DNA from: Spirochaetales bacterium
GTDB lineage: Bacteria > Spirochaetota > Spirochaetia > Sphaerochaetales > Sphaerochaetaceae
Reading direction: 5' to 3'
DNA: 38,731 nucleotides
Assembly (NCBI GenBank): GCA_028722305.1
Contig: JAQYHB010000012.1
Location: forward strand, 1-38,731
Both the position numbers and the translations under genes were made by a program. Below the pieces are notes generated by a model. That model was not told the DNA's origin, searched no databases, and was given only the letters and a program-made list of their open reading frames with translations. Numbering within the stretch: position 1 is the first letter of the stretch; each line of letters begins with the position of its first letter. Below are positions 1 through 38,731 of the stretch, piece by piece.

Positions 1-1110
1 GTGGAGGATCTGCGCACGGTATTGGGGAACTTCTACCAGGTGATGAAGACGAAAGGCGATCTGCTTCGCTTTGTCTTCATCACAGGGGTGACGAAGTTCT
101 CGAAGGTGGGCATCTTCTCGGGGATGAACAACCTGAAGGACCGGAGCATGTCGCCGGTGTACGCGACGATGATGGGATACACGCAGAAGGAGCTTGAGTC
201 CTGCTTCGCAAGCTATATCAAGCATGGGATTCGAAAGAGCGGACTCGACAGGGACGCATACCTTGCCCGGGTCAAGGAGATGTACGACGGCTACCGGTTC
301 GCGCCGGGAGCAGAGACGGTGTACAACCCGGTGTCGATTGGCAACTTTTTCGATCCGGAAGATGCGGAAGGCACACGGTTCAAAGGGTACTGGGCTGAGA
401 CGGGGAACATGAAGCTGGTCATGGACATGGCGTCCACAATCGACCTTGACGTGACAGAAGTACTCGCGCGGGGCATGTCGGAAAGCGCGTTTGACTCGTT
501 CGACATCGCCGAGCTGAAGAGCATGAAGGGAGACGCCAACAAGATCCAGGCGTTGCTGTTGCAGACAGGGTATCTGACGCTCGACCACGAGGACGAGGTG
601 AAAGGGCTGTATTATCTGCGGATGCCGAACCGAGAGGTGAGGGACGCCTATGACAAGAGCCTTCTCAGGCGCTTTGGGGGAGGGGAACAGGTGGACCTGG
701 AAGTCGGGGACATGTGCGACGCGCTGAAGGCCGGGGAGACGGAGAAGTTCATCGGCATTCTCTCGCCGTTCATGAGCGGTATTACCTATCCCGAGGGAGC
801 AAGCAGGGAAGTAGTGTTCGCCACGGTGATCGCGACGCTGATGAGGCAGATGCGCCATCAGCTGACGGCCACCAGCAAGGAGCGCACCAGCGGGGGACGG
901 ATCGACCTTTCCATCGTTACCGACAAGCACGTCTATGTCATAGAATACAAGGTGGACAAGGATGCTGAAGCCGCATTGAGCCAGATCAAGGACAAGCACT
1001 ACGCCGACAAGTTCCGACTGGAGAAAGGCAAGACGGTCCATCTTGTGGGCATTTCCTTCTCTTCCACTGACCATGCCCTGCTGGACTGGAAGGAAGAGGT
1101 GCTGGACTGA
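1..1110 (+). CDS. AAA-ATPase-like / PD-(D/E)XK nuclease family protein (5'-truncated by the window edge)
   Basis: This is the C-terminal 369 residues of a protein whose full-length relative in this window (10956-12542, minus) has about 528 codons. The N-terminal ATPase half with the P-loop-like RPRRFGKS lies outside the window. Visible are the family segments FITGVTKFSKVGIFSGMNNL and MYDGYRF, followed by the C-terminal nuclease-like domain (PDDEXK_9, formerly DUF1703). Its probable active site is GGRIDLSIV followed by YVIEYK, that is D...ExK. The GTG at base 1 is simply the first codon in frame, not a real start. The cellular role of the family is unknown; the ATPase plus nuclease fold suggests nucleic-acid or defence-related work, which is inference. 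The gene converges with purA. It is one of four related sequences in the window. Confidence 0.85.
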   Translation: MEDLRTVLGNFYQVMKTKGDLLRFVFITGVTKFSKVGIFSGMNNLKDRSMSPVYATMMGYTQKELESCFASYIKHGIRKSGLDRDAYLARVKEMYDGYRFAPGAETVYNPVSIGNFFDPEDAEGTRFKGYWAETGNMKLVMDMASTIDLDVTEVLARGMSESAFDSFDIAELKSMKGDANKIQALLLQTGYLTLDHEDEVKGLYYLRMPNREVRDAYDKSLLRRFGGGEQVDLEVGDMCDALKAGETEKFIGILSPFMSGITYPEGASREVVFATVIATLMRQMRHQLTATSKERTSGGRIDLSIVTDKHVYVIEYKVDKDAEAALSQIKDKHYADKFRLEKGKTVHLVGISFSSTDHALLDWKEEVLD

Positions 1111-1234
1111 ACTACTTGTTTTTGGTATTTCGGTATCTGCGCCATCCGCAGTATCACTGCGTGAAACTGTTCCTGCTTCATTGATTGAACCTATACCCGG
1201 GAAGCACCATTGGCCCAGACAGGCTCGTAGGTAC

Positions 1235-1280
1235 AAAAAGGGGGGCCCAAAACCGGAGGCCGGTTTCTTGCTCCCCCTTC
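1235..1280. terminator. Bidirectional rho-independent terminator between the nuclease gene and purA
   Basis: AAACCGG (1250-1256) and CCGGTTT (1260-1266) form a 7-bp stem with a 3-base loop. It is flanked by a second paired layer of G and C runs (about 1240-1244 with 1272-1276). Read leftwards it is followed by TTTTTG, as expected for the end of the purA operon. Read rightwards it is followed by a T-rich stretch, so it can also serve the plus-strand gene. Confidence 0.75.
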
Positions 1281-1301
1281 TTATTTCTACGCGCGGCCTT
1301 T

Positions 1302-2570
1302 TCAGCGGATGATGATCTGGTTGCGCTCCGGTCCGACCGAGACATACTTGATCGGGGCTCCAGAGAGCTTCTCCAGAGCCAGGACGTACTCTTGGGCCTT
1401 CTTGGGAAGCTCCTCCCACTTGCGGCAGGAGGTGATGTCGCAGTTCCAGCCCTCGAACTCCTCGTAGATCGGCTTGGCCTTGGCCTGCCCCTGGGTGTCC
1501 GGCAGCTCGGTGACGCGCTTGCCGTCGATCTCGTAGGCGACGCAGACCTTGATCGTCTTGAAGGTGTCCAGGACATCCAGCTTGGTCAGTGCGATGGCGG
1601 TGAAGCCGTTGACCCAGGCGCCGAACTCGACGGCCACAGCGTCAAACCAGCCACAGCGGCGGGGACGACCGGTGGTAACTCCGAACTCGCCGCCGATTCT
1701 GCGCAGCTTCTCTCCATCCTCGTCAAACAGCTCGGTGGGGTAGGGGCCGCCTCCGACGCAGGTCGAGTAGGCCTTGGCGACACCGATGACCTCGTTGATC
1801 CTGTTGGGGGCGATGCCGGCTCCGGTGCAGGCGCCACCGGCGGTCGGGTTGCTGCTGGTGGTGTAGGGGTAGATGCCCCAGTCAAGGTCGCGGGCGATGC
1901 CGAGCTGGCCCTCGAGCAGGACGTTCTTGTTCTCCCTGACCGCCTTGCGGACGATGGGGAGAGTGTCCTTGATGCGGTTGCCAAACTCGGCTTTCCAGTC
2001 GGCGCATTTTTTGAGCAGCTCCTCCAAGGTGTAGGTGGGCAGGCCGTAGTACTCGAGCTCGCGGTTCTTCAGGGGAAGGACCATCTCCAGCCGGGTCTTC
2101 AGCCAGTCGGGGTCGAGCAGGTCTCCGGCGCGCAGACCGCTGCGGGCGCTCTTGTCGCTGTAGCAGGGACCGATGCCACACTTGGTGGTGCCGATCTTCT
2201 GGCTGGAGCTGCGCTTGTTCTCCTCGGCTCCGTCCAGAGCCTTGTGGTAGGGCATGATCAGGTGGGCTCTGGTGTCGATGAAGAGGTTCCGGGTGTCGAC
2301 GCCTTTGGCCTCCAGGTTGGACAGCTCATCGTGCATGCGGTCGAAGTTGACCACGGCTCCCGCGTCGACGATGTTGATCGTGTTGGGGTTGAAGATGCCG
2401 CTGGGGATGATATGCAGGCCGAACTTGCCCTTGTCGTTGACGACGGTGTGTCCGGCGTTGTCACCACCCTGATAGCGGATGGCGACTTGGCAGTTCTGGG
2501 CGATATAGTCGACGATGCGGCCTTTGCCCTCATCACCTGACTGGGCTCCAATTACAGAAATGACACTCAT
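1302..2570 (-). CDS. purA: Adenylosuccinate synthetase
   Basis: PurA joins IMP and aspartate at the cost of GTP to form adenylosuccinate, the first committed step from IMP to AMP, in the cytosol. The 422-residue protein has the usual family length and motifs: the N-terminal GTP loop GDEGKGR at about residues 11-17, GGDNAGHTVV carrying the catalytic His near residue 41, GIGPCYSDKSARSG, and the C-terminal GPERNQII. Its ATG overlaps the stop of the upstream phosphoribosyltransferase gene by 4 bases (ATGA), so the two are translationally coupled. With hpt upstream it forms a salvage operon that channels hypoxanthine through IMP to AMP. A strong hairpin terminator lies just downstream. Confidence 0.97.
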   Translation of the reverse strand: MSVISVIGAQSGDEGKGRIVDYIAQNCQVAIRYQGGDNAGHTVVNDKGKFGLHIIPSGIFNPNTINIVDAGAVVNFDRMHDELSNLEAKGVDTRNLFIDTRAHLIMPYHKALDGAEENKRSSSQKIGTTKCGIGPCYSDKSARSGLRAGDLLDPDWLKTRLEMVLPLKNRELEYYGLPTYTLEELLKKCADWKAEFGNRIKDTLPIVRKAVRENKNVLLEGQLGIARDLDWGIYPYTTSSNPTAGGACTGAGIAPNRINEVIGVAKAYSTCVGGGPYPTELFDEDGEKLRRIGGEFGVTTGRPRRCGWFDAVAVEFGAWVNGFTAIALTKLDVLDTFKTIKVCVAYEIDGKRVTELPDTQGQAKAKPIYEEFEGWNCDITSCRKWEELPKKAQEYVLALEKLSGAPIKYVSVGPERNQIIIR

Positions 2571-3109
2571 GTTCTTGCCTCCTGGGCACGTTGCTCGCGT
2601 TCTTTGCGGTTATGCTCGTCGATGTCGGCGGCATCCCATGGATAGCCGATCCAGATGTCGGGGATTTCCTCTCCGGCAAAATACCGCTTGACCTCGACCG
2701 GCATCTCCACATCTTTCTTCTTGAGTTTGTTGTGCAGCACCAGCACGGCAACCTCTTCGGGTTTGTACTTGAGAAGCTCGCCGACGCAGTAGGCCAATGT
2801 GGCGCGGGTATCGTCCACCTCGTCGATCAGCAGGATCTTCTTGCCGGTCAGCTGGGACTGGACCTCGTCGATCCACTGAATCTTGTGCGGGTGGTCGGCA
2901 TGGGAATGGTCGGTCCCGTAGTAGGAGATGCCGACGGCGTAGATCGGACGGTGGATGAAGGTCTTCAGGATGCGGGCAGGGATGAAGCCGCCGCTACCGA
3001 TGGCGACGATGACATCAGGGTCGTAGCCGCTCTTTTCCACGCGCTCGGCCAATCCCCTGACCAGTTTGTGCACCGTCTCATAGCTGACGTAATACTTCTG
3101 TTCGCTCAT
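2567..3109 (-). CDS. Phosphoribosyltransferase of the COG2236 (yeast Hpt1-like) type
   Basis: This is a 180-residue type-I phosphoribosyltransferase. The PRPP-binding loop reads ILLIDEVDDTRAT, the variant typical of the archaeal/yeast Hpt1-like group rather than of classical bacterial Hpt or Gpt. The C-terminal PDIWIGYPW also fits that group. An ATG two codons further upstream (3115) exists, but the AGGAG there would be only one base from it. The ATG at 3109 has AGGAG seven bases away and is preferred. The gene lies 11 bases after hpt and overlaps purA by 4 bases. A purine base (hypoxanthine, xanthine or guanine) is the likely substrate from family and context, but the exact base cannot be read from sequence. 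Confidence 0.85.
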   Translation of the reverse strand: MSEQKYYVSYETVHKLVRGLAERVEKSGYDPDVIVAIGSGGFIPARILKTFIHRPIYAVGISYYGTDHSHADHPHKIQWIDEVQSQLTGKKILLIDEVDDTRATLAYCVGELLKYKPEEVAVLVLHNKLKKKDVEMPVEVKRYFAGEEIPDIWIGYPWDAADIDEHNRKEREQRAQEART

Positions 3110-3120
3110 TGCCATGCTCC

Positions 3121-3678
3121 TTATTTCTGGGGATACATCTCAGCGATATAGGGAAGCGTGCGATGCTTCTCGTTGTAGTCCAGACCATATCCGACCACCC
3201 AGACATCGGGGATGGTGAAACCGCAGTAGTCGATCTCGACAGGGACGATATGGCGGTCCGGCTTGTCCAGGAGCACGGCGGTCTTGACGGACAGCGGCTT
3301 GCGGGTCTTGAAGGTGCGGATCAGATAGTCCAGCGTGTAGCCGGAGTCCAGAATGTCCTCCACGATCAGCACGTGCTTGTTCTCCATGTTCTGGCGAGTG
3401 TCCATCAACAGCCTGACGTTGCCGGTGGTCTTGTCTCCCGTGTAGGAGGAGAGTGCGATGAAATCGACGACATGCTCCTTGGTCAGGGCCCTGGTCAGGT
3501 CCGCGGTGAAGATGAAAGCGCCTTTGAGCACTCCCACGATCAGCAGCTCGCCTTTTCCTTCATAGTCTTTATCGATTTGGCGGGCCAGATCGGCGACCCG
3601 CTTCCGGATGGTGTCGGCGTCGATAAGAACGCCTTTGAGATCCTCGGTCAAAGCGGGGATCGTGAGAGATGCGGTCAT
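3121..3678 (-). CDS. hpt: Hypoxanthine phosphoribosyltransferase
   Basis: A 185-residue enzyme that converts hypoxanthine (and often guanine) plus PRPP into IMP (GMP). Motifs: the conserved LLIVGVLKGAFIFTADL region near residue 50, ALSSYTG, the PRPP loop VLIVEDILDSGYTL, and the C-terminal PDVWVVGYGLDYNEKHRTLPYI that recognises the base. The frame could open at a TTG two codons earlier (3684), but the AGGAG would then touch the start. The ATG at 3678 has AGGAG six bases upstream. This is the first gene of the hpt-phosphoribosyltransferase-purA operon. A TTGACA-like -35 lies at 3746-3751 on the minus strand, but no convincing -10 was found with it. Confidence 0.94.
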   Translation of the reverse strand: MTASLTIPALTEDLKGVLIDADTIRKRVADLARQIDKDYEGKGELLIVGVLKGAFIFTADLTRALTKEHVVDFIALSSYTGDKTTGNVRLLMDTRQNMENKHVLIVEDILDSGYTLDYLIRTFKTRKPLSVKTAVLLDKPDRHIVPVEIDYCGFTIPDVWVVGYGLDYNEKHRTLPYIAEMYPQK

Positions 3679-3796
3679 GCACAACTCCTCTCTGCAATCG
3701 TAGATGATTCGGATATGTATAGAGGTACCCTAAAAGGCTTCCACCTGTCAATTGAACGGGCTGGACAGGAAAGGCCTCTTTCAGAACAATGGGTGC

Positions 3797-4744
3797 ATGG
3801 CCTATCTGGTATTCAGACAATTGATTGTCATGACATTGATTTGTGTCATCGGTTATCTTCTCGCCAAGTGGAAGCATTTTGGCGAGAGGGAGAGCCAGTT
3901 CCTTTCCTATCTGCTTCTGTATGTTGTTACTCCCTGCATAATCATCGACACGTACAACGTGCCTTTCGACGGCGAGAAACTGACCCATTTCCTCATCATG
4001 CTGGGGCTTTCGGTCCTGACCTTCGCGCTGTTGATTCTCTTTTCCGCATTGCTCTTCGGCAAGCCCAAGGGCGAGGCGGACGACCGGATCCGCAGCCTGG
4101 ACAAGATGATCATCGTCTATTCCAATGCCGGCTATATCGGCATCCCGATCATCAGCGCGGTCCTGGGGCAGGAGGCCGTATTCTATCTGATGGTCTATAT
4201 CTTGATATTCAACACCGTCCTTTGGATCCACGGCCAGTACCTGATGACCCGCTCCATTTCGCTCAAGGCGGTCTTGACCAAGCCGGCGGTGCTGGCGAGC
4301 GCCTTCTCGATCCTTCTGTTCCTGAGTCCCTGGAAGCTGCCCTACGTGGTAGGCAATACCGCGCACTTGTTCGCCACGCTCAACACCCCGCTCTCCATGG
4401 TAGTGCTCGGCATCGTCTTCGCTTGCTTCAAGAAGCCCGAGGAGCCACTGCCAGTCAAGCGCCTTGCCGGAATTACCTTCCTGCGTCTGGTCGTGGTGCC
4501 GATGGTGATGCTGCTGTTGCTCTTCGTATCCAAGTCCTTTTTCTCCAGCCATCCGACGCTGCAGATGGTTTCCATCATCCTGCTGATTGTCTCGGCCTGT
4601 CCGGCCGGGATGGTGGCGACCAATTTCGCCCTGTTGTACAAAAAAGACTACACCTATGCCAGCTTCGCCATCGCCATCACGACGGTACTGTGCGTCGTCA
4701 CGCTTCCGCTATGCACCGCATTGGGAGAGGCTTTGTTGGTATAA
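3797..4744 (+). CDS. AEC (auxin efflux carrier) family transporter
   Basis: A 315-residue integral membrane protein with about ten hydrophobic segments and the family signature MIIVYSNAGYIGIPI in the middle, plus a late SACPAGMVATNFA segment. Relatives in bacteria are often annotated as malate or other organic-anion permeases; the substrate here is unknown. The frame is open upstream to a TTG at 3752, but the hydrophobic domain begins right after the ATG at 3797, so that start is chosen. It has no strong Shine-Dalgarno sequence, so the start is uncertain. It is divergent from hpt and 26 bases upstream of the flavin reductase gene, with which it may be co-transcribed. Confidence 0.83.
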   Translation: MAYLVFRQLIVMTLICVIGYLLAKWKHFGERESQFLSYLLLYVVTPCIIIDTYNVPFDGEKLTHFLIMLGLSVLTFALLILFSALLFGKPKGEADDRIRSLDKMIIVYSNAGYIGIPIISAVLGQEAVFYLMVYILIFNTVLWIHGQYLMTRSISLKAVLTKPAVLASAFSILLFLSPWKLPYVVGNTAHLFATLNTPLSMVVLGIVFACFKKPEEPLPVKRLAGITFLRLVVVPMVMLLLLFVSKSFFSSHPTLQMVSIILLIVSACPAGMVATNFALLYKKDYTYASFAIAITTVLCVVTLPLCTALGEALLV

Positions 4745-4770
4745 TATATTCCGAAAGAAGGGGGACCATC

Positions 4771-5280
4771 ATGTTGCAGGAAATCTCGATTGATTCGATT
4801 GAACTGGATCCGTTTGCCACCATCGGCAAGGATACGATGCTGATTACCGCCACCAGTACCAAAGGCTGGAACACCATGACGGCCTCGTGGGGTGGCATGG
4901 GCCATCTGTGGAACCGGAACGTCATGTGCATCTTCGTCCGCAGGAGCCGCTATACCCACACCTTCCTTGAGGAAGGGAGTCGTTTCACCTGCAGTTTCTT
5001 TCCCGAGGAGCAGAAGCAGGCTCTCGGGTATCTGGGAAACCACTCGGGCAGGGATGGGGACAAAGTCAAGGCGAGCGGGCTGAACGCCGAAGAGCTGGAT
5101 GATGGTTACGTCTCCTTCAAAGAGGCCAACCTCGTCTTCGCCTGCACCAAGATCGCCGAATCGGAGATGTCGCCCGAGAATTTCCATCTTCCCGAGGATA
5201 TTGTCCGGGATATCTACCGGGACGGAGACTGGCACACCCTGTATATCGGCTCAATCGACAAAGTCTATGTACAGTGCTGA
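4771..5280 (+). CDS. Flavin reductase-like (FMN-binding) domain protein
   Basis: A 169-residue protein of the flavin-reductase-like split-barrel family. The characteristic stretch is NTMTASWGGMGHLWNRNVMC (about residues 30-49), where the MTAS-type segment normally contacts FMN phosphate, followed by a FTCSF strand and a C-terminal YIGSIDKVY. Such proteins bind FMN and either reduce free flavin with NAD(P)H or act as small redox or flavin-carrier proteins. The ATG follows AAGAAGGGGG at good spacing. It lies 26 bases after the AEC transporter gene. No partner monooxygenase is nearby, so its physiological electron acceptor is unknown. Confidence 0.85.
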   Translation: MLQEISIDSIELDPFATIGKDTMLITATSTKGWNTMTASWGGMGHLWNRNVMCIFVRRSRYTHTFLEEGSRFTCSFFPEEQKQALGYLGNHSGRDGDKVKASGLNAEELDDGYVSFKEANLVFACTKIAESEMSPENFHLPEDIVRDIYRDGDWHTLYIGSIDKVYVQC

Positions 5281-5338
5281 GCAAGCGTTGCTTTTTGCCT
5301 GATAAGCTGGTATGACTTGCATACGACACATCAACCTA

Positions 5339-5366
5339 GACGGGACAAGACTCCCGTCTTGAGTCT
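5339..5366 (+). promoter_or_regulatory. Two mutually exclusive short hairpins in the leader of the E1 gene
   Basis: GACGGG (5339-5344) can pair with CCCGTC (5353-5358), or AGACTC (5349-5354) can pair with GAGTCT (5361-5366). The two stems share bases and cannot coexist. They lie about 30-60 bases before the E1 start. The first has only TT after it, so it is not a convincing terminator. It may be chance or a small leader switch. Confidence 0.25.
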
Positions 5367-5397
5367 CTGACTGCACATCGGAGCGAAGGAAGAGCGT

Positions 5398-7359
5398 ATG
5401 ATCTTGACAAACGACCAGGCCAGGAAGGCCCTCGGGATGATGGAGTGCTCCCGCCACTTCGAGGAACGCCTCCAGCGATATTTTCAACAGAAAGCCATGC
5501 ATGGCACCACCCATCTCTCCATCGGCCAGGAGGCCGCCCAGGAGGGGCTCGCCCTTGCCTTGGATGATGGGGATTGGATTGTTCCGACCCACCGCCATCA
5601 CGGCCACACCATCTGCCGGGGTACCGACATGCGGGCCATGTTCAGCGAGATGTGGGGTTCCCGGTATGGCATCTGCAAAGGTCTTGGAGGATCGATGCAC
5701 ATGACCGACATCTCGCGCTGGAATGCTGGCTCGAGCGCTGTCGTCGGCAGCGGGATTCCCATCGCTATGGGCCTTGCCTTGGCTCTGAAAAAACGGCAGA
5801 GCCGGGCCATCGCCGTCGCCATTTTCGGTGATGGCGCTACCAGCAGGGGGACGCTCCACGAGTGCATGAACCTTTCCAGTGTCTGGGACCTGCCTCTCCT
5901 TTTGTATCTGGAAAACAACGGATATGGCATGAGCGCCAGCGTGAAGGATGCTGTCGCCACCGACAATATCGCCAGGCGTTCCGACGGCTACCGGATTCCT
6001 TGGGCACAGGCAGACGGCAATGATGTGGAGGATGTCTATGCCAAGGCGAAGGTGGCGGTGGATACCATCCGGGCCACCGGCCGTCCCTATTTTCTTGAGG
6101 TCATCACCTATCGTGAGAACGGCCATAGCAAAAGCGATTGCTGCGCCTACCGGAGCCGTGCCGAAGAAGAGGCGTGGAGGAAGAAGGATCCGATCAAGCG
6201 TTTCTGCCACCGTCTGATCGAGGAAAAAGTCTGTTCCGAGGATGAGGTGCAGGCGATCCTGAAAGGGGCGGACGAGCAGGTCGACGAGGCGGCCCGTCAG
6301 GCCGAAATGACCAAGGACCAGGTGTTGTCCTTGGACGAGGCGAAGGGTTTCGTCTACGCCGATTCGGTAATCACCAAAAGGACGGAAGGCCAGGTCCACC
6401 ATACCAGCTACCGGAATGCGGTCCGCGAGGCGCTGGACGAGGAGATGGAAAGGTCGCAGAGCGTGCAGCTGTGGGGTGAGGACATCGGCACCTATGGTGG
6501 TTGTTTCGGAGTCACCGGAGATCTTTGCAGACGCCATCCCGGACAGGTGCGGGAGACTCCGGTCAGCGAGGAGAGCTTTACCGGCATGGCAGTCGGAGCT
6601 TCGATCCTCGGTATCAAGCCCGTGGTCGAGATCATGTACGGGGACTTCGTCACGCTTGCCAGCGACCCCTTGGTCAACCATGCCTCGAAACTGCGGTTCA
6701 TGAGCGCTGGGCAACTGAAATGTCCGATGGTGCTCCGCACCCCGTTGGGCAGCGGGACCGGGCATGGCAGCCAGCATACCCAGAGTCTGGAGGGGATGTT
6801 CAGCGGGATTCCCGGCCTGGTGGTGGTCGCACCCTCGACGCCCCACGATGCCAAGGCGTTGTTGAAGAGCGCCATCCGTAGCGACAATCCGGTCGTTTTC
6901 TTCGAGCACAAGCTGCTGTATGCCGTCGAGGGGGAGGTGGGGGACGAGACGAGCCTCATGCCTCTTGGCAAATGCGATATCAAGAGAGAGGGCAAAGACG
7001 TGACGATTGTCGCCTACAGCCGTGCGGTGCTGACCGCCCTTGAGGCAAGCGGGCAGTTGGCCGCGGAGGGTATTTCCTGCGAGGTGGTCGACCTGTGCAC
7101 GCTGAGTCCGCTGGATATCGGGACGGTGCTGCGCTCTGTCAGGAAGACCGGACGTCTGGTGATGGTGGAGGAGAGCAATCCCCACGGCAGCTATGGGCAG
7201 GACGTGATCGGGCAGGTGGCGGTCAGCGGGCTGAAGCTGAAGGCGCCGATGCGGATGGTGGCTGGCAAGGAACTCTGCGTTCCCTTTACCATGCGCCTTG
7301 AGGAGCAGATGGTCCCCCATGCGGATGATGTGGTGAAGGCGGTGCACGAGACCCTGTAG
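5398..7359 (+). CDS. Fused E1 alpha-beta subunit of a thiamine-diphosphate 2-oxoacid dehydrogenase
   Basis: A 653-residue fusion. Residues 1 to about 320 are an E1 alpha subunit (pyruvate, acetoin or branched-chain type). It has the thiamine diphosphate motif GDGATSRG at 144-151 ending with NN at 173-174, and the HRHHGH substrate/cofactor segment at 65-70. Residues from about 335 on are the E1 beta subunit, with VQLWGEDIG, PVSEESFTGMAVG and the late VVDLCTLSPLD. E1 decarboxylates a 2-oxoacid and passes the acyl group to a lipoylated E2. No E2, E3 or lipoate gene is adjacent, so partners must be encoded elsewhere or the enzyme acts differently. The real substrate (pyruvate, acetoin or branched-chain oxoacid) cannot be told. 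GGAAGAG precedes the ATG. The stop codon is TAG. Confidence 0.9.
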   Translation: MILTNDQARKALGMMECSRHFEERLQRYFQQKAMHGTTHLSIGQEAAQEGLALALDDGDWIVPTHRHHGHTICRGTDMRAMFSEMWGSRYGICKGLGGSMHMTDISRWNAGSSAVVGSGIPIAMGLALALKKRQSRAIAVAIFGDGATSRGTLHECMNLSSVWDLPLLLYLENNGYGMSASVKDAVATDNIARRSDGYRIPWAQADGNDVEDVYAKAKVAVDTIRATGRPYFLEVITYRENGHSKSDCCAYRSRAEEEAWRKKDPIKRFCHRLIEEKVCSEDEVQAILKGADEQVDEAARQAEMTKDQVLSLDEAKGFVYADSVITKRTEGQVHHTSYRNAVREALDEEMERSQSVQLWGEDIGTYGGCFGVTGDLCRRHPGQVRETPVSEESFTGMAVGASILGIKPVVEIMYGDFVTLASDPLVNHASKLRFMSAGQLKCPMVLRTPLGSGTGHGSQHTQSLEGMFSGIPGLVVVAPSTPHDAKALLKSAIRSDNPVVFFEHKLLYAVEGEVGDETSLMPLGKCDIKREGKDVTIVAYSRAVLTALEASGQLAAEGISCEVVDLCTLSPLDIGTVLRSVRKTGRLVMVEESNPHGSYGQDVIGQVAVSGLKLKAPMRMVAGKELCVPFTMRLEEQMVPHADDVVKAVHETL

Positions 7360-7437
7360 CTTGTGGTTCTACCTTTTCTTTTTCCCTCACGTTCGGTACA
7401 CTGGTACCCACTTAGTACTGAGGAGAAAAAGAACCGC

Positions 7438-8973
7438 ATGGACATCGATGTGAAAAATCTGCATCCGCTGGAAGTCCGTCTGCTCAGACATGTGAAGGTC
7501 GGCGAACCGATTACCGCCGAGCGCATTGTCTCCGAGCTGGGCTACAATGTCGGACAGTGCAACCAGGCTTTCTCGTGGCTGTGCGCCAAGAACTATCTGG
7601 TCGAGAAGAGCCGTACGACCCATACGCTGTATGAGATTACCGACCTGGGCAAGAAAGACGAGCAGGATGGTCTGCCGGCCCAGCGCATCTACAACTATCT
7701 GAAAGAGCAGGGTGCCCATACGTTGCCGGAAATCGCCGAGGCTCTCGGCTTGGAGAAGAGCGAGGTTGGTTCCGCGTTCGGCCAGCTCTCCAAAGGCAAG
7801 ATCGCCAGGATGGACGAGCTCCACCGCGCTTTCGTCGAGAAACAGGAGATGTTGCGCGAGGTGCTGATTGCCGGCAAGTTGCTGAGCAGGGCGCTGAAGG
7901 CCCCGCTGGACGACGCGACGCTGAGCGACGAGGAGAAGCGTGTCATCACCACGATCAGCAAGAAACGTGGCAGCGATTCCCCCCTCAAGGTGAGCGAGAA
8001 GGAGGAGGTCGCCTACGAGCTGACCGATCTCGGTGGTCAGGCCAAGGAGGCCGTCATCAAAAGCGGTATCTCTGGCGAGGAGTTCAATGCCGTGACCCCC
8101 GAGTTGCTGGAGAGTGGCAAGTGGAAGAACGGTTCTTTCCGTCCCTATTCCCTCAACGCCCCGATCAGCAAGATCATCCCCGGCCGCCTGAATCCCTATG
8201 GGGCCTATATCCAGTGGGTCAAGGACAAGCTGGTCTCCCTCGGTTTCGAGGAGTTCGACGGACCGCTTGTGGAGGACAACTTCTGGAATGGCGACGCGCT
8301 GTTCATGCCGCAGTTCCATGCCGCACGCGATATCCACGATGTCTATTACCTGAAGGATCCTGTCCATGCGAAGACGATTGAGGAGCCTTGGTTCAGCCAG
8401 GTCCGCGAGACCCACGAGAATGGCTGGAAGACCGGTAGCAGGGGTTGGGGATATGAGTTCAGCGAGGAATTCACCAAAAGGCAGTTGCTCCGCAGCCAGG
8501 GCACGGTCCTTTCCGCCCACACCCTGACCCATGCGAAGGTTCCCGGCAAGTACTTCGGTGTCGTCCGCTGTTTCCGCTTCGACGAGGTCAATGCCACCCA
8601 TGGCGCCGACTTCTACCAGACCGAGGGCATCATGCTGGGCAAGGATGTCAACCTGAAGACGTTGCTTGGTTTGCTGAAGATGTTCGCAACCGAAATCGCC
8701 GGCGCAGAAGAGGTCAAGTATGTGCCCAGCTATTTCCCGTTCACCGAGCCTTCAATCGAGGTCCACGTGAAGCACCCGGTCCTCGGGTGGATTGAGCTGG
8801 GCGGCAGCGGTATCTTCCGTCCCGAGGTCACCAGGCCGCTTGGCATTGACGTGCCGGTGCTTGCCTGGGGCATGGGTATCGACCGTATGGCCCTGATGCA
8901 CCTGGGTTTGAACGACATCCGCGAGCTGTTCACGCCGAACATCGATAGCGTCCGCACGAGGAGGGGAAACTGA
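7438..8973 (+). CDS. pheS: Phenylalanyl-tRNA synthetase alpha subunit, archaeal/eukaryotic type
   Basis: The 511-residue catalytic subunit charges tRNA-Phe. The first 170 or so residues are winged-helix-like repeats, as in archaeal and eukaryotic alpha subunits and unlike the shorter standard bacterial PheS. The class II catalytic core follows, with the motif 2 region KYFGVVRCFRFDEVNATHGA and motif 3 GIFRPEVTRPLG...GMGIDRMAL. The frame is open 25 codons further up to a GTG at 7363, but AGGAGAAAAAG precedes the ATG at 7438, where homologous sequence begins. The start of pheT lies one base after its stop. This PheRS type is characteristic of spirochaetes and suggests ancient transfer from archaea (established knowledge). 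Confidence 0.95.
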   Translation: MDIDVKNLHPLEVRLLRHVKVGEPITAERIVSELGYNVGQCNQAFSWLCAKNYLVEKSRTTHTLYEITDLGKKDEQDGLPAQRIYNYLKEQGAHTLPEIAEALGLEKSEVGSAFGQLSKGKIARMDELHRAFVEKQEMLREVLIAGKLLSRALKAPLDDATLSDEEKRVITTISKKRGSDSPLKVSEKEEVAYELTDLGGQAKEAVIKSGISGEEFNAVTPELLESGKWKNGSFRPYSLNAPISKIIPGRLNPYGAYIQWVKDKLVSLGFEEFDGPLVEDNFWNGDALFMPQFHAARDIHDVYYLKDPVHAKTIEEPWFSQVRETHENGWKTGSRGWGYEFSEEFTKRQLLRSQGTVLSAHTLTHAKVPGKYFGVVRCFRFDEVNATHGADFYQTEGIMLGKDVNLKTLLGLLKMFATEIAGAEEVKYVPSYFPFTEPSIEVHVKHPVLGWIELGGSGIFRPEVTRPLGIDVPVLAWGMGIDRMALMHLGLNDIRELFTPNIDSVRTRRGN

Positions 8974-8974
8974 C

Positions 8975-10675
8975 ATGCCAAAGATTGAAGTATCGGAAAA
9001 GAGCTTTTTCCATTTTCTCGGAAGGAAACTCAGCGACGCGGAGATGATGGACATCTTCCCGGTTGCCAAGGCCGAGCTTGACGGCCACGAGGATGGAGTC
9101 CTGAAGATCGAGCTGAACGACACCAACCGGCCGGACTTGTGGTCTGCCGCCGGGTGCGCCCGCCAGCTAAAGTCCTACTGGGGCGAGGGGGCCATGTACG
9201 ACTTTTTCTCCACCGAGGATGAGGTCGTGGACAACGAGGGGCGCGAGATGGTTGTCGAGTCTTCCGCCGCCGAGACGGGAAGGCCTTTCTCCATCGGTTT
9301 CGCCGCCAAGGGGCATGCGGTCACCGAAGAGGATCTGGTCAGCTTGATCCAGAGCCAGGAGAAGCTTTGCGAGGGATACGGGCGCAAGCGCAAGGCGGTC
9401 GCTGTCGGTATCTACCGCCAGAACCTGATTCATTTTCCGGTCCACTACCAGGGCGCCGACCCGGATGGGACTTCCTTCGTTCCGCTTGGGCTGGACGAGA
9501 AGCTGACGCTCCGTCAGATTCTCGAGAAGCATCCCAAAGGGAAGGAATATGGGGCTATTGTCGCCGACAAGCCGAAGTTTCCCTATCTGGTGGACGACAA
9601 CGGGGATACGCTGAGCTTCCCGCCGGTCATCAACAGCGCCGCAAGCGGTGCCGTCCAGGTGGGCGACGACGAGCTGTTCGTCGAGATGAGCGGGCCCGCG
9701 TTGAAACCGGTCCTGCTGGTCGCAGCCATTCTGGCCTGCGATATGGCCGACATGGGTTTCACCATCCAGCCGGTCAAGGTGCGTTTCCCCGAGCCGACCG
9801 AATTCGGCAGCGAGATTACCGTCCCGTTCTATTTCCAGAAACCGGTTACCTGTCCGCTCGGCCTGGTCGAGAAGACGCTTGGCGAGAAGCTTTCCGCCGA
9901 CGACTGCATCGCCAGCCTGAAGCGGATGGGCATCTACGCCATTGCCGACGAGGAGAACCTGTATGTCACCGTGCCGGAATACCGTAACGATTTCCTGCAT
10001 CCGGTCGACGTCGTCGAGGACGTGATGATCGGCCACGGGCTGGGCAACTTCGTTCCCGAGGCTCCCCATGACTTCACCATCGGTCGCCTGTCCCCCGCGG
10101 AGGAGTTCGGGCGCAAGGCGAAGCTGGTATTGGTGGGCATGGGCTTCCAGGAGATGATGTACAACTATCTGGGAAGCAGGCGCGAGTATACCGACAACAT
10201 GCACGTCGACGGCAAGGACTGTGTCTTCATCGCCAATCCGATGAGCGAGAACTACGAGGTGGTGCGTCCCTCGATCATTCCGTCTCTGATGGAGAGCGAG
10301 AGCGTCAGCGGCCATGCCGCCATCCCGCACAAGATTTTCGAGGTGGGCAAGGTCTGCTACAAGGATCCGAGCGAGAACAGCGGCACAACGACCCGCAACC
10401 ACCTGGGCTTCTCGGTCACCGACAACGCCGTCGGATACAACGAGGTCTCCTCCATTGTCTACACGCTGATGTTCTTCCTGAAGAAGGAGTACACCCTTGG
10501 CGAAGTAGCGGAGGATCCACGCTTCATCCCAGGCCGTTGCGCCTACATCCTTGTGGGAGGCAAGGCCGTCGGCATCTTCGGTGAGATCCATCCGCAGGTT
10601 CTTGAGAGCTGGGGTGTCGGCTATCCCACCGTCGCCTGCGAGATTGACCTCGACCTGCTTCGTCAGGCAAACTAA
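8975..10675 (+). CDS. pheT: Phenylalanyl-tRNA synthetase beta subunit, archaeal/eukaryotic type
   Basis: The 566-residue beta subunit partners PheS in an alpha2-beta2 enzyme. The length is that of the archaeal type; standard bacterial PheT is near 800 residues and has extra tRNA-binding domains, which are absent here. Visible are ELNDTNRPDLWSAAG near the N-terminus, the B3/B4-like region with GRKRKAVAVGIY, the B5 domain around VTVPEYRNDFLHPVDVVEDVMIG, and the degenerate synthetase core with GRCAYILVGGKAVGIFGEIHP. The ATG follows GAGGAGGGG at the end of pheS, so the two are translationally coupled. Confidence 0.95.
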   Translation: MPKIEVSEKSFFHFLGRKLSDAEMMDIFPVAKAELDGHEDGVLKIELNDTNRPDLWSAAGCARQLKSYWGEGAMYDFFSTEDEVVDNEGREMVVESSAAETGRPFSIGFAAKGHAVTEEDLVSLIQSQEKLCEGYGRKRKAVAVGIYRQNLIHFPVHYQGADPDGTSFVPLGLDEKLTLRQILEKHPKGKEYGAIVADKPKFPYLVDDNGDTLSFPPVINSAASGAVQVGDDELFVEMSGPALKPVLLVAAILACDMADMGFTIQPVKVRFPEPTEFGSEITVPFYFQKPVTCPLGLVEKTLGEKLSADDCIASLKRMGIYAIADEENLYVTVPEYRNDFLHPVDVVEDVMIGHGLGNFVPEAPHDFTIGRLSPAEEFGRKAKLVLVGMGFQEMMYNYLGSRREYTDNMHVDGKDCVFIANPMSENYEVVRPSIIPSLMESESVSGHAAIPHKIFEVGKVCYKDPSENSGTTTRNHLGFSVTDNAVGYNEVSSIVYTLMFFLKKEYTLGEVAEDPRFIPGRCAYILVGGKAVGIFGEIHPQVLESWGVGYPTVACEIDLDLLRQAN

Positions 10676-10694
10676 GCGCTGGTTGCTTGTTTGG

Positions 10695-10726
10695 GAGAAC
10701 GGGGTTCCTTCGGGAGCCCCGTTCTC
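10695..10726 (+). terminator. Strong hairpin after pheT (14-bp stem, TTCG loop, no T-tract)
   Basis: GAGAACGGGG (10695-10704) pairs with CCCCGTTCTC (10717-10726). The stem continues inward to 14 bp including one G-T wobble, closing on the tetraloop TTCG (10709-10712). The following bases are ATATGTG, so the usual run of T is missing. It most likely marks the 3' end of the pheST mRNA, either as a weak intrinsic terminator or as a structure protecting the 3' end. Confidence 0.6.
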
Positions 10727-10955
10727 ATATGTGCTGAATGCGGAAACAGGATGATTTCTCATCACATGCCATATATAATCTTTTAAGCCAAACTGTCAGA
10801 CGAAATAGCGCGCGTTTCTGTTTTCAACTCACAAAAGAAGAATACGCAAACCTGAAATCACGAATTGTGACATCAAGAGAGGAAACCAATCAGAGCGATG
10901 GATATGGCGGTTGAAGAAAATAATGGACTGTGTTTTGCCATAGCTGACGTGGCAG
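10727..10955. other. Gene-free spacer after pheT
   Basis: I see no gene here. It is more AT-rich than its surroundings. GCTGAC (10943-10948) and GTCAGC (10955-10960) form a 6-bp stem that overlaps the end of the minus-strand nuclease gene, but no T-run follows on either strand, so it is not called as a terminator. Confidence 0.5.
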
Positions 10956-12542
10956 TCAGCCGATTGGTTCCTGCCAGACGTCGACCGCCCGGGTGGAAGT
11001 GTTTACATCGAGTCCGATGAGATGGATGGATTTCTGCTTTCCAAGATATGTCCATCCGTCGCTATAGTGCTTCGCTAGGATTTGGTTGATGGCGATTTGA
11101 GCGTTTTTGTCTCGCTTGAATTCAATCACATACAGGTGTTTTGGCATCTCAAGCACCGCGTCGATTCGTCCTCCCGAGACGCTCTTCTCTCCCTCGACAT
11201 GCGCTCCGAGCGCCATCATGAAGCTGAGGAACACCGAGTGGTAATATCTCTCATCCTTGATGTGAAGCTCGTAGGGGATTTGGGAGAAGAGCGAACTGAT
11301 TGAAGAGACCAGTGTCGCGACATCTCCATTTCCCGCACTCTGCATGATTACCTATCGTAGCAACGATAGTTCTGTTTCGGTTCCTAGTCCCTGCTGGGCG
11401 AGAAGCCTTGTGGTGAAAGCGCTTCGTACCTCTTCGTTAGGGAAATCCAGCCAGATCAGCTGGCTTCCCACCGGTGTCCGGGGTGCGATGGTCAGATACC
11501 CCGATTGCTCGAGGAGGGCCATCAGCTCCATAGTGCTCATCTTCATACTTCGTAGCGAGAGGATGTCAAATGTTCCAAGGAAGCTTCGATCAACAGGGGT
11601 CTCCAGATCATGACCGAGGTCGAAACCTACCTTCTTTGCCACGTCCATCACCAGCTGCATGTTCCCGCCCGTGTCGATCCAGTAGTTGATGAACCGACTT
11701 CCTCCATCATCAAAGAAGTTGCCTGTAGAGACTGGATTGTAAACTGTCTCGCATCCGTCGCAGAAGCAATAGCCGTCGTACTGTCGTTTGAGCGTTGCAA
11801 GATATGTATCCTTTCCCATGCCGGTTGCTACGACACCCTTGTCGATGTAATCCGCGAAGTTCTTTTCGAGCTCCTCCTGGGTGTAGCCGAACAGAGTGGC
11901 ATAGCGTGGATGCATGGTGATGTTTCTCAAGTTGTTCAGTCTGCTGAAGATGCTCATCTTCGCATACTTCGTCACCCCGGTGACGAAGGCAAAACGAATG
12001 ACGGGCTCCTTGGACTTGATGACTTGGTAGAAATCCCCCAGCACTTCTCGCATTCCTTCCACCTCGGAAGAATAGATGTGGTCGGAAATCACCTTCTCGT
12101 ACTCATCCACCAGCACTACCACCTGGGTGTCCTTGCCCAAGACGCTGATGAGTCGGGAGAAGCGGTTGGCAGCCGTTCCCACAGAAGGAACCTTGGCATG
12201 ATACTTCGATGCATGATCCTGAACCACGCCATCAAGCCACTCTTCCAACATCTGGGCATTGGAACTGTCACAATCCCCGAAGTCGATGTGGATGATAGGA
12301 TAGACCTTCCAGTCGTAGTCCATCGAATCGATGGCGAGGCCCTTGAACAGGTCCCTCCGTCCTTGGAAGATTGCTTCCAGCGTACTCAGGGTAAGGCTTT
12401 TCCCAAAGCGTCTTGGACGGGAGCAGAAGTACTCCGAAGAGCCGGTGATGAGCTGATACAGCAAGGCTGTCTTGTCTACGTACAGCTTCTTCTCTCCAAT
12501 CAGCTTTTCGAAAGAGAAGGTGCTTGTATCTATCTGTTTCAT
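10956..12542 (-). pseudogene. AAA-ATPase-like / PD-(D/E)XK nuclease gene interrupted by one in-frame amber codon
   Basis: Read from the ATG at 12542 the frame holds 396 codons and then a TAG (11352-11354). It continues in the same frame for 132 more codons to the TGA at 10956. Before the stop: DKTALLYQL, the P-loop-like RPRRFGKS (residues 42-49), VVVLVDEYEK, FVTGVTKYAKMSIFSRLNNL, and MAQ-free family core to LLAQQGLG. After it: the nuclease-like domain with GGRIDAVLE...YVIEFK. Spacing across the stop matches the intact copy at 1-1110, so a single point mutation replaced about one residue. The downstream ATG (11345) has no ribosome site. The stop closes a perfect hairpin (CTATCGT/ACGATAG, 11352-11358 with 11363-11369). 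It is either a recent pseudogene or depends on readthrough. Confidence 0.85.
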
Positions 12543-12562
12543 CGCTTTTCTCCTCGGATTCC

Positions 12563-12568
12563 ATTATA
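12563..12568 (-). promoter_or_regulatory. Consensus -10 box (TATAAT) of the interrupted nuclease gene
   Basis: On the minus strand a perfect TATAAT lies about 20 bases before the ATG, with GAGGAG between them. Transcription would start near 12556. No good -35 was found at 16-18 bases, so the promoter call rests mainly on the -10. Confidence 0.45.
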
Positions 12569-12640
12569 CCTGCCACCAAGAGGAATCATAAAGCAAGCGC
12601 AACGTCTTTGAAATCAGGAGGTTAGTGAGGCCTCTCTCCC

Positions 12641-13744
12641 TCAGCAAAGAGCCCACACGCCAACCAATGCGACAAGGAACACCACGTTCCAAAGGGTGAA
12701 CGTGGCAAGGTACGCCTTCTTGCTGTATCCGCTTTTCCCGTATGCCTTGAAGCTGATCAGGCTTGCGAGGCTTGCCACCAGGGTGCCCAAGCCCCCGATG
12801 TCGGTGCCGTAGACCAGTCCCATCCCCGCGTCGGTGAAGCGCGAAAGCAGGATTGCCGCCGGCACGTTGCTGATGATCTGGCTGGCAAGCAGGGCGAAGC
12901 CGAAGGCATGGCCTTCGATATGGCCCTGGATGTAGCTGTCGAGCTGGGGAATGCGGGCCATGTTGCCCGAGAAGACGAAGAAGGCGATGAAGGTGAGCAG
13001 CAGGGCGTAGTCCACCTTGCGAAAGAGGTGGCGAGAGAAGAGCGCCATGCTTGCCGTCAGCAGGAAAAAGGTGATCCGCCAGTCGACGATGCGGACTACC
13101 GTGGCAAGACAGAGCAGGAACTGCAGGGTTGTCAGGACCAGTCTTCGCCGGTCAAGTTTCTTTTTGTTGGTCTCTGATGATGGTCCGATGGTTCCCTTGA
13201 ATGGCAACAGCAGGACAAGGAGCACCAACAGGACCAGGCTGGCGATGGAAAAGGGGAGCATCCTGAGGAAAAAGGGAGCGAAGGGGATGCCATAGGTGCT
13301 GTACAGATACAGGTTCTGCGGATTGCCGACCGGAAGCAGCATCGATCCTAGGTTGGCTGCGATTGTTTCCAGGACGACAAGATTCCTCAGCCCTTTCTCG
13401 TCATCCTTTGGCCAGACGCTCAGCGTGAAAGGTACAAAGGCGATCAGACTGACATCATTGGTCACCAGCATCGAGCAGAAGAAGACCAGCTCGACGAGCA
13501 AAAGGGCAAGATTCCTGCTGTGTCGCGTATGGTGCTCCAACTTGGTTTTGATCCATCCGAACAACCCCGCGTCGACAAAACCTTGCACCGTGATCATCAG
13601 GCAGAAGAGCATGGCGATCGTATGCCAGTCAATATAGCCGGCATATGCCGTATCCGGATGGACGGCGAACATGCTCAGGAGGGCAAGGATGAGGGCGATG
13701 GAGAGCACGGTCTCCCTGTGGAAGAACTGAATGACGCGACGCAT
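12641..13744 (-). CDS. Ion/anion permease (ArsB/CitMHS/SLC13-like, YbiR-type)
   Basis: A 367-residue membrane protein with about ten hydrophobic segments. VTNDVSLIAFVPFTL (about residues 95-110) and GSMLLPVGNPQNLYLYSTYG are the two conserved half-repeats of the ion transporter superfamily. SNVPAAILLS in the second half is the matching N-rich turn. The substrate (citrate-like anion, arsenite or other) cannot be decided, and no ars or cit genes are nearby. The frame extends upstream to ATGs at 13789 and 13825, but those would overlap the divergent promoter and MFS start. The hydrophobic domain starts after the ATG at 13744, which is chosen although no strong ribosome site precedes it. Confidence 0.78.
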   Translation of the reverse strand: MRRVIQFFHRETVLSIALILALLSMFAVHPDTAYAGYIDWHTIAMLFCLMITVQGFVDAGLFGWIKTKLEHHTRHSRNLALLLVELVFFCSMLVTNDVSLIAFVPFTLSVWPKDDEKGLRNLVVLETIAANLGSMLLPVGNPQNLYLYSTYGIPFAPFFLRMLPFSIASLVLLVLLVLLLPFKGTIGPSSETNKKKLDRRRLVLTTLQFLLCLATVVRIVDWRITFFLLTASMALFSRHLFRKVDYALLLTFIAFFVFSGNMARIPQLDSYIQGHIEGHAFGFALLASQIISNVPAAILLSRFTDAGMGLVYGTDIGGLGTLVASLASLISFKAYGKSGYSKKAYLATFTLWNVVFLVALVGVWALC

Positions 13745-13788
13745 GCGCAAAGCATAATCCCTCGGGTGTTTTGTGGGAAGTGCGGGCA

Positions 13789-13823
13789 TTGAGATAAAAC
13801 TGTAAAACGCATACACTCCACGC
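13789..13823 (+). promoter_or_regulatory. Promoter for the MFS pair that implies a leaderless mRNA
   Basis: TTGAGA (13789-13794), a 17-base spacer, then TACACT (13812-13817). Six bases later comes the A of the MFS start codon (13824). The expected transcription start therefore coincides with the start codon. No Shine-Dalgarno sequence is present in front of that ATG, which agrees with leaderless translation. Confidence 0.55.
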
Positions 13824-14990
13824 ATGCGTTCCTATCGACTTACCGCGAAGGCTTGTTACCTCAGCTATGTGGTGCAGGCCTTGGTCATCAATCTGCCGCC
13901 GCTCCTGTTTGCCTCCTTTGCCCGTCTGTATGGGATCAACGAGCGGCAGATGGGTTTCCTGATTCTGCTGATTTTTTCCGTCCAGATTGTCATCGACCTG
14001 CTCTCCACCCCGCTTTCCCGTCTTCTCGGCTATCGGGGGACGATGTTGCTGGGGCATGCCTCGGTGGTGGTGGGTTTGGTGGTCATGGCCTTCTTCCGGG
14101 GATTCCATGGCTTGGTGGTTTCCCTGATCCTGCAGGGTTTGGGCAGCGGAGTGGTCGAGGTACTGATCAGCCCGATCATCCAGTACATGCCCGACAGCAG
14201 CGACAAGGACCATATGATGAGCCTGCTCCACTCGTTCTACTGCTGGGGCATGGTGGTGGTCATCGCCTTCAGCACGTTGCTCTTCCGCCTGCTGGGCGAG
14301 GCGCGTTGGTTTTTGATTCCATTGCTTTGGATTCCTGTCCCGTTCGTGGCATTCTTGCTTTTCCTCTTGGTGCCTATCGCACCGGTTCCGGGCGATGGAA
14401 AGGGGCAGGGTATCGGCCTTGTCGGTTTGGTCAGGCAACCGGTCTTCTGGATATTGCTCGTGATGATGCCGCTGGGCTCATCCAGCGAGCAGGCGGTCAG
14501 CCAGTGGGTCAGCTACTACGCTGAGCTTGGACTCGGAGTCACCAAGCTGACGGGCGACCTTGCAGGTCCCTGCCTGTTTGCCTTGATGCAGGGGCTTTGC
14601 CGGCTCTGGTACAGCCGGGAAACGAACTTGTCTGTGGAGAAATTGATGGTTAGTAGCACGGTTCTGTGCATGGCAGGCTACTTTTTCATCGTCCATGGCA
14701 ACACTCCGGTACTCTCTCTTCTCGGCTGTGCGATGGTGGGGTTCGCGGTCGGTTGCTTCTGGCCGGGAACCTTCAGCCTGTCGGCACGCCACCTTCCGGG
14801 AGGAGGAACCTTGCTGTTCAGCCTGCTCGCCTTTGCCGGTGACGTTGGGTGCGGCATGGGTCCGCAGGTGGTCGCCTGGGCTCCCAGCGTCAGCGAAGGA
14901 CTATCCCATGCCATCATCTTTCCGGCCCTTCTGGCTTTCTGTCTGCTGGTGTTGCACCGACTGGCTGCAAAGAAGGCAGATAATGGCTGA
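13824..14990 (+). CDS. Major facilitator superfamily transporter (first of a tandem pair)
   Basis: A 388-residue protein with about twelve predicted membrane helices and MFS character, for example GYRGTMLLGHASVVVGLVV after helix 2 and GCFWPGTFSLSARHLPGGG near helix 10. It opens with SYRLTAKACYLSYVVQAL, closely matching the start of the next gene (SYRTTTWACYLSYVVQSV), so the two are paralogues. The substrate is unknown; the organisation resembles sugar or organic-acid carriers. It ends inside the next gene with an 8-base overlap. No ribosome site precedes the ATG (see the promoter entry). Confidence 0.88.
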   Translation: MRSYRLTAKACYLSYVVQALVINLPPLLFASFARLYGINERQMGFLILLIFSVQIVIDLLSTPLSRLLGYRGTMLLGHASVVVGLVVMAFFRGFHGLVVSLILQGLGSGVVEVLISPIIQYMPDSSDKDHMMSLLHSFYCWGMVVVIAFSTLLFRLLGEARWFLIPLLWIPVPFVAFLLFLLVPIAPVPGDGKGQGIGLVGLVRQPVFWILLVMMPLGSSSEQAVSQWVSYYAELGLGVTKLTGDLAGPCLFALMQGLCRLWYSRETNLSVEKLMVSSTVLCMAGYFFIVHGNTPVLSLLGCAMVGFAVGCFWPGTFSLSARHLPGGGTLLFSLLAFAGDVGCGMGPQVVAWAPSVSEGLSHAIIFPALLAFCLLVLHRLAAKKADNG

Positions 14991-16173
14991 ATCCTACCGC
15001 ACGACGACCTGGGCATGTTATCTGAGCTATGTGGTGCAGTCCGTGGTCAACACCCTTCCGCCACTGCTCTTCGTCACCTTCCAGCACCTGTACGGCCTGA
15101 CGGTCGCCCAGTTGGGTTTGCTGGTGGTCTTGAATTTCGGCAGCCAAGTCGTCATCGACCTCCTTTCCGCTCCGATTGCCGACCATTTCGGCTACCGGGC
15201 CACCATGGTGTTCGGCCATCTTTGCGCCCTTGCGGGATTGGTATTGATGGCAATCCTGCCGCAGGTCATTGGCTTTTGGGGGATTGTGCTCGCCATGGTT
15301 CCCAATGCCTTGGGTGGTGGCATCGTCGAGGTATTGGTCAGCCCGATTGTCGAGGCAATCCCGGACGAGAAGGCAAAAAGCGGAGCCCTTACCATGCTGT
15401 TCGGGTTCTATTCCTGGGGTACGGTGCTGACCGTCCTCGGTACGACTGCGCTCTACCACTACCTTGGGACCGCACGCTGGTATTGGATCAGCCTGTGCTG
15501 GATTTTCCTGCCGCTTCTCTGCATTGTCCTCTTCCTCCATTGTCCGATTGCTCCGCTCATCAAGGAAGGGGAACAGGGCATGACGGGAAGGGAGCTTGCG
15601 GGAAAACCGGTCTTCCTGATCCTGTTCGCCATGATGGGGATCGCCAGTTGCGCGGAGTTCGGCATCAGCCAGTGGGCTTCGTACTTCGCGGAGACGGGAC
15701 TTGGCGTCAGCAAGACGATGGGGGATATCCTCGGGCCCTGCCTGTTCTTCCTGCTTATGGGGTTGGTACGCATGACGTTGGGCAGGAGGGGAGACATCCC
15801 GGTACGCAAGGCGATTATCCTTGGCTCCCTTTGTTGTTTTATCGGATACCTGCTGACGGTTTTCTCTCCCTATCCGATGGTTTCGCTTCTTGGTTGTGCC
15901 GCCTGCGGAGCGGCCACGGCCCTCTTCTGGCCGGGGACGTTCAGCCTTGCAGGCGAATTGCTGCCACTCGGTGGAACGACCATGTATTCGCTCATGGCAT
16001 TCAGTGGCGACTTGGGCTGCGCGATCGGACCCGAGTTCATCAGCCTCTTCAGTTGGGGTGGCGACATCCGTCATGGACTGCTTCTTGCCAGCCTCTTCCC
16101 ATTGGTGATGGCGTTGCTCTGTGCCCTGCTTCCGTTGGCCGCAGGGAACACAGCTTCGCGAGATACTCTGTAG
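14983..16173 (+). CDS. Major facilitator superfamily transporter (second of a tandem pair)
   Basis: A 396-residue, roughly twelve-helix MFS protein paralogous to the preceding one along its whole length. Matched segments include QVVIDLLSAPIADHFGYRATMVFGH against QIVIDLLSTPLSRLLGYRGTMLLGH, ISQWASYFAETGLGVSKTMGDILGPCLF against VSQWVSYYAELGLGVTKLTGDLAGPCLF, and LFWPGTFSLAGELLPLGGT. The start overlaps the end of the first gene by 8 bases, with AGAAGG upstream, so expression is coupled. The pair may have split a substrate range after duplication, or could pair physically; neither can be read from sequence. The stop is TAG, with another in-frame TAG one codon later. Confidence 0.88.
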   Translation: MAESYRTTTWACYLSYVVQSVVNTLPPLLFVTFQHLYGLTVAQLGLLVVLNFGSQVVIDLLSAPIADHFGYRATMVFGHLCALAGLVLMAILPQVIGFWGIVLAMVPNALGGGIVEVLVSPIVEAIPDEKAKSGALTMLFGFYSWGTVLTVLGTTALYHYLGTARWYWISLCWIFLPLLCIVLFLHCPIAPLIKEGEQGMTGRELAGKPVFLILFAMMGIASCAEFGISQWASYFAETGLGVSKTMGDILGPCLFFLLMGLVRMTLGRRGDIPVRKAIILGSLCCFIGYLLTVFSPYPMVSLLGCAACGAATALFWPGTFSLAGELLPLGGTTMYSLMAFSGDLGCAIGPEFISLFSWGGDIRHGLLLASLFPLVMALLCALLPLAAGNTASRDTL

Positions 16174-16306
16174 GTATAGGATCATGCGGTTTTGGATTGC
16201 ATGGGCATGGTTGTGACCAACTTTTCTTTTGCCACTCACGTTGGGGGATGGTCGGGATGTCGCAAGGTCCCGGCTTGCCTGGAAACTCGTTGCCTCAGAA
16301 TCTGTA

Positions 16307-16315
16307 TGGTACAAT
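16307..16315 (+). promoter_or_regulatory. Extended -10 promoter of the AAA_14-type ATPase gene
   Basis: TGG followed by TACAAT forms an extended -10 element (16307-16315), predicting a transcription start near 16322, immediately before the palindromic operator. No good -35 lies at 17 bases, as is usual for extended -10 promoters. Confidence 0.4.
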
Positions 16316-16323
16316 GTGCAATG

Positions 16324-16354
16324 TATTGAGTAAAAATACTCAATATATTGAGTA
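16324..16354 (+). promoter_or_regulatory. Operator of three TATTGAGTA half-sites
   Basis: TATTGAGTA (16324-16332), four A, then its exact reverse complement TACTCAATA (16337-16345), then a third copy TATTGAGTA (16346-16354) directly abutting. All three 9-base half-sites are perfect. The array ends 12 bases before the ATG and overlaps the predicted start of transcription, so a bound protein would block initiation. The AAAGGA at 16354-16359 (part of the ribosome site) begins within the last half-site. Confidence 0.65.
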
Positions 16355-16366
16355 AAAGGAGTATCC

Positions 16367-17545
16367 ATGGAGAGACCCTATGTGCAAGTACTGCGATCCC
16401 GCATGCGGGAAGAAAGGAGATTCATGCAAGTCGTAGCCGGACCAAGGCAGGTCGGCAAGACAACGATTGTCCATCAGGTGCTGGACTCTCTGGATATCCC
16501 TCACATCTATACCGCTGCAGATACCCAACAAGGCAACCACGATTGGATTGCCAGACAATAGGATCGTGCGCGGTTGCTGGCCCGGGCGGGAAATCCCATG
16601 ATTCTTGCTTTCGATGAATTGCAAAAGATCGCAGGCTGGAGCGAAGTGGTGAAGAAGTATTGGGATGAGGATAGTTTCCAGAAACGGGATATCCGCGTCA
16701 TCATCAGCGGTTCATCCCGCCTGCTCTTGGAAAAGGGGCTTTCGGAGTCTTTGCTGGGCCGGTTCGAACTGATCCATGTTCCTCATTGGTCTTATGAAGA
16801 AATGCGGGAGGTTTTCGGTCTCTCTTTGGATGAATTTGTCTATTTCGGAGGATATCCGGGGTCTATGGCGCTCCGCCACGATGAGGAACGCTGGAAAAGG
16901 TATCTTGTTTCCTCCATTATTGATGCCAGCATCGCCTCCGACATCCTTGGTCTGGAAGAAGTGAGAAAACCCGCATTGCTTCGCCAGCTATTCCTTCTTG
17001 GCGCACACTATTCCGCACAAATTCTTTCCTATACCAAAATGCTCGGCCAATTGCAGGATGCGGGAAATACCACCACCCTTGCCGGGTATATGCAACTGCT
17101 TGATGAGAGTTGCCTGCTTGCCGGGTTGCAGAAATACTCGGGCAGTATGGTCCGCTCCCGCTCTTCGAGCCCGAAATTGCAGGTCTTCGATAATGCGCTG
17201 TTTTCTGCTTTGGATTCTTTGTCGTTTGCTGATGCAAGAAATAACCCTGATGTGTGGGAGCGCTATGACGAATCGGCTGTCGGATGTCATCTGCTGGCAT
17301 CCGGTATTCCGGGACATCATGAAGTGGAGTATTGGAGAGATGGAAACAACGAGATTGACTTCATCTTCCGCCACAATGACCAAGTGTGCGGCATAGAAGT
17401 CAAAAGCGGATCGCAGATTGCGGAGAAAAGCATGCAAGCGTTTCGAAAGGTGTATCCGGGTATGCCGGTGTACGTGGTGGGTGGAAGCGAGGGGATTCCT
17501 TTGGAGGAATTCCTGCTCATGGATCCGTATCAATTGTTCCGATGA
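16367..17545 (+). pseudogene. AAA_14 / DUF4143-type ATPase gene interrupted by one in-frame amber codon
   Basis: The frame starts at an ATG with AAAGGAG upstream and carries the Walker A GPRQVGKT at residues 25-32. It meets TAG at codon 65 (16559-16561) and then continues without change of frame for 328 codons. After the stop come the Walker B-like MILAFDELQKI, VIISGSSRLLLEKGLSESLLGRFE and the C-terminal DUF4143-type domain with YWRDGNNEIDFIFRHNDQVCGIEVKSG, a nuclease-like D...ExK pattern. In this family the position after WI-x-x-Q is usually Trp (from memory of the family), so TGG to TAG would explain the break. Everything else looks intact. The role is unknown; such genes are common accessory genes. 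Confidence 0.85.
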
Positions 17546-17676
17546 CCCACGTGACCGCGGGGTGCAATCCCAGCCCCCTTCCGGTCGGGAATCTTCAGTT
17601 CTCTTTGCATTGTTTCGCAAGAAATTGGTTGGACGCGTACTTCGGTGGCAGTATTGTTGTTTTAAATCTTTAACCT
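17546..17676. other. Spacer after the ATPase pseudogene
   Basis: No gene seen. GACCG (17553-17557) and CGGTC (17582-17586) with inner G and C runs could form an imperfect hairpin just after the stop codon, but no T-run follows. The second half is AT-rich and leads into the next promoter. Confidence 0.4.
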
Positions 17677-17693
17677 TTATTTCATAGAAATAA
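17677..17693 (+). promoter_or_regulatory. Palindromic operator candidate upstream of the nucleoside hydrolase / ABC operon
   Basis: TTATTTC (17677-17683) and GAAATAA (17687-17693) form a perfect 7-base inverted repeat around ATA. It ends 12 bases before the -35 box of the following promoter, a position suited to an activator or repressor. Confidence 0.4.
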
Positions 17694-17705
17694 TACAAAG
17701 TTGTG

Positions 17706-17735
17706 TTGACAATGCAAAATTTGAGCAGATAGAGT
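17706..17735 (+). promoter_or_regulatory. Promoter of the nucleoside hydrolase / ABC operon
   Basis: A perfect TTGACA (17706-17711), an 18-base spacer and TAGAGT (17730-17735). Transcription would begin near 17742. This excludes the in-frame GTG at 17736 as a start codon and supports the ATG at 17799. Confidence 0.5.
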
Positions 17736-17798
17736 GTGAGAAAAGAGGTGGGAGTTTTTCCTCTCTCCACTCTCTGTTTTGCGAGAACGAGGGTACGT

Positions 17799-18761
17799 AT
17801 GGTCGCATCGAGTTTACGTTTCCCAGAGCCTGATTTCTCTCGGATCATCGGTATGCTTCGCCGTCCGGTTGGGCCGGTGGATGCTGTCATCGACACGGAT
17901 ACCTACAACGAGATTGACGACCAATATGCGCTTGCCTATTTGGTGAAATCTGCTCCTCTCATCACGGTGAGGGCCATGACTGCCGCCCCCTTCTACCGGG
18001 ATCCTGCCAAGGGGCTGTGCCGGTCGAAGGATCCTGCCGACGGCATGGAGAGAAGCTATCAGGAAATCCTGCGGGTGCTTTCCTGCATGGGGCGTTCAGA
18101 TCTTGCTTCTATCGTGTATCGTGGCGCGACCCGTTATCTGCCTTCGGAAAAAGAGCCTGTCCCGTCGGAAGCGGTGGACCGGATCATTGCTCTTTCCCAG
18201 GGGCATTCTCCCGAGAATCCTCTGTATGTCGTGGCAATCGGCGCCATCACCAATATCGCCTCTGTCCTGTTGACCGACCCTTCGATCGTCACGAGGATCG
18301 TGGTCGTTTGGCTTGGCGGGCATGGTCTCCATATCGGTCTTTGCTCGGACTTCAACATGGAACAGGATATCGCCGCTGCCCGGGTGGTCTTTGAAAGTGG
18401 GGTCCCGCTTGTCCAGTTTCCTTGCTTGGGAGTGGTTTCCGAATTCCGTTTCAGCAAGCCGGAACTCGAATATTGGTTCCGGGGAAAGAATGCGCTCTGC
18501 GAGTATCTGATCGACAATACCTACGAGTTCATGGAGTTGAAACATGCCGGGAGCGGGTGGAGCAAGCCCCTCTGGGACGTGACAACCATCTGCTGGTTGA
18601 AGCAAGGGGACTTTTTCGACTGGCGCCTGATTCCCAGTCCGATTCCCGAATACGACAAGCGCTACGGGTTTGACGGGTCACGGCACCCCATCGCCTATGT
18701 CTACTATGTGAGAAAGGACGCGATTATCCGCGACCTCGCGGAAACACTCTGTCGTTCCTGA
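17799..18761 (+). CDS. Nucleoside hydrolase family protein
   Basis: A 320-residue protein of the inosine/uridine-preferring nucleoside hydrolase fold. The N-terminal calcium-binding signature is the variant DTDTYNEIDDQ (residues 32-42) in place of the usual DTDxGxDDA. The second conserved stretch is VVAIGAITNIASVL, and DFNMEQDIAAARVVFES matches the N-x-x-x-D-x-x-A region. Such enzymes cleave the N-glycosidic bond of ribosides to base plus ribose. There is no signal peptide, so it is cytosolic. The chosen ATG has GAGGG upstream and lies after the predicted transcription start. It sits 21 bases before the ABC solute-binding gene, which suggests the importer brings in its substrate. Natural substrate unproven. 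Confidence 0.8.
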   Translation: MVASSLRFPEPDFSRIIGMLRRPVGPVDAVIDTDTYNEIDDQYALAYLVKSAPLITVRAMTAAPFYRDPAKGLCRSKDPADGMERSYQEILRVLSCMGRSDLASIVYRGATRYLPSEKEPVPSEAVDRIIALSQGHSPENPLYVVAIGAITNIASVLLTDPSIVTRIVVVWLGGHGLHIGLCSDFNMEQDIAAARVVFESGVPLVQFPCLGVVSEFRFSKPELEYWFRGKNALCEYLIDNTYEFMELKHAGSGWSKPLWDVTTICWLKQGDFFDWRLIPSPIPEYDKRYGFDGSRHPIAYVYYVRKDAIIRDLAETLCRS

Positions 18762-18782
18762 TTACGGCTCTAGGAGGGCAAT

Positions 18783-20090
18783 ATGAAAAAAACATTACTT
18801 GTCGGTTGCGCGATGCTCATGGCAGGAGCTGCGATGTTCGCCCAGGGAAAAGCTGAAGTGTCTCCTCCTGCGTCGCAGCAGGGTGGACCGGTGACCATCA
18901 AGCTGATGATGAGCTCGTCCCAGAAACCCGGGGTGAGCGCTACGGTCGAGGCCTTCAACAAGGCGTATGCCGGGAAGATCCAATGCGATGCGGAGTACCT
19001 GGCGTTCGACAATGTGTTCGAGACGTTGGAAATCCTGATGAGTTCCAAGTCCAACGAATACGATGTGTTCGCGGCCGATGGTCCGAACGTTGCGGCCTAC
19101 GCGAAACGCGGGTATCTCACCCCACTGACCAAATATTTCAGCAAGGAGGAATTCTCCCAGTTCACGCCACCGATGCAGACCGAGGCTATGTACAACGGAG
19201 AGATGTACGGAGCGCCGATGGGGGATTCCTCGCTTGTCATGTACTACAACACCGCCCTGCTCAAGGAGGCTGGCATCTCCTACGACTTCGGCAAGGTCGA
19301 CGGCGAGCACCGCATCACCTGGGAAGAACTGGTGCAGATGGCCAAGGAGGCCAAACAGAAGCTTGATCCCGACGGGTCGAAGGGCATTTTCGGCATCGAG
19401 TTCCAGCAAGTCGGACGTACGTACCAGATGAACGTCCTTGCCAACGATTTCGGAGCTCCGAACATCAACGAAGGAGGACTGTCCGTCGAAGGCTTGTTCA
19501 CGGGAAGCCAGTGGCAACAGGCCCTCGGCTGGTATCAGCAGCAGGTGAACGACGGGGTCTTTACCAAAGGTATCAAGGCCAACGACACGAGCTCGTACTT
19601 CATGTCTGGCAAGATCCTGTTCTATCTGGGCACGACCGCGCTTCCTGGTACCTTCGACCGCAATGGTTTCAAGGACTACGCATACACGTATGCGCCGTGC
19701 TTCAGCGGTCATGAGAAAGAGGTGAAGACCTCTTGCGGCAGCTGGACCGTCGGATTGAATCCCTATTCGAACAAGAAAGACGCTGCCGTTGAGTTCATCA
19801 AGTACCTCTGCCTGAATGAGGGAAGCGACACCTATATCAATGTCAGCGGCATGGTGCCCGCGCTGTCCCGTCAGTTTACCGAGAAGCTTTTGGCCGAGAA
19901 GCCGTATCTGCGGATCGCCCAATACGAGGGTGCCCATACGGCTTTGGTCCGGGCCGTAACGCCTGCCTTCAACGAGTACACGACGGCAGTCAACGCCATG
20001 TGGGAGGATGTCCGCAACGGGGCTGACCCAAAGCAGGCCGCTATCTCCTGCGAGGCGCAGCTGAAGACCGCGTTCGCCGAGTATCAGTAA
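18783..20090 (+). CDS. ABC transporter extracellular solute-binding protein (CUT1 / family 1 type)
   Basis: A 435-residue periplasmic binding protein. The first 21 residues form a signal peptide (KK, hydrophobic core, AMFAQ|G). There is no lipobox Cys, only an Ala-rich end. The mature part is typical of family 1 sugar-binding proteins: YNGEMYGAPMGDSSLVMYYNTALLKEAGI, TWEELVQMAKEAK, and SCGSWTVGLNPYSNKKDAAVEFIKYL near the C-terminus. A perfect AGGAGG precedes the ATG. It is followed by two permease genes. Ligand unknown: the family usually binds sugars or polyols, but the nucleoside hydrolase upstream points to ribosides or other glycosides. Confidence 0.92.
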   Translation: MKKTLLVGCAMLMAGAAMFAQGKAEVSPPASQQGGPVTIKLMMSSSQKPGVSATVEAFNKAYAGKIQCDAEYLAFDNVFETLEILMSSKSNEYDVFAADGPNVAAYAKRGYLTPLTKYFSKEEFSQFTPPMQTEAMYNGEMYGAPMGDSSLVMYYNTALLKEAGISYDFGKVDGEHRITWEELVQMAKEAKQKLDPDGSKGIFGIEFQQVGRTYQMNVLANDFGAPNINEGGLSVEGLFTGSQWQQALGWYQQQVNDGVFTKGIKANDTSSYFMSGKILFYLGTTALPGTFDRNGFKDYAYTYAPCFSGHEKEVKTSCGSWTVGLNPYSNKKDAAVEFIKYLCLNEGSDTYINVSGMVPALSRQFTEKLLAEKPYLRIAQYEGAHTALVRAVTPAFNEYTTAVNAMWEDVRNGADPKQAAISCEAQLKTAFAEYQ

Positions 20091-20106
20091 TACGTTCCGA
20101 TTGTGT

Positions 20107-20132
20107 CTGCCGTCCGGTGTATTGGACGGCAG
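20107..20132 (+). terminator. Intercistronic hairpin between binding-protein and permease genes
   Basis: CTGCCGTCC (20107-20115) pairs perfectly with GGACGGCAG (20124-20132) around an 8-base loop. No T-run follows. It probably stabilises the 3' end of the binding-protein message or partly stops transcription, giving more binding protein than permease, as known from other binding-protein operons. Confidence 0.55.
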
Positions 20133-20157
20133 ATACTGTATCCAGAGGAGGGAAGCG

Positions 20158-21039
20158 ATGGTGAGACAAGAAATGAAGGAAGGAAGAATGGGGAGAAGGC
20201 CGACATGGATGTACCCGTATCTGATGCTGATGCCCGCACTGTTTTTTGTCCTTCTCTTCAAGATATATCCGATGGTGTCCGTGACCATCGGTTCCTTTTT
20301 CCGCAATGGCAGGCTGTCGCTGAGGACCTACCAGATTCTTTTCGGGGACCAGACCTTCTGGAACTCGCTCTGGGTGACGGTACAGATGAATATCATCATC
20401 ATTCCGTTACAGGTTGTCATTTCCTTGGTTCTCGCCCTGCTTGTGAACAACAAGGTGAAGGGCATCGGGGTCTTCCGGAGCATCTATTATATTCCGGTGA
20501 CCATGGCTATCGCCGTCGCTTCCGTCACGTGGTCGCTGATGATGAACGTCAACAACGGTGTCTTCAACAGCATCCTTTCGGTTTTTGGCATTCCCGCCCA
20601 GGGATTCTTCACCAATCCGGACCAGGCCCTTGGCTGCATCATCCTCATGGCGAGCTGGAAGGGTTGCGGCTACTGGATGATGTACTTGCTTGCCGGGCTG
20701 AAAGGTATCGACGGCTCGTTGTATGAGTCGGCTCGGTTGGATGGGGCAGGTTATTTCCAACGCCTGTTCCACATCACGATTCCGATGATGAGCAGGACGA
20801 TGCTCTTCGTCGTGGTGGCCAATACGACCGCGAACATGCTGATGTTCGCGCCGACCAAATTGATTACCGAGGGAGGACCTGCGAACCGGACGAACGTTTT
20901 GATGTACGAGGTCTACAAGTCAGCCTACCGCAACGGGAACCAGTCGCGCGCCGGAGCAATCACCGCCATGTTGCTCGTCCTGATCCTGTTCACCGTCATC
21001 ATCCAGTTCCGGATGATCAACACCCACGACGGGGAGTGA
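20158..21039 (+). CDS. ABC sugar-type permease, MalF/UgpA-like
   Basis: A 293-residue inner-membrane permease with six hydrophobic segments. The EAA loop that contacts the ATPase reads LYESARLDGAGYFQRLFHITIP (about residues 190-211). The ITEGGPANRTNVLMYEVYKSAY segment after it is characteristic of MalF-like subunits. The ATG is preceded by GAGGAGGG. It follows the binding-protein gene and is followed by the second permease; no ATPase gene is present in the cluster. Confidence 0.92.
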   Translation: MVRQEMKEGRMGRRPTWMYPYLMLMPALFFVLLFKIYPMVSVTIGSFFRNGRLSLRTYQILFGDQTFWNSLWVTVQMNIIIIPLQVVISLVLALLVNNKVKGIGVFRSIYYIPVTMAIAVASVTWSLMMNVNNGVFNSILSVFGIPAQGFFTNPDQALGCIILMASWKGCGYWMMYLLAGLKGIDGSLYESARLDGAGYFQRLFHITIPMMSRTMLFVVVANTTANMLMFAPTKLITEGGPANRTNVLMYEVYKSAYRNGNQSRAGAITAMLLVLILFTVIIQFRMINTHDGE

Positions 21040-21047
21040 GGTTTGCC

Positions 21048-21893
21048 ATGCAGAAGAAATATCGTACCGCCGCGCTTGTGGTTCTTTACACGGTTCTTGT
21101 GCTCATTGCCGTGATCGCCCTGTTCCCCATGCTCTACATCCTGATGGCTTCGTTCCGGACGGACAAGGAGATTTTCGCCTACAACCTGCCCTTCGGCTTC
21201 CATACGATTTTCCCGAAGGTGTGGACGCTGGCAAGCTACCATGACATCTTCGCCGAGTATGGTTTCGGGGTACCGCTACGCAACAGCTTCCTGGTCGTGC
21301 TCGTGTGTCTGCCGGTCAACCTGTTGGTCGCTTCGGTTGCCGGGTATGCCTTTGCCTTCTTCAACTTCAAGGGAAAGAAACTGCTCTTTGCCATTTTCAT
21401 TGTCTCGTTCATGGTCCCGGCCGATTCCGTCGCCCTGCCGCTGTATACGTTGGTCAACAAGATGGGACTGGTGAACACGTTCACCGGCTTGATTCTGCCT
21501 GGGGTCTCCAGCGGGCTGGCGATGTTCCTGTTCACCCAGTTCTTCCGGGGAATTCCCAAGAGCTTCATCGAGGCGGGAACCGTTGATGGAGCCAATTGGG
21601 GACAGATTTTCACCAAGATCATCATGCCCCTTTCCGTCCCGGTCTTCATCACCGCCGGACTGATGGTCTTCGTCAACTCCTGGAACGACTACCTCTGGCC
21701 CCTGCTCTGCGGGCGGAACGAAGAGGTGAGGACCATCCAGGTGGCATTGGGATACTTCAAGGATGAGAACGAGACCTATTGGAGCTATATCTATGCGGCT
21801 TCCTCGATTTCCGCCCTCGTCCCGATCCTGATGTTCCTGCCGTTCCAGAAGTACTTTGTGGAGGGAGTCACCTCGAGCGGAATCAAGGGGTGA
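21048..21893 (+). CDS. ABC sugar-type permease, MalG/UgpE-like
   Basis: A 281-residue permease with six membrane segments. The EAA loop reads SFIEAGTVDGANWGQIFTKIIMP (near residues 180-202), and the C-terminal VEGVTSSGIKG ends as MalG-like proteins usually do. A GTG at 21036 overlaps the stop of the previous gene, but the ATG at 21048 has GTGAGG six bases upstream and is preferred. The transporter lacks its own ATPase gene and would need a shared MsmX/UgpC-like ATPase encoded elsewhere. Confidence 0.92.
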   Translation: MQKKYRTAALVVLYTVLVLIAVIALFPMLYILMASFRTDKEIFAYNLPFGFHTIFPKVWTLASYHDIFAEYGFGVPLRNSFLVVLVCLPVNLLVASVAGYAFAFFNFKGKKLLFAIFIVSFMVPADSVALPLYTLVNKMGLVNTFTGLILPGVSSGLAMFLFTQFFRGIPKSFIEAGTVDGANWGQIFTKIIMPLSVPVFITAGLMVFVNSWNDYLWPLLCGRNEEVRTIQVALGYFKDENETYWSYIYAASSISALVPILMFLPFQKYFVEGVTSSGIKG

Positions 21894-21980
21894 GGGAAAA
21901 GCCGGTTTGGGGCTCTCTCGGGACAACGTTTGCGTTTTTGATTTTCCGCATATCGGTTGCATATCCATGCAGAGCTTGTA

Positions 21981-22010
21981 TTGACAGGGAGGCGTGTGAA
22001 CCTGTATGCT
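21981..22010 (+). promoter_or_regulatory. Promoter of the his operon
   Basis: A perfect TTGACA (21981-21986), an 18-base spacer and TATGCT (22005-22010). The expected transcription start is at 22017, the first base of the leader peptide ATG. Confidence 0.6.
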
Positions 22011-22016
22011 CTGGAC

Positions 22017-22064
22017 ATGAAACCAATGAATCTCCACCATCATATGTGCGTTTTGCCGGCCTGA
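22017..22064 (+). CDS. hisL: his operon leader peptide (HisL-like)
   Basis: A 15-codon frame encoding MKPMNLHHHMCVLPA, with three consecutive His codons (CAC CAT CAT, 22035-22043), ending in TGA. It lies 72 bases upstream of hisG and is followed by alternative hairpins and a T-run terminator. No Shine-Dalgarno sequence precedes the ATG and the promoter predicts a start of transcription at its first base, so it may be translated leaderless. Alternatively a GTG at 21996 in the same frame, with GGGAGG close upstream, could begin a 22-codon form from an earlier promoter. Its role is to sense charged tRNA-His by ribosome stalling, not to make a product. Confidence 0.8.
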   Translation: MKPMNLHHHMCVLPA

Positions 22065-22120
22065 AGGGTGGGTTTCTGGAGTCATACACAAGGACCTCCG
22101 CCTTTCGCGGAGGTTTTTTC
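22034..22120 (+). promoter_or_regulatory. Histidine attenuator: competing leader hairpins and rho-independent terminator
   Basis: Segment 1 CCACC (22034-22038) overlaps the His codons and pairs with segment 2 GGTGG (22067-22071). Segment 2 in its longer form (22063-22072) can instead pair over ten continuous base pairs, including wobbles, with segment 3 (22097-22106). Segment 3 lies in the 5' arm of the terminator ACCTCCGC (22094-22101) / GCGGAGGT (22107-22114), which is followed by a run of T to 22119. A ribosome stalled on the His codons would cover segment 1, free segment 2 to capture segment 3, and let transcription reach hisG. With ample charged tRNA the 1:2 and 3:4 hairpins form and transcription stops. 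Confidence 0.85.
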
Positions 22121-22136
22121 GTATCAGGAGGATTCC

Positions 22137-22997
22137 ATGGAGACGCTACGTATCGCGATCCAGAGCAAAGGGCGGTTGTCCGAGGATAGCCTTAGGCTGA
22201 TCAAGGATTGTGGCATCCAGTTCGATACCGAGAGCAGGGTCCTGAAAGAGAGGGCCTATAACTTTCCTCTCGAGTTCCTGTTTGTCCGTGATGACGATAT
22301 TCCTGGCTATGTCCAGAATGGTATCGCCGATATCGGCATTGTCGGTCGTAACGAATACGATGAGCAGAACCTTCCGTTGAAAGTGGTCAAGGACCTTGGC
22401 TTCGCCAAATGCAGGTTGTCGGTCGCCGTTCCCGTCGATTTTGCGTATCAGGGACTTTCCTCCTTGGAGGGGAAGCGGATCGCCACAAGCTATCCGGGTA
22501 TTCTTGGCAGGGTGCTTGCCGAGCATGGCGTCCATGCCAAGTTTGTCAACGTTTCCGGCTCTGTCGAGGTTACCCCTGCCATCGGCATCGCCGACTGCAT
22601 CTGCGACCTCGTTTCCACAGGTACCACCCTGAAGGCCAATGGCCTGCGCGAGGCCGAGTGCGTCTACAGGACCAGTGCGGTCCTGATTGCGCGCCAGGAA
22701 ATGGGAAGCGAGGAAAAGCAGGCCATCCTCCAGCGGCTGATGCTGCGCATCAACGCCGTGCAGAAAGCCCAGGGCTACAAGTACATCATGTTCAACCTTC
22801 CGGAGAAGGAATTGGAAAAAGTACGCCAGATTGTGCCCGGCATGAAGAGCCCGACCGTGACCCATCTGCTTGAAGAGGGCTGGGTATCAGTCCAGACAGT
22901 CGTCCAAGAGGACCATTTCTGGGATGTGGTCGAGCAATTGAAGCACCTCGGTGCCGAAGGCATCCTGGTGACGGCCATCGAGAAGATGACAGAGTGA
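22137..22997 (+). CDS. hisG: ATP phosphoribosyltransferase, long form
   Basis: Catalyses the first step of histidine synthesis, ATP plus PRPP to phosphoribosyl-ATP. At 286 residues it is the long, HisZ-independent form with a C-terminal regulatory ACT-like domain, so feedback inhibition by histidine is expected. Motifs: AIQSKGRL at the N-terminus, ADIGIVGRNEYDE, and the PRPP-binding loop IADCICDLVSTGTTLKANGL near residues 160-180. GSVEVTPAIG precedes that loop. The ATG has AGGAGG (22126-22131) six bases upstream, just after the attenuator T-run. It is the first structural gene of hisGDCBHAFI(E). Confidence 0.96.
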   Translation: METLRIAIQSKGRLSEDSLRLIKDCGIQFDTESRVLKERAYNFPLEFLFVRDDDIPGYVQNGIADIGIVGRNEYDEQNLPLKVVKDLGFAKCRLSVAVPVDFAYQGLSSLEGKRIATSYPGILGRVLAEHGVHAKFVNVSGSVEVTPAIGIADCICDLVSTGTTLKANGLREAECVYRTSAVLIARQEMGSEEKQAILQRLMLRINAVQKAQGYKYIMFNLPEKELEKVRQIVPGMKSPTVTHLLEEGWVSVQTVVQEDHFWDVVEQLKHLGAEGILVTAIEKMTE

Positions 22998-23004
22998 GGC
23001 ATAT

Positions 23005-24300
23005 ATGTATCTGAGTCGTGACGAGGAGCCGGATGCTGGACGGCTTCAGGCGCTTCTGAAGCGTGCGGAATTAGACCGCAGTGCGGTCGCGGAGAGTGTC
23101 CGGTCGATTCTGGGCCGAGTCAAGGAAGAGGGGGACTGTGCCCTGTTTGCCTTGGAGGCGCAGTTCGACCATGCGAACCTTTCCACCCTGAAAGTATCTT
23201 CAGAGGAGCTGGATGAGGCGGAGAAGCTTGTCGATAACGATTTGAAGAAGGCCTTGCTGCAGGCAAGCCGCAACATTCGTGCCTTCCATGAGATCCAGGT
23301 TCCCAAGGGGGAAATCCTTGAAGTAGAACCCGGAGTGAGACTTTCCCGTCGGATTGTCCCGATCCACACGGTAGGTCTCTACATTCCCGGCGGCACCGCA
23401 CCGCTGTTCAGCACCGTCTTGATGCTGGCCATCCCTGCCCACGTCGCCGGTTGTCCGAAGATTGTGCTCTGCACTCCTCCCGGTCCGGACGGCAAGGTCA
23501 ATCCCGCCATCCTCTATGCAGCCAAAGTGGGCGGAGTGACCGACATCTTCAAGGTCGGCGGAGCCCAGGCGATAGCTGCCATGGCCTATGGCACCGAGAG
23601 CGTGCCAAAGGTCGACAAGATCTTCGGGCCGGGCAACCGTTTTGTCATGGAGGCAAAGCTCCAGGCCAGCGAAAGCTGCGCCATCGACATGCCTGCCGGT
23701 CCGAGTGAGGTCATGGTCATCGCCGACACGAAGAGCGACCCTGCCTTTGTCGCCAGCGACCTTCTGAGCCAGGCCGAACATGGACCTGACAGCCAAGCCA
23801 TGTTGGTGCTGGTCTCCCAAGGGAACGAGGCGACGGAATACCTGGACCAGGTGGAGGCCGCCATCGCGAAGGAGCTCGCGACCCTGAAGCGGGGCAAGTT
23901 CCTGCTTTCCAGCCTTTCCCATTCCCATGCGATTGTCATGCACGACAAGGAAGGTGCGGCCCGTATTGCCAACGCCTATGCCCCCGAGCATCTGATCATC
24001 AACTGCCAGGAGTATGGGAAGGTCCTTCCCTTGATTGAGAGCGCAGGTTCAATCTTCCTCGGACCTTGGTCCTGCGAGAGCGCGGGAGATTACGCGAGCG
24101 GCACCAACCATACGTTGCCAACATCAGGCTGGGCCCATAGCTACAGTGGCGTGAGCGTCGACTCCTTCATCAAGAAGCTGACTGTGCAGGAGTTGTCCAA
24201 AGAAGGTCTGAAGGGCCTGTCAAAGACAATCGAGACGATGGCGGATGGCGAAAGCCTTGACGCCCACAAGGCGGCGGTGACAATCCGCATGGGAAACTAA
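23005..24300 (+). CDS. hisD: Histidinol dehydrogenase
   Basis: Carries out the last two steps, histidinol to histidine with two NAD+, using a zinc ion. The 431 residues match the family length. Visible are PGGTAPLFSTVLMLAIPA, the FGPGNRFVMEAK NAD region, the zinc-ligand segment LSQAEHGPDSQ, the catalytic Glu-His in YAPEHLIINC, and the C-terminal ESAGDYASGTNHTLPTSGWA with a further zinc ligand Asp. The gene starts 7 bases after hisG with GTGAGG upstream. Confidence 0.97.
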   Translation: MYLSRDEEPDAGRLQALLKRAELDRSAVAESVRSILGRVKEEGDCALFALEAQFDHANLSTLKVSSEELDEAEKLVDNDLKKALLQASRNIRAFHEIQVPKGEILEVEPGVRLSRRIVPIHTVGLYIPGGTAPLFSTVLMLAIPAHVAGCPKIVLCTPPGPDGKVNPAILYAAKVGGVTDIFKVGGAQAIAAMAYGTESVPKVDKIFGPGNRFVMEAKLQASESCAIDMPAGPSEVMVIADTKSDPAFVASDLLSQAEHGPDSQAMLVLVSQGNEATEYLDQVEAAIAKELATLKRGKFLLSSLSHSHAIVMHDKEGAARIANAYAPEHLIINCQEYGKVLPLIESAGSIFLGPWSCESAGDYASGTNHTLPTSGWAHSYSGVSVDSFIKKLTVQELSKEGLKGLSKTIETMADGESLDAHKAAVTIRMGN

Positions 24301-24301
24301 G

Positions 24302-25372
24302 ATGAGAGAACTACTCAGAAAGAATATTGCCGAGCTGGTGCCCTACAGTTGCGCACGCAATGATTTCAAAGGAGTCGCATCGGTCTTTTTGGATGCGAAC
24401 GAGAATTGGCAGGATTTCGTGAAAAAGCCTGGCCGCAACCGCTATCCAGACCCGCTTTGCACCCGGCTCAGGGCAGAGATTGAAAAGCGTATGGGACTGA
24501 AGGCAGCCCATACCGTCATCGGCAACGGCAGCGACGAGGTGATTGACAACCTGATCCGTATGTTCTGTGTGCCGGGAAAAGACCATGTCCTGTTGTTGCC
24601 GCCGACCTATGGTGCCTACCGGGTCTTCTGCGACATCAACGATGTAAAGGTGGATATGGTTCCGCTCAAGACGGACTTCCAGCTCGACATGGATGCAATC
24701 CTGTCGTTCCTGAGAAGCGAGAAGGAAAACCGCAGGGAAGGCGGAGGGCGGCTGAAGCTACTGTTCATCTGCTCCCCGAACAACCCGTCGGCCAATGCTT
24801 TCCCCTTGGACCAAGTCGAGGAAATCGCCAGAAACTTCGATGGTATCACAATCGTCGATGAAGCGTACCATGATTTCTCCTCGGTCGAATCAGCGGTCAG
24901 CTTGCAACCCAGATATCCCAACCTGGTCGTGCTGCGCACGCTGAGCAAATGCTGGGCCTTGGCCGGAGCCCGTATCGGCATTCTGGTGGCCAGCGAGGAA
25001 ATCTGTGCGGTCATGGCCTCCATGAAGTATCCGTACAACGTCTCGTCCCCCGCCCAGGATGCCGCGCTCGAGGATATGGAAAACTGGGAGAAGGTCATGG
25101 CAGGCAAAGTGGATATCCTGAAGCAGCGGCCGCTGTTCGCATCCGCCTTGGCCAAGCTTCCTTGTGTCGAGAAGGTCTATCCTTCCGACGCGAACTTCCT
25201 CTTGGTGAAGGTGCGCGATGCCAACAAAATCTATGCATACCTGATGGACAAGGGCATCATCGTCCGCAACCGCAGCAAGGAACTGCACTGCGAAAACTGC
25301 TTGCGGATTACCGTCGGCAATGCCAAAGAGAACCAGGCCGTCATCGATGCCTTGAAGGAGTGGGAGGAATGA
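24302..25372 (+). CDS. hisC: Histidinol-phosphate aminotransferase
   Basis: A 356-residue PLP-dependent class I/II aminotransferase that converts imidazole-acetol phosphate and glutamate to histidinol phosphate. Visible are FLDANEN near the N-terminus, IGNGSDEVIDNLIRMF, LLFICSPNNPSANAF, IVDEAYHDFS with the Asp that contacts PLP, and TLSKCWALAGARIG with the Schiff-base Lys. It begins one base after the hisD stop and its own TGA overlaps the ATG of hisB by 4 bases. Confidence 0.95.
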   Translation: MRELLRKNIAELVPYSCARNDFKGVASVFLDANENWQDFVKKPGRNRYPDPLCTRLRAEIEKRMGLKAAHTVIGNGSDEVIDNLIRMFCVPGKDHVLLLPPTYGAYRVFCDINDVKVDMVPLKTDFQLDMDAILSFLRSEKENRREGGGRLKLLFICSPNNPSANAFPLDQVEEIARNFDGITIVDEAYHDFSSVESAVSLQPRYPNLVVLRTLSKCWALAGARIGILVASEEICAVMASMKYPYNVSSPAQDAALEDMENWEKVMAGKVDILKQRPLFASALAKLPCVEKVYPSDANFLLVKVRDANKIYAYLMDKGIIVRNRSKELHCENCLRITVGNAKENQAVIDALKEWEE

Positions 25373-26466
25373 ACCACACGCCACTGTTGCTGATTGACCC
25401 GCGTACCGTGGTATTCCAGGATGCCGGGGTGAACGAGAAAAGCCGCTTCATCTACAGCGAGCGGGTGATTCCAGCTTTGGCGCGTCTGCGTGCCGAAGGG
25501 CCCTTCGCCTTTGTCCTAGTCTGTCCCGAGCGTGGCGTGGGCACCCCAGGACATGTGCTGGAGTCCTTTGAGAAAGGCCGGAGCAATCTGATCGACACTC
25601 TCCGCGGCCAAGGAATCGATTTCGAGCGCGAGGTATGGGACTTCACCTTGAAAGAGGACAAATGTCCCGCCTCTCTTCCCTCCGATGGGCTTTTTGACTG
25701 GGCGAGGGACGAGCGGTATGATCTAGACATGTCGGTGCTGGTCACCGCGGACGAAGCGATGTTGCTACTGGCACAAGACCTTGGATGCAAGGTGGTTTTC
25801 TACGGATTGCGTGAAGGGGTGCTTTTTTCCAGCACCAACTGGAATGATATCGTCTGCTTTCTGCTCGGGGATGGCAAGCACACTTGCCGTATCGTCAGTG
25901 TCGAGCGTCAGACCAAGGAGACCCAGATCCATCTGACGGTCAATCTGGACGGGACGGGAAAGGGCAGGTTGGGGACCGGTATCGGTTTCTTCGACCATAT
26001 GTTGGACCAGATTGTCCGACATACCAACTTCGACGTAGACCTGCACGCCCACGGAGACCTTGAGGTGGACGAGCACCACACCGTCGAGGATGTGGCGATT
26101 GTCCTCGGGACCGCAGTCCTGAAAGCGCTGGGGGACAAGCGTGGCATCAGCCGCTATGGATGCGAACTGCTTCCGATGGATGACGTGCAGGCGAAGGTCG
26201 CCATCGATTTCTCCGGCCGCCCCGACTTCATCTGGCAGTGTCCTTTCAGCCGCCAGTATATCGGCACCTTCCCTACCGAGATGGTGGAGCACTTTTTCAA
26301 GTCGTTCAGTGATGCGGCCCAGTGCAACCTGCACATGCAGGTGAGCGAGGGCAACACCCACCATCAGGCAGAGGCGCTTTTCAAGGGTTTTGCCCATGCC
26401 GTGCGGCAGGCGGTACGCCGTTATTACTGGTCCGACGAGCTTCCGTCGACCAAAGGGAGTCTGTGA
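25369..26466 (+). CDS. hisB: Imidazoleglycerol-phosphate dehydratase fused to a degenerate phosphatase-like N-domain
   Basis: A 365-residue protein laid out like bifunctional HisB of enterics. The C-terminal dehydratase (about residues 168-365) is intact: FFDHMLDQ, GDLEVDEHHTVEDVAIVLG, GRPDF and EGNTHHQAEALFKGFAHAVRQA with the metal-binding His/Glu sets. The N-terminal HAD-like domain (1-155) keeps only the first Asp (D10) of DxDGT, which reads DPRTV. The TNQDG motif is CPERG, the zinc Cys/His cluster and RKP Lys are gone, and GDRETD is TADEAM. Phosphatase activity is therefore unlikely. Overlaps hisC by 4 bases and hisH by 1. Histidinol-phosphatase must be supplied from elsewhere. Confidence 0.93.
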   Translation: MNHTPLLLIDPRTVVFQDAGVNEKSRFIYSERVIPALARLRAEGPFAFVLVCPERGVGTPGHVLESFEKGRSNLIDTLRGQGIDFEREVWDFTLKEDKCPASLPSDGLFDWARDERYDLDMSVLVTADEAMLLLAQDLGCKVVFYGLREGVLFSSTNWNDIVCFLLGDGKHTCRIVSVERQTKETQIHLTVNLDGTGKGRLGTGIGFFDHMLDQIVRHTNFDVDLHAHGDLEVDEHHTVEDVAIVLGTAVLKALGDKRGISRYGCELLPMDDVQAKVAIDFSGRPDFIWQCPFSRQYIGTFPTEMVEHFFKSFSDAAQCNLHMQVSEGNTHHQAEALFKGFAHAVRQAVRRYYWSDELPSTKGSL

Positions 26467-27062
26467 TGAAGGTCGCGATTGTCAAATACAGCGCAGGCAA
26501 TACCCGATCGGTGATCTGCGCCCTCCAGCGGCTGGGAGTCGACCCGATGGTGACTGACGACCCCAAGGAGCTCCAGGCTGCCGACAAGGTGGTTTTCCCT
26601 GGTGAGGGTGAGGCCCGCACGGCTATGACCGACCTGCGGGAGAAGGGGTTGGTCGAGGTGATCCGGAACCTGAAGAAACCCTTTTTAGGCATCTGCCTTG
26701 GCGAACAACTCCTCTGCACCCACAGCGAGGAGCACAATACGGACTGCCTTGGTATCATCGATGTTCCGGTTGTGCGTTTTCCTGAGCAAAATGGGGTGAA
26801 AATCCCACATATGGGATGGAATACGGTCAGCTTCCGCCGGGGAGAGAAGCTTTTCGAGGGGCTGGGGGACCAGGCATGGTGCTACTTTGTCCACAGCTAC
26901 TACGTGCCGGTCTGTCCTTTCTCAATCGGTCTTACCCAGTACGATGGAATCACGTTCACCAGCGTGCTACGCAAGGATAATTTCTATGCGAGCCAGTTCC
27001 ACATGGAGAAGAGCGGGGATTTGGGCGAGCTGATGTTGAAGAACTTCCTGGAGCGGGTATGA
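26466..27062 (+). CDS. hisH: Imidazole glycerol phosphate synthase, glutaminase subunit
   Basis: A 198-residue class I glutamine amidotransferase that supplies ammonia to HisF. It shows FPGEGEARTAM near the oxyanion region, the nucleophile Cys in FLGICLGEQLL, IPHMGWNTV, YFVHSYYVP, and the catalytic His-Glu pair in SQFHMEKSG. The last motif is usually FHPEKS; Met replaces Pro here while His and Glu remain. The ATG shares one base with the hisB stop (TGATG) and its own stop overlaps hisA by 4 bases. Confidence 0.95.
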   Translation: MKVAIVKYSAGNTRSVICALQRLGVDPMVTDDPKELQAADKVVFPGEGEARTAMTDLREKGLVEVIRNLKKPFLGICLGEQLLCTHSEEHNTDCLGIIDVPVVRFPEQNGVKIPHMGWNTVSFRRGEKLFEGLGDQAWCYFVHSYYVPVCPFSIGLTQYDGITFTSVLRKDNFYASQFHMEKSGDLGELMLKNFLERV

Positions 27063-27787
27063 GCATGCAATGTATTCCTGCCATCGACCTGGTTGGCGGA
27101 ACCTGTGTCCGGCTTGTCCAGGGGGACTATGGGAAAAGCAAGCAGTATGGGCTCCCGCTTGAAATTGCCAAGCGCTACGAGGCGGCCGGTTTCAAGCGAC
27201 TTCACCTAGTTGATCTGGATGGTGCCAAGGGGGGACGGATCGAGAACCTGAAGGTGCTCGAGTCCATCTGTAGCCAGACCCATCTGGTCGTCGATTTCGG
27301 CGGAGGAATCAAGGACGAGGCCAACCTGCGTGAGGCGCTGGATGCCGGCGCGCAGATGGTCACCTGTGGCTCCATTGCCGTGCAGGACCGAAACACTGTC
27401 TTATCCTGGGCAAAGAAGTATGGAGCCGGACACCTGATCATCGGCTGTGACAGCAAGGATGGCAGGATCGCCACCAATGGATGGAAGGTTGTGACGGATA
27501 CGAACGTCGAGGAGCTCTGTTCCTTCTATCTGGGGCACGGGTTGGACCTGTTCCTTTCCACGGATATCGCCCGTGACGGAATGCTCGGCGGTCCATCGAT
27601 TACCTTATACGAGCATTTGATGAAGCGTTTTCCCACGGCCCGCTTCATCGCGAGCGGGGGTGTCTCCAGCCTAGGTGACATTCGCGCCCTGCAGAAAGCA
27701 GGGCTCTACGGAGTCGTGGTTGGCAAAGCCCTTCTGGAGGGTCGGTTCACCCCAGAGGAACTGAAGGAGGTCGAGGATGCTGGCTAA
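27059..27787 (+). CDS. hisA: ProFAR isomerase (5'-ProFAR to PRFAR)
   Basis: A 242-residue (beta-alpha)8 barrel performing the Amadori rearrangement. The catalytic Asp of the first half is in IPAIDLVGG and that of the second half in [13 protein letters not shown]. The two phosphate-binding loops are FGGGIKDE and [11 protein letters not shown]. The start overlaps hisH by 4 bases, and the end overlaps hisF by 11 bases, so these three genes are tightly coupled. Confidence 0.96.
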
Positions 27788-28541
27788 ACGGATTATTCCC
27801 TGCTTGGACGTCAAGAACGGACGTACGGTGAAGGGCGTCAACTTTGTCAGGCTTCGTGATGCCGGGGATCCGGTCGAACTTGGCGCCGCCTACTCGGCAG
27901 CCGGTGCGGACGAGCTGGTCTTCCTGGATATCACCGCGACGATCGAGGGCCGGAAGACCTTCGCGGAGCTGGTGCGCAGGATTGCCGAGCGGATCAACAT
28001 CCCCTTTACGGTGGGTGGGGGCATTTCCAGCGATGATGATGTGGCACGCCTTCTGGACGCGGGGACGGACAAGATTTCGGTCAACAGCAAAGCAGTCAGG
28101 GATCCCGGCTTGCTCGACCGCCTGTCCCGCCGTTTTGGTTCCCAGTGTGTCGTCTGTGCGGTCGATGCGAGGAGCAATCCCTCTTTGACAGGCGGTTGGG
28201 AGGTCTATGTGGATGGTGGCCGGACACCGACCGGGAAACCGGTCATGGAATGGGTGAGGGAGGTTGAGGACCGGGGAGCCGGCGAGATACTCCTGACCAG
28301 CATGGACCATGATGGAACGAAGGATGGCTTTGCCGTCGACCTGACCCGCGCGGTAAGCGAAGCGGTCTCCATACCCGTCATAGCCAGCGGAGGGGCGGGC
28401 AATATGGAGCATTTCAGGGATGTATTCACCAAAGGAAAGGCCGACGCTGCGCTTGCCGCCTCGATCTTCCATTTCCACGAGGTGGATATACACGATTTGA
28501 AGACGTATCTCGCCGCAAGCGGGATTCCGATGAGGATGTAA
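27777..28541 (+). CDS. hisF: Imidazole glycerol phosphate synthase, cyclase subunit
   Basis: A 254-residue barrel that uses HisH-derived ammonia to turn PRFAR into imidazole glycerol phosphate and AICAR. Conserved items are [18 protein letters not shown] with the catalytic Asp11, [27 protein letters not shown], the second catalytic Asp in [13 protein letters not shown], and [13 protein letters not shown]. The ATG has AAGGAGG eight bases upstream, inside the end of hisA. AICAR released here returns to purine synthesis. Confidence 0.97.
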
Positions 28542-28544
28542 GCT

Positions 28545-29153
28545 ATGGAACTTGATTTTGCCAAGGGCAATGGGCTGGTACCTGCCATTATCCAGGATGC
28601 ACAGACGGGAAAGGTGCTGATGCTGGGGTATATGAACGAGGAGTCCTTGAGAATCACCCAGGAGAAAGGCCTGGTGACCTTCTGGTCCCGTACCCGCCAG
28701 AAACTCTGGACCAAAGGGGAGACTAGCGGGCACTTCCTGAAGGTCAGGGAAGTCATCCCTGATTGTGACAAGGACACGCTTCTGATCAAGGCGGTTCCTA
28801 CCGGACCGGTTTGCCATACCGGACAGGACACCTGTTTCGGGGAGGACAACAAAAGCGCAGGGGATGCCCCCATCCTCTTCTTGGAGACGCTGGGAAAGGT
28901 GATTGAGGACCGCAAGCAGAACCCGGTTCCCGGTTCCTACACCGACCACCTGTTCAAGCGTGGCCTGAACCAGATCGCCAAGAAAGTGGGAGAGGAGGCG
29001 GTAGAGACCATCATCGCCAGCAAAGATGATGATGACGATGACTTCCTAGGCGAGTGCTCTGATTTAGTTTACCATTTGATGGTGTTGCTTTCGGTGAAAG
29101 GCCATACCATCGAGGATGTGGCAGCCTGTTTAAAGGCCCGCCACAGCAAGTAA
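28545..29153 (+). CDS. hisI: Bifunctional phosphoribosyl-AMP cyclohydrolase / phosphoribosyl-ATP pyrophosphatase
   Basis: A 202-residue HisIE fusion for the second and third steps of the pathway. The N-terminal cyclohydrolase (to about residue 105) has MLGYMNEESL, TFWSRTRQKLWTKGETSG and the zinc-binding Asp/Cys set in PDCDKDT...GPVCHTGQDTC. The C-terminal pyrophosphatase part has SYTDHLFKRGLNQIAKKVGEEAVETIIA, followed by an acidic stretch of six Asp before DLVYHLMVLL. It begins 3 bases after hisF and ends the operon. No clear terminator was found after it. Confidence 0.96.
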   Translation: MELDFAKGNGLVPAIIQDAQTGKVLMLGYMNEESLRITQEKGLVTFWSRTRQKLWTKGETSGHFLKVREVIPDCDKDTLLIKAVPTGPVCHTGQDTCFGEDNKSAGDAPILFLETLGKVIEDRKQNPVPGSYTDHLFKRGLNQIAKKVGEEAVETIIASKDDDDDDFLGECSDLVYHLMVLLSVKGHTIEDVAACLKARHSK

Positions 29154-29183
29154 GGGGAAAAACGCTCAAAAGGGAAGGGCCCT

Positions 29184-29283
29184 TCAGGCAAGGACCTCTT
29201 CCTTCCAGTCCTGGACAGTGTGCCCCGTGGAGCTGAAGGCGATGCCCAAGAGATGGATCGTCTTCCCCCTCTCCAGGCGGAAC
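29184..29283 (-). pseudogene. Relic of the 3' end of an AAA / PD-(D/E)XK nuclease gene (left direct repeat)
   Basis: Exactly 100 bases up to and including the stop codon match 37892-37991 with 8 differences by my hand alignment (92 %), same orientation. They encode FRLERGKTIHLLGIAFSS and the end HTVQDWKEEVLA. At 29284 the similarity stops abruptly. No upstream part of the gene is present, so this is a fragment, not a gene. It forms the left edge of the AT-richer cassette. A faint echo of an earlier family segment (ILLFLSKI) in another frame just beyond it is too weak to use. Confidence 0.85.
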
Positions 29284-29348
29284 GGAGATTTTTGACAGGA
29301 AGAGCAGGATGCCAATGCGATAGCTGAAGACGTTCTCAAAAGATTGAG

Positions 29349-29384
29349 TTCGTAAAAATACAAACTTTTTTCGTAAAAATGCAA
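29349..29384 (+). promoter_or_regulatory. Two 15-base direct repeats phased by 21 bp (AraC-type operator)
   Basis: TTCGTAAAAATACAA (29349-29363) and TTCGTAAAAATGCAA (29370-29384) differ at one base and start 21 bp apart, two helical turns. The second ends 2 bases before the -35 box of the TRAP operon. Head-to-tail sites of this spacing next to -35 are typical of AraC-family activators, and an AraC-type response regulator is encoded at the other end of the same cassette. Confidence 0.7.
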
Positions 29385-29386
29385 GA

Positions 29387-29415
29387 TTGACGAAAGATTT
29401 CTTTAAATGAAGAAT
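29387..29415 (+). promoter_or_regulatory. Promoter of the TRAP / lyase operon
   Basis: TTGACG (29387-29392), a 17-base spacer and AAGAAT (29410-29415). The -10 is poor, as expected for an activator-dependent promoter. The start would be near 29422, upstream of the GGGAGG ribosome site. Confidence 0.5.
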
Positions 29416-29453
29416 GAAACCGTAGCAAAAACGTTATGGGAGGAAACATTCTT

Positions 29454-30476
29454 ATGAAGAAAATCTTTGCTATGCTCTGCGTGCTTTCCGTGGTAAGCGG
29501 ATTGTTTGCAAATGGTTCAAAAGAAGTCGTAGCTGGTGGTTCTGCAGGAGGAGATTCCAGCAAGACCTATACACTGATGTTCGGGCATACCCTTACGGAA
29601 AACGATCCGTACCAAAAAGCTTTCCTGAAATGGGCCGAAGCTGTGAAAGAAAGAACCAATGGGCATGTCATCATCGATGTGTATGCTAACGCGCAACTTG
29701 GAAGTGAGGAAGATGTTATCGAGCAGATGAGGACTGGCGCCAACATCGGTTGGAATACCGATAGCGCCCGTCTTGGTAACTATGTCAAGAGTATTTCCGT
29801 TTTCAATGGACCATATTGTCTGGAAAGTATTGATGACGTGAAAAAAGCCCAGACTCTGCCTCTTGTACAAGGATGGGAACAGGAACTTGCTGACAAATAT
29901 GGTTTGAAGGTTCTTTCCTTCGCGTATGTGCAGGGGTACCGCAATGTAATCAGCAATAAGGAAGTTCGTAAACCATCCGATTTGGCTGGAATGAAGATTC
30001 GTACTGCTGGTGCGCCGATTTGGCAGGAAAGTGTCCGTGCCATTGGAGCTACTCCGGTTTCTCTTGCTCGTTCCGAGATTTATTCTGCAGCGCAGACCAA
30101 GGCTATTGACGGTCTCGAAGATGTTTATACGGCTTATGCCAATGCGCAGTTGAATGAAGTGCTGAAGGTTGTCAGCGAGACTCATCATATCTATCTTGTC
30201 AATTTCTCCGTCTGCTCTGCTCAATGGTTCAATAGTCTGCCAAAAGAATATCAGGATATCCTTGTGGAAGAGGCTGATAAGGCTGGCTATGAGATTTCCG
30301 ATGAGATTCAGAAGGTATCTGAGGAGACCAAGAAGACTTTGATGGAAAAGGGAGTTAAGATTATCCCGACGTCCGACATTGATCTTGAGGCTTTCAAGGC
30401 TGCTGGTGCGAAGGCGTATGACGTGCTTGGGGTTTCCGAGGCTAAGGACGCTCTACTGAAGGCTCTGGGAAAATAA
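29454..30476 (+). CDS. dctP: TRAP transporter solute-binding protein (DctP family)
   Basis: A 340-residue periplasmic binding protein. The signal peptide has KK, a hydrophobic core and the end GLFANGSKE, a form often seen in spirochaetes. Family features are YTLMFGHTLTENDPYQ, QLGSEEDVIEQMRTG, and the hallmark KPSDLAGMKIRTAGAPIWQESVRAIGATPVSL, in which the Arg of IRT normally binds the ligand carboxylate. Then come EIYSAAQTKAIDGLED and WFNSLPKEYQDIL. The substrate is thus probably a carboxylated sugar, in line with the lyase gene downstream. An ATG six codons earlier (29436) overlaps the ribosome site GGGAGG and is rejected. Confidence 0.93.
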   Translation: MKKIFAMLCVLSVVSGLFANGSKEVVAGGSAGGDSSKTYTLMFGHTLTENDPYQKAFLKWAEAVKERTNGHVIIDVYANAQLGSEEDVIEQMRTGANIGWNTDSARLGNYVKSISVFNGPYCLESIDDVKKAQTLPLVQGWEQELADKYGLKVLSFAYVQGYRNVISNKEVRKPSDLAGMKIRTAGAPIWQESVRAIGATPVSLARSEIYSAAQTKAIDGLEDVYTAYANAQLNEVLKVVSETHHIYLVNFSVCSAQWFNSLPKEYQDILVEEADKAGYEISDEIQKVSEETKKTLMEKGVKIIPTSDIDLEAFKAAGAKAYDVLGVSEAKDALLKALGK

Positions 30477-30489
30477 CTTGATTGAGACT

Positions 30490-30529
30490 CCACGGGCAGA
30501 AAATGCTTTCGCCCGTGGTTTTTGTTTTT
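30490..30529 (+). terminator. Rho-independent terminator between the TRAP binding-protein and permease genes
   Basis: CCACGGGC (30490-30497) pairs with GCCCGTGG (30511-30518) and is followed by TTTTTGTTTTT. It lies inside the operon, so it should end most transcripts after the binding-protein gene and let a fraction through to the permeases. Confidence 0.75.
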
Positions 30530-30554
30530 CTTGACTCCTGTTTTGAGGTTTTAC

Positions 30555-31043
30555 ATGAAAAAATACTTTGACCGGTTTTGCCGCATTGAGAAGTATATCG
30601 CAATGATTGGGATAGTGGTCCTGACGGTCTGCATCTTCATCGGCGCAGTGGCCAGAACAATTGGGCATCCGGTTTCTTGGACGACCGATATTGGCATGTT
30701 GTTGTTTTCTTGGGCTACATTTCTTGGTGGAGATATTGCCTTCCGGGAAGGACGGCTTGCCAATCTTGATCTTTTGATGGCGAAACTTCATTTGCATTTT
30801 CAGAAAGTCATCATTTCCATTATGTACTTGATGATTGTGGCTTTTCTCGTAGTCATCATCGTCTTTGGTTTCAAACTGACCTACACGACTCGTTTTCGTA
30901 CGTTCAATGGTGCCTATTGGCTGAGCTATTCATGGGCTACGGCATCCATGCCAGTTAGTGCATGCTTCATGATGGTCACCGCTGTGATGCGGTACATATC
31001 AATTATGAAGAGCAACGATACTAAAGCCAACGCGCATTTTTAA
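30555..31043 (+). CDS. dctQ: TRAP transporter small permease (DctQ family)
   Basis: A 162-residue membrane protein with four hydrophobic segments. The family segment SWTTDIGMLLFSWATFLGGDIAFREG lies in the middle, with the E-x-x-x-W/F-x-x-F-style pattern of DctQ proteins partly altered (Asp in place of Glu). It joins the large permease to form the ion-driven carrier. The ATG has GAGG upstream; an in-frame start at 30522 would lie within the terminator T-run and is rejected. It ends 11 bases before dctM. Confidence 0.9.
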   Translation: MKKYFDRFCRIEKYIAMIGIVVLTVCIFIGAVARTIGHPVSWTTDIGMLLFSWATFLGGDIAFREGRLANLDLLMAKLHLHFQKVIISIMYLMIVAFLVVIIVFGFKLTYTTRFRTFNGAYWLSYSWATASMPVSACFMMVTAVMRYISIMKSNDTKANAHF

Positions 31044-31054
31044 GGAGGAATGAC

Positions 31055-32332
31055 ATGGCGCTTGTGTTCATTGCATTTATCATTTTGCTTGCCTGTGGTA
31101 TGCCAATTGCCTATGGTATTGGTATTGCAGGAGCAATGTTTTTCATCCAGCACCAGAACTTGCCTCTTGCCATTCTCGTGCAACTTCCAATCACCCAGAC
31201 CCAGAACTTTGCCTTGCTTTCTGTCCCTTTGTTCATCTTTGCTGGAAACTTAATGAACACTGGTGGAACGACCAAGCGTCTTGCCAAGTTCGCAGGTTTG
31301 CTTACCAGCCATATGCGGGGCGGTTTTGGGCAGACTAGTGTCGTCCTCAGCACAATGATGGGGGGGGTGTCCGGATCGGCGATAGCTGATGCTTCCATGG
31401 AAGCAAGGCTCTTCGGTGAGGATATGCGCAAGTCCGGATACTCCAAGGGTTTCTCCGCCTGCAATATCGCCTTCACCGGTTTGATTACGGCGACGATTCC
31501 TCCCGGAAATGCGTTAATCATCTTCGGTACGACCGGCAATGTTTCCATCGGCAAGCTTTTTGCTGGCGGTATGATGGTCGGACTGTTCATGATGGTTGTT
31601 ATGATGTTCACCAACTGGATGTTGTCGGTCCATTATGGCTACAAACCGGCAAGCGACCATAGTCCTACATTCAAGGAAATCTTGGAGTGCCTGAAAGAGT
31701 GCATTTGGGCGTTGTTTTTCCCCTTCATGTTGCTTATCGGCATCCGTATGGGGCTTTTCACGCCAAGCGAAGTGGGAGCAGCCGCTTGTGTCTATGCCTT
31801 TCTCGTTGGACGCTTTGTCTACAAGGAGCTTAACTGGAATCAGTTCCGCCTAGCTTTGGAAAACACGGTCAAGGATGTGGGAGCAGTCATGTTTATCATC
31901 GCATTCAGTGCGATTTTCGGGTATGGTGTTCCAATCGATCGTGTTCCGCAGGTTGTCACTTCGTTTATGACCGGACTTACCACGAATCCACAGATTATTC
32001 TTTTGCTCTTGGTGTTGATGCTGACAATCATCGGTATGTTCATGGAGGGAGCAGCGACCATCTTGATCCTCACTCCGGTGTTTCTGCCCATGATTACATC
32101 TCTCGGAATCGATCCGGTGCATTTCGGTTTGATCATGGCCACCGTCGTGACAATGGGGAACTGTACTCCCCCTGTAGGACTGTCGATGTATGCTGTGAAC
32201 TCAATTCTGGATTGTTCGTTGCAGGAATACACAAAGGCAATGTGGCCGTGGCTTGGCATGTTCATCGTTTCTATGTTGATTTTGATTCTCTTCCCGCAAC
32301 CATTCTTGTTCTTTGCCAATGCATTGTTCTGA
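31055..32332 (+). CDS. dctM: TRAP transporter large permease (DctM family)
   Basis: A 425-residue polytopic protein with about twelve membrane segments. Conserved stretches are LLACGMPIAYGIGIAGAMFF, LLSVPLFIFAGNLMNTGG, MMGGVSGSAIADAS, and the late LLLLVLMLTIIGMFMEGAATILILTPVFLP and MGNCTPPVGLSMYAVNSI. It forms the sodium-driven channel of the tripartite system. AAGGAGG precedes the ATG. It is followed after 5 bases by the lyase gene. Confidence 0.95.
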   Translation: MALVFIAFIILLACGMPIAYGIGIAGAMFFIQHQNLPLAILVQLPITQTQNFALLSVPLFIFAGNLMNTGGTTKRLAKFAGLLTSHMRGGFGQTSVVLSTMMGGVSGSAIADASMEARLFGEDMRKSGYSKGFSACNIAFTGLITATIPPGNALIIFGTTGNVSIGKLFAGGMMVGLFMMVVMMFTNWMLSVHYGYKPASDHSPTFKEILECLKECIWALFFPFMLLIGIRMGLFTPSEVGAAACVYAFLVGRFVYKELNWNQFRLALENTVKDVGAVMFIIAFSAIFGYGVPIDRVPQVVTSFMTGLTTNPQIILLLLVLMLTIIGMFMEGAATILILTPVFLPMITSLGIDPVHFGLIMATVVTMGNCTPPVGLSMYAVNSILDCSLQEYTKAMWPWLGMFIVSMLILILFPQPFLFFANALF

Positions 32333-32337
32333 TTGCC

Positions 32338-33558
32338 ATGAGAGAACCCGAAATTGTTGCATACAGTCCTGACTATAATACGCAGATGCTGTATTTTACC
32401 TGCTCTTCGCTGACTGAAGATGATTCGTATCTTTTTGAGATTAGCGATCGCGGTGGACATCCGAATGTGTGGGTCAGAAACTTGAGTTCTAGCACGGTAT
32501 GTCAGCTTTCTGACAACCGCGCCAGTTATCAGAAAAGCTATGTGTACTTTGATGGTGAACCATCAAAGGGACTGGCAAAGGCAAGTGTCGCTTTGGACAG
32601 TGCCCATGGTATTGTCTATTACATACAGGACAACGTCGTCTATCAGGCCGATCGCAATGGAATCCGAAAAACCCTGAGTAAGATTGAAAACGGGGAGATG
32701 ACGGCATTTTGCCATGTCAGCTCGGACGGCTTAAGGATTTGCGTACCTACAGTTGATGGCCGAGCGTTGGATTTTGATCCCCAGACAGAGGGAACAGGCT
32801 TGGATAAGAGGCCGGCATATAATATCGATGAACGCGTACAGAAGGAGCATCTTTGCTCCTATCTCAATGTGTTTAGCACTGAAACCGGTGTTCTTTTATT
32901 CCGGCAACGAATTCCCAACGCCTGGATTACTCATGTGCAGTTCTGTCCAAACAATAACAACTTGATTCTGTTCAACAACGAGTGGCCATACAGGGATTGC
33001 GGCATTCGTCGTATCTGGCTGTCCGATGGAGAACGGTTCTGGCAGGTAAGGAAGGAGGGAGGGGGTAGAAGCAGGAAAGACTGGGTATGCCATGAAATGT
33101 GGACCAGCGATGGAAGTGCCATCATCTACCATGGCGCCTATCAGAATGGGCCTGCTTTTGTTGGTAGGATTCGGCTTTCCGATGGTCTTTGCCAAGAGAT
33201 TCCTTTGCCGAATGAGTACAACGTGTATGGTCATTTCAACATCTCCAAGAGGGGAACTCTCGTATGTGACGGATATTTCAAGATGCCAAATGACAAGGAA
33301 ACCGTTCGAGAGAATTCTACGGATAATGGTCCTGACCCTCACAAGAAGATTGCAGAATATATTTGTCAGATTCAGGCAGATTGGGAAAAGAAAACACTTT
33401 CCTGGATTCCGCTTTGCAAGCACGAAACAGACTGGCTTGGGCAGGATAGTCACCCTCATCCTATTTTCGATCATGCGGGCAGATATATTTATTTTTCCTC
33501 TCGCCGAGAGAAAACAATCGGTATTTATCGGACTTTAACTCAACAAGGAGGAGTGTAA
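32338..33558 (+). CDS. ogl: Oligogalacturonate lyase (PL22 family)
   Basis: A 406-residue beta-propeller protein without signal peptide, hence cytosolic. The C-terminal half matches PL22 enzymes from memory of the Yersinia/Dickeya Ogl sequence. CHEMWTSDGSAIIYH corresponds to the HEFW metal-ligand His segment, and LGQDSHPHPIFDHAGRYIYF corresponds to the Q-x-x-H-P-H-P Mn2+ site. IRRIWLSDG covers the substrate Arg region. Ogl splits (unsaturated) digalacturonate into 5-keto-4-deoxyuronate units by beta-elimination. The start follows dctM by 5 bases without a ribosome site, suggesting translational coupling. A more general sugar-acid lyase is possible. Confidence 0.75.
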   Translation: MREPEIVAYSPDYNTQMLYFTCSSLTEDDSYLFEISDRGGHPNVWVRNLSSSTVCQLSDNRASYQKSYVYFDGEPSKGLAKASVALDSAHGIVYYIQDNVVYQADRNGIRKTLSKIENGEMTAFCHVSSDGLRICVPTVDGRALDFDPQTEGTGLDKRPAYNIDERVQKEHLCSYLNVFSTETGVLLFRQRIPNAWITHVQFCPNNNNLILFNNEWPYRDCGIRRIWLSDGERFWQVRKEGGGRSRKDWVCHEMWTSDGSAIIYHGAYQNGPAFVGRIRLSDGLCQEIPLPNEYNVYGHFNISKRGTLVCDGYFKMPNDKETVRENSTDNGPDPHKKIAEYICQIQADWEKKTLSWIPLCKHETDWLGQDSHPHPIFDHAGRYIYFSSRREKTIGIYRTLTQQGGV

Positions 33559-33559
33559 T

Positions 33560-34372
33560 ATGCGTTTCTGTATTGCAATGGGAGCAAAACTCGTGCCCAC
33601 CATACCCGTGGCGCTTGGTGGAGACTTCGTTAAACAAATGAAGATTGCCAGCAATCTCGGATTCCAAGGTGTCGAGCTACACAGTCCGTCTTCATCTTTG
33701 ATTGATGTCTCTGCAGTGAAGCAGGCCATGGTGCAAGACCATCTCAAAGTCGAAACCATTGGAACCGGTCCAATTTGGGGAAAATTCGGGCTTTCCATTA
33801 TGGATCAGGATCCAATTAGGCTATCGGCTTTGATTGAGATGGTAAAAAAGTATATTGATGTCGCAAGCGAAATCGGCAGTAAAATTACTATTGGCTCCAT
33901 CAAGGGCAACATTCCATCAACCATGACGTATGAACAGGGTATCTCCTACGGAGCAAAAAGCTATCAAGAGCTGGATGACTATGCGGGTCACAAGGGAGTC
34001 ACCATCCTGTTAGAAGCGACAAACCGCTACGAGAACAACTATTTCAACCGTGGACAGGAGGTGTACGACTTCATCGAGAAATATGGCTTGAATCATACGC
34101 AGATTCTGCTTGATGCTTTCCATGCCAATATCGAAGAGCCTGATTTCTCCCATTGCGTGAAGCCGTTGATGAATCATTTAGGGCACATCCATTTTGCAGA
34201 CAACAATCGGCATTGGCCAGGCTCCGGTTGCCTGAATTTGGAAGGATTCACCGAACAGATTAGAAATGCCGGCTATGATGGCGTTGTTTCCATTGAATGC
34301 CTTCCATGGCCGGATAGCATGACTGCAGCACAGAATTCCCTTGAGTTCTTTCACAGGCACTTTCACAATTGA
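33560..34372 (+). CDS. Sugar phosphate isomerase/epimerase-like TIM-barrel protein
   Basis: A 270-residue protein of the xylose-isomerase-like (AP endonuclease 2) barrel family. Visible are LGFQGVELHSP, VTILLEATNRYENNYFN with a metal-ligand Glu, QILLDAFHANIEEPD, LGHIHFADNNRHWPGSGCLNLEGF with His and Asp ligands, and a last-strand VSIECLPWP with Glu. These give the usual metal-binding set (E, D/H, H, E). No signal peptide. The start lies 1 base after the lyase stop, with AAGGAGGAG upstream. Given its place it may isomerise the lyase product (5-keto-4-deoxyuronate) in the absence of KduI, but that is inference; the family is very diverse. Confidence 0.8.
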   Translation: MRFCIAMGAKLVPTIPVALGGDFVKQMKIASNLGFQGVELHSPSSSLIDVSAVKQAMVQDHLKVETIGTGPIWGKFGLSIMDQDPIRLSALIEMVKKYIDVASEIGSKITIGSIKGNIPSTMTYEQGISYGAKSYQELDDYAGHKGVTILLEATNRYENNYFNRGQEVYDFIEKYGLNHTQILLDAFHANIEEPDFSHCVKPLMNHLGHIHFADNNRHWPGSGCLNLEGFTEQIRNAGYDGVVSIECLPWPDSMTAAQNSLEFFHRHFHN

Positions 34373-34377
34373 GATAA

Positions 34378-34422
34378 AGGGCGCAGATTACTCCATTTCG
34401 GAGTGGTCTGCTTTGCCCTCTT
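34378..34422 (+). terminator. Terminator of the TRAP/lyase operon, overlapping the end of the response-regulator gene
   Basis: Three nested stem parts: AGGGC/GCCCT (34378-34382 with 34415-34419), GCAGA/TCTGC (34383-34387 with 34407-34411) and ACTCC/GGAGT (34390-34394 with 34400-34404) around ATTTC. The tail is CTTT. It contains the stop codon and last codons of the convergent response-regulator gene. Confidence 0.55.
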
Positions 34423-35923
34423 TATATTCGGATGGCGTCATCCCGTAAATCTGCTTGAAGCGTGCGCTGAAATACTGTGGATTGGTAAAACCAATGGATT
34501 TTGCGATATCGTAGGTTTTTTGTTTTGTTGCCAGCAGAAGCAATCTGGCTTTTTGCATGCGGAGATTAATGACGTATTCGCTAAAAGAGGCACTGTTTTT
34601 CTGTTTGAACAAAGCACTGAGATAGGTTGGAGACATTCCCATATGGTCGGACAACATCTGCAAGGAGAAAAGCGGATTGGTATAGTGTTGTCGGATAAAC
34701 TCAAGCATTTTCGTATTGATTGGATCAGTGCGTTCCGAAGCATGTATCGATTCACAAATGGTCTCTACTGCCTGTTTGAGTATGGAAAATTGCGAAGGAA
34801 TCTTATCCGTGGCCATCATTTGTGAAATGCATGCATCAAATGAGACCTGTACTTTGTCAATAAGTTGCTTGTCTTCCAACCGAGTCACAATCGTCCCCAA
34901 TTGAAAGAGCAGACTCATTGCAATACTCTTCTTTTGTTCGATTGGAAAGAATTGCTCGATTGATTCCACCAGATTTGCGCAAGCCTCCTTGTTTCCTTGA
35001 CAAACATATGAGATCAGTTTTTCCTTCAACTCCGAGACATCGCCTGACGAATGAAGAGTTCCCAGATTTTCTCTGGTGATGATTTCGTTGTGAAACAGCA
35101 CAGCGTATCCATCTGATAACTTCTTTGCTTCTCTCATTGATTCAGAAATATACTCGAGATGAGAACAGGAAGGGCCAAGAGAAATGACCATAGAAATTTT
35201 ATGTTGTTTTTCTGCCCATTGGATGATTTGGACGAGTTTCTCTTGGAGTCTCAGCTCTGAATGGATAAGGCCAATTTCTCTATCTCCGTCAAGCCATATA
35301 TAACCGCCAATCTGTTTTTCAAGCAGTCCAATCACCTCAAACACTGCTTCTCCTTCATCCTCAAGGCTTTCTTCGGTGAGGTCAATATGCACCAATGCGG
35401 TAGCAAGGGGAGGAGCGAGTTCTTCTAGTCCAAGATTTTTGATGATGGAAGGGATATCGGAAAAACTTGAGCCTCCACTCAACCGACGTAAAAAATCTTG
35501 TTGGAGAAGTGGTCTGCTTCGGTGAAGCTGAAGTTGCTCCATCCTGGTCTCGAGAAGCTTGTCGATTGCGCGTTTCACGCATGTGATGAGTTCTTGGATT
35601 TGCACTGGTTTCATCAGATAATCGAATACACCAAGCTTTAGAGCTTCTTTTGCATAGGCGAATGTACTGTATCCCGTTAGGATGATGACGGGGATTTCAG
35701 GATGTTTCGCGTGTATTGCCTTGGTTAATTCCAGACCATCCATGAAAGGCATGTTAATGTCGGTAATGACAATGTCAGCTGGTTCTGTTTCCATGCGTTC
35801 AAGCGCGAGCTCGCCATCTGTCGCGGTTTCAACTTTCTCGATACTTTCAATCTGGTTCCAAGGAATGCCGTTTTTCAGGCCTTTCAGAATCAAGTTATCA
35901 TCTTCAACTAGTAGGATCGTCAT
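34388..35923 (-). CDS. Response regulator with AraC-type DNA-binding domain (YesN-like)
   Basis: A 511-residue regulator. Receiver domain at residues 1-120: acidic pair in LLVEDDN, phospho-acceptor Asp55 in VITDINMPFMDG, Lys105 in YLMKPV. A long middle part of unknown fold follows. An AraC double helix-turn-helix occupies the last 105 residues, with SLQMLSDHMGMSPTYLSALFKQ and TYDIAKSIGFTNPQYFSARFKQIYGMTPSEY. AAGGAG precedes the ATG at 35923; the frame upstream overlaps the kinase gene and is not used. The gene overlaps the kinase gene by 20 bases. It probably activates the convergent TRAP/lyase operon through the 21-bp-phased repeats. YesMN-type pairs control pectin or rhamnogalacturonan loci in Bacillus. 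Confidence 0.93.
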   Translation of the reverse strand: MTILLVEDDNLILKGLKNGIPWNQIESIEKVETATDGELALERMETEPADIVITDINMPFMDGLELTKAIHAKHPEIPVIILTGYSTFAYAKEALKLGVFDYLMKPVQIQELITCVKRAIDKLLETRMEQLQLHRSRPLLQQDFLRRLSGGSSFSDIPSIIKNLGLEELAPPLATALVHIDLTEESLEDEGEAVFEVIGLLEKQIGGYIWLDGDREIGLIHSELRLQEKLVQIIQWAEKQHKISMVISLGPSCSHLEYISESMREAKKLSDGYAVLFHNEIITRENLGTLHSSGDVSELKEKLISYVCQGNKEACANLVESIEQFFPIEQKKSIAMSLLFQLGTIVTRLEDKQLIDKVQVSFDACISQMMATDKIPSQFSILKQAVETICESIHASERTDPINTKMLEFIRQHYTNPLFSLQMLSDHMGMSPTYLSALFKQKNSASFSEYVINLRMQKARLLLLATKQKTYDIAKSIGFTNPQYFSARFKQIYGMTPSEYKEGKADHSEME

Positions 35924-37661
35924 GCTGTGCGTTCTCCTTTTGGCAGGGCAAATGGATGGTGACAGTGGTACCCACACCGGGAGAACTTTCCACTGATAAA
36001 CCATACATAAATCCAAAAAGACCCTTGATGCGCTGATTGACATTATAAGTGCCGAATCCTGTCTGTGATTTTGGTGCCGTACTCAGGTGATTACAGAATT
36101 CAGCAAGCGACAAGGCATCCATGCCAATTCCGTTGTCCCGGATAAAGATGGAAAGGTGCCCGTCGGTTTCCCTTTTTGCAGAAATCCAAATGGATCCATC
36201 TCCTCTTCGAGTCCGGATACCATGTCGGAAACTATTTTCCACAAGAGGTTGCAAAGTCATTTTCGGCAATTGACAGTTAAGCAATTCCTCAGGAATGTCA
36301 AAACTATAATGCAGGGAATAGGTAAAACTTCGCTGAATAATTTTTAGATAGCTTGTCGTATGCTCGACTTCGTCTTTCAAAGGGACAATTTCTTTGCCGG
36401 CATTAAGGCCGAGGCGAAAGAAATTCGCAAGGTCTGCAAGCATATCTCCTGCTTCTTTTGTTTCTCCAAGATTGCATTCCTGCATGATTGCATAGAGCGT
36501 GTTGTACATGAAGTGCGGATTGATTTGACTGAGAAGCAGGCTATTATGCATGCGGATATTTTCGTCCTGCCATTGACGCAGGCGAGAAATCAAAGCATCT
36601 AGGCTTTGTTGAAGTTGGCTGATTTCTTCCGAAGGGGCCTTTTCTTTGGAAAACCGAACTTCAGGCAATCGGTCAAGGTCAAGAGAAGCTACCTGCCAGG
36701 AGAAGCGGTGGATTGGACGACTAACGATTCCTGCAAACAAGAAAACAATGAGAACACTTGCAAGAGCGATGATGATTGTAGAGGTTATCTCTAGGCGAAG
36801 CATGCTTCCCAATCCTGCAAAAATACTATCATTATCAAAGACGACAGCTATTTTCCAACCATTCAAGCCCAATGTGTCGTAGACAATTAAATTGCCAGCT
36901 GTCTCGACTGTCCCGGAAGGGAAATCAGAACGAGGAATACGGGTGATAACCGAGCTATCAACCAAATGTCCCCCAGGTTGGAATATTCTGTAGGAATGGT
37001 CGCCCAGCAGAACAACATTTGCTGCCATTTGCTGGTAAAGCCCCGAGACGGAATCGCGAAACAAATTGTCTCTGATATCAATGAAAATACCATACTTAAT
37101 ACCAGAATCTGTCAGTCTTACCATGGCAAGACCTGCTGTTTCTCGTCCTGTCATGTCAGTGGTGATTGGGCTTGATTCGCCGAAATCTCTCCAAGAAAAT
37201 TCATAAGAAGTTGCCGAGTCCCAGTTTGGCTTGAGAGAGAGCACATGCTGGAAACTTGCATTGAAGGAAGGAAGGTCTTCCCGATTGAAGACAACCGCTA
37301 TCGAGTCAATGACACTATAATTGCGGCCGAATTGTATATGCAGGTACGTGTTAAAATCTGCGATTGCTTCATTGGATGGCGAGCCATTGGAATCGGTTTC
37401 CCTGATGACACGTTGGAGTTCAGGAGAGTTTTGCACGTTCATCATCAGGGCCAACACATCATTCAATCTTCCGTTCAGATAATTGGTGGTGAGTTTAAGA
37501 ACGGTGGCTGTGCTTTCACTGATTGTTTCCTTTTGGCTGTTCCTAGCAATTCGAAAGGAAGCGACAAATGTGGTAAGTGACGCTGCGAGTACGACGGGAA
37601 CAAAAATACATGTAATCAAGAACTGGAAAGAAACGGGTCTTCTCCGGATTCGCAAGCGCAT
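35904..37661 (-). CDS. Sensor histidine kinase (YesM-like, His_kinase/HATPase_c)
   Basis: A 585-residue membrane sensor. First membrane segment at about 11-36, a large extracytoplasmic sensing region (37-288), a second segment at about 292-313, a HAMP-like linker, and the kinase core. The phospho-acceptor is His383 in SQINPHFMYNTLYAI. The ATP site has N476 in QPLVENSFRHG, DNGIGM (509-514) and GFGTYN (535-540). An ATG seven codons upstream (37682) lacks a ribosome site, whereas the ATG at 37661 has GGAG six bases before it. It forms an operon with the response regulator. It likely senses an extracellular or periplasmic sugar, possibly with the TRAP binding protein; this is inference. Confidence 0.93.
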   Translation of the reverse strand: MRLRIRRRPVSFQFLITCIFVPVVLAASLTTFVASFRIARNSQKETISESTATVLKLTTNYLNGRLNDVLALMMNVQNSPELQRVIRETDSNGSPSNEAIADFNTYLHIQFGRNYSVIDSIAVVFNREDLPSFNASFQHVLSLKPNWDSATSYEFSWRDFGESSPITTDMTGRETAGLAMVRLTDSGIKYGIFIDIRDNLFRDSVSGLYQQMAANVVLLGDHSYRIFQPGGHLVDSSVITRIPRSDFPSGTVETAGNLIVYDTLGLNGWKIAVVFDNDSIFAGLGSMLRLEITSTIIIALASVLIVFLFAGIVSRPIHRFSWQVASLDLDRLPEVRFSKEKAPSEEISQLQQSLDALISRLRQWQDENIRMHNSLLLSQINPHFMYNTLYAIMQECNLGETKEAGDMLADLANFFRLGLNAGKEIVPLKDEVEHTTSYLKIIQRSFTYSLHYSFDIPEELLNCQLPKMTLQPLVENSFRHGIRTRRGDGSIWISAKRETDGHLSIFIRDNGIGMDALSLAEFCNHLSTAPKSQTGFGTYNVNQRIKGLFGFMYGLSVESSPGVGTTVTIHLPCQKENAQHDDPTS

Positions 37662-37891
37662 GATATCTCCATTTCTCCTCATTTTCTTTGGAAATCACAG
37701 AGAGCACAAGTGCGGTGTCCGTATTTAACATCTTTTAGCCTAGAATCTCTCATGGATTAGTCATACCAGTAATTGTTTTGCTTTGATTGAGTCGGCTTTT
37801 GTATTCATACCATTGTTAGTATTTGGAGAAAATGGGTATTGCTTTTTCCATGAGCCTATCGTATCCGAAAGAGAAACCGCATGCGTGTTTT
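37662..37891. other. Spacer between the kinase gene and the nuclease gene
   Basis: AT-rich and without a gene. TCATACCA occurs twice in direct orientation (37761-37768 and 37805-37812), 44 bp apart; this could be a regulatory repeat upstream of the kinase operon but is short enough to be chance. No confident promoter was assigned. Confidence 0.4.
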
Positions 37892-37991
37892 TCATGCGAG
37901 TATCTCTTCCTTCCACTCCTGGACGGTGTGGCCCGTGGAGCTGAAGGCGATGCCCAAGAGGTGGATCGTCTTCCCCCTCTCCAGGCGGAAC
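37892..37991 (-). repeat. Right direct repeat: 3' end of the nuclease gene, matching 29184-29283
   Basis: These 100 bases are 92 % identical (8 differences, no gaps) to the relic at 29184-29283 and lie in the same orientation 8.7 kb apart. They form the boundaries of the AT-richer TRAP/lyase/two-component cassette. Confidence 0.85.
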
Positions 37992-38731
37992 TTGTCGGCA
38001 TAGTGTTTGTCCTTGATCTGCCTCAATGCTGCCTCGGCACTCTTGTCCGCCTTGAACTCCATCACGTACACATGCCGGTCCGTCTCCACCGTAAGGTCGA
38101 TCCTTCCCGCGCTCGTCCGGTCCTCGCCCGCCATCCGCACGTCAGCGCCCATCGCCGCCACCAGGGCGTCCACAACCTGGGCGAAGTCCGATTCCTTCCT
38201 CGCATCCTTGTACGGGATCTTCGCGAAGAACGCGGCCAGTATCTCCATGAACGAGGACGTGTCCCCTTCCTTCAGCCTGCCCTCCATCGCCATGATGACG
38301 TTCTGGCTCGTCGGGCCGTACAGCCTCCTCAGCAGGCTCTTGCTGTAGGCGTTCCTCACCTCGGCGTTCGGGAACCGCAGCATCAGCATGCTCTCGTCGC
38401 CGGACTCGATGGTCAGGTAGCCCGTCTGCAAAAGGAACGCCTGCACCTTGTTGATGTCGCCCCGCATCCCCTTCAGCTCGGCGACATCGAACTCGGAAAG
38501 GGCGTCGGCGTCCATGCCCATCCCCAGGTCTTCCGTCACGTCAAGGTCCACCGAACCGGCCATGTCCATCACCAGCTTCGTGCTGCCCGTGTCAAACCAG
38601 AAATTCTTGAAAGCCTTCCCATGTCCATTCGAGAAGAACAGCCCCACCGACACCGGGTTGTACACCGTCTCGCATCCCGGCGCGAACCGGTAGCCGTCGT
38701 ACATCTCCCGCACCTTCCCTAGGTACGCCTC
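37892..38731 (-). CDS. AAA-ATPase-like / PD-(D/E)XK nuclease family protein (5'-truncated by the window edge)
   Basis: The C-terminal 279 residues of a protein that continues past the window end; the frame is open to the last base (EAYLGKVREMYDGYRF). Visible family features are MYDGYRFAPGCETVYNPVSVG, DVAELKGMRGDINKVQAFLLQTGYLTI, and the nuclease-like domain with AGRIDLTVETDRHVYVMEFK. The tail is KHYADKFRLERGKTIHLLGIAFSSTGH. It is close to the copy at 1-1110, with near-identical DNA around the MYDGYRFAPG codons. No inactivating change is visible. Function is unknown, as for the other copies. Confidence 0.85.
   Translation of the reverse strand, partial: EAYLGKVREMYDGYRFAPGCETVYNPVSVGLFFSNGHGKAFKNFWFDTGSTKLVMDMAGSVDLDVTEDLGMGMDADALSEFDVAELKGMRGDINKVQAFLLQTGYLTIESGDESMLMLRFPNAEVRNAYSKSLLRRLYGPTSQNVIMAMEGRLKEGDTSSFMEILAAFFAKIPYKDARKESDFAQVVDALVAAMGADVRMAGEDRTSAGRIDLTVETDRHVYVMEFKADKSAEAALRQIKDKHYADKFRLERGKTIHLLGIAFSSTGHTVQEWKEEILA

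Follow-up and report, generated by a model that had tools for sequence, protein, structure and literature searches.

Ahead of its his operon, a gut spirochaete carries a very short reading frame rich in histidine codons. Does ribosome stalling in this frame report a lack of histidine, as it does in E. coli? The stretch of DNA analyzed here, the window, comprises positions 1–38,731 of contig JAQYHB010000012.1 (assembly GCA_028722305.1; 38,731 nucleotides) from a Spirochaetales bacterium of the Sphaerochaetaceae, and the parts of the leader and of the his operon described below lie on its forward (+) strand. The answer is very probably yes. More specifically, we hold with high confidence that ribosome-mediated attenuation controls transcription of the his operon here, with a leader peptide translated from a leaderless RNA.

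The leader ORF (hisL, 22017–22064), read directly from the sequence, has 15 codons encoding MKPMNLHHHMCVLPA; it starts at the ATG at 22017 and stops at the TGA at 22062–22064. Its three consecutive codons CAC CAT CAT (22035–22043) are the putative regulatory sensor, as judged from the sequence and from the His runs in the leaders of relatives. A full his operon follows in the order hisG-D-C-B-H-A-F-I(E), supported by Pfam. The hisG gene (22137–22997) is of the long form, with the HisG_C regulatory domain, and has its own Shine-Dalgarno motif (AGGAGG) upstream, and the remaining genes, hisD, hisC, hisB (IGPD), hisH, hisA, hisF, and hisI(E), occupy 23005–29153.

The leader contains the alternative pairings expected of such a device. 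Segment 1, CCACC (22034–22038), overlaps the His codons and is complementary to GGTGG at 22067–22071 (1:2 pairing). Segment 2, GAAGGGTGGG (22063–22072), starting at the leader stop codon, can pair either with segment 1 or with segment 3, TCCGCCTTTC (22097–22106), its antiterminator partner, with which it makes ten gapless pairs, three of them G-U (2:3 pairing). Segment 3 consists of the 5′ arm and loop of an intrinsic terminator (22094–22119; 3:4 pairing), whose stem arms are ACCTCCGC (22094–22101) and GCGGAGGT (22107–22114), with a loop at 22102–22106 and a T-run at 22114–22119 that ends 17 bases before the hisG ATG (22137). The stem measures 8 bp on a strict count and 12 bp when G-U pairs and an A-U extension are included (−17.3 kcal/mol). 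The leader as a whole folds at −37 kcal/mol and is more stable than shuffled sequences (z = −3.0), and the 2:3 pairing, for the window taken alone, is modestly better than shuffles (z = −1.1). An initial annotation of this DNA had proposed the 15-codon leader with its three His codons, the overlap of these with segment 1, the 1:2 and 2:3 pairings, the 8-bp terminator stem, and the 17 bases between T-run and hisG; all of them are found where it placed them. It had also called the attenuator complete. That word needs qualifying: initiation was overlooked, and the leader ORF seems to be leaderless, in contrast to the enteric model.

The upstream neighbor is an ABC transporter permease gene (21036–21893) whose end is separated from the leader ATG by 123 nt, a proximity that would suit an ordinary terminator of the transporter operon accompanied by a short ORF arisen by chance. 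However, a strong promoter lies between the permease gene and the terminator, and conservation already contradicts this explanation. In a sample of hisG upstream regions from Sphaerochaetaceae and further spirochaetes, a short His-run ORF precedes long-form hisG in 96 of the 98 family genomes examined, versus 2 of 146 loci with a His run of at least three in the reverse-strand control. Hence, a chance origin is excluded, and the transporter terminator is hardly credible. The initial annotation had made its reading depend on conservation of the His codons and of the alternative pairing in relatives, and both are conserved there. Apart from the His run, the leader peptides have diverged, and the RNA sequences differ too. 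Among named relatives, an uncultured Spirochaetaceae genome (isolate RUG023) is the nearest, with a HisG 97% identical, and the other family members sampled are annotated as Sphaerochaetaceae, Spirochaetaceae, or Spirochaetales.

The leader is also present in four neighbors from other families of the class (L018, L022, L023, and L026). No comparable leader was found in the other spirochaete families sampled (L027–L029, L082–L097, and L101–L120), nor in the family members with short-form HisG (L098, L181–L185, and L200), so the attenuator goes together with hisG operons of the long form; a few outgroup or short-form loci have isolated HH pairs but no longer run. Two family members with long-form hisG, L164 and L194, lack the His leader and have lost it. 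In both of these, hisG follows another gene, and both share the stretch TGCTAGAGATTAGAATCCT just upstream. A his leader also appeared in a further neighbor, G440. Searches with a His pattern over the class and a Trp pattern over the family gave too much noise to be usable. Outside the phylum, related long-form hisG genes in Ignavibacteriota (L052 and L053) and Bacteroidota (L048) have short His-run ORFs upstream (MLLAIHHNHHHLFLIEEAGVL, MNFINNHIHHHHFSSPQSGEQLWF) together with a terminator-like hairpin.

A terminator was found by scanning in 90 of the 91 distinct leaders, the exception being L138, where a long hairpin comes with a poor T-run. In L014, the terminator upstream of hisG is unlike those of its relatives (CAGGCTTCGCAGACAGCGAAGCCTG) and its T-run is poor. 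Over 90 leaders, both competing duplexes beat dinucleotide shuffles on average, with a mean z of −1.66 for region 2 with segment 3 and of −1.74 for segment 1 with region 2. The duplex of each segment 2 with its own segment 3 reaches −13.7 kcal/mol, versus −11.0 kcal/mol with the segment 3 of other loci. For the group of leaders whose stem is CTCCGC, nearly all rows have segment 2 starting between −2 and +4 nt from the leader stop codon, so that a terminating ribosome would cover it. The 2:3 helix shows 87.9% pairing over 14 distinct rows, against 80.5 ± 1.7% in shuffled data, a figure inflated by the choice of segment 2 as the best match, and two-sided changes number 9 against 4.0 ± 1.3; sliding the partner along destroys the pairing. 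These changes include A-U to C-G at a loop base that is free of terminator constraint. The terminator leaves the loop bases concerned unpaired, so its conservation does not account for the covariation of the 2:3 helix.

From these elements we infer the following course of events in the cell. When charged His-tRNA is scarce, a ribosome translating the leader would stall at the His codons and cover segment 1; segment 2 would then be free to pair with segment 3, occupying the 5′ arm and loop of the terminator, and with terminator formation thus prevented hisG-I would be transcribed. When histidine is plentiful, the ribosome would reach the stop codon and cover segment 2, or leave and let the 1:2 pairing form; with segment 2 occupied in either way, segment 3 would pair with segment 4 and transcription would end before hisG.

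The dependence of folding on ribosome position was computed by setting the ribosome at each codon and folding the RNA downstream of it, segment 4 being not yet made. In the window, the probability of upstream pairing by segment 3 is 0.69 with the ribosome at the His codons, 0.44 with the ribosome at the stop codon, which thus blocks upstream pairing only partly, and 0.07 without ribosome. For 37 divergent representatives the corresponding values are 0.64, 0.34, and 0.27, and they become 0.45, 0.35, and 0.42 when the spacer is shuffled. The difference between the His-stalled and the naked state is 0.373, compared with 0.028 ± 0.031 in 60 shuffle sets (maximum 0.103). The E. coli controls give, in the same order of states, 0.65, 0.66, and 0.05 for hisL and 0.46, 0.00, and 0.25 for trpL. 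With the full terminator present at equilibrium, the terminator of the window wins even with a stalled ribosome (upstream pairing of 0.01), and the same outcome is found for E. coli hisL and trpL. Hence, the antiterminator must form first, as in known attenuators. Taken together, the His codons, the alternative pairing anchored at the stop codon, the covariation in the loop, and a stall response like that of hisL and trpL argue, at the level of sequence, for the ribosome-mediated his attenuator that the initial annotation had proposed.

A terminator just before hisG would be compatible with control by a T-box, a riboswitch, or an RNA-binding protein as well, the His codons then being incidental, and his genes of other phyla do use T-boxes or HisR (PMC9413887). 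Against this, the His runs have been kept in peptides that otherwise diverge, the pairing depends on the position of the ribosome, and no Rfam family, T-box included, scores above threshold in the window or in ten relatives. We consider control of this kind very improbable, and for a T-box or a known riboswitch the lack of any Rfam match in these eleven sequences led to rejection. The His_leader family of Rfam likewise gave no match above the gathering score in the window and the ten relatives.

Given a ribosome-mediated attenuator, how is the leader peptide initiated? No Shine-Dalgarno motif lies upstream of the leader ATG in the window. A consensus scan finds a promoter at 21981–22010, with −35 TTGACA (21981–21986), an 18-nt spacer, and −10 TATGCT (22005–22010), and from this placement we infer a transcription start near 22017, the first base of the leader start codon. 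Initiation by RNA polymerase would thus fall on the leader ATG or at most a base or two away, the RNA would begin with the start codon, and a ribosome could, as we propose, load on it without a Shine-Dalgarno motif. The same geometry is widespread. In 81 of the 91 distinct leaders and 29 of the 37 divergent representatives, TTGAC occurs 35–37 nt 5′ of the leader ATG, compared with a background frequency in these upstream regions of 0.0008 per position, and among the distinct leaders the −10 usually ends 6–7 nt 5′ of the leader ATG. AGGAG or GGAGG precedes the leader ATG in only eight of the 91 distinct leaders, all from the g11 subclade; a looser Shine-Dalgarno-like motif lies ahead of hisG in 90 of the 91. 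The promoter geometry therefore fits a leader ORF that appears leaderless, with its start codon at the predicted 5′ end of the transcript.

The g11 subclade, one genus-level group, is different. Its TTGAC lies 49–65 nt upstream of the leader ATG, placing the promoter about 15–30 nt further upstream, and AGGAG precedes the ATG, so that the element can work with a 5′ untranslated region. This arrangement, and the fact that start sites can vary by 1–3 nt, would speak for the same attenuator being not leaderless elsewhere either, whether because transcription starts further upstream, because a second promoter gives a longer leader, or because the +1 lies a few bases before or into the ORF. But the distance from the −35 and −10 to the ATG is constant across very diverged leaders, and these have no Shine-Dalgarno motif at that ATG although hisG has one. 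Such a start is unlikely in our judgment, and leaderless initiation remains the preferred reading. In the HisG tree, the leaders with a Shine-Dalgarno motif group in a single cluster surrounded by leaderless ones, and L051, although inside this cluster, is leaderless; the tree labels L026, L048, and L052 as leaderless too, without this being established for these three. Two changes explain this pattern. One subclade seems to have swapped leaderless for Shine-Dalgarno initiation, with one apparent reversal. A probable history is thus that an attenuator of the his operon is ancestral to Sphaerochaetaceae and close neighbors, its sensor peptide being initiated on leaderless RNA under selection for the promoter-to-ATG spacing, and that one subclade switched to Shine-Dalgarno initiation, with one apparent return.

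A close counterpart is the enterobacterial hisL (E. coli, Salmonella; Rfam His_leader), with which the spirochaete element shares a His-run leader ORF, segments 1–4, a stall-dependent antiterminator, a terminator before hisG, and the same behavior in the folding test. It differs in having three His codons instead of seven, a start codon at the predicted start of the RNA, and no Shine-Dalgarno motif, as well as in phylum and sequence. The spirochaete leader would work like His_leader but is outside that gammaproteobacterial sequence family. Leaderless initiation has its parallel in trpL of Sinorhizobium meliloti (rnTrpL/peTrpL), where the RNA begins with the leader ATG (PMC7298713). The two share ribosome-mediated attenuation and an RNA starting at the leader ATG, predicted in our case. 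The alphaproteobacterial leader, however, has Trp codons and precedes trpE(G), whereas here it is a his leader in spirochaetes, and the geometry is kept across most of a family, with one switch to Shine-Dalgarno initiation.

His-leader attenuators have been described in open papers for Proteobacteria, and in Firmicutes there are predicted ones (PMC9413887), including hisZ/hisS leaders (PMC2965389). The predicted Firmicutes leaders share a run of consecutive His codons (three to five), a terminator, and an antiterminator, and differ in belonging to other phyla; the passages of these sources devoted to them do not mention leaderless initiation. In Flavobacteriaceae, a structured 5′ element precedes hisG, and leader-peptide attenuation is suspected for amino-acid operons (PMC9723704); this element shares the position before hisG and differs in being from Bacteroidota. 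The initial annotation knew of no his attenuator experimentally described in spirochaetes, and a search confined to open papers found none. Every sequence test points to the known mechanism; what appears new here is the phylum and the leaderless start of the sensor peptide. Leptospira has many leaderless RNAs (PMC5243855), which makes their use in a regulatory leader plausible and testable. With this his leader, amino-acid attenuation by ribosome stalling would extend to spirochaetes, and the family would offer a natural comparison, within the same regulatory device, of leaderless and Shine-Dalgarno initiation where the output depends on the arrival time of the first ribosome. As Rfam has no matching model, the leader family is also a ready covariance family for annotation.

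The promoter arrangement recurs in the genome of the window (G000). Among 30 translated matches to the pattern TTGAC-17/20-TANNNT-5/8-ATG, none shows a further leader combining an amino-acid run with a terminator behind it, as a second leaderless attenuator would. The pattern has 35 matches in this genome, versus 8 for the reversed pattern, and several of them open into long ORFs (e.g., L207, L216, and L217), pointing to a small number of genes that may be leaderless.
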